Positions 1 through 64,000 of a stretch of 64,000 nucleotides of DNA are shown here, piece after piece. The notes under the pieces are model-generated. The model was not told the DNA's origin, made no database searches, and saw only the letters and a program-made list of their open reading frames with translations. The stretch's first letter is position 1; each line of letters starts with the position of its first letter. The position numbers and the translations under genes are program-made. Origin of the DNA: Tetrapisispora phaffii CBS 4417 (Eukaryota > Ascomycota > Saccharomycetes > Saccharomycetales > Saccharomycetaceae). The stretch is taken from assembly GCF_000236905.1 (NCBI RefSeq), contig NC_016535.1, positions 62,001 through 126,000 on the forward strand, written 5' to 3'.

Positions 1-869
1 AGACTGTACAGCGACGAGAACCCCGGGTCCACGTCGACGTACTTCTTCAACAGGATGATGTTCAGCAAGGAGACGTTGTCGCAAAGCGCAAAGATCAGGT
101 TTATCAGGTTGCTCTTGCCTTGTATCTGCTCCTCGTGGTCGTACACCTTCATCAGATCGATTGGATCGTTGCCGACAGCGGCGCTCTTCAGGATCGACTT
201 CAACCGGGGGGTGTCCTGCAGGGCCTTGGGGTCCGTGTTGTTCATCTGAAGACATGGCACAGAATGGAACGTGCGCAGTTGGGACGTCATCTCGTGGAAG
301 AAGTTGATGGTGGTGTTCATCCTCCCGACGTTCACAAGGATCCCCAGGGCGCACGACGAGAACGCAACCTCTTTGTCCCTGAGCAGCTTGTCCTTGAGGA
401 TCTTCGAGCACTTGGACGACGTGGCCAACGCTAGGATGTACGCCTGGGAGAAGGTCAGCGTGTCGTTGAAGATGAAACACCTTGCGTCGAACCCTTCGTC
501 AGTGACGTTCACCACCTTGGGTTCATCCGTCTGAATGGGCACAACGGTGCTGCGGAAGAACGATTTGTATATGTTAGTGAATAGCAGCCTCTTGTCGGAG
601 AGCAGCAGGTACAAGAACCGGAACTGCACGTCTGACCGGTTGAAGTATGCACCATCGGGTTTCTTCAGGTGCCTGTTGTACTTGCTAGATTCCTTGAGTT
701 TATGTTTTGAGCTGATGAGCGATGGGACGAGTTCTCCTTCTGCTTTCAGCTTGCTGAGCATGCTGCCAGTGCGACCAGCACCGGCACCCTCTTTGTCGTG
801 GCCCTCGCTGGGCTGTGTCTGGAACACATCGTGAATAGGGTCGTACACTCTGTTCCCCATTTCAACCAT
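1..869 (-). CDS. IES1: INO80 complex subunit Ies1, N-terminal part (runs off left edge)
   Basis: An open minus-strand frame runs without a stop from an ATG at 869 to the window edge, about 289 codons. It starts MVEMGNRVYDPIHDVFQ and contains YFNRSDVQFRFLYLLLSD and FFHEMTSQLRTFHSVP, which read like the conserved fungal Ies1 family. Ies1 is a fungal-specific subunit of the nuclear INO80 chromatin remodeller; its own biochemical role is poorly known. A second ATG at 860 (MGNRVYDP) resembles the S. cerevisiae N-terminus more closely and could be the true start. The gene is divergent from CDC4, as IES1 (YFL013C) and CDC4 (YFL009W) are in S. cerevisiae, with the genes between them lost. GC-rich codon use matches CDC4 next door. 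The assignment rests on remembered similarity plus synteny; the C-terminal part is outside the window. Confidence 0.8.
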   Translation of the reverse strand, partial: MVEMGNRVYDPIHDVFQTQPSEGHDKEGAGAGRTGSMLSKLKAEGELVPSLISSKHKLKESSKYNRHLKKPDGAYFNRSDVQFRFLYLLLSDKRLLFTNIYKSFFRSTVVPIQTDEPKVVNVTDEGFDARCFIFNDTLTFSQAYILALATSSKCSKILKDKLLRDKEVAFSSCALGILVNVGRMNTTINFFHEMTSQLRTFHSVPCLQMNNTDPKALQDTPRLKSILKSAAVGNDPIDLMKVYDHEEQIQGKSNLINLIFALCDNVSLLNIILLKKYVDVDPGFSSLYS

Positions 870-978
870 ATGTAGCTCCTGAGTGTCTGTCGATTGCCTC
901 CCGATCGTTCACACCACCTCTCACCTCCCAGATCACACTGGCTCTTAAATATCAACCTGTCTGTTTTCAAATTTCAAC

Positions 979-997
979 TGAAAAATTGCTCGATGAG
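979..997 (+). promoter_or_regulatory. RRPE/PAC-like module upstream of IES1
   Basis: TGAAAAATTG (979-988) is followed two bases later by CGATGAG (991-997). In S. cerevisiae, RRPE (TGAAAAATTT) and PAC (GCGATGAG) pairs lie in growth-regulated promoters. The module is about 110 bases upstream of the IES1 start. Both halves deviate slightly from consensus, so the call is tentative. Confidence 0.35.
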
Positions 998-1278
998 GTG
1001 CTGTTGAGCAAAGGGTTTTGCATGTTGATGGGCAGATGGTGGCGGAAAGTGGGTGTTTGGAGGTCTGGGGGTCGGTGGGACTGGGGGTTGCGATGGCTGG
1101 TGTCTGTGATGCACTTAAGAACTGGTGGTGGGGCGTCCAAGACGGAAGGCTGGCGGTGAGAGAGCGGGCAGATGGGTGAGAGACACTGGCAAATGGAATG
1201 CAGGCACTGGGGGTGTGGCCATGGCTGGGGGGTATGTGCTGGTAGATGGAGGGGCCGTAACGATTAGGACAGTTTGGG

Positions 1279-1313
1279 CCGCCAACAGCAGCGCAAGGCG
1301 CTGCTGTTGGCGG
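1279..1313. repeat. 16-bp perfect inverted repeat with 3-nt loop
   Basis: CCGCCAACAGCAGCGC (1279-1294) is followed by AAG and then its exact reverse complement (1298-1313). The element is GC-rich and would extrude a stable hairpin. It lies in the CDC4 promoter side of the intergene, about 175 bases upstream of the ATG. Confidence 0.9.
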
Positions 1314-1487
1314 TGCTTCGTGCGCTGGCGCCGGTACCCGGCCGCAAGCTCCAAGCGCACCACAAACAGTCGCTGCAACATCGGATTACAGAAGTGTATA
1401 AGAGACACGGTATGTTCAGGTGTGGAGGCAATACGGGGTGTGCAGAGGCAGCAACAGCCATTTCATGAGTGGCAAGCCGTGTGACAG

Positions 1488-3419
1488 ATGACTATAACTG
1501 CAGAATTTCCTTTAAGTGGGGTTCCTGTGCCATGCAGGTACCGAGTGAGCGAGATAACGACTGTGAGTGACGGCGGGGGCGCCTCTGGGGCCACCTCGTC
1601 CAGGGCCCTGGACGAGGTGGTCAATGCAGCTGACAGCAAGCAAGACGACGGCAATAACGACGATACTGCAAGCGAGTCCAGGTGTGTCAAGAGAGCTCGG
1701 CTGGGCGACGATGGCGAGGACCTGGAAGACGAGACGTTGCCTCCATCGCCTATCGCATCTCCGGGGTGCGACGAGAAGGGCGCCGGCAGCCTGCGTGCCA
1801 AACCCTTTGTTGCCAGTGATCTGGCAGCACACCTCCACACCAGCATTCCTGGTTCTTGCTACAAGAACATGGTGTTCCGCGCCCTGGCAAAGCTCAACAG
1901 GAGGGACCTGGCAGACTTCGCAACGTTGATCACAGATAACTTGAAAAGAGACTTCATTTCCTCGCTGCCCGCAGAGATCGCCGTCAAGATCCTGTTGAAG
2001 CTGCCTTACAGGGACATCACCAGTTGTCTGCAAGTATCGAGGAAATGGAACGAGGTGGCCACCTCAAGTCCCGCCCTGTGGAAGAGTCTTTTGATCTCTG
2101 AGAACTTCGTATCCGCTAGCTGCTTCGATCTTTACTCTTCCAAACTCCTCAAGAAGTATCCAGGTGCCATGAGCGAGGAAGATTGTTACTACAGTGACTT
2201 CCTTAAAAACAGAAACTACCTGAACAACTGGTACAATAAGCATTTCACTCCAAGGAGGTATACACTTGACGGCCATGCCACCAGCGTCGTGACGTGCCTA
2301 CAGTTTGAAGATGACTACATCATCTCAGGCGCAGACGACAAGGTCATCAGGGTCTACAGTTCTAAGGACAAGAAGCTCTTGAAGAGTCTCACGGGTCACG
2401 AAGGTGGTGTCTGGGCATTGAAGTACGTCGACGACGGAATCATCGTCAGTGGCTCGACTGACCGCACCGTGCGCATCTGGGATATAGAGCTGGGCTGCTG
2501 CACGCATGTGTTCAAGGGCCACACCTCGACCGTGAGGTGCCTAGAAGTTGTCGAGTACAAAGGAATCAAATACATTGTCACAGGCTCCAGAGATAACACT
2601 CTGCACGTGTGGAAGTTACCCAAGGTAGACGTCCACGCTAGGATAAGAAAACAAGAGAATCAAGGTGCCCTTGACAACGAGGGCGATCTACCGTATTTAC
2701 ACAGTTCCCCAGACGAGAATCCGTATTTCGTTGGGGTGCTAAGAGGCCATCTGGCGTCTGTTCGCACACTTTCTGGCCATGGCAACATCGTCATCAGCGG
2801 GTCATATGATTGCTCACTGATGGTCTGGGATATAGCACAGATGAAGTGTCTGTACGTACTTGCGGCCCATTCCGACCGCGTATACTCGACGATATACGAC
2901 CACAAGAGAAACAGATGCATCTCAGCAAGTATGGACGCCACGATCAGAGTGTGGGACTTGAAAGATATATGGAAAAACGGGACCTGTGTGAGAGTGATGA
3001 ACGCCATGACCCCATGCACGAATATCCTAGGCTCCATGCTTATCCTGCACGGCCACACAGCCCTTGTGGGGCTGCTGAAACTATCTGACAGATTCCTGGT
3101 GAGCGCAGCTGCCGATGGATCCCTCCGAGGCTGGAATGCAAACAGCTACGGCAGAAAGTTCATCTACTCCCATGCCAACATGAGCGCCATCACAACGTTC
3201 GACCTCAACGACAACCTGCTGGTAAGCGGCTCAGAATCCCAGTTCAATATATATAACCTGCGCACAGGAGGAATCATCCATCCAAACCTTCTGTCGGATG
3301 CCGACCAAATCTGGTCGGTCAAGATCAAAGAGAATATCCTCGTCGTCGCAGTGGAGCGTGACAACAGGAGTTTCATAGAGATATTCGACTTCAACGAAAG
3401 ATACCACACCAACATATAG
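1488..3419 (+). CDS. CDC4: Cdc4, F-box/WD40 substrate receptor of SCF ubiquitin ligase
   Basis: Cdc4 recruits phosphorylated substrates (Sic1, Far1, Gcn4 and others) to the SCF ubiquitin ligase through Skp1, driving G1/S in the nucleus. The 643-residue protein has a low-complexity acidic N-terminus (about 1-110), an F-box near 157-201 (ISSLPAEIAVKILLKLPYRDI...), and WD40 repeats from about 260 to 640 with GH...WD signatures such as GHEGGVWALKYVDDGIIVSG and STDRTVRIWDIELGCCTHVF. The sequence tracks S. cerevisiae Cdc4 closely through the repeats but is shorter at both ends (about 779 residues there). The start is the first ATG in frame. The gene is GC-rich compared with most of the window, and codons 35-45 lie on a 30-bp perfect palindrome. 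SMC1 follows 291 bases downstream on the same strand, as in S. cerevisiae. Confidence 0.96.
   Translation: MTITAEFPLSGVPVPCRYRVSEITTVSDGGGASGATSSRALDEVVNAADSKQDDGNNDDTASESRCVKRARLGDDGEDLEDETLPPSPIASPGCDEKGAGSLRAKPFVASDLAAHLHTSIPGSCYKNMVFRALAKLNRRDLADFATLITDNLKRDFISSLPAEIAVKILLKLPYRDITSCLQVSRKWNEVATSSPALWKSLLISENFVSASCFDLYSSKLLKKYPGAMSEEDCYYSDFLKNRNYLNNWYNKHFTPRRYTLDGHATSVVTCLQFEDDYIISGADDKVIRVYSSKDKKLLKSLTGHEGGVWALKYVDDGIIVSGSTDRTVRIWDIELGCCTHVFKGHTSTVRCLEVVEYKGIKYIVTGSRDNTLHVWKLPKVDVHARIRKQENQGALDNEGDLPYLHSSPDENPYFVGVLRGHLASVRTLSGHGNIVISGSYDCSLMVWDIAQMKCLYVLAAHSDRVYSTIYDHKRNRCISASMDATIRVWDLKDIWKNGTCVRVMNAMTPCTNILGSMLILHGHTALVGLLKLSDRFLVSAAADGSLRGWNANSYGRKFIYSHANMSAITTFDLNDNLLVSGSESQFNIYNLRTGGIIHPNLLSDADQIWSVKIKENILVVAVERDNRSFIEIFDFNERYHTNI
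1591..1620. repeat. 30-bp perfect palindrome inside CDC4
   Basis: The half-site CCACCTCGTCCAGGG (1591-1605) is followed with no spacer by its exact reverse complement (1606-1620). It lies in the poorly conserved N-terminal coding part of CDC4, around codons 35-45. A zero-spacer GC-rich palindrome of this length is unusual in coding DNA. Confidence 0.95.
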
Positions 3420-3540
3420 TGTCCCCAGAACCCGTAGATGTGTGTATGTATATACCATTTATAAAAATACTTATTCATCAAATGAAACTATCACAGCATT
3501 CTTCTTAATCAAATCAGTATGTTCCTTTGCGATGGCCCAG

Positions 3541-3546
3541 ACGCGT
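3541..3546 (+). promoter_or_regulatory. MCB element (ACGCGT) upstream of SMC1
   Basis: A perfect MluI cell-cycle box ACGCGT, continued as ACGCGTCGCGT, lies about 165 bases upstream of the SMC1 ATG. MBF (Mbp1/Swi6) binds ACGCGT to drive late-G1 transcription of S-phase genes, and cohesin genes are known members of that regulon. Function here is inferred from motif and position. Confidence 0.6.
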
Positions 3547-3710
3547 CGCGTAAATTTAATTTAAATATAAATTCAAAGTCACTTTCTTCATTAAACAACA
3601 GATTAAAAGATAAGGATTGCTTGTTATATAAGTGCTGTCTAGAAGAGTAGTGCGGGGTATCTAGTTGCTGCTTTACAGTTTGGTAAGATCCCAGAAATAT
3701 CTAAGAAGAA

Positions 3711-6700
3711 ATGGGTCGGTTAGTAGGATTAGAGCTGTTCAACTTCAAATCGTATAAAGGCGTGACGAAAGTTGGGTTTGGTGAATCGAACTTCACTAGC
3801 ATCATCGGTCCTAATGGGTCTGGTAAGTCGAACATGATGGACGCTATTTCATTTGTGTTAGGGTTCCAGAGCTCGAATCTGAGGTCCAGCACGTTGAAGG
3901 ATTTGGTCTACAGGGATATCGCTTCTGCGGACGAGAATGAGTTTGGTGAGGACGGCGAGAGATCTGCTTATGTTAAGGCTTTCTACGAGAAGGATGGCAC
4001 TGTCGTCGAGTTAATGCGAGCTATTACTGCCGGCAGGGATTCCGTCTACAAGATAGACAATAAAACTACGACGTATAAGCACTATTCCGATTTCTTAGCA
4101 GCAGAGAACATTTTGATCAAAGCCAGGAATTTTCTGGTATTTCAGGGTGATGTGGAGCAGATTGCAGCACAGTCTCCCAGACAGTTGACTAAATTGTTCG
4201 AAGAAGTATCGGGCTCCATCAAGTACAAGAAGGAGTATGAAGAGTTGAAAGAAAAGATCGAAAAGCTAAGTGAATCCGCTGCTGAGTCTGCTAAAAATAG
4301 AAGAAGAATTCAAGGTGAAATGAAGATATATGAGGATGGTATATCCAAAGATGAAAAGTATAAAAAACAATTGGAAGTAAGGGATAAGTTGCAAGTACAC
4401 TTGGCACTATGGCAACTGTTCCATTTGGAACAAGAAGAAAAATTATCGACTAAAAAATTAAAAGAAGTTAAAAATAAAGTAATGAAACTAACAGATCAAG
4501 TTAATGAAGAAGAAACTAACGTTAAGAAAGCCAAAAATGAAGTCATTAAAGAGACAAGCTTGCAAATGAAACAACAGAACAGGTTAGATTACAAAGAGAA
4601 AGAGAAAGATAATCTATTAAGTGAATTAACTCCAATACAGTTATCTCAAAGGTCCGCTGAGAAACGTCTTGCTAACATCGAGAAAAGAATAGAAAGCATT
4701 GCTAGGGATATGGAGAGACAGAAAACTTATGTTTCAAGATATGAAAAACAATTAAAAGTAGTGAAAAAGACTAAAGATACTTTTGAAGAAGAATTAAAGC
4801 AGTCCAATAGCAATCCTGATAAGTATCGTTTAAACGATGAAGATATGAAACTCTATGAAAGATTGAATGAACAATATCTAACTGAAGGAGGTTTTGAACT
4901 AGATACAAAACTATCTTTATTGAATAATGAGAAGAAGGATATCGATGATGAATTGGAATTATTACAAAAGAGAATTGATATGTCAAAAAATAGAATCACA
5001 GATGAATTTGCAGTAAAGGGAGAAAACTTCGAATTACAAGCAGTTGAACTGTCGTCAGAATTAAATGAAAAAAATTCTCTACATTTGAATTTAGCAAATA
5101 AATTAAAGAAAATTCAATCTGACATTGAATCAACAAGCAATAAAGAATATGAGTTAAACCATAAACTGAGAGATACATTGGTGAAATTAGATGATGCTAG
5201 TGCAAACCAAAGAGAAACTTTGAAAGAGAAGAAACTAAGAGAGAATGTTTCTATGTTAAAGAGATTCTTTCCTGGTGTAAAAGGTTTAGTAAGTGATTTA
5301 TGTCATCCTAAAAAGGAGAAATATGCACTAGCTGTATCAACCATTCTAGGTAAAAACTTCGATTCCGTAGTAGTGGATACTTTGAGTGTTGCACAAGAAT
5401 GTATAACTTATTTAAAGAAACAAAGAGCCGGTATAATATCTTTTATTCCTTTGGATACTATTGATGCATTTGTGCCAACTTTACCCACCACAAATATTCA
5501 AGGTATAACGTTAGTGCTAAATGCTATCGACTATGATCAAGAATACGATAAGGCAATGCAATACGTTTGTTCTGATTCAATCATGTGTGATACATTGAGT
5601 ATTGCAAAATCATTAAAATGGAAACACAATGTGACCTCTAAATTAGTAACACTAGAAGGAACTTTAATTCATAGGGCAGGTTTGATGACAGGTGGTGTCT
5701 CAAAAGAACAAGGTAATAGATGGGATAAAGAAGAGTATCAAGGTTTGGTCACTTTAAAGGATAAATTGTTAATTCAAATTGAACAATTATCGAACAATAG
5801 TAAAACTTTTGCTATTGAAGCAAGAGATTTGGAGAGTAACATTTCTCAATTAAATTCTTCCATCTCAGATTTAAGAACTCAAATTTCCCAAATTAACAGA
5901 TCTATTGAGGAAAATAAGGCAGAAGTCCAATATCATGAAGATATGTTAAAGAAAGAATATGAGCCTAAGCAAAATCAATTAAATACGAAATTGGAATCAA
6001 TTGAGAAATCCAAAAGTGAAATCATTGGTCAAAAAGAGCTGTTGCAAAATACTGTGTTTAAAGAATTCCATAATAAATTAGGTTTTACAATTCAAGAATA
6101 TGAGCATCATTCTGGTGAAGCCTTAAGACAAAGTAACAAGGAATTACAACAGTTAGAGAAACAAGTATTAAATATTGAAAGCAAGCTGCAATTTGAGGTT
6201 GAGAGATATGAGTCTACAGAGAAAAGACATAAAAAGGCACAAATAGATCTGGAGAACAACAACTCGACCATTGAATCTTTACAAGAAAATGAAGCTGAAG
6301 TTGTTGCTAAGATTAAGGATATTGAAAATGGAATGTTGGAAATTAAAAAAGTGTTGGAAGATTTCAGTAAAGAGATCGATAGAAAAAAGAAGAAACTTGC
6401 TATAGCAGAAGATTCATTATCAGAGAAATCTGAATTATTAACTACTTCAACAAATGAAAAAATTTCTATTAAAGAAGAAATCGAAAAGAAGGATTTAGAA
6501 AAATTGGGTATCTTGACTAATTGTAAGATTTCCAACATTCAAGTTCCAGTTGCCAGTAAGATTGATTTAAATAATTTACCTATTGGTAAGATCGACAACG
6601 ATGCTATTTTGATCAGTAATGAAATTTCTTTAGATTACAAAACTCTACCAGCAAAATATAAAGAAAGCTCAAGTTCGAAAATCAGAAGCGCCTTAGAACA

Positions 6701-7370
6701 TGAAATTGAAGTGGTGGAAGACTTACTACAAGATTTGCAACCGAACGCTAGAGCAGTTGACAGATTTGATGAAGCCAAAGAAAGATTTGATTCTGCTAGT
6801 GATGAGACAGAAACATTGAAAAAACAAGAGAGAAAGTTACTAACGCAGTTCCTCGCCATCAAGAAGAAGAGAAGAGAAGTATTTGAGAAAGCTTTCGACT
6901 ATGTCAGCGAGCACATTGAACCAATATACAGGGAACTAACGAAAAATCCAAATTCGACAGCAGAATTATCTGGTGGTAATGCCTCCTTGACGCTGGAAGA
7001 CGAAGACGAACCGTTCGATGCCGGCATCAAGTACCATGCGACTCCACCTCTAAAGAGATTCAAAGACATGGAGTATCTATCCGGTGGTGAGAAGACAGTA
7101 GCCGCATTAGCCCTGTTGTTTGCCATCAATTCGTACCAACCATCTCCATTCTTCATTCTGGATGAAGTGGACGCAGCTCTGGATGTCACGAATATAGAGA
7201 GAATCGCCAACTATATCAGGAAACACAGCAACTCAGACATTCAGTTCATTGTTATATCTTTGAAGAACTCGATGTTTGAGAAATCTGACGCCTTAGTAGG
7301 CATCCACAGACAACAACAAGAGAACTCGTCAAGAGTTGTAACACTAGACTTGAGCCAATATGCCGACTAA
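3711..7370 (+). CDS. SMC1: Smc1, cohesin ATPase subunit
   Basis: Smc1 pairs with Smc3 and the kleisin Scc1/Mcd1 to form the cohesin ring that holds sister chromatids together. The 1219-residue protein (about 1225 in S. cerevisiae) has Walker A GPNGSGKS at 33-40, long coiled coils (about 165-500 and 675-1060), a hinge at about 510-670 including VKGLVSDL and LTGGV-like MTGGVSKEQG, the ABC signature LSGGEKTVAALALL from 1123, and Walker B FFILDEVDAALD with D1151. Nothing is broken. Both ends of the gene are visibly richer in GC than the middle. It follows CDC4 and precedes BLM10 on the same strand, the same order as YFL009W-YFL008W-YFL007W in S. cerevisiae. An MCB box upstream suggests G1/S expression. 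Confidence 0.98.
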   Translation: MGRLVGLELFNFKSYKGVTKVGFGESNFTSIIGPNGSGKSNMMDAISFVLGFQSSNLRSSTLKDLVYRDIASADENEFGEDGERSAYVKAFYEKDGTVVELMRAITAGRDSVYKIDNKTTTYKHYSDFLAAENILIKARNFLVFQGDVEQIAAQSPRQLTKLFEEVSGSIKYKKEYEELKEKIEKLSESAAESAKNRRRIQGEMKIYEDGISKDEKYKKQLEVRDKLQVHLALWQLFHLEQEEKLSTKKLKEVKNKVMKLTDQVNEEETNVKKAKNEVIKETSLQMKQQNRLDYKEKEKDNLLSELTPIQLSQRSAEKRLANIEKRIESIARDMERQKTYVSRYEKQLKVVKKTKDTFEEELKQSNSNPDKYRLNDEDMKLYERLNEQYLTEGGFELDTKLSLLNNEKKDIDDELELLQKRIDMSKNRITDEFAVKGENFELQAVELSSELNEKNSLHLNLANKLKKIQSDIESTSNKEYELNHKLRDTLVKLDDASANQRETLKEKKLRENVSMLKRFFPGVKGLVSDLCHPKKEKYALAVSTILGKNFDSVVVDTLSVAQECITYLKKQRAGIISFIPLDTIDAFVPTLPTTNIQGITLVLNAIDYDQEYDKAMQYVCSDSIMCDTLSIAKSLKWKHNVTSKLVTLEGTLIHRAGLMTGGVSKEQGNRWDKEEYQGLVTLKDKLLIQIEQLSNNSKTFAIEARDLESNISQLNSSISDLRTQISQINRSIEENKAEVQYHEDMLKKEYEPKQNQLNTKLESIEKSKSEIIGQKELLQNTVFKEFHNKLGFTIQEYEHHSGEALRQSNKELQQLEKQVLNIESKLQFEVERYESTEKRHKKAQIDLENNNSTIESLQENEAEVVAKIKDIENGMLEIKKVLEDFSKEIDRKKKKLAIAEDSLSEKSELLTTSTNEKISIKEEIEKKDLEKLGILTNCKISNIQVPVASKIDLNNLPIGKIDNDAILISNEISLDYKTLPAKYKESSSSKIRSALEHEIEVVEDLLQDLQPNARAVDRFDEAKERFDSASDETETLKKQERKLLTQFLAIKKKRREVFEKAFDYVSEHIEPIYRELTKNPNSTAELSGGNASLTLEDEDEPFDAGIKYHATPPLKRFKDMEYLSGGEKTVAALALLFAINSYQPSPFFILDEVDAALDVTNIERIANYIRKHSNSDIQFIVISLKNSMFEKSDALVGIHRQQQENSSRVVTLDLSQYAD

Positions 7371-7772
7371 TCCACCAAGTTCCACCCTTCCCCTTCAATA
7401 AGCAAATAAATAACCCTTCATAAACAGTATATAGCTAACTATCTACCATTATAACCTCTGCAAACTAAATAATTAATTATAACTTAGCATCTTGTTCTTG
7501 TCTTTCATCGTTGTTTACTGGCTGATCTGGGCATCTCATCGATATCGTCCAGCGTTAACTGAAAAATTGTTCGAAGTCAAACTTCTCATCTCATCTGAAT
7601 GCACTGAAAAGATTATTCAATGGATGATTTGGAAGGTATACTAGATACTCAAGAGAGTGGATATAAAATGATTAGTTGATTGTTGTTGCTTGTCATAACT
7701 TATTATCACTTGTTTGTTTTTGTTTGCTCTTGGGTTTAAAAAGAGGCAAGAATTCATAAGCGACACTTAGCC
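7371..7772. other. SMC1-BLM10 intergenic region
   Basis: 402 bases without a gene. It contains CTCATCGA (7535-7542, one base off PAC) and AACTGAAAAATTGTTCGA (7557-7574), which nearly repeats a string in the IES1-CDC4 intergene. No consensus PACE site (GGTGGCAAA) was seen. Confidence 0.6.
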
Positions 7773-10700
7773 ATGGTAAACGAAGATGCTCGCAGGAGAT
7801 CTAGAGCCTCAGAAGAGATTCACGGTGAAGTGAAACGTGGTAAGTTAGCAGATAATAAACATCGCAATGGGCTTGACCCAGAGACTGTGCTTGCTGAAAG
7901 AATGCGACATTACGGTCTTGATTACGTGGAAGATGCCGAAGAGCATAGTAAGAATGTGTTTGATAAGTCGTCGAAATGGTTCAGTAGAGACGTCAAGCCA
8001 AAGTTCCCAATTGATGAATGCCTTCCGTACAAGATTGAGTCACACTTGGAGCAGGCCAAGTATGTATGTCATATTTTGATTAACCTTTATGTGGCTATCA
8101 ATTCAAAGGATATCCAAGGTTTGATTTCCATCTCAACTCAGGACTTTGCAGAATTGAAACAGGACATTCAGTCATATGGGGTAGAAAATGGTGTTGTAGA
8201 TACAGATATGTTGAATTCTGACATTGCTGATTTTGACGAAGGTGAGTACATGGAGGAGCAAATTGATGAAAACGAGTACATTGATCTTGCAGGTCCTGAT
8301 TTTAATGCCATAGGTAAGATTACAAGTGCCTCTGCCACCATAGTCAATGTTAACTATTGGACCAATGAATTGAAAAATTGCATGCATATTGACTTTCCCT
8401 TGGCATTGAGGAAGAAACTGGCTTCTGTTTACTATTATTTATCGTTGGTTCAAGGACAAAAGATTTATAGACAGATGCATGTTGAAATGTTCGAACAATT
8501 AGTCAGCAAAGATGATGACGGTACAAACTTCACCGACTTATTGATAAAAGACGGTTTAGTATTGGACTACTCTCTCCTGTTTGACTACTTATCAGAATTT
8601 TTACCTTATCCAGACTCAGATTATGTTCGTCATGATATTAACTCCAAAGATGACTTGCAATTGTTTAGATTACTGCTCAAATTAGCACATCAAGCAAAAC
8701 CTTTCTTTAATGAAAAGGATACAAAACTGATGACAAGAGTGATGGATAGTTTCATGTCAAGTTTGGCTCCTTCAACAATGTCAACTGTGCTTCCAATGAT
8801 CACATCTTTCGTACCATACCATTATCATAAAGATGCAAAAATTCTAGATTATTTTCCACTCTTCTTTAGTTTATGGAGTTCAGTAAGTGCAAATATTGCA
8901 ATTGATACACATATGTATGATTTTGTAGGAAACATTTCTGAAGATGTACATTCTAAATTATTAAAAAATGATGATAGAATAAATGATGTTGAATTTACAA
9001 AATTTGGTGTATTTACAGCTTCTCAACTCACCTTTTTGTTTAATAGAGTACAAGGACATTTGAGAACTGATGGACAAATACATTCTTATTCAAGGACAGT
9101 CAGACCATTTGTTTACTGTATCAATGGTTCTTCACATTCAGAATATTTTGCTAAATTATCAAGTTTAGTGAATTCAATTGAAACTTTTGTTCATCCATCA
9201 AATAGTGGTTATTGGACAAAGACCATCGCTAAATTTATTCATGGTTTCATTAAAATGTATCATAAGAGATATACATTTGAAAAATATATATCAAGTAAAA
9301 GCTCCAATGACTTTAGGTTAACAGATGAATGTCACGCTAAAATAGTTGATACTTTCGTTGATATATTGATAACAGGATCTCAAAGTAAAGGTAGTGAAAT
9401 TGCAAACTATTATATATCATCATTTGCTTACCTTCTAGATCTAAACCCAACGAATAAGCAAAAGATATTCGATAAGATTTTAGGTGACTTATATGAAGCA
9501 TTAGGTGGCGAATATGTACATTCAAGACATAGGATCATATCATCTTTGAAACAATTTACAAGAATAGTGAGATATATGGCTACTGATACCCTATATAGGG
9601 TCCATGTTACTAATATTTTATCTATGTTAGTGTCAAAAATGGATATAAACGATACTAATTTAACGAGTAATTTGATAAACGGTATAGTATCAACTGCATC
9701 TTTTATACCTTTTGCAAATATGATTAAAGATGATGAGTATTTGACTTTTGAATCACATACTTTACCTTTTATTGAACAACATTATTATTATATCAAATCA
9801 GAAGAAAACAATGGTCAATTTCAGTACGATCCAGAGATTTTGCACAATGCATTTAGGGCATCTACGACTATTTTTGAAAATATTGCAAGAGAATATATTG
9901 ACAAGTTATTTCAATTCATATCTGTTGATCTAGAAGATGGTTTCATTTCTAAAATAAACAATACTACTATGCTTATGCAAGAATCTATGGACGACAAAAT
10001 ATTTGCATATTATTCCAAGAAACTTTTAACTTCATTCTGGGAAAATGATCTAATAGTTGAGTCAAATCCAAATTATGAATTATTGACGATTCCTTTAGCA
10101 GCTTTGGTTAAAAGAGATCCAACCTTATGTCAATCTATATTTAAAAATTTAGCATTCAACATTAGAAACCAAATTGAAAAAGGTGCAGGTTCTATTAGAA
10201 GCACATCAGAAATCCAACAAAGAGATTACAGATTAGTTCTCTATTTAACCGCAATGAACGATGTTATTAGACAATCATATTCTACCGTTTTGAGTTTTCA
10301 TAAAGAATTATTTGATTTTATGACATACATTTACGATAATATCACCAATCCTCCGATTGATATTATAACATCTATTCTAAGTCACAGTGTGCTTGCAACT
10401 TTGACTACCACTGAAGTTGTAAATTCACCTTTGTTTGCCAAGGATTGTAAAGTGTCATTGGAAGATCGTTGGGGAGGTATGCAATTTGACGACTCCAAAT
10501 TCAATAAAGATAACTTAAAATTTGATTGGCACGTATCTACCCAGGAAGAAGTTGCAGTTGCAATTGAATTCTTAGAGAACATATTTAAATATTGCAAAGA
10601 AAATACTTTGAAAACACTAGAGAGTGGTGAAACTGGCTCTTTTTTCGTTGATAAAATACAAAAATATGTTTTGATTATGACACATACATTATCAGGTGCA

Positions 10701-13700
10701 AGTTTGCTATTTGATCCTGATTTCAACCAACAACTTATTAAACTAAATCATGATTTAAAAACTAAAGATATGTCATCATACAAAGAAATTTTCTCATCTA
10801 TGATGAGTTTGAATTTCAATCAAAGTTATTTAGATGAATTTGAAAAAGAATCAAGTAGCACACCAAGTACTCTAAATTCAGAAGATGCTGTAGAAATGAA
10901 AGCTAGTTCAACGGATGAATTAGTTACTGAAGGGGAGATAGATGAACTTGCTGTTCAATCATTTGAAAATACACCAATCCCGGGAGCAACTTCCTCTAGT
11001 GGTGAAGAAACTGCAGTCTTTAGAGAAATAGATATATTTGCTTGTAATTATTTCTTTGGAGTAACTACAGAGGAAAAGTTTAACAATCCAAGATATTTAC
11101 ATGTTCACCATATTAGGAATGAAATTGGTTTGTTTTTCCATAAACTATTTACATATTTATCTAAAAATTTTGAAGATAACACTATGATATTTCAAATTTT
11201 ATTACATGGTTTGAAAGTTTGGTTTACTGATGTTGGTCAAGAAGTTATCTTTAATGAAGATCAAACTGCTAAGTTAGATTTAGAATTTTTGGAAAATATT
11301 CAAACATTATCTCATCTTGTGGAACCATTTACAAGAACTGCTTTATCTGTAAAAGCTGATAATTATCACCAGAGTAGAGTTTATTTACATTCCACAATTA
11401 GAAAACCTTCTTTGTTAGAGAGGCGCTTGTTAAATGATATTGTTGTGTTGGCTGCATCAGTTTATCCTGACGTTAGTAAACCAGCACAAGGTACTTTGGT
11501 GCATTGTATGAAACAGTTGTTTGGTTCTTACCTTTATGTTATTGAATTGATTATTAGAAAATTAAATGAATGTATTAAATCGAACTCTTATATGGAAATT
11601 GAAGTCGTACTATCTATATTAATGATTAAGAAGATTCACAGAAGGTTAATGTCCGACTACAATAATCAAGAACAGATCATAATATTATTGATTCAATGTT
11701 GTGGTATTCATGAAATGGATATAGCATTGTATGCAGAGAAGATTTTGAATGATATTGTTACTGGTTTAAAGATTCCATCAAGTGTCTGTGTTATTGATGA
11801 AAATGCTAAGAAAAACATTTCACCTTCTGATAATTTAATTGATACTCAGGTTTCATTAATTGAGAAAGCAAAGAATAACAAAAGAAAGTTATATTTATCT
11901 AGATTATCTAAAATTAAAGATAAACTATACACGGAACTAAAAAAAGATCCAGAAGGGAATTGGAAAGTATCGATGTTTATTGTACGTTTCATCTCTAAGT
12001 TAGAAGCTAGTTTAGAATTTCAATCTGATGTAAAATCATTAGAGATCATATTTGAACAGATTCAAACCAAGCACCCAATGTTGATTCAATTAGGTATTAA
12101 ATGTCTATTAGGAATTTTCAATAAAATTCTATCGCTGTCTGACTACAAATATGACATAACTAGAGCTTATGTCAGTAATTTTGATCCAGCATCTGTTAAT
12201 AAAATAGATACATCTCAAACTTCATTTAATAAGACCTTCCAAACAGAAATGAATAAATTTGAGAATCCAAGTTATTTTATCGACTCAAGACCATTCGTTG
12301 GTTGGTTATGTTGGGGTAGTCCAATGAAAGTACTTCAAACTCGTCAAGTCGACTTAGTTTTACAAAATTATGAACAAGATATGTTAATTAAGTTTTCTAA
12401 CTCTGTTACAAAAGAGTTCTTAAAAGAATTAGTATCAAATTTTGTTAAGGATAATGAAACGAAAAGTATTTTTAGCAGTGGAAATGTCTCTTTCTATATG
12501 TTAGTAGTATATGCATGTTCGCAAGAACATTGCGAATATGATATTGATTTCTTATTTGAATTATGTGAAGAGACTTATGATAAGTATGATAAAGCAAGTA
12601 TGATTATGTCTGTTGAGATATTTTCTGGTTTAATTTGTGGTATCAAATATTTGGATGAGAGACGTGTTGGCGAAGTTGATAAATTTGTTGATAGATTCTT
12701 AGAGAAATGTTTATTTAATGAATTAAATCAAGACGGTTTTGAAATATGGGGCACAATATGTTGGTGGCTACCAACTGTTGTTGATTGTAGAAGATGTCCA
12801 GCAATGTATAAGAGGTTTTCTGATATTAGCAGCATTATTGAAATGAGCAATGAAGACGTTAGTAATCAGGTGTCTAGAATCAATATGTTCCGCAACTTAT
12901 TAATGGGCATTGAATACAAATCTCCTAACACTTCGCCTGTTTTAGAATTATTGAAATTTGACAACCAACATGAGCCAATAAGAGAAGTGTCAGCTAAATT
13001 GTTGAGTACGATCATTCAGAATCGAAGTGCTCCAAATTATGTATCTAGTGAGGAAGTTATCAAAGCCCAGAGTGAGAACAGCAGTGGTCTTGGGATCCCT
13101 ATTAAAAGGATGCCACCTAAGATTGGAGAATACATTGCAGCCCAATTTGCAATGATCAAAGAAGAGTCATTGAAGGTTACAGAAATGACTCCGCAAGAGA
13201 TTCTAAAGTCTAGGTACTATTTCATGGCGTCTTCTATGTACTTCCTGTTGAGTGAACTGGGAAGAGGGCCTAACAAAATTCTTTTGGTTCCTTATATTGT
13301 TGAGTACGTCATGCCATTTTTAATGGACCTTACAACTCACAAGGACATGTGCAAGATCAGTGGTTTGGACCCTGCCAAGTTATACGTATCAATCGCCTAC
13401 ATGCCTATCCCAAGAGCGTACATCTCTGATATCATCAATTTGATCTGTGACGACTCTGTTGTTGCCTCGTCGTTCCAAAAACAGTTGCAAATGAGTTTGA
13501 TCCAGCATTTCTTGTCGTCGCAACTTCTGCAACTGACCGAAACTGAGAAGAGCATGATTTTGGAGGAGATCATTACGAACCTGTACAACTCGCAGTACAT
13601 CGAGGTGCGCATGAGAGCTGCAGAGGTGCTGTCTGATATAGTGCACAATTTTGGCGATGAACAACGATTAACGATGCTGATTGCGAGGTTCTCGAAAGAG

Positions 13701-14015
13701 CTGTGTGGCTTCTCGTGGGAGCCCGCCAGAGCATGTCGAAGACCGACGTCAAAGTCCACGGCAGTGTGGTCGGGCTGGGGGCCGATTGTCTCCGCATTCC
13801 CGTACGTGTTCCCATTGCCGAAGTGGATACCTGAACAATTGAGTGTCCTGGCTTCGTGGGCCAGGACCCATGGGATGGCAGGCATCGCTGCCAAGAACAC
13901 CATTTCCGAGTTCAAGAAGGTGCGCACCGACACCTGGCAGTTCGACCGCCAGGTGTTCAGTGGCGAGCAACTGGAAGACATGGAAGGAGCACTATGGCGC
14001 AGCTATTACGCCTAA
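7773..14015 (+). CDS. BLM10: Blm10, HEAT-repeat proteasome activator (PA200 family), internal frame disturbance
   Basis: Blm10/PA200 is a very large HEAT-like repeat protein that caps the 20S proteasome and opens its gate by docking its C-terminus into an alpha-ring pocket. The 2080-residue product (about 2143 in S. cerevisiae) ends in YYA, the expected hydrophobic-Tyr-X gate-opening tail, preceded by the conserved VSAFPYVFPLPKWIP and AAKNTISEFKKVRTDTW. Residues about 1984-2004 (13722-13783) do not match the family in this frame. The alternative +1-shifted frame there reads MSKTDVKVHGSVVGLGA, the expected conserved block, so the gene appears to carry a one-base loss near 13721-13727 and a compensating one-base gain near 13775-13784. 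Whether this is real or an assembly error is unknown. The central part is very AT-rich and the last 700 bases GC-rich. It lies between SMC1 and SEC4 as in S. cerevisiae. Confidence 0.95.
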   Translation: MVNEDARRRSRASEEIHGEVKRGKLADNKHRNGLDPETVLAERMRHYGLDYVEDAEEHSKNVFDKSSKWFSRDVKPKFPIDECLPYKIESHLEQAKYVCHILINLYVAINSKDIQGLISISTQDFAELKQDIQSYGVENGVVDTDMLNSDIADFDEGEYMEEQIDENEYIDLAGPDFNAIGKITSASATIVNVNYWTNELKNCMHIDFPLALRKKLASVYYYLSLVQGQKIYRQMHVEMFEQLVSKDDDGTNFTDLLIKDGLVLDYSLLFDYLSEFLPYPDSDYVRHDINSKDDLQLFRLLLKLAHQAKPFFNEKDTKLMTRVMDSFMSSLAPSTMSTVLPMITSFVPYHYHKDAKILDYFPLFFSLWSSVSANIAIDTHMYDFVGNISEDVHSKLLKNDDRINDVEFTKFGVFTASQLTFLFNRVQGHLRTDGQIHSYSRTVRPFVYCINGSSHSEYFAKLSSLVNSIETFVHPSNSGYWTKTIAKFIHGFIKMYHKRYTFEKYISSKSSNDFRLTDECHAKIVDTFVDILITGSQSKGSEIANYYISSFAYLLDLNPTNKQKIFDKILGDLYEALGGEYVHSRHRIISSLKQFTRIVRYMATDTLYRVHVTNILSMLVSKMDINDTNLTSNLINGIVSTASFIPFANMIKDDEYLTFESHTLPFIEQHYYYIKSEENNGQFQYDPEILHNAFRASTTIFENIAREYIDKLFQFISVDLEDGFISKINNTTMLMQESMDDKIFAYYSKKLLTSFWENDLIVESNPNYELLTIPLAALVKRDPTLCQSIFKNLAFNIRNQIEKGAGSIRSTSEIQQRDYRLVLYLTAMNDVIRQSYSTVLSFHKELFDFMTYIYDNITNPPIDIITSILSHSVLATLTTTEVVNSPLFAKDCKVSLEDRWGGMQFDDSKFNKDNLKFDWHVSTQEEVAVAIEFLENIFKYCKENTLKTLESGETGSFFVDKIQKYVLIMTHTLSGASLLFDPDFNQQLIKLNHDLKTKDMSSYKEIFSSMMSLNFNQSYLDEFEKESSSTPSTLNSEDAVEMKASSTDELVTEGEIDELAVQSFENTPIPGATSSSGEETAVFREIDIFACNYFFGVTTEEKFNNPRYLHVHHIRNEIGLFFHKLFTYLSKNFEDNTMIFQILLHGLKVWFTDVGQEVIFNEDQTAKLDLEFLENIQTLSHLVEPFTRTALSVKADNYHQSRVYLHSTIRKPSLLERRLLNDIVVLAASVYPDVSKPAQGTLVHCMKQLFGSYLYVIELIIRKLNECIKSNSYMEIEVVLSILMIKKIHRRLMSDYNNQEQIIILLIQCCGIHEMDIALYAEKILNDIVTGLKIPSSVCVIDENAKKNISPSDNLIDTQVSLIEKAKNNKRKLYLSRLSKIKDKLYTELKKDPEGNWKVSMFIVRFISKLEASLEFQSDVKSLEIIFEQIQTKHPMLIQLGIKCLLGIFNKILSLSDYKYDITRAYVSNFDPASVNKIDTSQTSFNKTFQTEMNKFENPSYFIDSRPFVGWLCWGSPMKVLQTRQVDLVLQNYEQDMLIKFSNSVTKEFLKELVSNFVKDNETKSIFSSGNVSFYMLVVYACSQEHCEYDIDFLFELCEETYDKYDKASMIMSVEIFSGLICGIKYLDERRVGEVDKFVDRFLEKCLFNELNQDGFEIWGTICWWLPTVVDCRRCPAMYKRFSDISSIIEMSNEDVSNQVSRINMFRNLLMGIEYKSPNTSPVLELLKFDNQHEPIREVSAKLLSTIIQNRSAPNYVSSEEVIKAQSENSSGLGIPIKRMPPKIGEYIAAQFAMIKEESLKVTEMTPQEILKSRYYFMASSMYFLLSELGRGPNKILLVPYIVEYVMPFLMDLTTHKDMCKISGLDPAKLYVSIAYMPIPRAYISDIINLICDDSVVASSFQKQLQMSLIQHFLSSQLLQLTETEKSMILEEIITNLYNSQYIEVRMRAAEVLSDIVHNFGDEQRLTMLIARFSKELCGFSWEPARACRRPTSKSTAVWSGWGPIVSAFPYVFPLPKWIPEQLSVLASWARTHGMAGIAAKNTISEFKKVRTDTWQFDRQVFSGEQLEDMEGALWRSYYA

Positions 14016-14378
14016 CCGTCGCAAGAGCACCACCTGGCAGGGCCCCATCGCCAGCCCAAGCCGGTTGTGCTGCGTCGCAGTCACCCGGCCGTGCGTTGCG
14101 GCTCAAAATTTTTTAAAAATTCGCAAAACGACAAACGAAATAAGGAAAGGTGGTTTTTAATGAATAAGTAACTGGTAAATAGAGATATAAGAGAAGATAG
14201 AAGTGAGATTTATTGTCTATAGCATTTGTTTACATGGGCAGTCATATTGTGCTTATCAGTGAGGCTTGAGAGAGAGGCAAATATACATTTGTTTCTTTAT
14301 TTAAACTAGCGAAGTTCCTTCAGTAAGCGAGGAAGACATAGGCACGGATTTGAGGATAAGGATTATTTAATTACAAAG
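14016..14378. other. BLM10-SEC4 intergenic region
   Basis: 363 bases: the first 85 are GC-rich like the end of BLM10, the rest AT-rich and presumably the SEC4 promoter. I see no gene or strong motif. The S. cerevisiae neighbour VTC2 lies beyond SEC4 and is not found in this window. Confidence 0.5.
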
Positions 14379-15023
14379 ATGTCAGGGCTAAGATCTGTTT
14401 CTGGGTCTACGAATGGGAAGAACTACGATTCTATTATGAAGATTCTGTTGATTGGTGATTCTGGTGTTGGGAAGTCGTGTTTGCTGGTCCGTTTTGTGGA
14501 TGACAAGTTCAATCCCTCCTTCATCACGACGATTGGTATTGATTTCAAGATTAAGACGGTGGAGATTAACGGCAGGAAGATCAAGCTGCAGCTGTGGGAT
14601 ACAGCTGGCCAAGAGAGATTCAGAACCATCACGACGGCGTACTACCGTGGTGCGATGGGGATCATTCTTGTGTATGATGTCACTGATGAAAAGACGTTTG
14701 CCAACATCAGACAGTGGTTCAAGACGGTCACGGAACATGCTAACGACGATGCACAACTATTGCTTGTTGGTAACAAGAGCGACATGGAGACAAGGACGGT
14801 GACACACGAGCAAGGGGATGAGCTTTCGAGAGAGCTTGGTATACCTTTTGTCGAGGCAAGTGCTAAGAACGACGATAATGTCAATGAAATATTCTTCACG
14901 TTGGCAAAGCTGATCCAGGAGAAAATTGACAGCAACCAGATTGCAACCGGCGGCAACGCAAAGGACTCTAATATCAACATCAACTCCAGCGGGGGCAGTG
15001 GTTCCAAATCGAACTGTTGTTAA
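14379..15023 (+). CDS. SEC4: Sec4, Rab GTPase of exocytosis
   Basis: Sec4 is the Rab GTPase that delivers secretory vesicles to the bud by acting on the exocyst through Sec15. The 214-residue protein shows G1 GDSGVGKS (26-33), effector region [12 protein letters not shown] (50-61), [19 protein letters not shown] (from 74), NKSD, the EASAKND G5 loop, and the C-terminal Cys-Cys pair (213-214) for double geranylgeranylation. Length and sequence are almost identical to S. cerevisiae Sec4 (215 residues); only the tail before the cysteines varies. The start [10 protein letters not shown] matches the known N-terminus. Codon use is GC-rich and biased, in line with high expression. In S. cerevisiae SEC4 (YFL005W) also follows BLM10 (YFL007W). 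Confidence 0.98.
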
Positions 15024-15472
15024 GCAGTGGCGGACCCTCGCACACACGCCCTTCCTCCCCCTTCCCCCTACTCACACAAGGGCAAGGCCACTGTCAATGA
15101 GTTAATAAATACAATTAAGAAAAAAAAACAAGCTCCAACGAAACTACCTTATCTATCCTATATTTCAATTAATAAAGATGTGGACAGAGAGCTTTGCTCA
15201 TGTAACCACTTTCACAATATACACAATTATCGGTAGATTACTATTAGTATTGAACCATGTATATTATATATTATTTAGAGAAAATAAAATAAATCGAATT
15301 TAAAACAACTCTTGTTTCAATCTGATTCTTTAGCTTTGTTGTTATTTTTGAGCAGATTGCCAATATTGATTTTTGAAAAATTCATAATCACCATTTAAGA
15401 ATCGTTAATTGCTTGGATTAACGATTACAGTTGGTCTTACATGGTATAATAAGCATCGACAGTGAACCGATT
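15024..15472. other. SEC4-ULP1 intergenic region
   Basis: 449 bases, AT-rich after a short CT-rich start downstream of SEC4. A two-codon upstream frame ATG-GTA-TAA at 15441-15449 precedes the ULP1 start by 23 bases. No other gene or clear motif is seen. Confidence 0.5.
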
Positions 15473-17224
15473 ATGAACCATTCAACCATCGAGAGGGCCA
15501 GTAGTGTCTCTTCTTACTATAATCCATCATTTTCCAAGATTTTTCTCATTAATAGTCAAGATGTTCGAAACCATCAACGGAGTCGGATCTCGAGGTATAG
15601 TCGTTACAGTGCACGCCAAAGACCCCAATCATCGTCGTACGAATACAATACTGCTTCTGAGATTGCTGAGGATTTAAAAGTGTCTTTCAAGGCAGCTGGA
15701 AAGTACTTTTGGAGGAAACTGCACGCCAGGTACGGCTCAAACACACGACAACAACAGCAGCAGCAGACACAAAAGAGGGAGTGCCTTGCTGAAGATTTAG
15801 ATGCTGCTGATAGCACCTTTGGAGGCTCGAAGAGACCTATGTCTGTTTCGCATGTTTATTATATATCAAGTAAACGCAGAAAGTTGGATAGTCCAAACGT
15901 TCAGGATAACATAGGCGCTCACTCTTTGCCCACGTACTTGTCCATCGACGTTGTTGATAGTAGCAGAAAGGACTCGTCGGCAGGAATCGGTTCAAAAGAT
16001 CCATTCAAGTGGGCAACATGGTCAGTATGTTCAAATCAGGACAAAAATTGTAACACTAAACACAACTACGCAACCTCAAACTATGGTTCAGCATTTATAT
16101 CCAATAAACATAGCTCGGAGCCAAATCAAGCAGTCAATCCTGAGGATCCAATTGAAAAGAAAGAGTTTGCTGACTGTTTAAAGACCATATATGAAGGAAA
16201 GAACTTGGTGCGGAGTTTTGACTCTGCAAAGGAGGATATCATGAAGGATTTGTCTCTCTCAAACATAGGCAACCACTTGAATTCAACAACATCCTTCAAG
16301 TTAAGAATTGCTGGCTTGACAAAACAATTAAAAGATATAATAGTTCAGAACCAAGATAAGGAACCTATAGATGATCTGATTGTCGTTAAAGAAAGAAAGA
16401 TAAGCCCTTTAGAAAAGAAACGTAACGAGTTTTATAGACACGTCGGTGACGTTAATAAAGCATTGCTTGACTATAAGAAATACACCAAATCATATGCAGA
16501 TTTACTGAAGAAACAAAGAGAGGCCAGGAAAGCATATTTATCCAAGAAATCTCAACAAGATTTGATTCCATCAATATCAGCTTCAGACCTAAATGAAATC
16601 CAGCAAGCATTTAATGCGAATGATAATAAACTACTATCCAAGGGAAACAACTTAGAAGTTTATGTTCGTGATTTAATCACACTTAGACCTGGTGCTTGGC
16701 TAAATGATACAATTATTGAGTTTTTTATGCAAACTATTGAAGCAAATGATGAAGCTTGTGTGGCTTTTAATTCATTCTTCTATACAACATTGTCTGATAG
16801 GGGATATCCAGGTGTCAGAAGATGGTTGAAGAGAAAGAAGAAGAATATTGACAATTTGGATAAAATATTTGTACCAGTTAATTTAAATAGATCACATTGG
16901 GCTCTTTGTATGATCGATCTTAAGAATAAAAGAATTATTTACGTGGATTCTTTATCTAATGGTCCAAATGCTACAAGTTTTGCTATATTAAGTGACTTAC
17001 AACATTTTGTATGGGAGGCAAGTGAACATAAATATGGTAAAGATTTCGAACTTGTCAATGCAGATTGTCCACAGCAACCTAATGGTTTTGATTGCGGTGT
17101 TTTTGTTTGTATGAATGCATTTTATTTGGAAAATCACTCCGAATTAACCTATAAGCCTTCAGATGCATCAAGAATGAGGCTCCATATTGCTAATTTGATA
17201 TTACATTCTGTCGATAAAAAATAG
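15473..17224 (+). CDS. ULP1: Ulp1, SUMO-specific cysteine protease
   Basis: Ulp1 processes the SUMO precursor Smt3 and removes SUMO from proteins at the nuclear pore. From the ATG at 15473 the product has 583 residues (621 in S. cerevisiae): a poorly conserved N-terminal half that in yeast binds karyopherins, a charged coiled region (about 300-370), and a C-terminal C48 protease domain. The catalytic triad is visible: H475 in NRSHWALCMID, D492 in IIYVDSLSNGPNA, C541 in QQPNGFDCGVFVCMN, with the oxyanion Gln in DCPQQ. Frame continues upstream to a TTG, but ATG-led MNHSTIERASS is the plausible start. The gene faces SEC4-to-CEN here; ULP1 (YPL020C) points the other way in S. cerevisiae, so a small local inversion is possible. 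Confidence 0.96.
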   Translation: MNHSTIERASSVSSYYNPSFSKIFLINSQDVRNHQRSRISRYSRYSARQRPQSSSYEYNTASEIAEDLKVSFKAAGKYFWRKLHARYGSNTRQQQQQQTQKRECLAEDLDAADSTFGGSKRPMSVSHVYYISSKRRKLDSPNVQDNIGAHSLPTYLSIDVVDSSRKDSSAGIGSKDPFKWATWSVCSNQDKNCNTKHNYATSNYGSAFISNKHSSEPNQAVNPEDPIEKKEFADCLKTIYEGKNLVRSFDSAKEDIMKDLSLSNIGNHLNSTTSFKLRIAGLTKQLKDIIVQNQDKEPIDDLIVVKERKISPLEKKRNEFYRHVGDVNKALLDYKKYTKSYADLLKKQREARKAYLSKKSQQDLIPSISASDLNEIQQAFNANDNKLLSKGNNLEVYVRDLITLRPGAWLNDTIIEFFMQTIEANDEACVAFNSFFYTTLSDRGYPGVRRWLKRKKKNIDNLDKIFVPVNLNRSHWALCMIDLKNKRIIYVDSLSNGPNATSFAILSDLQHFVWEASEHKYGKDFELVNADCPQQPNGFDCGVFVCMNAFYLENHSELTYKPSDASRMRLHIANLILHSVDKK

Positions 17225-17296
17225 CAATAATCTGGTTTCATCATATAAATATATTTAGATTCCAATAAATAACAATAATTTAATCAATATTTAAAT

Positions 17297-18316
17297 CTAT
17301 TTAGCTTTCTGTTTACCAAGTTCCTGAACTTTAATTTCAATTTCCTTTATATTTGTTTCCTTTTGGAGCTCTTTAGTGACCATTACTTCTTCTTTAGTTT
17401 TCCTTATATCCAAGTTTTCTATTTCATTTATCAATTCATCTATTTTATCTTCAGTCACTATTAGATCATTGAATTCTTTAGACCACCCCAAATGTTCCAT
17501 TAATTCAGTTGCTAGTTCATCCAAGTCACCAGTTAATAAGAAATCAGATTTTCTAGGGTGTTTAGAAAAATCTCCAACGGTATTTTTATTCATTAAACCT
17601 CTCACGACAGTGTTGGGTACTTCAGTAGGCAAACTTGCAAATGGATAAACAGCCAATGATGTTCCAGCAACAATAACTACCACTTCAGAACCATTTTTCG
17701 AAGATTGTTGCATCGTCTCTAAATCTTGAGCCCAAGTATCAAAGAATCTCTTTGGAAGATCTTCTCCAAAGAATACGATTTTAGGTTTGATAAAGCTTTG
17801 GCATTTTACACATGCAGCATAATCAAATTTCCCATCGATTTTGGAACATTCTTCTAGTCTGCTTTTAAATACCTCTTGGGGGTATTCTTCCCCACAACTA
17901 ATGCAATGATTATCAGCAAAACTTCCATGTGCCTCTACTATAAGTTCCGACCTTATACCAGCAAGTCTCTCTAGAGTATCGATGTTCTGCGTGTAGATTC
18001 TTTCCAACCTCTTCTTATCTTGGAATAACTTCATCATATAATGGAATTTCGAGGGCTTAAAATTTCCAGGGTACAATTCTTTTGCCAAAGTGTAGAACGG
18101 TTCAGGATTCTCTTCATAAAAATCAATATCAAACACAGCTTCAGCAAATGGAAGCTTCAACTTCGAAAGATTATGGTAAAGTCCAGTTTCAGGAGACCTA
18201 AAATCTGGGATACCACATGAAGTAGAGATACCTGCTCCTACCAAAAATATGACCTTAGATTTAGGAAATTCCTTGAAATAGGAAGCCAGAGATTCGACTG
18301 TGTTGCCAATTTTCAT
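17297..18316 (-). CDS. HST2: Hst2, cytoplasmic Sir2-family NAD-dependent deacetylase
   Basis: Hst2 is a mainly cytoplasmic sirtuin that removes acetyl groups from lysines, using NAD and releasing nicotinamide and O-acetyl-ADP-ribose. The 339-residue protein (357 in S. cerevisiae) has GAGIS (27-31), CGIPDFRS (34-41), TQNID (109-113), catalytic H130 in EAHGSF, and the zinc cysteines C138/C141 and C169/C172, followed by KIVFFGE and AGTSLAVYPFA of the Rossmann fold. The C-terminal 60 residues are Lys/Glu-rich, in the place of the S. cerevisiae tail with the export signal. It ends 72 bases from ULP1 in a convergent arrangement and is followed upstream by tRNA-Asn. The subfamily (HST2 versus SIR2/HST1) follows from short length and synteny with YPL015C. 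Confidence 0.94.
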   Translation of the reverse strand: MKIGNTVESLASYFKEFPKSKVIFLVGAGISTSCGIPDFRSPETGLYHNLSKLKLPFAEAVFDIDFYEENPEPFYTLAKELYPGNFKPSKFHYMMKLFQDKKRLERIYTQNIDTLERLAGIRSELIVEAHGSFADNHCISCGEEYPQEVFKSRLEECSKIDGKFDYAACVKCQSFIKPKIVFFGEDLPKRFFDTWAQDLETMQQSSKNGSEVVVIVAGTSLAVYPFASLPTEVPNTVVRGLMNKNTVGDFSKHPRKSDFLLTGDLDELATELMEHLGWSKEFNDLIVTEDKIDELINEIENLDIRKTKEEVMVTKELQKETNIKEIEIKVQELGKQKAK

Positions 18317-18552
18317 TTTATATAGTTCTCAATTACAGGCAATTAGTATAGTTTTAGGATCAACTATGCAATAATAACCAGAAGGAAAGTGAATGTATAT
18401 CTTACAGGTATGGCAGTTCCAGTATATATTCAAATCAAAAGGAACAGGCTGCTTGTAGTTCTTATAGGTGGTGGTATTAGTTGGTTAGTAAAGTGTGTTT
18501 TCATATATCTATTGTGATATTGTGATATTGTTATATGGAACAAAAAATATTT

Positions 18553-18626
18553 CGACCCCACTGAGGATTGAACTCAGGATCTTGCGATTAACAGTCGCAC
18601 GCCTTAACCAGCTTGGCCATGGAGTC
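18553..18626 (-). tRNA. tRNA-Asn (GUU)
   Basis: The minus strand reads a complete 74-nt tRNA beginning GACTCCATGGCCAAGCTGG, with the anticodon arm GACTGTTAATC (anticodon GTT), no intron, and the T-arm GAGTTCAATCCTC; acceptor ends GACTCCA / TGGGGTC pair and G is the discriminator. A T6 run on the minus strand (18542-18547) serves as Pol III terminator. It matches yeast tN(GUU) almost base for base. Confidence 0.96.
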
Positions 18627-18951
18627 TTAATATTCGTAATAATCCAAATTGATGGAATACCATTTGAGCACCACCTAAACCTAATTATTCTTTACTAAAT
18701 CACAATATAAGTGCCCATAACCAGTATATATGTAAATAGATCAAACATTTTTTTTTATTTTAACAAAATGACATTATTACATCAAGAATCAATGGTTTCC
18801 TTTCTTTAAGCTCATCGCATCTCATCAGAAAAATTTTGATTTAAAAATGTGGAAACATTTACTGAAAGTACAATTACTCTGGATATTGCAGTTAGATCTT
18901 GTCCCTTCAACCTCTCGATAGCCTGGTTGACCTTTGTGAGTGCACGTAGAT
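18627..18951. other. tRNA-Asn to CHL1 intergenic region
   Basis: 325 bases containing a strong PAC plus RRPE module (listed separately) about 115-140 bases before CHL1. No gene is seen. Confidence 0.5.
18812..18840 (+). promoter_or_regulatory. PAC + RRPE module upstream of CHL1
   Basis: CTCATCGC (18812-18819) is a perfect PAC in reverse orientation. GAAAAATTTTGA (18829-18840) is a strong RRPE nine bases on. This pair is typical of ribosome-biogenesis promoters in yeast, yet the downstream gene is the cohesion helicase CHL1; no biogenesis gene starts here. Confidence 0.65.
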
Positions 18952-21429
18952 ATGAGTTCTGGTGCCAATTTTGGGCATCCTTATCAGCCGTATGATATTC
19001 AAATCCAATTGATGCAATGCATCTATGATACGCTCACCCAAAATAAAAAATTGGCAATTCTAGAGAGTCCCACAGGTACAGGTAAGACCTTATCATTGAT
19101 CTGTTCTATTGTGTCGTGGTTGAGGGACAATAAGACAACATTGATTGCTGACAATGAGAGTTCGAACCGAATTAAAGCAGATTCTGACTTTTCGGATAGT
19201 GATAGTGAAGATGAATTAGATTGGGTTAAAGAAAATTACCAGAAGTCTATAGTAAAGGATAGATTACTAGATTTGAATGATTATGAATTATATTTGGATA
19301 GTGTAGAGAATAGGAGCTCAGCAGTTGAGATTAAATCAAAACATGATAAGAGAGTGAAGGCTACTGAACCGAAAAAGAAAAGAAAGATCGAGCATGTCGA
19401 TGTTGAAATGGCTGAAGCTGATTTCTTACCAGCTGATTATAATTCAGATAGTGAGGATAGCAATTCAACTGTCTCTAAGGCATCTGCTTTGTCGAGTGAA
19501 ATTCATCTTTTGTTGCAAAAGTTGGACAATAATAATGAGAATAAGAAAGAAACTAATTCATCGGATTTATTAAAAGAATGTAATCCTGTAAAAATTTATT
19601 TCGCCTCAAGAACACACTCTCAATTGAACCAATTTGCCTCTCAATTGAAACTACCGGATTTTAAACCTTCGTTTGATCCAGAGATTGTGCCAAAGGAAAG
19701 AATAAAATATACACCAATGGGTTCAAGATTACAACTATGTGTAAACCCAGATATAAGGAAAAAATGGAAGACTTTAGAATCTATCAATAATGCATGTAAA
19801 GAACTAGTGGGATCTGAAAAAGGATGTCCATATCACAAGAGAAAGATATCAAAAATTGATTTTAGGGACCAAATGTTTACAAAAGTTCACGATATTGAAG
19901 ATATAGTCGATATTGGTGAGACATTAAATATGTGTCCATATTATGGTACAAGAGAATATCTGATGGATTCAGAAATAATAACCTTACCGTACCAATATCT
20001 TTTATCTGAATCAACAAGAATTAGCATGGGTATAGATTTAAAAAATTCAATTGTAGTAATAGATGAAGCACATAATCTTATAGATACAGTGAATAGTATA
20101 CATTCTGCTCAAATATCATTGCAAGAATTAATAATGTCACAAAAAGGTTTAACATTATATTTAAAAAAGTTTCAAAAGAGACTGAATGGTGGGAATAGAG
20201 TTAATATTCTAAAACTAATCAAGCTATTTTCCATTCTAAATGAGTTTATCAAAAAAACTTATAAGAAAGCTGGTCAAAAGATAAATGTTAATGATATATT
20301 TTCTGGCTCAAATGCAGATACTATCAATATTCACAAATTAAACAAATTCATTCAAGTATCCAAAATTGCATATAAGATTGATACATACATTGATTCAATT
20401 TCACCTGAGAAAGATGAGAAAGTCGAACCTTCTTCAACTCCATTGTTATATAAAGTTGCTACATTTCTTAACTGCTTGACAAACCAGAGTAATGAGGGCC
20501 AATTTTTTTTTGAAAAGGATAATACTATTAGGTATATGTTATTAGAACCAAGTGAAAGTTTTAAGTCAATAATAAATGATGCCAGATGTGTGATTCTAGC
20601 TGGTGGTACCATGGAACCGGTCAGTGATTTTTTTGATGTTCTGTTTCCATCCGTTGATAAAATTGATACTGTGACATTCTCTTGTAATCATGTTATTCCT
20701 GATGAAAATTTATCAACATATATTATAGATGAACCACAATTTGAATTCACCTTTGAAAAAAGACAAGACAAGAATTTAGTCAATGGAGCACTTTTTAATT
20801 TCCTTAATGATCTTTCAAACTCAGTTCCCCCTTCAGGAGGTATTGTCACTTTCTTTCCAAGTTACCAATATTTACAATATATCATTGATACTTGGAAAGA
20901 GTCAGGTATGTTCGATAAATTGAATAACAGTAGAAAAATTCTCTTTGAGTCTAAAGCAGGGAAAGATCCGTTCCCTGAATATATGAATAATATTTCAGAA
21001 GGTATATCTTCGAACCTGTTTGCAGTTGTAGGTGGTAAATTATCGGAAGGTATTAATTTCCAAGACAACCTATGTAGAGCTATTGTTATGGTTGGTTTGC
21101 CATATCCAAATATATTTAGCGGTGAACTACAGATCAAAAGAAGTCATTTAGAAGACAAAATAATTAAAAATGGTGGTTCAAAATCTGACGCAATGAAAAA
21201 AACTAGAACATATTATGATGTATTATGTATGAAGTCAGTCAATCAAAGTATTGGCAGAGCAATAAGACATATTAATGACTATGCTAATATATATTTACTA
21301 GATAAGCGTTATAAGTTACCAAATATTGAAGATAAATTATCGTTATGGGTTAGGAATAGAATACAGCAAGAGTCTAAGGTTTCAGGTATACTAACCAAAA
21401 CTAAGAACTACTTTGAAAATAGAGCATGA
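18952..21429 (+). CDS. CHL1: Chl1, XPD-family Fe-S DNA helicase for sister-chromatid cohesion
   Basis: Chl1 (human DDX11) is a superfamily 2 helicase acting at replication forks to help establish cohesion with Ctf4 and Eco1. The ATG at 18952 gives 825 residues (861 in S. cerevisiae). Visible are Walker A ESPTGTGKT (38-46), an acidic insert, FASRTHSQLNQF, the Fe-S cluster cysteines (LQLCVNPDI, NACKELVGSEKGCPYH, NMCPYYGTREY), the DEAH box VIDEAHNLID, and C-terminal motifs VGGKLSEGINFQDNLCRAIVMVGLPYPN and QSIGRAIRHINDYANIYLLDKRY. The frame extends upstream to a GTG but MSSGANFGHPYQPYD matches the family N-terminus. It is convergent with TFC8, as YPL008W and YPL007C are in S. cerevisiae. Confidence 0.96.
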   Translation: MSSGANFGHPYQPYDIQIQLMQCIYDTLTQNKKLAILESPTGTGKTLSLICSIVSWLRDNKTTLIADNESSNRIKADSDFSDSDSEDELDWVKENYQKSIVKDRLLDLNDYELYLDSVENRSSAVEIKSKHDKRVKATEPKKKRKIEHVDVEMAEADFLPADYNSDSEDSNSTVSKASALSSEIHLLLQKLDNNNENKKETNSSDLLKECNPVKIYFASRTHSQLNQFASQLKLPDFKPSFDPEIVPKERIKYTPMGSRLQLCVNPDIRKKWKTLESINNACKELVGSEKGCPYHKRKISKIDFRDQMFTKVHDIEDIVDIGETLNMCPYYGTREYLMDSEIITLPYQYLLSESTRISMGIDLKNSIVVIDEAHNLIDTVNSIHSAQISLQELIMSQKGLTLYLKKFQKRLNGGNRVNILKLIKLFSILNEFIKKTYKKAGQKINVNDIFSGSNADTINIHKLNKFIQVSKIAYKIDTYIDSISPEKDEKVEPSSTPLLYKVATFLNCLTNQSNEGQFFFEKDNTIRYMLLEPSESFKSIINDARCVILAGGTMEPVSDFFDVLFPSVDKIDTVTFSCNHVIPDENLSTYIIDEPQFEFTFEKRQDKNLVNGALFNFLNDLSNSVPPSGGIVTFFPSYQYLQYIIDTWKESGMFDKLNNSRKILFESKAGKDPFPEYMNNISEGISSNLFAVVGGKLSEGINFQDNLCRAIVMVGLPYPNIFSGELQIKRSHLEDKIIKNGGSKSDAMKKTRTYYDVLCMKSVNQSIGRAIRHINDYANIYLLDKRYKLPNIEDKLSLWVRNRIQQESKVSGILTKTKNYFENRA

Positions 21430-21548
21430 TTTTAATATAAAAAGTTTTTTGTTATTGTTACATCATGCTTATTGCTAGAGCTTCCTTAAAATAGTATTCA
21501 ATGCTAATAAGGATAGTTTTATATGTACATAGGTATTTATTAATAGTA

Positions 21549-23306
21549 TTATTTCATTGTAGCACCAGTATAAACACTTTGGTCGTGGAAAACTTCAAGT
21601 AATGTTCTTGTTAACCAACCATATTCATTTAAGTCATCCTTCTTTATGTCTATCATCCTTTCATTACTCACAGGGCACACTTTAACATTTACAGTTAATA
21701 AAGGCAATAAAGTTATAAGACATCTCTTCCAAGTATGTCCTTCTATAGAAGTAATTATGTTAGAATCTTGTGTGTTATCGAAAACAAAGTTTTCACTAAT
21801 AAACTCACTTTTAAAGTGAAGAGTCTCTTTATTTAGCTTTATGGTTTGATTCGTTGATGCTGCTAACGATAGAGCACATGCTTTATCTAATGGGTTTTGA
21901 ATTTCATCAATATGGTCATTCACATAATTGATAATACACTCTCTAAAAAATTCACAAGAAGGGACTGGATTAATGAAATTTTGAAACATTGTCTTATTCA
22001 TTTCCTTTAATGATAGAATATTTTTAATGTATTCTTTAAAGTCTATATTGGTGTTATTCTTTGCTTCCTCTGTATTATTACAATCCTTTAATATAGGAAG
22101 TTTTTTATCATATATGTTATATGTTTGGAATAATGAGAGACCTGCTGATCTGTCAGAAATTGTCCATGAATCATATAATGGGAGTAACATTAAACGGTAT
22201 TGACTTTCTGATGTGATTGAATATTTTGGAGCCACCCTTTCAAAGTTATATAAAACTGCAATTGAATTTTCGTCTTGTGATATACAGCTACCAAAAATAC
22301 GAATATTTGTCATACATTTTCCAAACTCTTCTTGTGATAAAGTTTTCCATTTTTTATATTTCTTTTCGATTGGTGGCGTTACTATATTATCTTGCATTAA
22401 AACTAGATTAGAAAAATCATTTAATTGAACAGTCAGGTTACCTGATAAAGATAATAACAAAATTTCAGATTTCCTGGGTGTCAATGGCACTATGCTGTAC
22501 CCTTCAGATTGCGGAAGTGTAACTTCCGACTGGATATTATTATTCAAATTAATACAGTAGAATTTATTGTATGTTGTTATAAATGCATAATTTTCTGAAA
22601 TTTTTAAATCAACTACTTTAAATCTTCCAGCATTTAATACTTGATTAGTTTTTACATTGTTGAACCCTTTAGCAAAGGATATGTGATAAATGGCATTATT
22701 ATCGGTAGTCACTATAATTTGATTATCTCTAGAATATAATTTTGTTATCCATAGTCGATTAGCTCCTAATTTTATTGTGGTTTTATAGTGAAACATCACT
22801 TCATCGCTGTTAGGTTTTTGTCTTTCGAAAACAACAACCTCTGACTCCTCATTACCCACAAATAAATATTGTCCATTATTACACCAATTCATGCAGTGGT
22901 ATGTTCTATGTGAAAGAGGTTTATCAGGTTCGTCTAAGTTTATTACCTTCTTGTTGTGTTTGTAAACTATTACATTGCAATTATTAGTTAGAACGGAAAA
23001 CAAGTTGTCTGAAATAGAATCTGGTGAAGGTATCCAGCCCCTTACGAAAGACTCAGGTTGTCCGTCCAAAAGCGAATTATGTTGTGAGGTTTCGTATTCG
23101 AACTTATTTTCAATTACTAATGGGTATTCTCGAACATGGAAGAGATTCTTACATTGACCAGCGACTTCAGTGTTGTAAATTGGTTCAATCAATGTAAGTT
23201 CAGGAACAGTAGTCAAAAACATTGACCCATCCTTCCCCCAATGTAGATTATGGCACCAATCCTGAAAGTCCTTTCTACTTATAATCAAATCCTTCAAATA
23301 TTTCAT
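21549..23306 (-). CDS. TFC8: Tfc8, tau60 subunit of TFIIIC
   Basis: Tfc8 is one of six subunits of TFIIIC, which binds the A and B boxes of tRNA genes and recruits TFIIIB for RNA polymerase III; in yeast it forms a beta-propeller plus C-terminal domain in the tauB part. From the ATG at 23306 the product is 585 residues, matching about 588 in S. cerevisiae. The N-terminal DWCHNLHWGKDGSMFLTTVPEL and YHCMNWCNNGQYLFVGNEESEVVVFER look like propeller blades; no catalytic motif is expected. Assignment rests on length, recalled similarity of the N-terminus and position between CHL1 and NCR1, the same trio as YPL008W-YPL007C-YPL006W. The frame runs a few codons upstream without ATG. Confidence 0.88.
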   Translation of the reverse strand: MKYLKDLIISRKDFQDWCHNLHWGKDGSMFLTTVPELTLIEPIYNTEVAGQCKNLFHVREYPLVIENKFEYETSQHNSLLDGQPESFVRGWIPSPDSISDNLFSVLTNNCNVIVYKHNKKVINLDEPDKPLSHRTYHCMNWCNNGQYLFVGNEESEVVVFERQKPNSDEVMFHYKTTIKLGANRLWITKLYSRDNQIIVTTDNNAIYHISFAKGFNNVKTNQVLNAGRFKVVDLKISENYAFITTYNKFYCINLNNNIQSEVTLPQSEGYSIVPLTPRKSEILLLSLSGNLTVQLNDFSNLVLMQDNIVTPPIEKKYKKWKTLSQEEFGKCMTNIRIFGSCISQDENSIAVLYNFERVAPKYSITSESQYRLMLLPLYDSWTISDRSAGLSLFQTYNIYDKKLPILKDCNNTEEAKNNTNIDFKEYIKNILSLKEMNKTMFQNFINPVPSCEFFRECIINYVNDHIDEIQNPLDKACALSLAASTNQTIKLNKETLHFKSEFISENFVFDNTQDSNIITSIEGHTWKRCLITLLPLLTVNVKVCPVSNERMIDIKKDDLNEYGWLTRTLLEVFHDQSVYTGATMK

Positions 23307-27321
<4,015 letters not shown>

Positions 27322-27726
27322 ATAAATGTAAATAATTCCGTAACTAAATATATATTCAAAATAACAATATCAATATCATGAATAGTTTCATCGTCAATAG
27401 GCCACTTATATGTAAGTAAACGTTATACCATAGTCTGTTGTGCTAGGCATAAAGAGAACTTGGGATAATTTAAGTAGCAAATAGGACGCCTATATCTATT
27501 GGTTATTGCAAGTTGTTACTCTTCCTTCGATGGGTTGACATTTTACAATGATCGCGCTATTAGAAGGGTCCACTGAAATTGGCATCGCAATATAATTTAA
27601 TAACTGAATATAAAAGTGATAATTAAATTCAAATCATTTTAATTATAGTTGAAGATTATTTTATGGAAATAGAAATGGGCTGGCAGATGACCTTATTGGA
27701 CTGTAGGTATTGAGAATTGCTAATAT
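27322..27726. other. NCR1-AEP3 intergenic region
   Basis: 405 AT-rich bases between co-oriented genes. I checked for tRNA boxes and saw none; no supported feature. Confidence 0.5.
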
Positions 27727-29562
27727 ATGAATGTTCTTAGCCGTTTGAGCGTAGAGGTGGCTAAAAATGGTGTGAAAGGGAAAGTGCCTGTAGTTCGATA
27801 TGTGTTGCCTAAAGAGTTTGAATTAGTTAATAAGAAGGAATTTATTGATAAGAGCAATAATACGAATGATGAGAAGTCCAAATCATCAAAAAACTCTTAT
27901 GGGTATGTGAGAGAACATATGACTCTTGTTGGACGAGGTTCCAATTACCAGAAGAAGCAGGTGCAAGAGTATTTGTCACCTCTGAGGCCATATAAATTGA
28001 GGAGGCAAGAGATTAATAAAGACTATGACCAAGAGAAGAGTATAGAGTATACAAAATTTACATTGCATAAGAAGAAAGAAGAGCGGTTGGGATTTGGCTT
28101 ATCTGAAGATTTTTTAGGTGAATTACTTGCTGCTTTAATTAAAAATTTACCGAAACGGTATGAAGGACAAGATGAAGTGGATAAAGCCGATAATTTAAAT
28201 GATGATGATATTCCCTCCTGTAAATATGCTTATCCAAAATTTTCTAAGGAAGAAATACCCAAGATCCCAGATTTTGAGAAACATCCAGAAAAATTTCCTG
28301 AATATGTTGGACTATTGACCCATTGTGATTTCTATTATAGGAACTCTTCTAAAAGTAATGGAATTATACCGAAAATACTTAGAAACTTATTTCATCCCAG
28401 TAATGTGAAGACGCTCCACCTAAGAAGTGTTGACAGTTTTAATGATTTGATTTATTACTTTAGTAACAAGTTTGACTTTGCCAGCTGTCGAGAATTCTTA
28501 GCTCAAATGAAAGTTGAAAACATCAAACCAAATACTAAGACGTATAATTTATTAATCATGAATGTGCTAAAAAATTCACATATACGTAAAGGCAAATCTA
28601 TACGGCCAGAATTGAAGTTTTTGTTTCATGATATGCAGAAAAATCAAGTCACAGTTGATGAAATTACTTGGAACATTTGTTTTAATTTTCTTAACAATGG
28701 TTTATCCAAGGATATATATATCGAACAAATGGTCAAGCATGGCGTTGCTATAACGCCCGAGTTTGTTTATACGGTCTTCCGTAATGATAAGACATATTCC
28801 AGCAGTGACATTTTGAATTATTTAACAGAGAACAAGATCTCAATGACGTACAAAATTTTTAAACTATGCATTGAGAAGCTTTTGAAGCAACAGAAGAGCA
28901 AAGTTGTTTGGGAAATGATACAATTTGCGATGGACAATAACTCCCACGAACCTGGGCAAATGAAGGTTACATATGAAGTAGTCGATAAACTCCTGGCTGA
29001 GTTTGCTAGGCGAGGTAGAATTGACCTAACGTTGATGACATTAAACAAATTTCTTTTAGATTATAAGCTGACGCCCAGTGTCAACACATTTGACATGTGT
29101 TTTAAATCATTGAGCAACAGTGGATACAGCAAAAATTTTGAAGCAGTCTATAGGTACATCGTCAAACTGAAGAGTGATAGCGGACTACCTCCATATAAGT
29201 CTTACTGGGCTGTGAAATGCCAGAGTACCATTAAATTTAATTGCCGTCAACTACATGACAAAGAAGCGGAGATAATCAGAGGCATGGAGTTATTGAATTC
29301 ACTGCGATTTCCCAAGGATAAATATGTTGATTTTACATGGTACATTCGAGATAGTAATATTCGTAAGACCTTGCGATACCTTGGATGTACATTACACAAG
29401 ATCCATGACAAACAAATCAACCCTGTAAATAAAGATAAGTCAAATTACCGTCAACGGATCAGATTCATTGCAATTCAAAAATCGATGGTGAATAAAATCG
29501 ACTATAGCATGGATTACTACAAGACTCTTAAGAGAGAATTACGTGATCGAAGCATTATATAG
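27727..29562 (+). CDS. AEP3: Aep3, mitochondrial PPR-type protein for ATP8/ATP6 mRNA
   Basis: Aep3 is a peripheral mitochondrial inner-membrane protein that stabilises the bicistronic ATP8/ATP6 mRNA and has been linked to mitochondrial translation initiation. The 611-residue product (about 606 in S. cerevisiae) has a basic amphipathic N-terminus (MNVLSRLSVEVAKNGVKGK) that fits mitochondrial import and helical pentatricopeptide-like segments such as FASCREFLAQMKVENIKPNTKTYNLLIMNVL and LTLMTLNKFLLDYKLTPSVNTFDMCFKSL. Fungal PPR proteins diverge fast, so the name depends largely on position: NCR1-AEP3-LSP1 here equals YPL006W-YPL005W-YPL004C. It is convergent with LSP1, only 85 bases apart. Confidence 0.88.
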   Translation: MNVLSRLSVEVAKNGVKGKVPVVRYVLPKEFELVNKKEFIDKSNNTNDEKSKSSKNSYGYVREHMTLVGRGSNYQKKQVQEYLSPLRPYKLRRQEINKDYDQEKSIEYTKFTLHKKKEERLGFGLSEDFLGELLAALIKNLPKRYEGQDEVDKADNLNDDDIPSCKYAYPKFSKEEIPKIPDFEKHPEKFPEYVGLLTHCDFYYRNSSKSNGIIPKILRNLFHPSNVKTLHLRSVDSFNDLIYYFSNKFDFASCREFLAQMKVENIKPNTKTYNLLIMNVLKNSHIRKGKSIRPELKFLFHDMQKNQVTVDEITWNICFNFLNNGLSKDIYIEQMVKHGVAITPEFVYTVFRNDKTYSSSDILNYLTENKISMTYKIFKLCIEKLLKQQKSKVVWEMIQFAMDNNSHEPGQMKVTYEVVDKLLAEFARRGRIDLTLMTLNKFLLDYKLTPSVNTFDMCFKSLSNSGYSKNFEAVYRYIVKLKSDSGLPPYKSYWAVKCQSTIKFNCRQLHDKEAEIIRGMELLNSLRFPKDKYVDFTWYIRDSNIRKTLRYLGCTLHKIHDKQINPVNKDKSNYRQRIRFIAIQKSMVNKIDYSMDYYKTLKRELRDRSII

Positions 29563-29647
29563 AGATTTGACATGATGAATCTGATTCAAGTAAATATAGC
29601 ATTAGATTAGAATACGAAAATTAATTATTAGTACATAGATATAAAGC

Positions 29648-29650
29648 TCA

Positions 29651-29689
<39 letters not shown>

Positions 29690-30607
29690 ATGGTCTTTAG
29701 GGTCATGGACCCATTCACCAGCTTCCTCTTCTTCTTCTTCTTCTTCAAGTTCACCTTCGCCGTAGACATCATGAGAGGTTTGATGGAATGATAAAGTTGG
29801 AATGATTGCAGCTACGTCAAGAGTCCAAGCTTCTAGAGAGTTCTCAGCATCGGCAATGATCTGTCTGGAGGCCTCGTAACCATCGTAAGATGGTCTAGTC
29901 TCACCTGGGGTCACTGGAGAGTCGTCTAATAGTTCTAGAAGGGCTTTACCGTAACCTGCAATTAAAGCGAACTTCTCTGATAACTCTCTAATAGAATCAA
30001 ATTGATAGTTGAAAGAAGCCTTTAGCTTCTCTCTTGTGATGTTGGACAATTGTGCTTCAGCGACAAGAGACTCGGCTTCCGCACGTACAAGTTCTTGCTC
30101 TAGGACGGGCAGTTTAGCAGAGGTAGGATCCTTATACTTCAAGGCAGCGATTTGGCCTGCTAATTTCTCCTTACGGTCTCTGGAAGGTTGGACCGAAGAT
30201 TCGATGTCTCTGATTGACTTGATGGTGATACGGTACTGGTCGTACTTGTCAATGAACTGGTCCTGCAGTTCACCTAGTTCGAACAACAGCACACCCAACT
30301 TGTCGGTGACGTCTGAGACATCTTCATCGTTGCCGTAACCCCATTCACTCAACTGGGTGGCAGCGTGCTTACGTTCGCTGACGACCAGTTCCATCGAACG
30401 CATCAAATTCTTCTCAGTCTTGATGAGTTGCGACAACTTTCTGGACAACTCAGGGCCAAACGAGCCGGCTGTGTTCTTACGAAAGCTCGACGAGATCGAA
30501 GCCTTACCGAAGAATTTCGATTTCGTGGACGATGGAGGAGGAGGGGGGTTCTGAAGCTGAGCTGCACTTGGGGCCCTGCTATTTCTCAAAGAGTATGTTC
30601 TGTTCAT
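29648..30607 (-). CDS. LSP1: Lsp1/Pil1-type eisosome BAR-domain protein
   Basis: Lsp1 and Pil1 are F-BAR-like proteins that polymerise under the plasma membrane to build eisosomes and respond to long-chain bases through Pkh kinases. The ATG at 30607 gives 319 residues starting MNRTYSLRNSRAPSAAQLQ, the characteristic family start, then PPPPPSSTKSKFFGKAS, the BAR region (about 45-270) with DVSDVTDKLGVLLFELGELQ and SRDRKEKLAGQIAALKYKDP, and an acidic tail ending in an almost pure Glu run. The open frame continues 28 codons upstream, but that extension is hydrophobic and unlike the family, so it was excluded. Codons are GC-rich, as for an abundant protein. Position next to AEP3 (YPL005W) favours LSP1 (YPL004C) over PIL1. 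Confidence 0.93.
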
Positions 30608-30623
30608 GACTGTCTTTATGGTA

Positions 30624-30652
30624 GTTCTGGTTCTGCGAAGCAGAACCAGAAC
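30624..30652. repeat. 13-bp perfect inverted repeat with 3-nt loop, LSP1 leader
   Basis: GTTCTGGTTCTGC (30624-30636), loop GAA, then its exact reverse complement (30640-30652). It begins 17 bases upstream of the LSP1 ATG, so it could form a hairpin in the mRNA leader. Confidence 0.9.
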
Positions 30653-30759
30653 GAGAAAACAGAACTGGAACCACAACAGCAACAACAGCACGAAAGAAAG
30701 GACCGATATGCACCACTGCCAAGGCCCTGCTCTTTATATACCATGGCCTGAGAATAAAG

Positions 30760-30808
30760 AACCAGCAAATTGCGGTTGCACTTCAACTGCAACCGCAATT
30801 TGCTGGTT
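30760..30808. repeat. 21-bp perfect inverted repeat with 7-nt loop
   Basis: Left arm 30760-30780 begins AACCAGCAAATTGCGG; right arm 30788-30808 is its exact reverse complement; the loop is CTTCAAC. It sits between the divergent LSP1 and SNA2 genes, about 155 bases from LSP1. Confidence 0.95.
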
Positions 30809-30846
30809 TCCAGGTTGCTAGCGTGCGGTGATATCGACCCAGCAGG

Positions 30847-30882
30847 CCCCTTTTCGCGGGGACTTCTTGCGGTTGTGAGGGG
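30847..30882. promoter_or_regulatory. Two STRE-like sites (CCCCT, AGGGG)
   Basis: CCCCT at 30847-30851 and AGGGG at 30878-30882 match the Msn2/4 stress response element. They lie about 200-240 bases from either divergent start. Five-base motifs occur by chance, but paired copies in a promoter are typical of the regulon. Confidence 0.35.
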
Positions 30883-31075
30883 CTAAAGTCCTTGAAGATG
30901 CTCGCGGTGGGGGTCTTAATTGGGTTGTTGTTGTATAAATAGAGGGTGAGTGGCGACGTCGGGGGTCAATATTTTGAGTTTTGAGTTTTGAAATTGAAGG
31001 TTCTTAAAGGTTATTTTCGATATTTTATTTTCAGTACTTTTTTGGTGGTTTGTGGTGGTGTAAAAGTTGTTTAAG

Positions 31076-31297
31076 ATGCATGCTAGAGATTGGTTTTTAG
31101 TGTTTGTTGCAGTATTTCTGCCTCCTGTGGCCGTGTGGTTTAAGAAAGGTTTCTTTTCTAAGGAACTGCTAGTGAACGTGTTGTTGCTATGTCTGGGGTT
31201 CTTCCCTGGTCTGGTGCATGCGCTGTGGGTCATTTCAAAGAATCCTTACAGTGAGCCTTTGGCTTCGGACGATGCTGGTTATGGTTCCATTGCATGA
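31076..31297 (+). CDS. SNA2: Sna2, small PMP3/SNA-family membrane protein
   Basis: A 73-residue protein with two hydrophobic segments (about 4-19, DWFLVFVAVFLPPVAVW, and 28-50, ELLVNVLLLCLGFFPGLVHALW) joined by a short basic loop, the signature of the UPF0057/PMP3 family. It begins MHARDWFLVF and ends SDDAGYGSIA, which match the start and the YGSLA-like end of S. cerevisiae Sna2 (79 residues), a protein sorted to the vacuolar membrane. The frame extends three codons upstream to a TTG; the ATG at 31076 is the true start. In S. cerevisiae SNA2 (YDR525W-A) is far away on chromosome IV, so its place here next to LSP1 and a tRNA marks a rearranged spot. Confidence 0.93.
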   Translation: MHARDWFLVFVAVFLPPVAVWFKKGFFSKELLVNVLLLCLGFFPGLVHALWVISKNPYSEPLASDDAGYGSIA

Positions 31298-31754
31298 GAT
31301 GCTGTGCGGTGAAGCTACGCATGTTTCGCATTGGTTTCCCCAGGCACAACAATTTTGATGTATATATATATCTGCTAATAAAACTGGCTATTTCCCATTG
31401 TATAAACTTAAAATTATATAAAGTCGCTAATCAAATATTTAATTCTGAAAATTCAGGTAGTGTGGTTTATTGCCAACTATGTGTATCTTGAAGGTGGGTG
31501 CCGATGGACTCTTTTAGTCGTAGGTATATTGGCGGCAAAGCGAGCTGGAAAGTGGAATATTCGACAGGAACTGGACTGGAAACGAAGCATAACAAAAGCA
31601 ATTCAACGCATCATTTACCTAAGCATAAAAATTAGACGCTCTAAACCGACTAGAATGATAAACTACTTATACTGGTGTGAGGAGTTAAGCCCAGGTTGCA
31701 AATCGGTGATGTGAATATGGTTGTTTTTGAATGTTAATTTTTCTCAATTATAAA
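31298..31754. other. SNA2 to tRNA-Phe intergenic region, possible structured block
   Basis: 457 bases. The first part is AT-rich; from about 31480 to 31715 base composition is more mixed than in typical intergenes. Small open frames (31294-31491, 31460-31714) resemble nothing known. A short hairpin can be drawn at 31500-31533 (GCCGAT with ATTGGC, inner GACT with AGTC). No LTR was seen beside the tRNA. Confidence 0.35.
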
Positions 31755-31844
31755 GCGGTTTTAGCTCAGTTGGGAGAGCGCCAGACTGAAGAATACTTCG
31801 GTCAAGTTATCTGGAGGTCCTGTGTTCGATCCACAGAAATCGCA
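31755..31844 (+). tRNA. tRNA-Phe (GAA) with 17-nt intron
   Basis: GCGGTTTTAGCTCAGTTGGG starts a complete tRNA: anticodon loop CTGAAGA (anticodon GAA), intron at 31792-31808 directly after position 37, T-arm CTGTGTTCGATCCACAG, acceptor end AAATCGC plus discriminator A. Exons are 31755-31791 and 31809-31844. A T-rich tract follows as terminator. Apart from acceptor bases it matches yeast tF(GAA), whose introns are one or two bases longer. Confidence 0.97.
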
Positions 31845-31962
31845 TTATTTTTTGTTTTTGATAACAACTCTTGAAGAGTCGTCGTACATTCGCAACCGTA
31901 ACTACATATCAATAGAAGGATACCATTTTATTCAAAAATACATATATATATCAAACTAATAT

Positions 31963-33576
31963 CTAGGCTAAAACGTGGAATGAAGAACGGCCCTTGGCAA
32001 GACCAGCGGACACGATCTTTTCGATTTCATCAGGGTCACTGGTAACCTTGTTCAAGTTTTCGTAACCTTTGGCCGTAACTAGAATATCGTCTTCTATCCT
32101 CACACCACCGACGTGCATGTACTTGGCAACAACGTCCATGTTCACAGTCTCGAGTCTTTCTGAGTGACTCTTTAGGAAGTTTTTAATTAGATGCTCGTTG
32201 AAGTAACAACCTGGTTCGTTGGTTACAACCATGTTCTCCTCTAAGCGACGACGGATTCTCAAGTAACAGAAGTATGGGTCTGGGTCCTCGTAGTTGGCGT
32301 TACCAGCAACATCGTGCACATCTATACCAAGCATGTGGCCTAGACCGTGAGGGTAGAAAGCAGCAGATACTCTTCTCTTGATCAACTCTTCTTCAGAGAA
32401 CTCTTTCTTGAAGATACCAAGCTTCAGGAAGTGTTGGATTAATACTCTGTGTGTTAGGAAGTGTAGGTCATCCCATTCAGCACCTGGTTTGATCAATTCC
32501 ATTGCTTGACTTTGCATGTCAAGAACAGTTTCGTAGATGTCACGGTGTTCCTTTGTGAATTTACCTGATAACGGGAAACATCTAGTGACATCACTAGTGT
32601 AACCTCTCCATTCAGCACCACAATCGATTAAAGTTGAAACTTTGCCGTGGACGTCCTCATCATTCTTGATGTAATGTAAGGTACCACATGCTGGACCAGA
32701 ACAACAAATAGGATCATAACCAAGGGTACGACCACCTTGACGGGTGGCATGGTACTTGAATTCCGCTTGAATATGCAGTTCGTTCAATTCAATTGGTAAA
32801 GCAGACATGACGGCTAAATGTGATTTGTCACTGATTTCACAAGCTCTCCTGATAATTTCAATTTCGTACCAGTCCTTGATCACTCTAGTTTCATCCATAG
32901 CAAAGAAAAAATCTTTGTCCTTAGGGGTTAATTTCTTAGCTAAAGCATCAATGTGAACATTATCTAAATCAGTAGTGAAAATCAAGTAGTCACTGTATTT
33001 GGTATTGTTGATAATTTCCGATTCAAGATCAGAATAATACTTTACAGCATCGGCATCGTATTTCTTTAGGGCCTCTTCTGGGTACAGTGGTTCACCGCTC
33101 CACATGATATCTTCGGTATCGACGTTTGGTAAGAATAATGTCAATGAATCGTCATGGAAATCAAAAAATAAAGAACAACCTGGGATGTCGTAAACACCAG
33201 ATAAGTAGTAGAAATATTGATTTTGTCTGAAATCTTTGAAAGCATCACAGTACTTAACACCTTTCATTTCTTCACCAGCAATAAAAATACCAGTCTTGGA
33301 GGCATTTAGACTCTTGACTTTAGATAATAGTAACTTCTTGACTCTAAGACAATGCTCTTTGGCTAGGTACTTTTTACCTCTAAGCTTCTCTGGAACATAG
33401 TTTGGGTCAGCGAGGTCTTCAAAGTTCTTGAATTGTTTTTCAACTGGATATGACATCTTTTCTTCTGTGTATGGTAATGAGTTGCTCCTACCAAATTGAT
33501 ATTTATTCTTCTTCTTAAATATCTGATAAGTAACTAAAATTGAAACAATCCAACTGCTTAAGAATACTAATCCCAT
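31963..33576 (-). CDS. Xaa-Pro aminopeptidase-like M24 protein (YFR006W ortholog)
   Basis: A 537-residue peptidase of the M24 pita-bread family, closest to S. cerevisiae YFR006W (about 535 residues), related to prolidase/aminopeptidase P. Substrate is not established. An N-terminal hydrophobic stretch (about 2-18, GLVFLSSWIVSILVTYQ) could be a membrane anchor. The aminopeptidase P N-domain follows (AGEEMKGVKYCDAFKDFRQNQYFYYLSGV), then the catalytic domain with dimetal ligands in IDCGAEWRGYTSDVTRCFP, HGLGHMLGIDVHDV, NEPGCYF and GGVRIEDDILV. All ligands appear present, so the enzyme should be active. It is divergent from SAD1, the same neighbour as in S. cerevisiae (YFR005C). Confidence 0.93.
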   Translation of the reverse strand: MGLVFLSSWIVSILVTYQIFKKKNKYQFGRSNSLPYTEEKMSYPVEKQFKNFEDLADPNYVPEKLRGKKYLAKEHCLRVKKLLLSKVKSLNASKTGIFIAGEEMKGVKYCDAFKDFRQNQYFYYLSGVYDIPGCSLFFDFHDDSLTLFLPNVDTEDIMWSGEPLYPEEALKKYDADAVKYYSDLESEIINNTKYSDYLIFTTDLDNVHIDALAKKLTPKDKDFFFAMDETRVIKDWYEIEIIRRACEISDKSHLAVMSALPIELNELHIQAEFKYHATRQGGRTLGYDPICCSGPACGTLHYIKNDEDVHGKVSTLIDCGAEWRGYTSDVTRCFPLSGKFTKEHRDIYETVLDMQSQAMELIKPGAEWDDLHFLTHRVLIQHFLKLGIFKKEFSEEELIKRRVSAAFYPHGLGHMLGIDVHDVAGNANYEDPDPYFCYLRIRRRLEENMVVTNEPGCYFNEHLIKNFLKSHSERLETVNMDVVAKYMHVGGVRIEDDILVTAKGYENLNKVTSDPDEIEKIVSAGLAKGRSSFHVLA

Positions 33577-33993
33577 TTATAGAAGGTTAACTCTGATTGT
33601 AAATTAAGAAATCGTAAATTGCTAAAAGTTGAAGTTAAATAAATACTAGGACACTAACAATAGAGAATAGTACCTTCAATTGAATTAATTGTACCTTCCC
33701 ATTACAGATAAATATAATTAATTTATGTTTTGCAACAACTCAGAAATGACCCATTGGAAATTTTTCACAAGGAACCTTTAAGGCGTCCCACAGGTATGTC
33801 AACATTTAAAGGTCAGAATATATACTTAAAAAGTGAGCAAATTACATACTAAAGTTGGATTAGAAGCCTCTTGATGTCCTTTCGAAGCCGATATATTAAC
33901 TATATAACCTTTACAGTAGGTCTAGGGTTATCTGTCCTAATTTGACGAACATTAGAATTGCCAGGGCCTAATTATTCGTGGAAATAAATTTCG
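33577..33993. other. YFR006W-like to SAD1 divergent promoter region
   Basis: 417 AT-rich bases between divergent starts; no gene and no confident site seen. Confidence 0.5.
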
Positions 33994-35442
33994 ATGAGTT
34001 CATTGAAAAGAATGTTGGATTATGAGAGTGAAAGCGGTTCTGAAAGTGAAGATGAACCAGCTTTCAATCATAAGAAGAGATATTTGAATGAAGACTCTCC
34101 AATTGAGGATAAATATAGTATATCGCCGCTTCTTCGAAGCATAAACAAAAAGAAATTAGACTTCGATGCAGAAAGAATATGTTCTATAACTGCAACAAAT
34201 GTAAATGTATATTGTTGTTTAGTATGTGGGAAGTATTTTAAAGGTCGAAATGAAGGTAGTCCAGCATTTTTGCATTCAATTGGAGAAAACCATAATATTT
34301 TTATCAATATGACTAATTTAAAGTTATTTAATCTGCCAGCGAATATACCATTGGAAGATGCTGTTACGTTAAATCTTACAGAACAGAAAATTATTGATGA
34401 TATCAAATACGCTATAAATCCACAGTTCACATTGGAGAGTATCAAAGACTTCCCAATAATATGCAAAGATGTAGATAATGAAGAATACTTAAACGGTTTT
34501 GTAGGCATTAGTTACAATGCTAATGCGTCAAATGACAGCATTGCATCAATTGTAATGATGCTGACTCATATGGACGATATAAGGGATTATTTTCTTTTGG
34601 ATAAAAATCTAACAAATGATACACCTTTTGAAACTAAATTACGGCTTTTAATGAAAAGAATTTGGTCACCAAAGTTGTTTAAATCACATGTTGCCATGAA
34701 TGAATTACTGTCATTTATCTTGATTGACCCAAGTTTTTCAAATAGGAATATCAACGATCCAAGACTACTTCTCTTATCATTGATTAATTCTAATATTAAT
34801 ATTTCGAAACCATTGAAAGATATTATTGACACAAATATAAGAGGTCAGGTTTTAGTAACAAGTGAGAAATCGGTTGCAAACTCGAAAGAAAGTAAGATCA
34901 AAAAGACAATAATGCCTTTTTCGCTACTGTCACTTGATTTACCAGATGTTCCAGTATTTAAGGATGGGATGGATACTAATGCCTTACCACAAATCAAATT
35001 AAGTGAAATGTTGATGAAATTCAATGGTATTACAGAACATATACAGAGCAAAGAACTGAAGAAGAAATTTAAATTGGAATCTTTACCAAGATACCTCATA
35101 TTGCATTTTAATAGATTTGATAGTAAAACAAATACACCCGTAAAGGATAGGAATCAAACGTTAGTAGAGTTTCCAACATTGATGGAATTGAAGAAAACTA
35201 AATATAGATTGATTTCTAACCTTGTACATGAGGCATCACAAAGTATTACTTCAAACTCGAGTTCTCATAGTCATTTTTTAACTGTATCAGATAAAGATCA
35301 TGTAAGCAAATGGAAAATGATTCTGCTGAATAGCAAAGATAATATATGGTATGAAGTTGATAGAACTGATATTCCAAAAAAAGAGAGAGAACTATTATTT
35401 TTAAATGAAATTTATATGCAAGTTTGGGAGAAATTGGATTAA
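33994..35442 (+). CDS. SAD1: Sad1, inactive USP-like splicing factor of the U4/U6.U5 tri-snRNP
   Basis: Sad1 (human USP39) is needed for pre-mRNA splicing and tri-snRNP assembly or stability. It is a ubiquitin-hydrolase fold that lost catalysis. The 482-residue protein (448 in S. cerevisiae) has an N-terminal acidic/basic stretch, a UBP-type zinc finger (NVYCCLVCGKYFKGRNEGSPAFLHSIGENHNIFINM, about 68-105), and a USP domain where the Cys box is replaced (GFVGISYNANASND, no catalytic Cys) but later blocks remain (LPRYLILHFNRFD). It faces RPN11 tail-to-tail, 136 bases apart. Order and strands match YFR004W-YFR005C-YFR006W. Confidence 0.95.
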   Translation: MSSLKRMLDYESESGSESEDEPAFNHKKRYLNEDSPIEDKYSISPLLRSINKKKLDFDAERICSITATNVNVYCCLVCGKYFKGRNEGSPAFLHSIGENHNIFINMTNLKLFNLPANIPLEDAVTLNLTEQKIIDDIKYAINPQFTLESIKDFPIICKDVDNEEYLNGFVGISYNANASNDSIASIVMMLTHMDDIRDYFLLDKNLTNDTPFETKLRLLMKRIWSPKLFKSHVAMNELLSFILIDPSFSNRNINDPRLLLLSLINSNINISKPLKDIIDTNIRGQVLVTSEKSVANSKESKIKKTIMPFSLLSLDLPDVPVFKDGMDTNALPQIKLSEMLMKFNGITEHIQSKELKKKFKLESLPRYLILHFNRFDSKTNTPVKDRNQTLVEFPTLMELKKTKYRLISNLVHEASQSITSNSSSHSHFLTVSDKDHVSKWKMILLNSKDNIWYEVDRTDIPKKERELLFLNEIYMQVWEKLD

Positions 35443-35578
35443 TAATATTTAAATTGATAACTTGCTTGAAGTAGAAACTAGTAGATATGATACTATATTT
35501 GCACATGCATTTTTCTTACTTATAAATATATTTAATATTTAATTAAGATATTTAGATTTTATTTGTTGTTGCAAAAAA

Positions 35579-36499
35579 TTATTTAATTGAGGCAGCATTG
35601 ACGCTTGACGTTAAAACAGAAACAATGTTTTCTTCTAATAGTTTATCAGAAGCTTCGGTTAAGTGCTTCTTTGGATCTTGTTTACCAACATAACGAGTCT
35701 TTAAATCTTCTTCTGTTAATTCTTTTTCTTCTTCTATTCTCTTGGAGTACTCGCGTGCAATATTTACCATCTTCTTTGTAACTTCCAAATTAGAATTTTC
35801 TTTTTCTTCATAATCATTCATTTTTAAACCTGTTTGCCATTGTTTCTTATGTAAATTCATTAACATACTTGTCTCAGATGAAGTTTTATGATAATCTATA
35901 TTTAATGAATAATAATGTCTGTTTAAACCATGTATTAGGGCTTGGATATTAGCTTTATTCAATAGACCTGCATTGGATGTCGTTTGTCTTGGTTCTTGAT
36001 TATTTAATAAAACACCTGTATCGATCAATCTAAATGCATCAATAACGACGTTACCTTTCACCGATTGTATTGGATCGACAACCACTGCAACAGCTCTGCT
36101 ATTTAATTGCTCAAATGATTTTTGTGTGTTAACATCAACTGAAGATAACCAACATCCAAAACCTGGATGTGAATGGTACCATCCCACCACCATTTGGTCC
36201 CTACCAGTTTGCTTTAACATATCCATCATTTTTGCTTGAAAAACATCATCGACAGCCTCAACAGAAACACCAGTACCAGATTGAGGCATTGCAAACACGT
36301 CAACGACATTAACTGTATAATCATCCACAAACTCACCAAGCATTAAACCCATTACTTCCATTGGTACACCAGCTCTACCATGCTTCAACATCTTTAACAA
36401 TGCAATTGAAGAAATATAAACCGTTTCTTGTGTATCATCACGGTTCGCATCAGGGGCGCCAGCCTTACTGTTCATCATTAATCTCTGTAATCTTTCCAT
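35579..36499 (-). CDS. RPN11: Rpn11, JAMM deubiquitinase of the 19S proteasome lid
   Basis: Rpn11 removes ubiquitin chains from substrates as they enter the proteasome. The 306-residue protein is the same length as in S. cerevisiae and nearly identical over the MPN+ domain. The zinc/catalytic set is visible: E48, H109, H111 and D122 in the [14 protein letters not shown] motif. The Ins-1/Ins-2 region and the C-terminal helices that dock to Rpn8 and the lid bundle are also intact. About 290 bases upstream lies a perfect PACE site, so Rpn4 control is likely. S. cerevisiae has YPI1 between RPN11 and NIC96; no YPI1-like frame is seen here. Confidence 0.99.
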
Positions 36500-36788
36500 C
36501 TCTATTTAATTTGCACTATCTAGGGTTCTTTAATATATTCTGAGTTGATAATAAGGTAGAGATATCACAATCAAAAAAGTTATCAAAATTTCTCAAGTTT
36601 TTTTCTTAATAGTTCCCTTTATAATTATCTTTTAACAATTGTTTCTATCAGACCAATAGCACAAATATTAAATCAGCTAGTAGATAGCTTTGAAGTAGTT
36701 AGATAAAAAAAAGCTAGTTATTACAATATTGAATCTTATAAAGAATCCAATATTATATTATATTACACTATATATATATGATATTTCT

Positions 36789-36797
36789 TTTGCCACC
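36789..36797 (-). promoter_or_regulatory. PACE element (Rpn4 site) upstream of RPN11
   Basis: The minus strand reads GGTGGCAAA exactly, the proteasome-associated control element bound by Rpn4. It points toward RPN11, about 290 bases before its ATG. Confidence 0.85.
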
Positions 36798-36838
36798 TTA
36801 AACAAATAAATTTAATCTCTAAGCTTCAATACTTAGGG

Positions 36839-36845
36839 CGGGTAA
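36839..36845 (-). promoter_or_regulatory. Reb1-type site
   Basis: CGGGTAA on the + strand is the reverse of TTACCCG, the Reb1 general regulatory factor core. It lies about 45 bases upstream of the PACE site in the RPN11 promoter and may help keep it nucleosome-free. Confidence 0.55.
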
Positions 36846-37164
36846 CTGTCTGCAGATAATGAGTTTAAGAACATTCAATCACCAAACAAGGTTCCAATTG
36901 ACCATTGTTTATGTTAATATAAATTGATCAATGGTCATAAGAGAGTTGGTAAACATTTTAATAATCTCTTAGTTCTATCCCAGAAGGGCTTTTTAAGAAA
37001 GTTAAGCTTTTCCTTTAACGGTTTTTGAAGGAACCATCATTGAGCTGTCTTATGGCGGATCTTTACATTTTGTTTTGAATTGTTAATTTCAAGTAGTTAA
37101 CGTTAACTTATGCTGATGGTCATCTATTAAATTTTTACAATAATCTATATCCAATTATTTATAT

Positions 37165-39735
37165 CTAATATATGTATTCACGATTCAGGTCCAGAACGGT
37201 TAGTGCTCTATATGTATCTCTAGGCATCTTATATTGAATGGTACCTGCATATATCATGCAGTTTCTTGTTATTTTCTTCAGTTCTTCAATATCATTAGTG
37301 GCTTGAGTGTGTTGCTTGATTATTCTATTAGTATTCTCATATATTCTTTTAGCACATGTCATTACCATCAATAAAATATTTGGAATGTTCTTGATTAGAT
37401 ATTTATCTAGCGTTGGTAATGAATGAGCACCTTTTGAAGCTTCTAATTCATTGCGAAGTGGGATAATATTTAGAGCTTCGATCTCGGAAAGGCATTCACG
37501 CCAATTCTCTTTCGTGAATAGAGCCCTAGCTTTTGAAATCTTTATTAACAGTTTAGTAGTATTAAAGCTTTTATTGTCAATTTTAGCAATTATTTCTGCA
37601 TCTTTAGAGTATTGCAAAACCAAATTTTCAGCAAACAAAATAGCATTAGTTTCAATATTATCCACAATTTGAACTAAGTTACTATCCAATTCTGATTCAC
37701 TTAATAATTCACTTAATTGTTCATTAATTATTTTTATTACCATATCATACTGTTTGGAAAGTTGGCATAGCAATAGACTATCACTTACTCTCTCTTCTTC
37801 ATCAGCTTGAACAATTGCCCTTTGAATGACCTCATTTATAAACTTTTCAGGATTGTCTAATTTTAACAACTCGAGTCTTTGACTTAAAACACCAGGAAGC
37901 TTTACCCCATCTCTATTAACCTTACCCAATAATATTGTGAATTCTTTCGTATCCAAAACCAAATGTAAAAAGGCTTCTTTACATAATTCGAGCTGTTCAT
38001 TATCATTACATAGAGTAATTAACGTAATATATTCAGCTGCAATCCTAGGATCTGAGAATTTAAATGATCGAATGTACGAATTTATGATTGATGCAAAATT
38101 AATACCATTAACTCCAGACTTATTTTGGTGATCTATCAATTTTTTATCAATTAACGATATATACAAATGGACACTGTTAATTTCATCGAACTCAGATAAA
38201 TATTGAACTGCTTCAGAATATAAACCACATAATATTAAAACTTCTAAGTAATTGTTACCAAGTTTGTTTGGTCCATGTGACATTGTAATATTTTGGAATT
38301 CTTCTAAAGAGAAAGATTCATAAACAGAATAACTGCTCTCAGTTGGATCGGTAATTAAAATGAAATGGAACCAAACCCAATCTTCAACTGTCAGTAGAAC
38401 TGAAGGTATAGACTTCCTAGATAAATCACACTTACCAATAATTTTATAAACAGCCAACCTAAAGAGATCTCCGTCAAATGAATTCTTAATATGTTGATTG
38501 AATTCTGAATTTAGTTTAGCAACAAATTCCAATGGTAATTTCCTATCTTTTGAGAATGTATATGCTTTAAAGTAAGCTAGGAAAGGCTGCTCAATTTTTT
38601 TCAAATGTGGTTTGCTTTTATTTAAGACTTCCAAAGCTTCTTCCAATAAACCTGCTCTCATTAAATAGAATACCAAAGCCCATACTGGAACGTTATCAAT
38701 AACTGTTAAATTGTTTATCGTCCAATTTCCTTTTTTATTTTTAAGTTTCATATTCAAAAAAACAATTGCTCTTTCGATATTTGCTTGTAAAATTGGATTA
38801 CTTGAGAAGTTGAATTCAGGTCTCGAAAATTGAATGGATATAGTATTTAAATATTGTTTAAATTCATTTTCTAGATATATTTTTGAATCTTCAACAACAT
38901 TGTTATTATTCAATTTAGATTTCAATATTTTACAACATTTCAACATATTTTTGTCATTTTCATTATCTAATGAAGGTAAGAAGTTATTGTACTCATCAAT
39001 TAATGAAAAAGGCTGTTTGTTTTGTCTATTATTATTGAATACATATATAATTGAAGCATATCTTTCGAATTTCATTCTTGTTAGTTGGTTTTCATTAACA
39101 TCAAAATTTGATTGTGAATTTGGAGAAGAGAAATGGTTGACTTCATTATTAACTTTACGATTGCTATTATAAATGTTTTTACTCTTTAGCATTTTCTTGA
39201 AATTTAATTCAACTTCCTCCTTTCTTTGGTCCCAATCTAAATTCAAAACTTGGTTAATAGAATAATCAAATTCTTTTTCAGTAGTAGACAGTAATTTTTC
39301 AATGGAATATAAAATGTTATTTTGTCTAAATTCTGATTGTTCTTGAGCTTTATTAAGCTCTTTTGAAGCTACACTTGACACATCACTGATAGGATGTATC
39401 TTTAAATTTTTATTTTGAGTTTCTTGTGACATGTCAGTTCTCAGAGTATCATATAGACTATCAAATTCTTCCATAGAGATACCACTCCCAGCTAACAGAT
39501 AGTGTGCTTTTGTATAATTTTTTGTTGCACTCCCATTATGTGCTTCGTTCCTCAATTTCTTGGCTCTTAAGATCAATTCGTCGTAACTTAACTGGATAAG
39601 CCCCAAATCTGAAGAGCTCGAAGGTAAATTCTTAGAAGATGCAACTAACTCGTCAAATAATTTACTGGTTCCATTATTATTTTGAACATGATCATTTTCC
39701 AGTCTTTGATCGACAGGTACCTCATTAACACTCAT
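37165..39735 (-). CDS. NIC96: Nic96, nuclear pore scaffold nucleoporin
   Basis: Nic96 is an inner-ring scaffold nucleoporin that anchors the Nsp1-Nup49-Nup57 channel complex through its N-terminal helix. From the ATG at 39735 (MSVNEVPVDQRLEN) the product has 856 residues (839 in S. cerevisiae). Seen are KLFDELVASSKNLPSSSSDLG with following coiled coil (about 25-160), and the all-helical ACE1-type solenoid with DVPVWALVFYLMRAGLLEEALEVL-like NVPVWALVFYLMRAGL, HIKNSFDGDLFRLAVYKIIGKCDLSRKSIPSV, and the end CMIYAGTIQYKMPRDTYRAL. A 17-codon upstream extension of the frame is not family-like. YFR002W holds the same place near CEN6. Confidence 0.97.
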   Translation of the reverse strand: MSVNEVPVDQRLENDHVQNNNGTSKLFDELVASSKNLPSSSSDLGLIQLSYDELILRAKKLRNEAHNGSATKNYTKAHYLLAGSGISMEEFDSLYDTLRTDMSQETQNKNLKIHPISDVSSVASKELNKAQEQSEFRQNNILYSIEKLLSTTEKEFDYSINQVLNLDWDQRKEEVELNFKKMLKSKNIYNSNRKVNNEVNHFSSPNSQSNFDVNENQLTRMKFERYASIIYVFNNNRQNKQPFSLIDEYNNFLPSLDNENDKNMLKCCKILKSKLNNNNVVEDSKIYLENEFKQYLNTISIQFSRPEFNFSSNPILQANIERAIVFLNMKLKNKKGNWTINNLTVIDNVPVWALVFYLMRAGLLEEALEVLNKSKPHLKKIEQPFLAYFKAYTFSKDRKLPLEFVAKLNSEFNQHIKNSFDGDLFRLAVYKIIGKCDLSRKSIPSVLLTVEDWVWFHFILITDPTESSYSVYESFSLEEFQNITMSHGPNKLGNNYLEVLILCGLYSEAVQYLSEFDEINSVHLYISLIDKKLIDHQNKSGVNGINFASIINSYIRSFKFSDPRIAAEYITLITLCNDNEQLELCKEAFLHLVLDTKEFTILLGKVNRDGVKLPGVLSQRLELLKLDNPEKFINEVIQRAIVQADEEERVSDSLLLCQLSKQYDMVIKIINEQLSELLSESELDSNLVQIVDNIETNAILFAENLVLQYSKDAEIIAKIDNKSFNTTKLLIKISKARALFTKENWRECLSEIEALNIIPLRNELEASKGAHSLPTLDKYLIKNIPNILLMVMTCAKRIYENTNRIIKQHTQATNDIEELKKITRNCMIYAGTIQYKMPRDTYRALTVLDLNREYIY

Positions 39736-40166
39736 CTTTGCAATTGAAAGTAGAAAACTAATACAGTTCTTTTTTTCAATGTGCACAGTTTTTCTACTAC
39801 TATATATAAGTGACTGTAGCTGAGTCAGAGACGGTAAATATATTTGTATCTATTTATACAACTACTCTTAAAACGAATTAGTATTTCTATACATCATCTA
39901 TCCAATATCTTTAGCTAACAAATAAAAGTGATGTCTTCTCTAATTTCAAAATTAAAAAAAAAAAATTTGAAAAAAATACGGTGTGTTACCCGGAATATAT
40001 TAAAAGGCGTCACATCTCCATTTGCAGACACATATATATAGAAGTTCATCATTAGTTAAATAATTACAGCTCATTACTCTTATGTTATGACATTTATTAG
40101 CAATTAAAACTACTTATTGTGTTAGTGTATTGGGTCATTTAACAAGTAAATGAGAACTGGAGCCAA
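39736..40166. other. NIC96 to PDH1 intergenic region
   Basis: 431 bases; contains an A13-type tract around 39953-39965 and a Reb1 site at 39986-39993. No gene is seen. Confidence 0.5.
39986..39993 (+). promoter_or_regulatory. Reb1-type site (TTACCCGG)
   Basis: TTACCCGG matches the Reb1 core. It lies about 250 bases upstream of the NIC96 start, next to poly(dA), a common arrangement in yeast promoters. Confidence 0.6.
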
Positions 40167-41696
40167 TTACTTCTGTGCAAGCATATCCACAAATTTATCG
40201 ATCTCTAGATCAACAAAATCAGATGTTTTTGTGACTGACAGAATTTGTTCTACTTGTTCATTGTTTTCTCCATAATGTTCTTTTACATGTCTTTGGAATT
40301 TTTCCCAAATTAATGGTATGCCCTCTTCTCTTCTGAATTTATGGCCAATTGGGTACTCCACTCTGATTTCATCTAAAACTGTGCCATCTTCCAGCTCTAT
40401 GACCAATGAATTACCAATTGATCTTTTTTTAGGATCATAATAGTCGGTGGTAAATGTCGTTTCTTCCTCACATGTCATCTTATTTCTTAGTACATTTATT
40501 TCAGTATTTGATGCGTTTTCATCCGAATAATCAGTAGCAGTTAAACGTCCATATATTAATGGGAAAGCAATCATATACTGTATACAATGATCTCTATCGG
40601 CATAATTATAAAGGTCCCCCTTTTTGTCAATAATCTCTAAGGCTGCCTTCTGGGTTTTAATAATGACAGATTTTATGTCCTTATATGATTTATTCATGTT
40701 CTTTAAAACTTTATTTGCCTCAATTGCTGCCTCAACCGCAGTTTGAGCATGGAACTCTGCTGGGAATGAAATTTTAAACAAAATATTTTCCATAACGTAG
40801 GAATCAAATTCGGACCTTTGCTTGAAAGAGAATGGTTTACCATTAAACAGGACATCGTAAAACCCCCATCTTTTTGCTGTTAACACGGAAGGAATCTCAC
40901 CAATGTGTGCGTTTTTAGTTAGATAAGATAAATGAACTGCTCTTGCAACAGCATAACCGGCCGCCCACGATTTTCTTGACCCCGTATTTGGGGCATGCCT
41001 GTAAGTTCTTAAGGACTGTCCATCTACAAAGGCATGGGAAACAGCAGTGTTGATTTGTTCTTTAGATAGCCCTAATAATCTAGACACAACAGCTGTGGTA
41101 GCAACTTTAACCAATACAACGTGATCCAGCCCAACTTTATTAAAAGAATTATCCAAAGCTAATATTCCCTGTATTTCATGTGCTTTTACCATGTTCTCTA
41201 AGATATCCTTGACTGTAAATATTTTACCTTCCTTACCACCAGTGGCTCTAGATAGTCTTGTCAAATAATCTGCTACTGGAAGAATTCCACCAAGGTTATC
41301 AGAAGGATGACCCCACTCTGCAGCTAGCCAACAATCATTAAAATCTAACCAACGAATAAGAGACCCCACTGCAAATGCACCGTCTACTGGATCCATCACC
41401 AGATTTGTACCTAGAACTTTCGTCCCATTTGGAACTACTGTCCCTGGAACAATAGGTTGAATAATTTTACGAGCTTGTTCATGTTGCAATGCAGCAAGTC
41501 CACAACCAATAGTATCCAGAAAACATAATCTTGCAGTATCCATGGCAAGAGTCGAGGTGATTTTTTTATTAACTACATAATCTGAGATCTTATCAATAAC
41601 TTCATCAGACTTTGGCCTTACATTCAAGTTAGCTGATGGAACCTGGAAAGAACTTCTCCTCTTAATTTCTGTCATAATCTTAGCTTTTCTAAACAT
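40167..41696 (-). CDS. PDH1: Pdh1, mitochondrial 2-methylcitrate dehydratase (PrpD family)
   Basis: Pdh1 belongs to the MmgE/PrpD family and is the probable 2-methylcitrate dehydratase for propionyl-CoA breakdown in mitochondria. The ATG at 41696 gives 509 residues (516 in S. cerevisiae) with a basic N-terminus (MFRKAKIMTEIKRRSSF) suited to import. Conserved PrpD stretches include LCFLDTIGCGLAAL, WLDFNDCWLAAEWGHPSDNLGGILPVADYL, FNKVGLDHVVLVKVATTAVV, RKSWAAGYAVARAVHL and FPAEFHAQTAVEAA. The frame extends 26 codons upstream without clear family similarity. It lies 212 bases downstream of CIT3 on the same strand, the pair found beside CEN16 in S. cerevisiae (YPR001W-YPR002W); both enzymes act in one pathway. 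Confidence 0.94.
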   Translation of the reverse strand: MFRKAKIMTEIKRRSSFQVPSANLNVRPKSDEVIDKISDYVVNKKITSTLAMDTARLCFLDTIGCGLAALQHEQARKIIQPIVPGTVVPNGTKVLGTNLVMDPVDGAFAVGSLIRWLDFNDCWLAAEWGHPSDNLGGILPVADYLTRLSRATGGKEGKIFTVKDILENMVKAHEIQGILALDNSFNKVGLDHVVLVKVATTAVVSRLLGLSKEQINTAVSHAFVDGQSLRTYRHAPNTGSRKSWAAGYAVARAVHLSYLTKNAHIGEIPSVLTAKRWGFYDVLFNGKPFSFKQRSEFDSYVMENILFKISFPAEFHAQTAVEAAIEANKVLKNMNKSYKDIKSVIIKTQKAALEIIDKKGDLYNYADRDHCIQYMIAFPLIYGRLTATDYSDENASNTEINVLRNKMTCEEETTFTTDYYDPKKRSIGNSLVIELEDGTVLDEIRVEYPIGHKFRREEGIPLIWEKFQRHVKEHYGENNEQVEQILSVTKTSDFVDLEIDKFVDMLAQK

Positions 41697-41908
41697 TGTG
41701 ATCGCTGATAATCCTTTGTCTTCATCGATATAAATCGTTAACAAACTAATTATATAGAGATAAAAAGATGACAATTAAGATATTTAAATATGTACATTTA
41801 AAATAGTACCATTTTATATAATAAGCATCTAATAAACTTAGCGACAGTGTCATGAATAGACAAAAGTTGTACTGGCAAAAAAAAAAACGTTTGTTGCAAT
41901 TGATGTTA

Positions 41909-43342
41909 TTAGTTCACTTTACATAATGCCTTAAGTTGAGCAATATCAACACTCTTTGGTCTTTCTATGGGGAGTCCATAAATCCTATCCCAAACCAGTT
42001 GAGTTAAAGGACCCATTGATCTTGAACAACCAAATATCACAGTAAAAAATAATAATTCCTTTAATCCATAATGATAAAAGATAATACCTGAAGCTGAATC
42101 AACATTTGGATAAGGATTCTTTGTTTTACCATGCTCCAATAAGACTTGGGGTGCAAATGTAGATAACTTTTGCATTAATTTGATATTGTCATCATCTTTG
42201 AACTCAGTGAACTTTCTTTTTTCCACAAAATCCAACATCACATTAAATCTAGGGTCAGGCTTTCTTAATATGGCATGGCCATATCCAGGAATGACTTTCC
42301 TGGAATCTAAAAGATTTTTTAACCTATCTTTAATCTGTTGATCATCATCGATGGAGGTTATTTCCGAGTTCATTTGAATCAAAAACCTTACAACCTCTTG
42401 TGCTGCCAACCCATGCAATGGACCAGCTAAACCCAAAATACCTGACGAATAACTTAGAAAAGGGTCATTCAATGCACTTCCAACTAAATGCGTGGCATGA
42501 GCTGATACATTTCCACCTTCGTGATCTACATGTATCCCCGTATACAAACGCATGAGGTCAATGAAATCATCAGACTGGGATTTAGTTAGGTTACAACGAT
42601 TGCTGGAGTCGGTACTATTAACCATTCCTAGCATGGAACAGATGTTATAACTCCAATCTTTATCTTCGTTAAGGACCCCTAACAGTTCCCCTCCATTACC
42701 TGTTATCTTTGAATATATTCTTCCTGTAATTTCTGGTAAGTAAGCTATTAAATTCATTGCATCTTCATATGTAGAATCCCAATAATTTTCCTTACCAAGT
42801 TGACCTGATGCATATTTGTTGGAGAAACTGGAGTATTTGTTTAATGATGCTAATCCTATAACAAGTTGTGTCATTGGATGCAAATCTTGAGGCAAATCTG
42901 ATAAAAGCTTAATAGTCTCTTGAGGTAGTGACTTGGCCCTCAAAGCTAATTCTTTACTTAGTGAGTTTGCTTCATCCTGTGTTGGGATTTCAGATGTCAT
43001 TAATAGCCACAGCATTGATTCTGGTAAGAAACTATTACTCTTGGAGCCATCTTTCACCTTTGGTAACAGTTTCTGACAATCTTCAATGGTTCGACCATGA
43101 AATCTAATGCCAGTCTCAGGATCTAAAGTTGTGCTTTGCCAAAACATCGACGAATTATTTCTCATACCTCCAATTATAGAACCAATTGTGATATCTCCAA
43201 CTTTAACATTGTTGAATTTGGATTTGATGTTTAACAATTCTTCTTTCTTTTCTGGAATCAATTCAGTTAGTCGTGTCTTCAAATTCTTCACCCCACGATA
43301 ACTGGATGAATGGCTATATAACCTTCTTGTGCTTCTGAGCAT
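41909..43342 (-). CDS. CIT3: Cit3, mitochondrial citrate/2-methylcitrate synthase
   Basis: Cit3 condenses propionyl-CoA (and acetyl-CoA) with oxaloacetate in mitochondria, giving 2-methylcitrate or citrate. The ATG at 43342 gives 477 residues (486 in S. cerevisiae) with an Arg/Ser-rich presequence (MLRSTRRLYSHSSSYRG). Catalytic residues are in place: H274 in VDHEGGNVSAHATHLVGSAL, H356 in PGYGHAILRKPDPR, and D415 in VDSASGIIFYHYG. The choice of CIT3 over CIT1/CIT2 follows from synteny: it is next to PDH1 and one gene from the candidate centromere, as YPR001W is next to CEN16. An in-frame GTG one codon upstream is not used as start. Confidence 0.94.
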   Translation of the reverse strand: MLRSTRRLYSHSSSYRGVKNLKTRLTELIPEKKEELLNIKSKFNNVKVGDITIGSIIGGMRNNSSMFWQSTTLDPETGIRFHGRTIEDCQKLLPKVKDGSKSNSFLPESMLWLLMTSEIPTQDEANSLSKELALRAKSLPQETIKLLSDLPQDLHPMTQLVIGLASLNKYSSFSNKYASGQLGKENYWDSTYEDAMNLIAYLPEITGRIYSKITGNGGELLGVLNEDKDWSYNICSMLGMVNSTDSSNRCNLTKSQSDDFIDLMRLYTGIHVDHEGGNVSAHATHLVGSALNDPFLSYSSGILGLAGPLHGLAAQEVVRFLIQMNSEITSIDDDQQIKDRLKNLLDSRKVIPGYGHAILRKPDPRFNVMLDFVEKRKFTEFKDDDNIKLMQKLSTFAPQVLLEHGKTKNPYPNVDSASGIIFYHYGLKELLFFTVIFGCSRSMGPLTQLVWDRIYGLPIERPKSVDIAQLKALCKVN

Positions 43343-43766
43343 CACAAATTACTTGTTCTGTTTGTAACTATATAATATTATATTTATCCTTTGCATACAT
43401 TGACTTATTACTACATTTTAAATATATAGTGGAATTATTTGTTTTTTATATGAATTAGTGTCATTACAAATAATTCGAATAAGTCACTTAATATATGAAA
43501 GAGTAACAAGAATTTGGATCTTCTCAATATCTAACGTCAAGTTAATGTACTAATTGAATCATCATTTAAAAATATTGTCATTTATATTTGAAATATTCAA
43601 TTCAACCGAATTTATGACATGATCATATTTTTTATTATTATTACTATTTATTATTTATGTTAACCAGCATTCAGTTAACAGAAGAGTAATAAGTTAATGC
43701 AAATCTAATATATAAATGAAGATGGGTACGATTGAAATAAGTATTCATTTTAAAAGAGTCAAGAAA
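43343..43766. other. CIT3 promoter and LOC1 3' region
   Basis: 424 AT-rich bases between co-oriented genes. No RNA gene or confident site seen. Confidence 0.5.
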
Positions 43767-44378
43767 CTATGCAAAAGAAACCCTCTTTTTTGATTTCTTA
43801 CTTTCTTTCATAGCATCTTCTTCTTCTTTTTGTGCTTTCTCTAATTCACGTTTGTTCTTTCTACGTAACGTTCTTGCAACTGATGACTTATGTTTGATTT
43901 GGTCTTTAGTTTCTTCTAGTTTATCTTGTTTTGCAGCTTCTTTAACTTCTAATTCTTGACGTTTTATTTCTCTAATTTCTTCAAGTCTTCTTGCTTTCTC
44001 AAGTTTACTCTCTGTTACGTCGTCGTATTTGTCACCAATTGTGTTTATTAAACGGTTAAGAGCTAATAAGTCATGATCTCCCATAAACTTCTTACCTTTC
44101 TTACCATGTCTTAATTTCACACCAGGTACAATGGCTTTGTTTAAAGTTGGAATATCCAATTCCTTATCACTATATTTACGAGGCTGTTTCTTAACACCAT
44201 ATAGTCTAGCACGAGCTTGTTCTTTACTGTTTTCATATTTATTTGGCTTTCTCTTCTTTGATCTCTCAGTTAATTTAGGAACATTAGCCATTTGGTTTCT
44301 AGCTTGTGAATCCTGGAAGACCTCAGGTCTAACCTCACGCATGGTGCTTTGCTTTTTTGATGATTTCTTAACAACCAT
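43767..44378 (-). CDS. LOC1: Loc1, nucleolar 60S assembly and ASH1 mRNA localisation protein
   Basis: Loc1 is a nuclear/nucleolar RNA-binding protein needed for 60S ribosomal subunit assembly and for localisation of ASH1 mRNA. The 203-residue protein (204 in S. cerevisiae) is highly basic and helical: [28 protein letters not shown] start, the conserved [19 protein letters not shown] [26 protein letters not shown], and a Lys/Glu coiled tail ending KKRVSFA. Position matches YFR001W, the gene on the right of CEN6. PAC-like and RRPE motifs lie about 145-175 bases upstream, fitting a ribosome-biogenesis gene. Confidence 0.95.
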
Positions 44379-44521
44379 ATTCTACTGTATTCTACTGTAT
44401 TCCTTTGGTTTCTTCACAATTTAAATAATACAATGATTAGCTTAGTTATACTAACTTCAATGACAAAATCTACCGTTGAATTTAGATATTCTTATATATC
44501 AATCAATACTAAAAAATTATA

Positions 44522-44554
44522 CTCATCGATTTTGCGAAGAGATTAAAAAATTTT
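44522..44554 (-). promoter_or_regulatory. PAC-like + RRPE module upstream of LOC1
   Basis: CTCATCGA (44522-44529) matches the PAC in 7 of 8 bases and AAAAAATTTT (44545-44554) is an RRPE core. The spacing and distance to the LOC1 ATG are typical for ribosome-biogenesis genes. Confidence 0.55.
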
Positions 44555-44658
44555 ACGAAGAAAGAAATTTATAAAATCATACAATTGCGGACACACATTC
44601 ACTAAAGAAAAAGCACATACACAGATTATGTTATAATATTTTTCAAAAGATAAACTAT

Positions 44659-44809
44659 TTTCGGAAATCAATGTATTAAATGTTATATTATTATTTAAAA
44701 TTCAATTACTTTTATAAGTAACAAAAATTAAATACCTTGAATAAGTTATTATCAGATTTCTTAGAATAATATTTAAGAAAATATTTTTAATTAAAATAGT
44801 TCATGTGTA
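44659..44809 (-). other. CEN: Candidate point centromere (CDEI-CDEII-CDEIII)
   Basis: On the minus strand a perfect CDEIII core TTTCCGAAA (44659-44667), preceded by TTGA, follows about 125 bases of AT-rich DNA (44677-44801; 15 G/C counted by hand, 88% AT). A CDEI-like CACATG (44802-44807) stands at the other end. This is the CDEI-CDEII-CDEIII order of yeast point centromeres. The left half of CDEIII (TGTWTWTG) matches poorly and CDEI matches 6 of 8 bases of RTCACRTG, so sequence alone is not decisive. Position is strong support: LOC1, CIT3 and PDH1 (right of CEN6/CEN16) lie on one side and SNF8 and DEG1 (left of CEN16/CEN6) on the other, with strands as expected. Confidence 0.65.
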
Positions 44810-45050
44810 TTTGGAACGGATTTATTAGGTTAGTATTTATTATTTTGATTTCTTGTATGTCTCTGATTTGTCTTGTTAAGGCTTTTTTACATTATCGATG
44901 CCATTTATATTTTGAAGATTAAAGAATAGGTAATAGACATGCTATATATTTAGAGTTTTATGTAATAATGTAAAATCTGCCTGTCAATAATGCGATAGCA
45001 GTTTGTGTTATAATTATACTAATTTACAATATAGAATATTCTTCTAGAAC

Positions 45051-45764
45051 ATGAAGAGATTCGGTTTGGCAGCACTAGGTGACCAACAAGATCAAAGGTA
45101 TTCAGATGTGAGTAATGATATACTGAAAAGACAATCCGTTGAGTTAGACGAACAACTTTCGATATTCAGAGATAGGTTAATTAAGTTTGCAAAAAAGCAT
45201 AATAAGGAAATTAAGGAGAACTCTGAATTTAGATCGAAATTTATGCGTATGTGTTCTTCAATTGGTATAGATCCCTTATCCTTGTTTGATAAGGACAGGC
45301 ATATATTTAATGCAGAAGATTTTTATTATGAGATATGTGTTAAAATAATTGAGATATGTAGGCAAACTAGGGATATGAATGGAGGAATTACATCATTAGA
45401 TGAATTAGAGAATGGATATTTTGCAAATTTAAAATTAGATAGGACTGATTTAGAGAAATCCATTGAAATGCTGAAATCTTTAGACGGGGGCATCGAAACA
45501 TTTCAAATAAAGGGTAGAAAGTTTTTAAGAAGTATTCCTAATGAATTGACTAGTGATCAAACGAAAATTTTAGAAGTTTGTTCAGTATTAGGCTACGCAA
45601 GTATTTCACTGCTTAAAGCCAATTTAGATTGGAAAAGAGTAAGAAGTAAGGCTGTTTTGGATGAAATGGTATCGAATGGCTTACTTTGGGTTGATAATCA
45701 AAATAATGGTAAAGAAGTTCTTTTTTGGGATCCTTCATGGATTATGAATCTACAAGGAAAGTAG
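45051..45764 (+). CDS. SNF8: Snf8/Vps22, ESCRT-II subunit
   Basis: Snf8 (Vps22) forms ESCRT-II with Vps25 and Vps36, sorting ubiquitinated cargo into multivesicular bodies. The 237-residue protein (233 in S. cerevisiae) starts MKRFGLAAL, the family hallmark, followed by a helical segment (SVELDEQLSIFRDRLIKFAKKHNKEIKENSEFRSKFMRMC) and two winged-helix domains (about 75-160 and 165-237). The second contains QTKILEVCSVLGYASISLLKANLDWKRVRSKAVLDEMVSNGLLWVD. It is convergent with DEG1, 110 bases apart. SNF8 is YPL002C, near CEN16 on the left arm. Confidence 0.96.
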   Translation: MKRFGLAALGDQQDQRYSDVSNDILKRQSVELDEQLSIFRDRLIKFAKKHNKEIKENSEFRSKFMRMCSSIGIDPLSLFDKDRHIFNAEDFYYEICVKIIEICRQTRDMNGGITSLDELENGYFANLKLDRTDLEKSIEMLKSLDGGIETFQIKGRKFLRSIPNELTSDQTKILEVCSVLGYASISLLKANLDWKRVRSKAVLDEMVSNGLLWVDNQNNGKEVLFWDPSWIMNLQGK

Positions 45765-45874
45765 AAAGTACTATATTATCTGTTTATACATATCGTAATG
45801 ATAAATTATTTGGAAATACATAATAGCATGATTTTATGAAAAATTGAGAATTGATATATAATTGCAAGGTTTAA

Positions 45875-47143
45875 TTATAGATGATTGCACAATCCTAATT
45901 TATTTTTTGGAATTTTTTTTCTCTGCTTATACTTTTTATTCACTATCTCGTAGGATTCCATGACCTTTCTTTTAAACAGTTTCTCATAGGTACCTACTAT
46001 CTTGCCTTTACCATCTCCTAGATTAATCCTTGTTTTATTTTGGAAATCCTGATCCGCACTTGGGAGTATATCTTGAAATATAGTAGCAACAGTTGATTTC
46101 AGTTGATAACCTAATGTTAACCCTTCAACGATTTTACTATACTTGATAGAGTTATAGTCATTAACATTATTCATGATCCAATCCATTTCTGGAAACTTGC
46201 AATCATAAAGGATTAAAGGTATATCACTTGCCATATCATATATTGGCTTTTGAGGGTTACTGGCAACATCTACTAACTGTGAGACAATCTCCGGTACTTC
46301 TAGATTTTGACCAACTAAAAATAAAATAGCGGTCATGCAACGGACTTGGTGCCATAAGAATGCAGAACCTATTAAATCAAAACAATAAAATTCTTCATTG
46401 ACCTGTAATATTTGTGAACTCATCATTGTTCTTTTAAAATTAGTAATCTGTTTTGAACCATCTAATTTACAAAAATTTCTAAAATCATGTTCACCTTTAA
46501 AGTAGGAAGCAGCAGTTTCCATAGCTGATATATTTAATCCATCTTTCTTAAACAGATATTTATAATGACGGTATTGGCAACTAAATCTTGCATCAAAACC
46601 AGTTGGTGGGCGTAAACAAACTGCAGATATTCTGATATCATCAGGTAACAATTGGTTTAGAATGTTAATGTATTGTATTTCTTTTGAATCGAATTCGGAA
46701 TTCATTTGTTGCTCTGGTGTTAAATTTGATCTTACGTTTAATGAGATGACTTGATTCATTGCACTAACACCCTTATCAGTTCTTCCACATCTACTGAATT
46801 TAAAGTCACTGGGGTTTATTGATGGAATTAGTTTACATTTGTTCATAGCATCTACTATTACACCTTCTACGGTAGGCAATGCAGTTGGCTCCTTTTGAAT
46901 GGCTAAACCATTATAATTCCAGCCTAGATAAGCAAATTTTAATGCAATAAATCTTGTATTATATTTCGAAAAGTCAAATTTCTTCTTCTCATTAAATTTT
47001 TTATTTTTGTTTTGAGTTATTGATTCAGTATTTTCAATCTTATCGTTTGTTTTTTTATTATGTTTGGAAACATTATCTTCTAGTATTTCAAGTCGTCTTA
47101 TTAGGTCTTCTTTGCTCCAAGTTCCGTACGATTTTTCCTCCAT
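45875..47143 (-). CDS. DEG1: Deg1/Pus3, tRNA pseudouridine synthase (positions 38/39)
   Basis: Deg1 (Pus3) converts uridine 38 and 39 of tRNA anticodon arms to pseudouridine, in cytoplasm and mitochondria. The 422-residue protein (442 in S. cerevisiae) has a charged coiled N-terminus (about 1-60), then the TruA-type domain: ALKFAYLGWNYNGLAIQ, catalytic D123 in SRCGRTDKGVSAMNQVISL, GFDARFSCQYRHYKYLF, GEHDFRNFCKLDGSKQITNF and SAFLWHQVRCM. The ATG at 47143 is the first in frame. DEG1 is YFL001W, the left neighbour of CEN6. A PAC motif upstream suits an RNA-modification gene. Confidence 0.96.
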   Translation of the reverse strand: MEEKSYGTWSKEDLIRRLEILEDNVSKHNKKTNDKIENTESITQNKNKKFNEKKKFDFSKYNTRFIALKFAYLGWNYNGLAIQKEPTALPTVEGVIVDAMNKCKLIPSINPSDFKFSRCGRTDKGVSAMNQVISLNVRSNLTPEQQMNSEFDSKEIQYINILNQLLPDDIRISAVCLRPPTGFDARFSCQYRHYKYLFKKDGLNISAMETAASYFKGEHDFRNFCKLDGSKQITNFKRTMMSSQILQVNEEFYCFDLIGSAFLWHQVRCMTAILFLVGQNLEVPEIVSQLVDVASNPQKPIYDMASDIPLILYDCKFPEMDWIMNNVNDYNSIKYSKIVEGLTLGYQLKSTVATIFQDILPSADQDFQNKTRINLGDGKGKIVGTYEKLFKRKVMESYEIVNKKYKQRKKIPKNKLGLCNHL

Positions 47144-47932
47144 TATACCAAACAGCCTATACCTTCGAACTTTTATTTATCTAATAATTTAACATAATGT
47201 TTAGTAATATTCATTTATGTTATTATATAAGGTAAAGAAGTCGACTTATACTTTTATAAATATCATATATTCAATATTAAAAAAATGCGATGAGCTGTAA
47301 ATTTTTATTTCAGCAAAGCGTTTCGGATCTGTGCGGTGCTAATGATATCGAAATATTGCTACTTGGATATATATCTTAAAACTGAACCGATGATTATATG
47401 GTGATGAGAGGATCAAAATGTTGTTATTTGATTAAAATTGCATTGTAAATTTTATGATTATAAGTTGTTAGCAATTATAAACAATTAATATAATGAGTTT
47501 TGACAATATATGTCAAGTTCATTGGAAAGGTAATCAAATATCAGAAAACCTTATATATTTGGATTTCTGGTGTCGTAACATTTTTACATTTTGCTGTTAC
47601 ATCAATAGTTTCAAATAAATATTAAAGTATCCTTGAAAAAGATATATAAACAAGTTGAATTATTATAAGTAATATTTAATATCAAATACTGATCCTCTTG
47701 GTTGCAACAAATCAATTATTGAATACAATATCTTCGATTAGATTCAAATCTCTCTTATCAGTTATCGAAAATTTCGATTAAATACAACCAAAAAAAATAA
47801 GTTTTAATCATTGTTTCATAGAATACAATTATATTATCTTGAGATGTATTTTCATATAGACTTCTAATTATAATGATAAACTTAATGATAACCATTTGTT
47901 GAAGAACTATATCGATATTTATCTATCTATCT
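47144..47932. other. DEG1-ECM15 divergent intergenic region, rearrangement joint
   Basis: 789 AT-rich bases separating DEG1 (next to CEN6 in S. cerevisiae) from ECM15/RMD1 (next to CEN2/CEN4). I searched by eye for a second centromere: the only CCGAA-type hit (47320-47327) has a poor context. A PAC site serves DEG1. A TATC microsatellite (about 47917-47933) abuts the ECM15 ATG. Confidence 0.6.
47287..47294 (+). promoter_or_regulatory. PAC element upstream of DEG1
   Basis: GCGATGAG (continued GCGATGAGCT) is a perfect PAC, followed by TAAATTTTTATTT. It lies about 145 bases before the DEG1 ATG. Confidence 0.65.
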
Positions 47933-48217
47933 ATGCCTTCCTTTAATTGTGTTGTCGACTTATGTCTGTACCCTGTTGGAACAGAATCTGTCAGTGGTTC
48001 CGACTTTGTTGCAAGAGTTGAAAAAAGAATACATGAATCTGGTTTAAAAAGCAGTTTACATAGTGCTGGCACTACTATCGAGGGACCTTGGGATCAAGTG
48101 ATGAGTTTAGTTGGTAAGTTGCATGAGCATTGCCATAAAGAGAATTTCAAGAGAATACATTCGCATATAAGAGTTTGCTCAGTAATAGAGGATGAATGTA
48201 GTGCCTACTACAGATGA
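47933..48217 (+). CDS. ECM15: Ecm15, UPF0045/MTH1187-type thiamine-binding-like protein
   Basis: A 94-residue protein of the MTH1187/YkoF-like ferredoxin-fold family (UPF0045), whose bacterial members bind thiamine or related ligands; the yeast role is unknown, with a cell-wall phenotype giving the name. The core LHSAGTTIEGPWDQVMSLVGKLHE and the HSHIRV strand are conserved with S. cerevisiae Ecm15 (104 residues). After IRV the sequence (CSVIEDECSAYYR) does not resemble the expected final helix and the protein stops about 10 residues early. Neither of the other two frames restores it. The stop is only 14 bases before an assembly gap. ECM15 is YBL001C, the gene left of CEN2. Confidence 0.88.
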   Translation: MPSFNCVVDLCLYPVGTESVSGSDFVARVEKRIHESGLKSSLHSAGTTIEGPWDQVMSLVGKLHEHCHKENFKRIHSHIRVCSVIEDECSAYYR

Positions 48218-48231
48218 TTAACTTCATTTTC

Positions 48232-48300
48232 NNNNNNNNNNNNNNNNNNNNNNNNNNNNNNNNNNNNNNNNNNNNNNNNNNNNNNNNNNNNNNNNNNNNN
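48232..48300. other. Assembly gap (69 N)
   Basis: An unbroken run of N between the convergent ECM15 and RMD1 genes. Its true length and content are unknown; both flanking stops are outside it. Confidence 1.
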
Positions 48301-48345
48301 AATAAGTTCATTGTTTTATGTAAATTTAAAGAAATATTAAGTCTT

Positions 48346-49686
48346 TCAATTCGAATATGCAAACAAATCAACAGAAATGTTTATGACTGATAATAAAACT
48401 TCTACACCGACCAATACTATTACAATAAATTCTAAATACTCTTCCTGTGTGTGCCCCAGTTGTTCTTTTAACATTTGTAATAAATCAGATACCACTTCTA
48501 ATCTTTGATTTAGAAGAGCTACACGTTGATTAATTTCCAAGTAGCCTCTAGTTGCTTGGTAAATGGGTTCTAATTGTGGCTCTGACCACATGATTTCCGG
48601 TGAATCCAAAATAGAACCATGCAGATTAATATTTATACGAAGAATGAATAGTTCACCGATACTTTTCATAATATCTTCTTTACTCATAGAAACTTTACCA
48701 CTTGATGCAATTTCTTGAGGGATGTCTTGCGTGTCTTCGATAGTATTATCCAATAATTCTTCAAATAATGAAATTTTTACACTCTGAGATAATGCATGAG
48801 ATATTGAAAGTTTTGTCATGTAATTCGAGCCGTCTCTTAATGTTATAAAATCATTGTAAATTCTTGGTTGATAACTTTCTGTCACATAGTAATTAAATTC
48901 TTCTATCTGTATATCTTCTTCAGCTAGTTTTTCCTTTTCATACTTTTCAATATCATTTAAAAATTCTTTTTCTTCTCTTTCTGTAAAACCCCAAAGTACC
49001 ACGACACCATATTCGAATATAAAAACATCTGGTTGTTTATCACTTACATTAATTTCACCACCTTCATCATCAAATCGAATGAAATCTTCACGTTCATACC
49101 TTTTATCGCCTCTCGAATCAGTATATATGAATGGTGTATAAAGACACTCATCAAACAATTTGGGATGAGAACGAAATTGATGTTTGGAATCCTTTAGCCA
49201 TCTGATAAGACCCCTCATATTATAACTACTTGCTGTGCAGAATGCCGTTACTCTCGGTAGTAAATGTCTATGGGCTTTCCCTAATTTTTCAGCATCCCTT
49301 CTTGCACTTTTATCCTTAATCCTATTTACTTGTGAATAAACTTCATTTTCTGGGAGATCAGGAAAATTATTATGATCTAAATCATAAGGTTCTTCAGGAA
49401 GTAATTTTAGTTTCTGAGTAGTACGTGAAGTTCTTTGTGCACCTGATCGTACATGCTTATTTTTATTAATTTCTGCATCGATTGGTAAGTTCAAGCTGTC
49501 TGCAACGTCATTCGAAACAAAATATTCAGGTTCTTTCATACCCTTCGGAACATATTTCGTCGATGCTTTACTAGTAGAGAGATTATGACCAGTATTGACT
49601 ATTGCATTTGTTGAAGATCCAGTTTGAATATTATTTTCCTTGTTACCAATTAAAGGAGTTTGTTCTTGAGAGTCCTTACTTTGCAT
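48346..49686 (-). CDS. RMD1: Rmd1, DUF155 membrane protein of the RMND1 family
   Basis: A 446-residue DUF155 protein related to S. cerevisiae Rmd1 (YDL001W, 430 residues), Rmd8 and mitochondrial RMND1. The yeast protein is needed for sporulation; biochemical function is not known. An N-terminal low-complexity part (about 1-95) is followed by the conserved core with RVTAFCTASSYNMRGLIRWLK, DVFIFEYGVVVLWGFTEREEKEFL, YQPRIYNDFITL and KLSISHALSQSVKISLFEELLD, a coiled segment (NQRVALLNQRLEVVSDLLQML) and a hydrophobic C-terminal helix (about 425-442) as tail anchor. RMD1 rather than RMD8 is chosen by synteny with NHP10 (YDL002C) beside it and ECM15. Confidence 0.93.
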   Translation of the reverse strand: MQSKDSQEQTPLIGNKENNIQTGSSTNAIVNTGHNLSTSKASTKYVPKGMKEPEYFVSNDVADSLNLPIDAEINKNKHVRSGAQRTSRTTQKLKLLPEEPYDLDHNNFPDLPENEVYSQVNRIKDKSARRDAEKLGKAHRHLLPRVTAFCTASSYNMRGLIRWLKDSKHQFRSHPKLFDECLYTPFIYTDSRGDKRYEREDFIRFDDEGGEINVSDKQPDVFIFEYGVVVLWGFTEREEKEFLNDIEKYEKEKLAEEDIQIEEFNYYVTESYQPRIYNDFITLRDGSNYMTKLSISHALSQSVKISLFEELLDNTIEDTQDIPQEIASSGKVSMSKEDIMKSIGELFILRININLHGSILDSPEIMWSEPQLEPIYQATRGYLEINQRVALLNQRLEVVSDLLQMLKEQLGHTQEEYLEFIVIVLVGVEVLLSVINISVDLFAYSN

Positions 49687-50331
49687 AATTTTATTGAAGA
49701 CCTCTGTCCTTTTTTTGCTTTTGTGCTATCTGTAATATCGAACTTTATATATGTTTAACAGTAGGATGACCATTTACAACCAATATTTTTTCTTTAAAAA
49801 AATACGATGCTTCGAATTGTCTATTACAAGCAAATTGAAAATAGCTTCTTAAATTATTCCTAAACAAGTTATAATAAAATAACTTTAATTGTCCTATAAG
49901 AGATATTTTTTTATGTAAATATTTAATATAACAATACTATTATTACCATTATTCGTTATTAACTATTATTGTTTAGTATTTTAAATATTTAGAAGGTTAA
50001 AAGAAGGGCTCTATTTAAATGTCAATGAGCTAAATCTTTAAAGGAATTAAAATGAAACAATTTGTGGAAATTGTTTAAATTGAAAAATTTAAAAATAAAA
50101 AAAATAATCACAACGAAGTTATTTTAAAATTTGAAAAGAAAGAAAGATAGAAAACAATGAATTAATCTATAAAGTTAGTTGAATTCAAAAGACACAAGAA
50201 CATTGGACTACGCTAATTGTATTCTTACAGATATCATTCCAAGATACCCAATAATAAAGACACGAATAAATATACGTGTACATTCCGATATTCTTTTGAC
50301 AAAGTTAGAATTAATAGATTTAGCAGGAATC
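49687..50331. other. RMD1-NHP10 divergent promoter region
   Basis: 645 very AT-rich bases. The NHP10 frame stays open upstream of its ATG to a TTG at 50179, but that stretch is not family-like. No other feature recognised. Confidence 0.5.
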
Positions 50332-51096
50332 ATGTCTGATTCTGAATTGAAGAGAAAGTTCGATGAGCTTAAAGAGGAAAATGATACTTTAGCACTTGGT
50401 ATTCAAAGAACTAGGATGTCAATTAAAAGATTGAAACTAGAATATAGTGTATTATTAGAGAGACTTGAAGCTAGATTGGAAGTTGATCCGGAATTGAATT
50501 ATGAAAACCCATTACCTACATTAGAATCGTTCAAGAAAGAATTATTAGCTAAACCAATTAAGAAAGGCAAGAGTAAAACTCAAAAGGCTAAAGATAGAGA
50601 TCCGAATTTACCTAAAAGACCTACCAATGCATATTTATTATTTTGCGAAGTCACTAAAGAGAAAATAAGAGAAGCAGGTACCCAAGATGTAACTAAAGGA
50701 TTAGCAGAAGCATGGAAGAAATTGAATGAGGAAGATAGAAAACCATTTTATAAAATGTATAATGATGATAGAGAAAGGTATAAGAAGGAGATGGATGAAT
50801 ATATGAAGAAACATAGTAATCATACGGGAGAAGAAGCTACTTTAATAAAAGATGAACCAGATACAGATGGTGAAACATCGAGTACTAATGTGAAAATAGC
50901 AAGTAAAGAGAACATTGAACTTGATTTAGATGATGACGAAGATGAAGAAATTGGTGAAGAGGAAGAAGAAGAGGAAGAAGAAGAGGAGGAGGAAGAGGAG
51001 GAGGAAGATGACGACGGAGTCGACATCGAGGAAGATGACAATAGCAATGATAACGAACTCGAAGAAGACAAAAAGAAAACAGACAAATCCAGATAG
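50332..51096 (+). CDS. NHP10: Nhp10, HMG-box subunit of INO80
   Basis: Nhp10 is an HMG-box protein of the yeast INO80 remodeller that binds DNA ends and structured DNA. The ATG at 50332 gives 254 residues (203 in S. cerevisiae): an N-terminal coiled coil (about 5-50, LKRKFDELKEENDTLALGIQ), one HMG box (about 94-158, LPKRPTNAYLLFCEVTKEKIREAG ... PFYKMYNDDRERYKKEMDEY) and a long acidic tail with a run of about 19 Glu encoded by GAA/GAG repeats. The tail explains most of the extra length. The repeat tract may vary in length between strains. Another INO80 subunit gene, IES1, lies at the other end of the window; that is likely coincidence. Confidence 0.93.
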   Translation: MSDSELKRKFDELKEENDTLALGIQRTRMSIKRLKLEYSVLLERLEARLEVDPELNYENPLPTLESFKKELLAKPIKKGKSKTQKAKDRDPNLPKRPTNAYLLFCEVTKEKIREAGTQDVTKGLAEAWKKLNEEDRKPFYKMYNDDRERYKKEMDEYMKKHSNHTGEEATLIKDEPDTDGETSSTNVKIASKENIELDLDDDEDEEIGEEEEEEEEEEEEEEEEEDDDGVDIEEDDNSNDNELEEDKKKTDKSR

Positions 51097-51499
51097 AGTG
51101 TGAGTGAAACTCAAAAGATTGACAAAACACTTAATCAAAGCAAAATCAAATCAAAAATATTCCATTATTAACGAACCTACAACATTCACCTTTATTGACT
51201 CATTTATATAATTATAAATAATAGACCTTCATAATAAAAATCTTCCCCATTCAGAAAACGAAAAGATCGAAACCCTTAAGCTATTTATATAATTTCCAAT
51301 TTCCAATTTCCAATATCAACTTTTCTGTTGGATATACAACATATAAAAAGTGGAGATAACACATTTTTTGTTGAATTAATATAAATCAACGGTCATTCAT
51401 TTTTCATATTTGTGACGCGACTGATAATCTAATTGATTTCCCCACTCCCTTTCCGCCAAGATTGGAAGAATCAGAAAAATATAATGGCGCTTGTCTATT

Positions 51500-51520
51500 T
51501 TATTTATCCGCCGGACTAAA
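51500..51520. promoter_or_regulatory. Possible carbon-source-responsive elements upstream of YAT1
   Basis: TTATTTATCCG (51500-51510) matches 9 of 11 bases of the CSRE form CCWTTYRTCCG, and CCGGACTAAA follows at once, giving a TCCGCCGGA core. Cat8/Sip4 use CSREs to induce genes on ethanol or acetate, and S. cerevisiae YAT1 is glucose-repressed. It lies about 250 bases upstream of the ATG. The motif is degenerate, so this is a suggestion. Confidence 0.35.
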
Positions 51521-51633
51521 TCAATTTTATTATTGAGAAGTAAGAGACGGACACAAATGTTTTATAGTAAAGGGTAAAAAAGGGTCATTCATTTTATAAA
51601 TATGATTAGCCGCTGAAGGGTCTAATCTTTTAA

Positions 51634-51665
51634 ATCTATCTATGTATATATATACATAGATAGAT
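51634..51665. repeat. 32-bp perfect palindrome upstream of YAT1
   Basis: Half-site ATCTATCTATGTATAT (51634-51649) is followed with no spacer by its exact reverse complement (51650-51665). It begins as a TCTA microsatellite and ends as ATAG repeats, about 100 bases before the YAT1 ATG. Confidence 0.95.
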
Positions 51666-51761
51666 ATAGATATAGATATGCTTGGAATAGATATTATGTA
51701 TTTTATTAGTTTCTTTATTACACAACTCTAAAATATACAGGAGTGTGAAAGGCGATTAATA

Positions 51762-54020
51762 ATGTCACAAATTAATGATGTTGATAATAATAATGATTTA
51801 TTACAAAGATTACCAATACCGAATTTGAATGATACTTTAAATAGGTATTATAAAAGAATTGAACCATTGCAAGATGATAAACAAAATAAACTTTCATTCA
51901 AAAAAATATTTTCTAATGAAAATATTGATATTTTAAATGATTTAAATAATATCTTAATTTCTTATGATCAAAAATTATCAATAACAAAACCAAAGAGTTC
52001 ATATATTGAAAAATTTTGGTATGATGCTTATTTATTATATGATGAAAGTGTTGTTTTAAATTTAAATCCTTTTTTCCAATTAGCTGACGATCCAACTTTA
52101 AATAGTTATTATAAAAATTATGATTATTTTTATGGTAAAGATAAAGAATTAAATCCAGATATAAAAATTAAAACAAATGAAAAGTCAGAATCAGAATCAG
52201 AATCATTTTATAAATACGGTGAATTTACATTGCAAATTAAAAGAACAACAAAATTAATTTTATCAATTTTAAAATTTATTAAAGAAATTAGAAATAATAA
52301 ATTAAAACCAGATTTAATCAAAAATAAAGCAAAATTGTCAATGGATCAATATGAAAAATTATTTGGTTCATCAAGAATTCCATCAAGCAATACAAATACT
52401 AAAGAAAAAAAATATTCTTGTAATCTACAAACTGATAAAACATCACATCACATAATTATAATGTATAGATCACAATTTTATTGGTTTGATGTATTAAATA
52501 TTAATAATGATTTAATATTTGAAAAATCTGATGATTTAGAGTATAATTTATTTTCAATTATAAAAGATTATGAAAAAAATGAGACATTTTATAAGAAAAA
52601 TATATCACCAATAGGTATATTTACAACAGAAAATAGAAAAGTTTGGTCAAATGTTAGAGATTATATTAAAAATGATCAAAAAAAAAATACAAACTATAAA
52701 AATTTAAAATTAATTGATAGTGCATTATTTATTGTTTGTTTAGATGATATTTCAATTGAAGATGATAATGAATTATCAAAATCAATGCTATGTGGAACTT
52801 CAAATATAAATTTATCAAATAATATTAACAATTATAAAAATCCAAATGAATTAATTTTAGGTTTACAAAATGGTACATGTTTAAATCGTTGGTATGATAA
52901 ATTACAATTAATCGTAACAAAAAATGGTAAAGCAGGCATTAATTTCGAACATACAGGTGTCGATGGTCATACGGTATTAAGACTTGCAAGTGATATTTAT
53001 ACCGATTCAATTTTAAGTTTTGCAACTACTATTACAAATAATGTACCTACTATATTTGAATCAAATAATGAAAAAATGGTAAAAAAATCAAATAAATTAA
53101 CTAAAAATATTTTAAATTCAAATTTAATTACAATTCCAAGAAAATTAGAATGGAAACTAGATTCCTTTTTAACTTCATCTTTACATTTTGCTGAAACAAG
53201 ATTATCCGATTTAATTTCACAATATGATTTAGAAACTTTAGAATTTAGTGGATATGGATCAACATTAATTAAAAAAATATTTAAGTGTTCACCAGATGCA
53301 TTTACACAACAAATATTTCAATTAGCATATTATGCTTTATACGGTAGATTCGAGACAGTTTATGAACCAGCAATGACAAAGACTTTTCAAAATGGTAGAA
53401 CGGAAGCAATTAGATCTGTTACAAATGAATCTAAACTTTTTGTTAAATCTATTTTTGACGCTTCCTCCAATGACTTAGATAGAATTGCAAAATTGCAAAA
53501 AGCCTGCTCAGAACACTCTAGAATTACAAAAGAATGTTCGATGGGGTTAGGTCAAGATCGTCATTTATATGCATTGTATTCAATTTACAACGAATATTTT
53601 AAGGATACAAAACCTACTCCACCTATTTTTCAAGATAAATCTTGGTATTTATTAAATACGACAATATTGAGCACTTCAAATTGTGGGAACCCATGTTTAA
53701 AGAGTTTTGGATTTGGTCCTACTTCTCCTAATGGATTTGGTATTGGATATATAATTAGAGAAAACTCCATTTCAATTGTTGTTTCATCAAGACATAGGCA
53801 AACTAAAAGATTTTCTTCATTAATTGAGAAATCATTTTTGGAGATTAAACATATATTTCATAATCAATTCAATCCTGTAGATAAATCTACAGACTTGAAT
53901 GGGAACTCAGTTAAACTAGCAAGTATGAACGCTAAGAACAGTTTAACTACTAAAAAATCTGAGGACCTACGTTATTTATTAAGTGGCTATGATTATTTTG
54001 ATGTCAATGTCGTCGGTTAA
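51762..54020 (+). CDS. YAT1: Yat1, mitochondrial outer-membrane carnitine acetyltransferase
   Basis: Yat1 exchanges acetyl groups between CoA and carnitine at the mitochondrial outer surface, letting cells use acetyl units during growth on ethanol or acetate. The 752-residue protein (687 in S. cerevisiae) matches Yat1 in order from LQRLPIPNLNDTLNRYYKRIEPLQD to SGYDYFDVNVVG. Key motifs are MDQYEKLFGSSRIP, the catalytic H397 in NFEHTGVDGHTVLRL, YGRFETVYEPAMTKTFQNGRTEAIRSV and STSNCGNPCLKSFGFGP. The extra length is Asn/Lys/Ser-rich inserts typical of an AT-rich genome; codons are extremely AT-biased in the first two thirds. Start is the first ATG. OSH-type protein follows, as YAR035W and YAR042W lie near each other in S. 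cerevisiae. Confidence 0.96.
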   Translation: MSQINDVDNNNDLLQRLPIPNLNDTLNRYYKRIEPLQDDKQNKLSFKKIFSNENIDILNDLNNILISYDQKLSITKPKSSYIEKFWYDAYLLYDESVVLNLNPFFQLADDPTLNSYYKNYDYFYGKDKELNPDIKIKTNEKSESESESFYKYGEFTLQIKRTTKLILSILKFIKEIRNNKLKPDLIKNKAKLSMDQYEKLFGSSRIPSSNTNTKEKKYSCNLQTDKTSHHIIIMYRSQFYWFDVLNINNDLIFEKSDDLEYNLFSIIKDYEKNETFYKKNISPIGIFTTENRKVWSNVRDYIKNDQKKNTNYKNLKLIDSALFIVCLDDISIEDDNELSKSMLCGTSNINLSNNINNYKNPNELILGLQNGTCLNRWYDKLQLIVTKNGKAGINFEHTGVDGHTVLRLASDIYTDSILSFATTITNNVPTIFESNNEKMVKKSNKLTKNILNSNLITIPRKLEWKLDSFLTSSLHFAETRLSDLISQYDLETLEFSGYGSTLIKKIFKCSPDAFTQQIFQLAYYALYGRFETVYEPAMTKTFQNGRTEAIRSVTNESKLFVKSIFDASSNDLDRIAKLQKACSEHSRITKECSMGLGQDRHLYALYSIYNEYFKDTKPTPPIFQDKSWYLLNTTILSTSNCGNPCLKSFGFGPTSPNGFGIGYIIRENSISIVVSSRHRQTKRFSSLIEKSFLEIKHIFHNQFNPVDKSTDLNGNSVKLASMNAKNSLTTKKSEDLRYLLSGYDYFDVNVVG

Positions 54021-55135
54021 TATACGTACCTATTTTAAAACAATAAATAAGAATGTATAGTAATCTGATTTAATGTCACCATATAATTTTACCCGGAAGA
54101 TGCTTAAAAATGTATCACCAACACCTTAATTATTAAGGCAGAAATGACAACCATTAGTCAGATGATGATGGTTAGATACAATGGTCAAATCAAGTTAAGT
54201 CAACCAACTGCAATGCAAGATTCTAAATTTACGTGCTATCTGAGATTATTACGAATAGCGAGAGCAAATGGTATCTCCTATCTCTCTCTACTATACGTAT
54301 TTTTTTTTGGGTAAGTTAGTACGTATATCTTCTCCTTATAAATAACTTCCTTTCACTGTTTTTTTGTTAACAAAAAAAGTTCAAGCAAAAAAATCTGTAC
54401 CGTCAAACTGAAGAAGAATTTTGTCACTTAGAGTGAGAGAGGTTTTTTTTACCAAGAGATTAAAAAAACAATTGTATCGTATGGAAGACACTTCGTTACG
54501 AAAGAAATTCTCCGCATACGACGATACTTTAAAGATGGGAAAGCAGAAAACAAAAAAAGTATACAATAAATAACTACGAGAGAGAAGGAAATAAATAGAG
54601 ACAGTTCGGTAAAATCGAAGAAATAATAACATTATGCACATCAAAGGACTCCTAAAGAGATGACGAAAATAAAGCTCGTATTTTCTCTTTCACCTGGTGT
54701 TAAGTTTTCAGCAATCGTCTTGCAAATAATACCTCTCTAATTCGCTAGTTTCTACAAATGTTTCTGTCAATGATAGCTTTTCTTTTCACTCTCTCTTTCT
54801 TTTCAAATAGTTATTCCATTTGAATAATAAAAAAAATAAACTATTAATTTAATGTCATTACCATTTTATAATTATTATCATTGTTATTGTAAATATGTTA
54901 TTTAAATAAATTCTTAACATATAACTTCTGAAAAAAAAAAAAAAAAATTAAAAAGTTTTTTAGATATTCATAAGTTTCATCATAGTTGACTTATTTATTG
55001 TATCAGTAACAACAATTTAGGTGGCTATTTAAAACGGCCAATAGGTATTTCTAGCTACTTATACAGCAAACTTACTGTTGGTTCATTATTAAGTATAAAT
55101 CAGTGTGGATCGAACTGAATTGGCTAATTTGAATC
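54021..55135. other. YAT1-SWH1 intergenic region
   Basis: The longest gene-free stretch, 1115 bases. It has a Reb1 site (54089-54096), a T9 tract near 54300 and a 17-base A tract (54931-54947). The open frame on the minus strand at 54381-54644 is hydrophobic but has no family resemblance. Nothing else is supported. Confidence 0.55.
54089..54096 (+). promoter_or_regulatory. Reb1-type site (TTACCCGG)
   Basis: TTACCCGG matches the Reb1 core; it lies 70 bases after the YAT1 stop, where Reb1 can act as a transcription roadblock terminator or as a boundary for the downstream promoter. Confidence 0.5.
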
Positions 55136-58100
55136 ATGAGCCAACATAATTCTGACAAACATGTTGCCACGAAGGCAATGTTAGAGCTAAAGTTATTAGA
55201 GGTTTTAGGACAATCTGATATCAGTCAATTAAAGGTCCTATTCGAAAGAGATTTTAATTCAGAAGACTCGAGAAATAACAAATATATTCAAGATATTAAA
55301 AAGTCATTGCTACATTATTGTGTTCAAGTCGGTTCATTAGAGTTAATTAAAGATGTTGTCAATGAATTTTATCAAAGTGATAATAGTAATGAATTAGGTG
55401 TGAAATTAGATATTAACCAGCAAGATGAAAATGGAAATACACCATTACATTTAGCTTCTGCCCAAGGTAGAGCTGATGTTGTAGAATATTTAATGAATTT
55501 GCCTCATATTAATGATTGTATACGGAATAAAAAGAAATTGCAACCTGTTGAAGTTTGTAAAGATTTAAATGTTGCACAAATGATGCAGTTGAAAAGAGCT
55601 AATTATATTGAAAATGTCATCGAACAGTGTAAAGATGCTTCAAAGAAAAAAGATCTATCAAAATTAGAACAGTTATTTAAAAATCCAAGAAATAAAGAAT
55701 TAATTAATATCAATGACGTCGATCCTACAACCGGTGAAAATATTTTACATTTACACATTTTACATGGTGATATTCCAATAGTTAAATGGTTATTGGATCA
55801 TGGTGCTGATCCGTTTATCAAGAACCAGGAAGGGAAGACAGCACATGAAGTACTACAAACGTTAAAACCACATGAAAAATTAAGCTTAGACAAATTGAAT
55901 AAATTAAAAAGTTTATTTGAAAGAAAAGCAAAAGAAAAAAATGTTTTAGAAATGACTTCACCTTTAAATAAATGCCCAACGTTTAAAGGTTATTTGAAAA
56001 AATTTACAAATTTTGCTCAAGGTTACAAGTTACGTTGGTTTGTATTAACAGCTGATGGTAAATTATCTTATTATAAAGATAGTAGTGATACTAACAATTC
56101 AAGTCGTGGTTCTTTAAATTTAGCAAATTGTATATTGCATGTAAATTCAACTGAAAAATTGAAGTTTGAAATTGTTGGTGGAGGGGCTGGCACAATTAAA
56201 TGGAACTTAAAAGGTGTTCACCCTATTGAAACTAATAAGTGGATTTTTGTCATACAGGCTGCAATTAGATATCAAAGAGACAAAAAAAATGGAGTCATAG
56301 CTTCACCTGTATCTATAAATCGTGCATCAACTATAGAAATTTTAGGCACATCAGCTGGACCTTTAAATCAAAACATTCATAATAAAGATATTGATATTTC
56401 TAAACATGAATTGAGTAGTTATAAAAATCCGACCTCTACCTCATTAGCTACTAGTGATATTAAATTAAATGATAATTTGACTCCACAAGGAAAATCGTAT
56501 ATTAATAAAGTAATCGAAACTCGGTTAGAACAGCCAACAGATATTCACTCATTCCATTCCTCAATTATGTCTGGAGAGTCTAATCAAATGAAATCTAATA
56601 TCATTGGTCCTACTGATATCAATTTGGATGATTATGCCGAAGGTGAAACCATTCAAGATGATGACGACGATGCTATTGGATTAAAGACAGATCCGATTGA
56701 TGAAGATATTAACGTTCAATACGGCTCTTATGGTCAACAAATTGCAATCTTGGAGAAATCAATCATTCTAGAATTAAACTCTGTGAACAAAATATTATCA
56801 GGAGGTCAATCTTCAGTTGAAGCTTGGACTCTAATCCGTAAATCTTTAACATCAATTACAGAATGTTTTACCAAGTTAACCGAAACTTTCGGTCAACGAG
56901 AAAATAGTTTAGTTAATTTATTGGACAAAGAACGTAATGTTAACAATGTTTGGGTTCAGTCAGTCAAGGACTTGGAAAAAGAATTGCAACAAAAAGAATT
57001 CAGATTAGATTCTTTGAATAAAGAAAGAAAAACTTTAAAGAAAGTTGTACAACAAAAACTTTCCAAAGGATCAGATTCAGCTTCTGTGGATGTTAACACC
57101 TTAGACAAATTGGAAGATAGTACTGACCCAACTACATTGGAACACATTGCCAAATTTATTAGTGCTACAAGAGATAAGGGTGAGGATTCAGATGCCGATG
57201 AATTTTTTGACGCAGAAGAATCAGTTACAGAAGACGAAGATGCAGGTTCTTATGCATCTGGAGCAAGAAACGTAGCTAGTCATCAAATTCATGAAGGTGA
57301 CATTATTGAATTACATTCTGCAACTTCTGATACGCACACTAATCTTGCAGATGGAGCCAAAGTAAGTGATTTTAAAATCCAAAACTTCAATGAACCATCC
57401 GCTAAAATTGAAGAAATAAATCGTGAAGCCACACCAGATTCTAAGATTATAAAAGAAGCTACGAATATACCAAAACTAACCGATGTTACTTCCACCGAAA
57501 TTAACGTAGATGCAGGTAATACTGTGAAATCTAAGTCTAATGAAACTTCAAAACAAAAGGAATCAAAACTTTCTGGTAAGGTTGTTAAAGAAAATCTACC
57601 AGAAGTTACTAAGATTGCTATAACTGCCTCTCAAAAAGAAGCAGAATCAAAGATTCTAGATGAGTTATCATTCGCTGGCTATGAGGATGGTATAAGAAAA
57701 AGATTAAAGCTGGATGAAGATAATCGTCCAAAAATTAGTTTATGGGGTGTTCTTAAATCAATGGTTGGTAAAGATATGACAAGAATGACATTACCTGTTT
57801 CATTTAACGAACCTACATCATTATTGCAGAGAGTTACTGAAGATTTAGAATATTCGCAATTAGCAGATATGGCTGCAACATATGAAGATTCTACTTTAAG
57901 AATGCTGTATGTTGCTGCTTTTGCTGGTTCCTCTTTTGCATCAACAACTCTTAGAGTTGCAAAACCATTTAATCCATTACTTGGTGAAACATATGAATAT
58001 GCTAGACCGGATAAACATTATAGATTTTTTACTGAACAAGTTTCTCATCATCCACCTATTTCCGCAACTTGGACTGAGACACCAAAATGGGATTTCTGGG

Positions 58101-58909
58101 GTGAGTCTTATGTTGATACTAAATTTACTGGAAGAACCTTTAATGTTGAACATTTGGGTTTATGGTACTTAAAGTTACGTCCAGACTGTAATGATCCAAC
58201 AGAGTTATATACTTGGAAAAAACCAAAAAATACTGTTATTGGTATTTTAGTTGGTAATCCACAAGTTGACAATAGTGGTGATGTTGAAATTACAAACCAT
58301 ACAACTGGTGATCGTGCTGTATTGCATTTCAAAGCTCGTGGTTGGAGATCATCTGGAGCATACGAACTTAGAGGTGAAGTGTTCAATAAGAAAGGTAAAA
58401 AAGTTTGGGTATTTGGAGGTCATTGGAACGATAGCTACCACGCCAAAAAGGTCACTGAAAGTAAACATTCCGAAATTACTCTATCCAGAGCAAAAACGAA
58501 CAATTCAATGTCAAACGTCGAACCATTATCGGATGGTTCAACATTCTTATTATGGAAAGCCAACAAGAGACCAGATGCTCCATTCCATTTGACACCTTTT
58601 GCAATTACTTTGAATGCCCCACAAAAGCATTTAGTTCCATGGTTAGCACCAACAGATACACGTTTAAGACCTGATCAAAGAGCCATGGAAGACGGTGATT
58701 ATGATTTAGCTGCTGATGAGAAGCATAGGCTTGAAGAAAAACAAAGAGCAGCTCGTAAAAGTAGAGAAGAAAGTAATACCGAATACATTCCAAGATGGTT
58801 CAAGAGTGAAATTCATCCAATTACTAAGAAGAAGTACTGGAACTTTAATGGTGAATATTGGAAACTAAGAAAAGAGCATCAATTAAAGGATGCCGGTGAC
58901 ATTTTCTAA
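55136..58909 (+). CDS. SWH1: Osh1/Osh2-type oxysterol-binding protein (ankyrin-PH-FFAT-ORD)
   Basis: A long oxysterol-binding-protein homologue acting at ER contact sites in lipid exchange and sterol homeostasis. The 1257-residue protein has ankyrin repeats (NGNTPLHLASAQGRADVVEYL near 100; GENILHLHILHGDIPIVKWLLDHGAD near 205), a PH domain (about 280-375, FKGYLKKFTNFAQGYKLRWFVL), an FFAT motif EFFDAEE (689-695) for binding VAP/Scs2 on the ER, and the sterol/PI4P-binding ORD (about 870-1257) with the signature EQVSHHPP from 967. S. cerevisiae has two such proteins, Osh1 (1188 residues) and Osh2 (1283). Adjacent YAT1 (YAR035W) points to SWH1/OSH1 (YAR042W), but nearby YDL genes leave OSH2 (YDL019C) possible. 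The paralog choice is therefore moderate confidence; the family is certain. Confidence 0.93.
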   Translation: MSQHNSDKHVATKAMLELKLLEVLGQSDISQLKVLFERDFNSEDSRNNKYIQDIKKSLLHYCVQVGSLELIKDVVNEFYQSDNSNELGVKLDINQQDENGNTPLHLASAQGRADVVEYLMNLPHINDCIRNKKKLQPVEVCKDLNVAQMMQLKRANYIENVIEQCKDASKKKDLSKLEQLFKNPRNKELININDVDPTTGENILHLHILHGDIPIVKWLLDHGADPFIKNQEGKTAHEVLQTLKPHEKLSLDKLNKLKSLFERKAKEKNVLEMTSPLNKCPTFKGYLKKFTNFAQGYKLRWFVLTADGKLSYYKDSSDTNNSSRGSLNLANCILHVNSTEKLKFEIVGGGAGTIKWNLKGVHPIETNKWIFVIQAAIRYQRDKKNGVIASPVSINRASTIEILGTSAGPLNQNIHNKDIDISKHELSSYKNPTSTSLATSDIKLNDNLTPQGKSYINKVIETRLEQPTDIHSFHSSIMSGESNQMKSNIIGPTDINLDDYAEGETIQDDDDDAIGLKTDPIDEDINVQYGSYGQQIAILEKSIILELNSVNKILSGGQSSVEAWTLIRKSLTSITECFTKLTETFGQRENSLVNLLDKERNVNNVWVQSVKDLEKELQQKEFRLDSLNKERKTLKKVVQQKLSKGSDSASVDVNTLDKLEDSTDPTTLEHIAKFISATRDKGEDSDADEFFDAEESVTEDEDAGSYASGARNVASHQIHEGDIIELHSATSDTHTNLADGAKVSDFKIQNFNEPSAKIEEINREATPDSKIIKEATNIPKLTDVTSTEINVDAGNTVKSKSNETSKQKESKLSGKVVKENLPEVTKIAITASQKEAESKILDELSFAGYEDGIRKRLKLDEDNRPKISLWGVLKSMVGKDMTRMTLPVSFNEPTSLLQRVTEDLEYSQLADMAATYEDSTLRMLYVAAFAGSSFASTTLRVAKPFNPLLGETYEYARPDKHYRFFTEQVSHHPPISATWTETPKWDFWGESYVDTKFTGRTFNVEHLGLWYLKLRPDCNDPTELYTWKKPKNTVIGILVGNPQVDNSGDVEITNHTTGDRAVLHFKARGWRSSGAYELRGEVFNKKGKKVWVFGGHWNDSYHAKKVTESKHSEITLSRAKTNNSMSNVEPLSDGSTFLLWKANKRPDAPFHLTPFAITLNAPQKHLVPWLAPTDTRLRPDQRAMEDGDYDLAADEKHRLEEKQRAARKSREESNTEYIPRWFKSEIHPITKKKYWNFNGEYWKLRKEHQLKDAGDIF

Positions 58910-59757
58910 TCTTACCTTACCTACTAAAATATGCATCGTTGCACAATCAAGCAACAGTAGAAGTCATCGTAAATTAGAATTATTTGAGTATATATTATAA
59001 GTATATGTATAACTGCATCATAATGTTAGAACTGCAAATTAATTATAAAAAAAACGATTAGTTGATAATAATAATCATGTATCAATATAGATATACTATT
59101 AATTTACTTTTATCTTCGATTACAGTGGTTATCTAAAGGAACTAATTCGTTATAGTCTATCAATTATTCAAGAAAAGTGGTACAATTTTAAAACAAAACA
59201 CAATGTTAGGCCTGTGCATCAGATAATAAAACAGCTATTGACCTACAACTTGTCATTACAGCCGATCATCTCAAGAGAACAGAACACTTTTGAACTTCTT
59301 AAAACTCCTTTTATTTCACAAGCTATCTATATCGTTTTAATTGCATATTACTTAGATACAATTAACTGTAAATATCGAAAATATATTTTTTGAGATGTTG
59401 TAAGAAATATTTGCGGGCTTGAAATACTTAAACGCCTAATATCTGCCTAACTTTAATAACGCAGACAATTATAAATGAATAACATAATACTACAATGGTT
59501 TTGTAGGCAAGAATGTAATTGAATGTTATTGAAAGTGTTAACAAAGATGAAGCAACTATTATCGAGGTATGCAGAAAACATATTATGCAATTGACAATTG
59601 AAGTGTAATATAGTGGTTCAAAGTTTTGTCTCTTTATTTTTCAATATAAAAGACAACCGATGCAATAAAATGGAATATTATCTTTACTTAATATTTAGAT
59701 CTTGGTATATAGTTAGTCTGTAATTGAAATATAACGAGACAATTGATCGCGACGAAT
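58910..59757. other. SWH1-THI20 intergenic region
   Basis: 848 AT-rich bases with no recognisable gene, RNA or repeat. It should contain the THI20 promoter; I could not identify a thiamine-regulatory site with confidence. Confidence 0.5.
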
Positions 59758-61419
59758 ATGGATCAAACATCACTATACATAAACACTGCTCCCCCATATC
59801 TGAAATTGAACCAGAATGAATCATTACCTGTTGTGATGACAATTGCTGGATCTGATTCCAGTGGTGGAGCTGGTGTTGAAGCTGATATCAAAACCATCAC
59901 TTCCCATAAGTGTTACGCCATGACTTGCATCACTGCTTTGACTATTCAAACACCTACATCAGTTTATGGTATTCAAGTCACACCAAAACATGTTGTTTCG
60001 AAAATATTGGATGTTAATTTAAGAGATATGAGATGCAATGTGATCAAAACTGGTATGTTAACTACAGATGCAATCGAGGCGATTGAAACCAAATTGAAAG
60101 AATATGATAATGGTGATATTAAATCATCGAGACCAATACTTGTGATTGATCCCGTAATGGTTGCAACGTCAGGATCATTTCTAGCCTCTGGAGATTTGAA
60201 AGATTTGTTAATAGAAAAGATAACTCCCTGGGCAGACTTATTAACCCCTAATATTCCTGAATGTTTCAAACTTATTGATAGGGAGATGGATTTAAAAAAC
60301 ACTCAAGATATTTTCAAATTAGCCAAGGAAGTCTCTATAGTCACCAATTGTTCTAATATCTTGGTTAAAGGTGGTCATTTACCATGGAATGAAGAAAAGA
60401 AACATATTATCGATATTTTATACATTGGAAAAGAGAACAAATTTATTGTATATGAAGGACACTACACAGAAACTAAGAATACTCACGGAACTGGATGTAC
60501 TTTGGCTTCATCTATTGCATCGAATTTAGCTCTAGGGTATTCATTAACTCATGCTGTATATGGTGCAATTGAATACGTTCAAAATGCTGTAAGTATCGGT
60601 TGTTATGTTACATCAGAAATTGTCAAGGAGAATGGTCCAATTAACCATGTTTATGCTATTGAAGTACCACTTGAAAAAATGATGAAAGATGAATGTTTTA
60701 GTGCTCAAGAATTGATCCCTAAACCAACAAGTAGCACATTTTCAGCCAGTGAAGATTTCTTTACCTATCTTATTAACCATCCAAAGGTCAAACCACATTG
60801 GGAATCGTACATTAATCATGACTTTGTAAAACAAATTGCTCAAGGAACAGTTGACAGTAAAAAATTCAAGTTTTTCCTTGAACAAGATTATTCATATTTA
60901 GTAGATTACGCTAGAATTCATTGTATTGCTGGCAGTAAAGCACCAACCTTAGAAGATATTGAGAAAGCATTATCAATTGTAGGAAGTGTTAAACAAGAAA
61001 TGGAAAACCATGAAAAGAAATTAAAAGAAGCTTTTGGAGTCACTGGAGAAAAGTACTTAGAGGGAATAAAGAAGGGACCTGCTTTAAAAGCCTATTCAAG
61101 ATATTTCTATGATGTTTCTAAGAGGGGTAGTTGGGAGGAACTAGTTACTTCCTTAAATCCTTGTTTAATGGGTTATGGCTATGCTTTAATACAACAAGAA
61201 AAATATATTGTGAAAAACGAAGGAAGTATATACTATGATTGGTGTCAAACTTATAGTTCTAAATGGTATCGTGAGCATGTGGAAGAGGGTAGAAGTTTAC
61301 TGAATAAAATTGGTTCCAAGTGCCCACCATCTGACATAGACAAACTTGTCAACATTTATGCAGATGTCTGTGAGTTAGAGACTAAATTTTGGGATGCAGC
61401 TTTAAATTATGAAGAGTAA
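59758..61419 (+). CDS. THI20: Thi20-type HMP-P kinase / thiaminase II fusion
   Basis: Thi20-family enzymes phosphorylate the thiamine pyrimidine (HMP and HMP-P) and hydrolyse thiamine breakdown products. From the ATG at 59758 the product has 553 residues (551 in S. cerevisiae Thi20). The ThiD kinase domain covers about 25-300 (MTIAGSDSSGGAGVEADIKTI, LVIDPVMVATSG, LLTPNIPEC, and NTHGTGCTLASSIASNLALG with the catalytic Cys). The TenA-like thiaminase II domain covers about 330-553 (HPKVKPHWESYINHDFVKQIAQGT, FFLEQDYSYLVDYARIHCIAGSKA, SLNPCLMGYGYAL, WYREHVEEG). Yeast has THI20, THI21 and THI22; GPM3 and DPP III next door equal YOL055C-YOL056W-YOL057W, favouring THI20. A TTG five codons upstream was rejected as start. 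Confidence 0.95.
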   Translation: MDQTSLYINTAPPYLKLNQNESLPVVMTIAGSDSSGGAGVEADIKTITSHKCYAMTCITALTIQTPTSVYGIQVTPKHVVSKILDVNLRDMRCNVIKTGMLTTDAIEAIETKLKEYDNGDIKSSRPILVIDPVMVATSGSFLASGDLKDLLIEKITPWADLLTPNIPECFKLIDREMDLKNTQDIFKLAKEVSIVTNCSNILVKGGHLPWNEEKKHIIDILYIGKENKFIVYEGHYTETKNTHGTGCTLASSIASNLALGYSLTHAVYGAIEYVQNAVSIGCYVTSEIVKENGPINHVYAIEVPLEKMMKDECFSAQELIPKPTSSTFSASEDFFTYLINHPKVKPHWESYINHDFVKQIAQGTVDSKKFKFFLEQDYSYLVDYARIHCIAGSKAPTLEDIEKALSIVGSVKQEMENHEKKLKEAFGVTGEKYLEGIKKGPALKAYSRYFYDVSKRGSWEELVTSLNPCLMGYGYALIQQEKYIVKNEGSIYYDWCQTYSSKWYREHVEEGRSLLNKIGSKCPPSDIDKLVNIYADVCELETKFWDAALNYEE

Positions 61420-61673
61420 ATTTAATTTTGAATAGGTATTAATTTTATTTTCAAGACATTAAAGCAAACAAATCCACAATTATGTAATTTTGTATTTCTA
61501 ATATACTTGTTAATATATTACTGTAATTGCTCATGAATAGAGGTTATCATTTATTATAAATCGACATTTTTATATATGTATATCTATAGTTTGTTTTTAA
61601 AGTAGTCATTGACAATCACCAGAGAATCATTAAATTTTTATGTAATAACAATTGAAATATTGTCTTTGTATCA
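61420..61673. other. THI20 / GPM3-like convergent 3' region
   Basis: AT-rich sequence between two convergent stops. No separate feature; the original 3' end of the GPM3-like gene probably reaches 61674. Confidence 0.4.
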
Positions 61674-61768
61674 TTATGGGTTTGGTTTAAAACCTTCTTG
61701 GCGAACCTTTTCAGCATTAATTTTTGCAGAGACAGGATCTAGGTAACATTGGCTAACAAATTGAAATG
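61674..61768 (-). pseudogene. Out-of-frame C-terminal tail of the GPM3-like gene
   Basis: Read in the frame shifted by one base, 61768 to 61674 gives FQFVSQCYLDPVSAKIN and then about 13 more residues to a TAA. Gpm1 has YYLDPEAAAAGAAAVANQG at this point. Counting from ELD, both need 14 residues to reach LDP once the shift is placed at the A/T homopolymer, so the register fits exactly. Confidence 0.8.
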
Positions 61769-62581
61769 TTTTTTATCCAATTCGATGACTAGCGGAATTC
61801 CGTTGGGAATATCGATATTCTTGATATCTGCATCAGCAATGTTTTCAATTAATTTGAGTAATGATCTAACAGAGCTACCATGGGCGACTATCATGCAGGA
61901 CTCATGATGAGTTTGTTTTGCAAGTTTCAAGATCATATCATCTAATAGAGGTTCCAATCTAGCAACAACTAGCTCTAGAGATTCCGAGTTAGGTAGAACT
62001 TCTCCAGCCAATTCCTCAGGATTATATTTTAAATGTCTATTTGGCTCTTTAAACTCATATCCAGTTTTGGAACCTTGATCATCGAATTCTTGAATCATTT
62101 CACGTTTCAAATCTGCCACCGGAGGTCTTCCACGATAACCTCTTCTGATATTCATATATTCAGTTTCCCCGTATTCTTCCAAGACTTGTGGTTTTCTTTG
62201 ACCTTGCCATGAACCATAGTGTCTTTCATTTAGTCTCCAACTTTGGAAAACAGGAATAGTATCTTTCTCACTAAATACCTCTTTATCTGATACTTCAAAC
62301 TTTTCACCTGTTACGATATAAGTCTCTTCTTTCAAACCCCACTGATTTATAATCTCCTCAATAGTTTGCTGCGTTCTTACAAGTCTTGATGTATATCCAA
62401 TTTGTGGTAATGGCAATTTATTATCTTCACAATATTTTTTAATTAAGTCGGCAGAATTTCTTGCTTGATCCTTACCCTTTTCTGTTAAATTGGCATCAAT
62501 CCATCCGCAAAATATATTCTCATGGTTCAATTCACTTTGACCATGCCTTAAAATAAATATCTTATAAGTTGAGCTTGACAT
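61739..62581 (-). CDS. GPM3: Gpm3/Gpm2-type phosphoglycerate mutase homologue, 3' end frameshifted
   Basis: A cofactor-dependent phosphoglycerate mutase fold of the Gpm2/Gpm3 group. The ATG at 62581 starts MSSSTYKIFILRHGQSE, aligning with the Gpm1 N-terminus; 14 further in-frame codons upstream are not family-like. Catalytic features remain: RHGQSE with H13, the Arg/Glu in SWRLNERHYGSWQG, and the second His in IVAHGSSVRSL, so activity is possible, although Gpm2 and Gpm3 are thought to contribute little in S. cerevisiae. In this frame the protein stops at ANVT, missing the conserved C-terminal tail. In the neighbouring frame the missing tail continues (CYLDPVSAKINAEKV..., stop at 61674). A one-base change in the T6 run at 61769-61774 would explain the break. 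THI20 and DPP III neighbours match YOL055C/YOL057W. Confidence 0.9.
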   Translation of the reverse strand: MSSSTYKIFILRHGQSELNHENIFCGWIDANLTEKGKDQARNSADLIKKYCEDNKLPLPQIGYTSRLVRTQQTIEEIINQWGLKEETYIVTGEKFEVSDKEVFSEKDTIPVFQSWRLNERHYGSWQGQRKPQVLEEYGETEYMNIRRGYRGRPPVADLKREMIQEFDDQGSKTGYEFKEPNRHLKYNPEELAGEVLPNSESLELVVARLEPLLDDMILKLAKQTHHESCMIVAHGSSVRSLLKLIENIADADIKNIDIPNGIPLVIELDKKHFNLLANVT

Positions 62582-63173
62582 ATTTTGTAATAGACTATTT
62601 TTGTTTACTTTATTCACACACACACATATATATATTCAACTGTTTTCTATGCCCTGAAGTTTTCAAATAAAATCGTAATTCTGTAAAATTAACAACTTAC
62701 AAATTTTAAATCCATAGATTTTGAAATCAACTTATCACTCCTAACAACTCAAATAACGTGAACCACTAATAAGTCAATTGCTGTTAAATATAATTATATA
62801 TCTAAAAACTATTTTAAATAAAGGTTAAGTGCTTATATTTTGAAATTATTTTAAACCTTCCATTTTTTTCACTATTAAGTTTCTTGCAACTGTAAGGCGA
62901 GGTGAGGTGAGGTGAGCTGCCAGTATTTTAAATATATACAAACATCATGATCTAAAGCAAATGAATAATCAATGTTAAAGGACATTGATGCACTCTATTA
63001 GCAATTAGATATAGATGATATGATATTATTTGACTGTTGGTGATTTCAATTGATAGTTTTGTTCTTAACATATACTTTTTCTTAAAAGAATTTCATAGAT
63101 ATTTATATTAATAGGAAGCTATATAGTGATGTGTAATACGTTCAATTGAGTCATAGAAATTTAATTTCAAGTC
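62582..63173. other. GPM3-like promoter and DPP III 3' region
   Basis: 592 bases. Contains a CACACA/TATATA tract just upstream of GPM3 (about 62614-62636) and a short GGTGA tandem (62900-62914, three to four units). No gene seen. Confidence 0.5.
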
Positions 63174-64000
63174 TCAAGTCTCTCTTTCGATAAAGGATTG
63201 AATCATACCTGTCGCAGTCTCATCATATTCTTTTACAATGATATCATTAGTTTCTTCGTTGAAGACAGTATTTGGCTGAATGAATTGTCTTCTTGGCAAT
63301 CTTTTCTTAATGACAATGTCTCTTAATCTTGCCAAGTCTTCTGGTACTGTAGATCTTTCAATGAAATACTTTGTACCATTTTCAGCATCACCAGAACATT
63401 TATAGATGTGTAAGTGCAATAGATAGTCTTTAACACATTCATGGCCAACTGTTTCAATTAGAGAAGCATCCATCTCTAAGTGAAAGTCGGTAGGGTTGGT
63501 TTCGTTATCAAGGACAATTTTTAGAAATTGCTTACTTGATGAATGTTTTAAGAACGTCTTCATGATAGAAAATCTAGCTTGCATATGTGGTTGACCCCAT
63601 TTGCCAGTTTCTGGTGAACAGTACTCTAGAGCTAAAATACCTGCTCTTGCCATTTGTAAGAAGCCTGCAAAAATGATATTGTTTTGTTCTTCTTTTGTTT
63701 TAAATCCAAAAATCTCCAATAGTTTACGATTGGTAATCAAATACATTGCAACTAATTCTGCACGACATTCTTCAAAAGCACCAGCTAATGAACCAAACTT
63801 TGAACCCCAGGTTTCACCTTTTTTATAATAAGTGGTAACTGCTTTGCCATTTAAACCAATTGGAAGGTTAGCAAAATCGAAATTATATTTATTATCATCA
63901 ATTTCACTTAATAGTTTACCGGTACCATGTCCTAACAGTTCATGAATACCGACCTGAACTTCAAAAGATTCACTTTGGTATTTCTTAAACACTTCGAGGT
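63174..64000 (-). CDS. Dipeptidyl-peptidase III (M49), C-terminal part (runs off right edge)
   Basis: The last 275 codons or so of a family M49 zinc exopeptidase, S. cerevisiae YOL057W (about 711 residues), which removes dipeptides from the N-terminus of short peptides in the cytosol. The M49 zinc signature HELLGH is present in [19 protein letters not shown], with the third ligand region [12 protein letters not shown]. Downstream are the conserved [13 protein letters not shown] and [13 protein letters not shown] blocks and the end [10 protein letters not shown]. The reading frame is open through the right edge; an apparent GTG start at 63992 is internal. It is co-oriented with the GPM3-like gene, the same pair as YOL057W-YOL056W. 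Confidence 0.95.

Follow-up and report, generated by a model that had tools for sequence, protein, structure and literature searches.

Gene order and a consensus shared by the centromeres of this genome indicate that an interval at 44633-44844 of the window is very probably the active point centromere of contig C16 of Tetrapisispora phaffii, lying at the inherited position of ancestral CEN8; we put the probability of this reading at about 0.93. By the window we mean the whole stretch of 64,000 nucleotides that was analyzed, positions 62,001-126,000 of contig C16, from an assembly of 12,115,070 bases on 17 contigs. The centromere is ordinary in kind, occupying the place expected of it, and unusual in anatomy (Table 1). 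CDEIII reaches further right, as TCCGAACA-N9-TGTTGA, a partial palindrome, and then TTAT.

TABLE 1 Elements of the putative centromere and genes on either side of it (positions in the window)
Feature	Position	Strand	Basis or remark
CDEI, CACATG (8-bp form TACACATG)	44807-44802	-	Sequence; 137 to CCGAA
CDEII, 125 bp, AT 0.88 (88.0%)	44677..44801	-	Sequence; in the 122-126 length class
CDEIII, 26-bp conventional frame, ATACATTGATTTCCGAAAATAGTTTA	44651..44676	-	Sequence; matrix score includes the right-hand extension
CDEIII core, TTTCCGAAA	44667-44659	-	Sequence
CCGAA of CDEIII	44664-44660	-	Sequence
Right box of extended CDEIII, TTTTGA (5/6 against consensus TGTTGA)	44643..44648	-	At +16 from the first C of CCGAA
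TTAT box (4/4 match)	44633..44636	-	At +28
Mirror element, TGGAAC...GGTTAG...TTAT, degenerate, CDEIII-like, beyond CDEI	44811..44844	+	Matrix score 14.69 bits
LOC1, flank on the CDEIII side	43767..44378	-	PDB 7nac_7 (yeast LOC1), E 7.7e-76; no Pfam family
SNF8, flank on the CDEI side	45051..45764	+	PDB 1u5t (yeast Snf8/Vps22), E 1.1e-103; Pfam EAP30
Citrate synthase, ancestral CEN8 right arm	41909..43342	-	Pfam PF00285
NIC96, ancestral CEN8 right arm	37165..39735	-	Pfam PF04097
Pseudouridine synthase, ancestral CEN8 left arm	45875..47143	-	Pfam PF01416

The original prediction had proposed a candidate point centromere on the minus strand, composed of CACATG, a spacer (125 bp, 88% AT), and TTTCCGAAA; every one of these elements was found, and the proposal is supported by where they lie, by their order and orientation, and by the length and AT content of the spacer. 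The interval that it gave, 44659..44809, takes in the core elements and misses both the right-hand boxes of CDEIII and the inverted copy, which lie outside it. Conventional centromeres, as Gordon et al. (2011; PMC3141009) describe them, have an invariant CCGAA in CDEIII, an invariant CA..TG in CDEI, and a CDEII of 76-98% AT whose length varies little within a species. The focal site carries the CCGAA, a CACATG as the CDEI upstream of CDEII, an AT-rich CDEII (88.0% AT) of steady length (125 bp), and an ancestral position marked by the LOC1 and SNF8 flanks, citrate synthase, PrpD, and NIC96. The CDEI consensus printed in PMC3141009, NNCAVBTG, would bar an A at the sixth place, and the S. cerevisiae CDEI is elsewhere given as gtCAC[A/G]TG, which permits that A. 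The CBF3 gene CEP3 is present in this species: the Cep3 family (PF16846) matches at C3:789401-790885 with an E value of 7.0e-158, while 14 control genomes are without a match.

The element had also been assigned to the ancestral CEN6/CEN16 position, an assignment upheld by the LOC1 and SNF8 flanks, both verified by matches to PDB sequences. Pfam families identify the citrate synthase, a PrpD protein on the same side as the synthase and NIC96, and the pseudouridine synthase; from the S. cerevisiae gene order, we take these three to be CIT3, PDH1, and DEG1, respectively. The order then reads NIC96-PDH1-CIT3-LOC1 / CEN / SNF8-DEG1. CDEI faces the SNF8/DEG1 side, matching S. cerevisiae CEN6 and CEN16. 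Ancestral CEN8 corresponds to S. cerevisiae CEN6 and CEN16, both on the + strand, in Table 1 of Gordon et al. (PMC3141009). A second NIC96 flanks the C4 centromere. In the region 45875-51096, the genes past DEG1 are ECM15-like (47933-48217), RMD1-like (DUF155), and NHP10-like (HMG box, INO80F), and their counterparts flank CEN2/CEN4 in S. cerevisiae. The product of the ECM15-like gene is 56% identical over 88 residues to that of the copy beside the C1 centromere; its frame has 94 residues, compared with 106 in the C1 relative, and is followed by a run of N at 48232-48300, which may be a gap in the assembly or sequence that was withheld. The C8 centromere has a neutral trehalase on one side and a sulfate permease and then an ETF-alpha gene on the other (C8:132000-151999). 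Judging from the genes past DEG1 and from the C8 flanks, old rearrangement breakpoints therefore seem to adjoin two centromeres.

Gathering and aligning the centromere intervals of 15 of the 17 contigs, the check that had been suggested with the prediction, yielded a shared consensus that supports the centromere call. The genes that flank S. cerevisiae centromeres were located by family or protein search, and the adjoining stretches were scanned for CCGAA; sites were listed given AT-rich upstream DNA, with an AT cut of 0.83 in one scan and 0.74 in another. The outcome was 15 putative centromeres on 15 distinct contigs, C6 and C17 being the two not represented. Gene order placed 14 of these, C16 included. 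The fifteenth, on C10, lies 12 kb from CDC5; it came from a motif search and is for that reason not independent support; the stretch adjoining CDC5 on C10 held no centromere. A pattern search for CDEI with CDEIII returned 12 matches, 3 of them AT-rich (C12, C13, and C16), and it was here that C12 and C13 first surfaced, to be placed later by their neighboring genes, which from their translations we take to be INP51, CFD1, and PMI40 for C12 and IZH2, DNL4, and SGT2 for C13. On C12, C14, and C15 the AT filter left several CCGAA sites to choose between. We chose the site with a CDEI at 134-138 on C12 and C14 and, on C15, where neither candidate has a CDEI, the site with the better right-hand tail. 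The first 20 kb by the C2 citrate synthase held no centromere, that of C2 lying just beyond, beside CDC10, and on C6 none was found at the 3' side of the CDC5 relative or at two of the C6 motif matches. This relative, encoded at C6:536081-536629, is a diverged polo-box protein whose two aligned pieces are 52% and 47% identical to the CDC5 query, compared with 88% for the close relative on C10.

The 15 centromeres were anchored on CCGAA, which was itself a search criterion and hence stands at 15/15; positions are counted from its first C. A T precedes it in 15/15, C (9/15) and then A (11/15) follow it, and an A stands at +8 in 14/15. Beyond the conventional frame, the successive letters of TGTTG at +16 to +20 are found in 12, 11, 14, 14, and 8 of the 15 centromeres, with 0.99-1.76 bits of information per column, and those of TTAT at +28 to +31 in 12, 13, 15, and 13, the A at +30 being invariant. 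The left half is unconserved, all columns from -24 to -2 holding at most 0.51 bits. In S. cerevisiae the left half of CDEIII has the consensus TGTTTTTG, with a TGT half-site left of the CCG; the focal left half is ATACATTG, and the 15 centromeres show no conserved left half of the S. cerevisiae type. The prediction had read this divergence either as lineage drift or as the mark of a dead element. Because the same divergence is common to the 15-centromere set, it is the species norm, and the first of these readings stands while the second falls. The edges of CDEI do diverge, as had been pointed out, the focal copy matching RTCACRTG at 6/8 positions; C3, C4, and C12 likewise match it at just 6/8.

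The extension forms a palindrome with the core. Positions 0-6 (CCGAACA) mirror 16-22 (TGTT...) about +11, where the mean share of complementary pairs, 0.53, is the best of 60 centers; the next best, +1 with a share of 0.47, is the TTTCCGAAA palindrome itself. Between different centromeres, complementarity is 0.52 at +11 and does not exceed 0.39 at any of 11 other centers tried. The genome has 4 exact copies of TCCGAA-N11-TGTTGA, 3 of these being centromeres known from gene order (C5, C9, and C15). Allowing one mismatch raises the count to 99 sites (reversed control, 57), which take in 10 of the 14 centromeres known before the motif search.

A chance resemblance within an AT-rich divergent promoter, that of the divergently transcribed LOC1 and SNF8, would agree with the frequencies of the core motifs taken alone, which are no rarer than expected. 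The window has one copy of TTTCCGAAA, with 0.98 expected; genome-wide this motif has 107 occurrences, compared with 154 for the reversed control, and thus shows no enrichment, and CACRTG-N110..139-TTTCCGAAA is found once in the whole genome, as is its reversed control. The bare motifs are by themselves not beyond chance. The combined element, however, is a different matter: the layout with a spacer of at least 85% AT arose in 0/200 Markov-resampled windows and is present once in the real one. When scored with a matrix built from 13 centromeres, C16 and C10 excluded, the focal CDEIII with its extension reaches 26.8 bits and ranks first of 127,922 window positions, the runner-up having 14.7 bits and the top score over 50 Markov-resampled windows being 15.1. 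Scored without CCGAA, the focal right-hand tail (+5 to +34) ranks third of 127,942 window positions, and in a comparison of the window's 35 CCGAA sites it has 13.6 bits and the next tail -4.7; the tail fits C2 and C13 poorly (2.3 and 3.4 bits). With gene order also against it, we regard chance as a next to negligible explanation. The decisive support for a centromere is the genome's own consensus together with gene order.

A relic, that is, a decayed centromere whose Cse4 is now elsewhere on the chromosome, would make sense of CDEI flanks and a CDEIII left half unlike those of S. cerevisiae, and of a right arm rearranged so that DEG1 is followed by the ECM15-like, DUF155, and HMG-box genes that belong to the CEN2/CEN4 flanks in S. 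cerevisiae. The other centromeres, however, show identical departures, and the focal site has retained its extended boxes (5/6 and 4/4) along with its 26.8-bit score. Three C16 sites are among the 99 one-mismatch matches, and only the focal one has an intact TCCGAA; none of the eight best sites listed for the window falls in the interval past DEG1. We consider decay very unlikely on these grounds and retain the reading of an active centromere.

Spacing divides the putative centromeres into two classes about 10 bp apart, CDEII length being taken as the CDEI-to-CCGAA distance minus 12. The distance from the CDEI end to CCGAA is 134-138 (CDEII 122-126) in C8, C12, C13, C14, and C16 and 145-149 (CDEII 133-137) in C1, C2, C3, C4, C5, C7, C9, and C11; closest to the focal 137 are C13 (137), C12 (138), and C8 (136). 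The spacing is thus matched in 13/15 centromeres, 3 of them with an altered CDEI core (TATATG in C4, AACGTG in C9, and CACGGG in C11), and CA..TG is kept at the proper distance in 10/15. No CDEI was found at the expected distance in C15 or in C10, for which the sequence reaches only to -176. The C15 centromere (C15:39021-39200) looks nearly symmetric: two CCGAA sites face each other at a distance of 179 bp, and no CDEI was seen between them.

Outside the focal CDEI, the mirror element ranks second of the 127,922 window positions (14.69 bits, on the opposite strand at 44812), and a matrix with an AT-rich background also places it second in the window, narrowly (11.3 versus 10.9). That kind of matrix was used to scan the whole set, with each centromere scored by the remaining ones. 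A match above 5.7 bits on either strand at -95 to -260 is present in 11/15 centromeres (C1, C2, C4, C7, C9, and C11-C16); scores in this region are at least 8.4 bits in 9/15 and at least 11.3 in 7/15, and the versions in C3, C5, and C8 are weak. Among 423,098 noncentromeric positions, 46, 17, and 0 reach 5.7, 8.4, and 11.3 bits; the corresponding counts for 25,312 AT-rich noncentromeric positions are 2, 0, and 0, with none at 6.8 or above. In the intervals +40 to +205, -95 to -12, and -430 to -265 of the centromeres, 0 of 8,788 positions reach 6.8 bits. C13, at -76, is the sole centromere to attain 5.7 in those control intervals, and the only further stray match within 500 bases is at +275 in C8 (7.7 bits).

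The match above 5.7 bits is inverted relative to CDEIII in 10/15 centromeres, the focal one included. The inverted strand scores higher in 9, and C14 is a near tie (11.3 versus 11.6); C7 has a same-strand match only, at -200, which would imply a partner at -178. In 9/15 centromeres the best match on one strand is exactly 22 bases from the best match on the other, a separation that the palindrome predicts; the focal mirror is without a palindromic partner 22 bases away. Distances from mirror to CDEIII in 13 centromeres are 148, 150, 151, 158, 161, 161, 168, 169, 170, 170, 171, 179, and 181, clustering near 150, 160, 170, and 180 bp. A test that scanned periods of 9 to 12 against a null uniform over 145-184 gave 10.2 as the best period (P = 0.0017 with the scan included, n = 13; P = 0.0057 for the ten stronger copies); C7 was excluded for want of a convincing opposite-strand match, and C10 because its sequence extends only to -176. 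The core CCG is degenerate in 10/14 mirror copies, AA, TGTT, and TTAT being better kept. Because the main motif served to select these copies, their likeness to CDEIII is partly selection, and the independent evidence for the mirror consists of the scores against controls and the spacing only. Scoring the main CDEIIIs with a matrix made from the mirror copies was discarded as circular. Combined P values over the centromeres were set aside as well: they are small on the opposite strand but also on the same strand, which we attribute to the palindrome. Weak CDEI and strong mirror show no significant link (Spearman -0.33, P = 0.28, 13 centromeres).

Five centromeres (C1, C4, C7, C11, and C12) appear flipped relative to their S. 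cerevisiae counterparts and nine others do not, C10 being unjudged; for this comparison the S. cerevisiae centromere strands are those of Table 1 in PMC3141009. If flips happen, as these five suggest, the mirror element by itself could be a functionless remnant of past centromere flips or of an inverted duplication, and its degenerate CCG would agree with such an origin. Neutral remnants should drift, however, and the 13 distances to CDEIII cluster helically. The copies, moreover, sit at 14 unrelated loci and, the weak ones and that of C7 included, start 11-34 bp from the inner CDEI end (in 13/14, C15 being without a CDEI). We therefore find a remnant rather unlikely. A working element is what we propose tentatively, at somewhat less than even odds: these centromeres may be double-ended. 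Both halves of a CBF3 dimer would read the partly palindromic extended CDEIII, and the inverted site outside CDEI would lie at whole helical turns from it, so that CBF3 or Ndc10 would clamp the Cse4 nucleosome at both ends and the ends would be interchangeable. If this is true, end-swapping would explain orientation flips such as those of C4, C7, C11, and C12.

What we observe are sequence elements and their statistics, and from these we infer all of the protein contacts that follow. Cbf1 would bind CDEI, a single Cse4 nucleosome would wrap CDEII, and CBF3 (Cep3, Ndc10, Ctf13, and Skp1) would read CDEIII. In T. phaffii, CBF3 may read an extended site, with Cep3 at the CCG and further sequence-specific contacts at TGTTGA and TTAT; contacts that are largely nonspecific in S. 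cerevisiae, made by Ndc10 and by the second CBF3 of the dimer, would have become specific here. The weaker mirror, kept at whole turns of the helix, is probably where one more protomer of Ndc10 or CBF3 sits, across the nucleosome on the CDEI side. For the S. cerevisiae CBF3 dimer on centromeric DNA, a preprint on native kinetochores (PMC12873945) describes one Cep3 as reading the CCG, the other as making contacts that are not sequence specific with pericentromeric DNA past CDEIII, and two Ndc10 as clamping the DNA. One published model sets Ndc10 about 21-30 bp downstream of the CCG, citing thymine crosslinks there (PMC6077249), and in older models the DNA loops so that an Ndc10 dimer connects CDEI to CDEIII (PMC7979930). 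In T. phaffii, TGTTGA lies 14-19 bp and TTAT 26-29 bp downstream of the CCG, and the TTAT spacing thus falls where the model of PMC6077249 puts Ndc10. The placement of the second CBF3 and of a second or third Ndc10, as well as the loop between CDEI and CDEIII, is left open or modeled differently in the structural papers as far as their texts go (PMC6077249, PMC12873945, PMC7979930). In a species where these contacts appear to have become sequence specific at either end, and helically phased, this question of placement would be testable by mutating short boxes. The double-ended layout would also offer a simple route to both the orientation flips and the 10-bp steps in CDEII length.

Among titles, abstract openings, and partial texts of the literature, we found no published description of an inverted second CDEIII or of a conserved right-hand extension. 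The PCAn frame presumably ends near +13, and for that reason PCAn logos would not show the right boxes. The PCAn CDEIII motif is 26 bp long (Helsen et al. 2025, PMC12925627); the main text of that study does not name Tetrapisispora or phaffii, and its supplementary atlas may include these centromeres. It does report two CDEII lengths about 10 bp apart per genome in Vanderwaltozyma and Jamesozyma (PMC12925627), and the two classes of T. phaffii, 122-126 and 133-137, are alike in this respect, although they are some 40-60 bp longer than those of Vanderwaltozyma (about 75 or 85). Kluyveromyces lactis also has an extra element upstream of CDEI, namely CDE0, which aids centromere function and consists of 100 bp of AT-rich DNA about 150 bp from CDEI (PMC9227491), whereas the T. 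phaffii element is a CDEIII-like motif that lies past the CDEI core by anything from a few bp to about 27. The unconventional centromeres of Naumovozyma castellii have other consensus elements and mostly nonancestral positions (PMC4533239); they are alike in being short, sequence defined, and CBF3 bound, CBF3 contact being presumed in T. phaffii. Judged by its ancestral position and its CDEI-III elements, the focal locus is not of the Naumovozyma type (NaCDEI/NaCDEII). The closest likeness is to the S. cerevisiae point centromere, with which it shares the order of elements, the CCGAA core, a CACATG CDEI, an AT-rich CDEII, CEN6/CEN16 synteny, and orientation. The focal CDEII is nevertheless 125 bp long, compared with about 80-90 in S. 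cerevisiae, and the left TGT half-site of CDEIII is conserved in S. cerevisiae but not in T. phaffii. S. cerevisiae is not known to have conserved right boxes or an inverted CDEIII-like copy, whereas T. phaffii has both TGTTGA and TTAT boxes on the right of CDEIII and an inverted CDEIII-like copy beyond CDEI.
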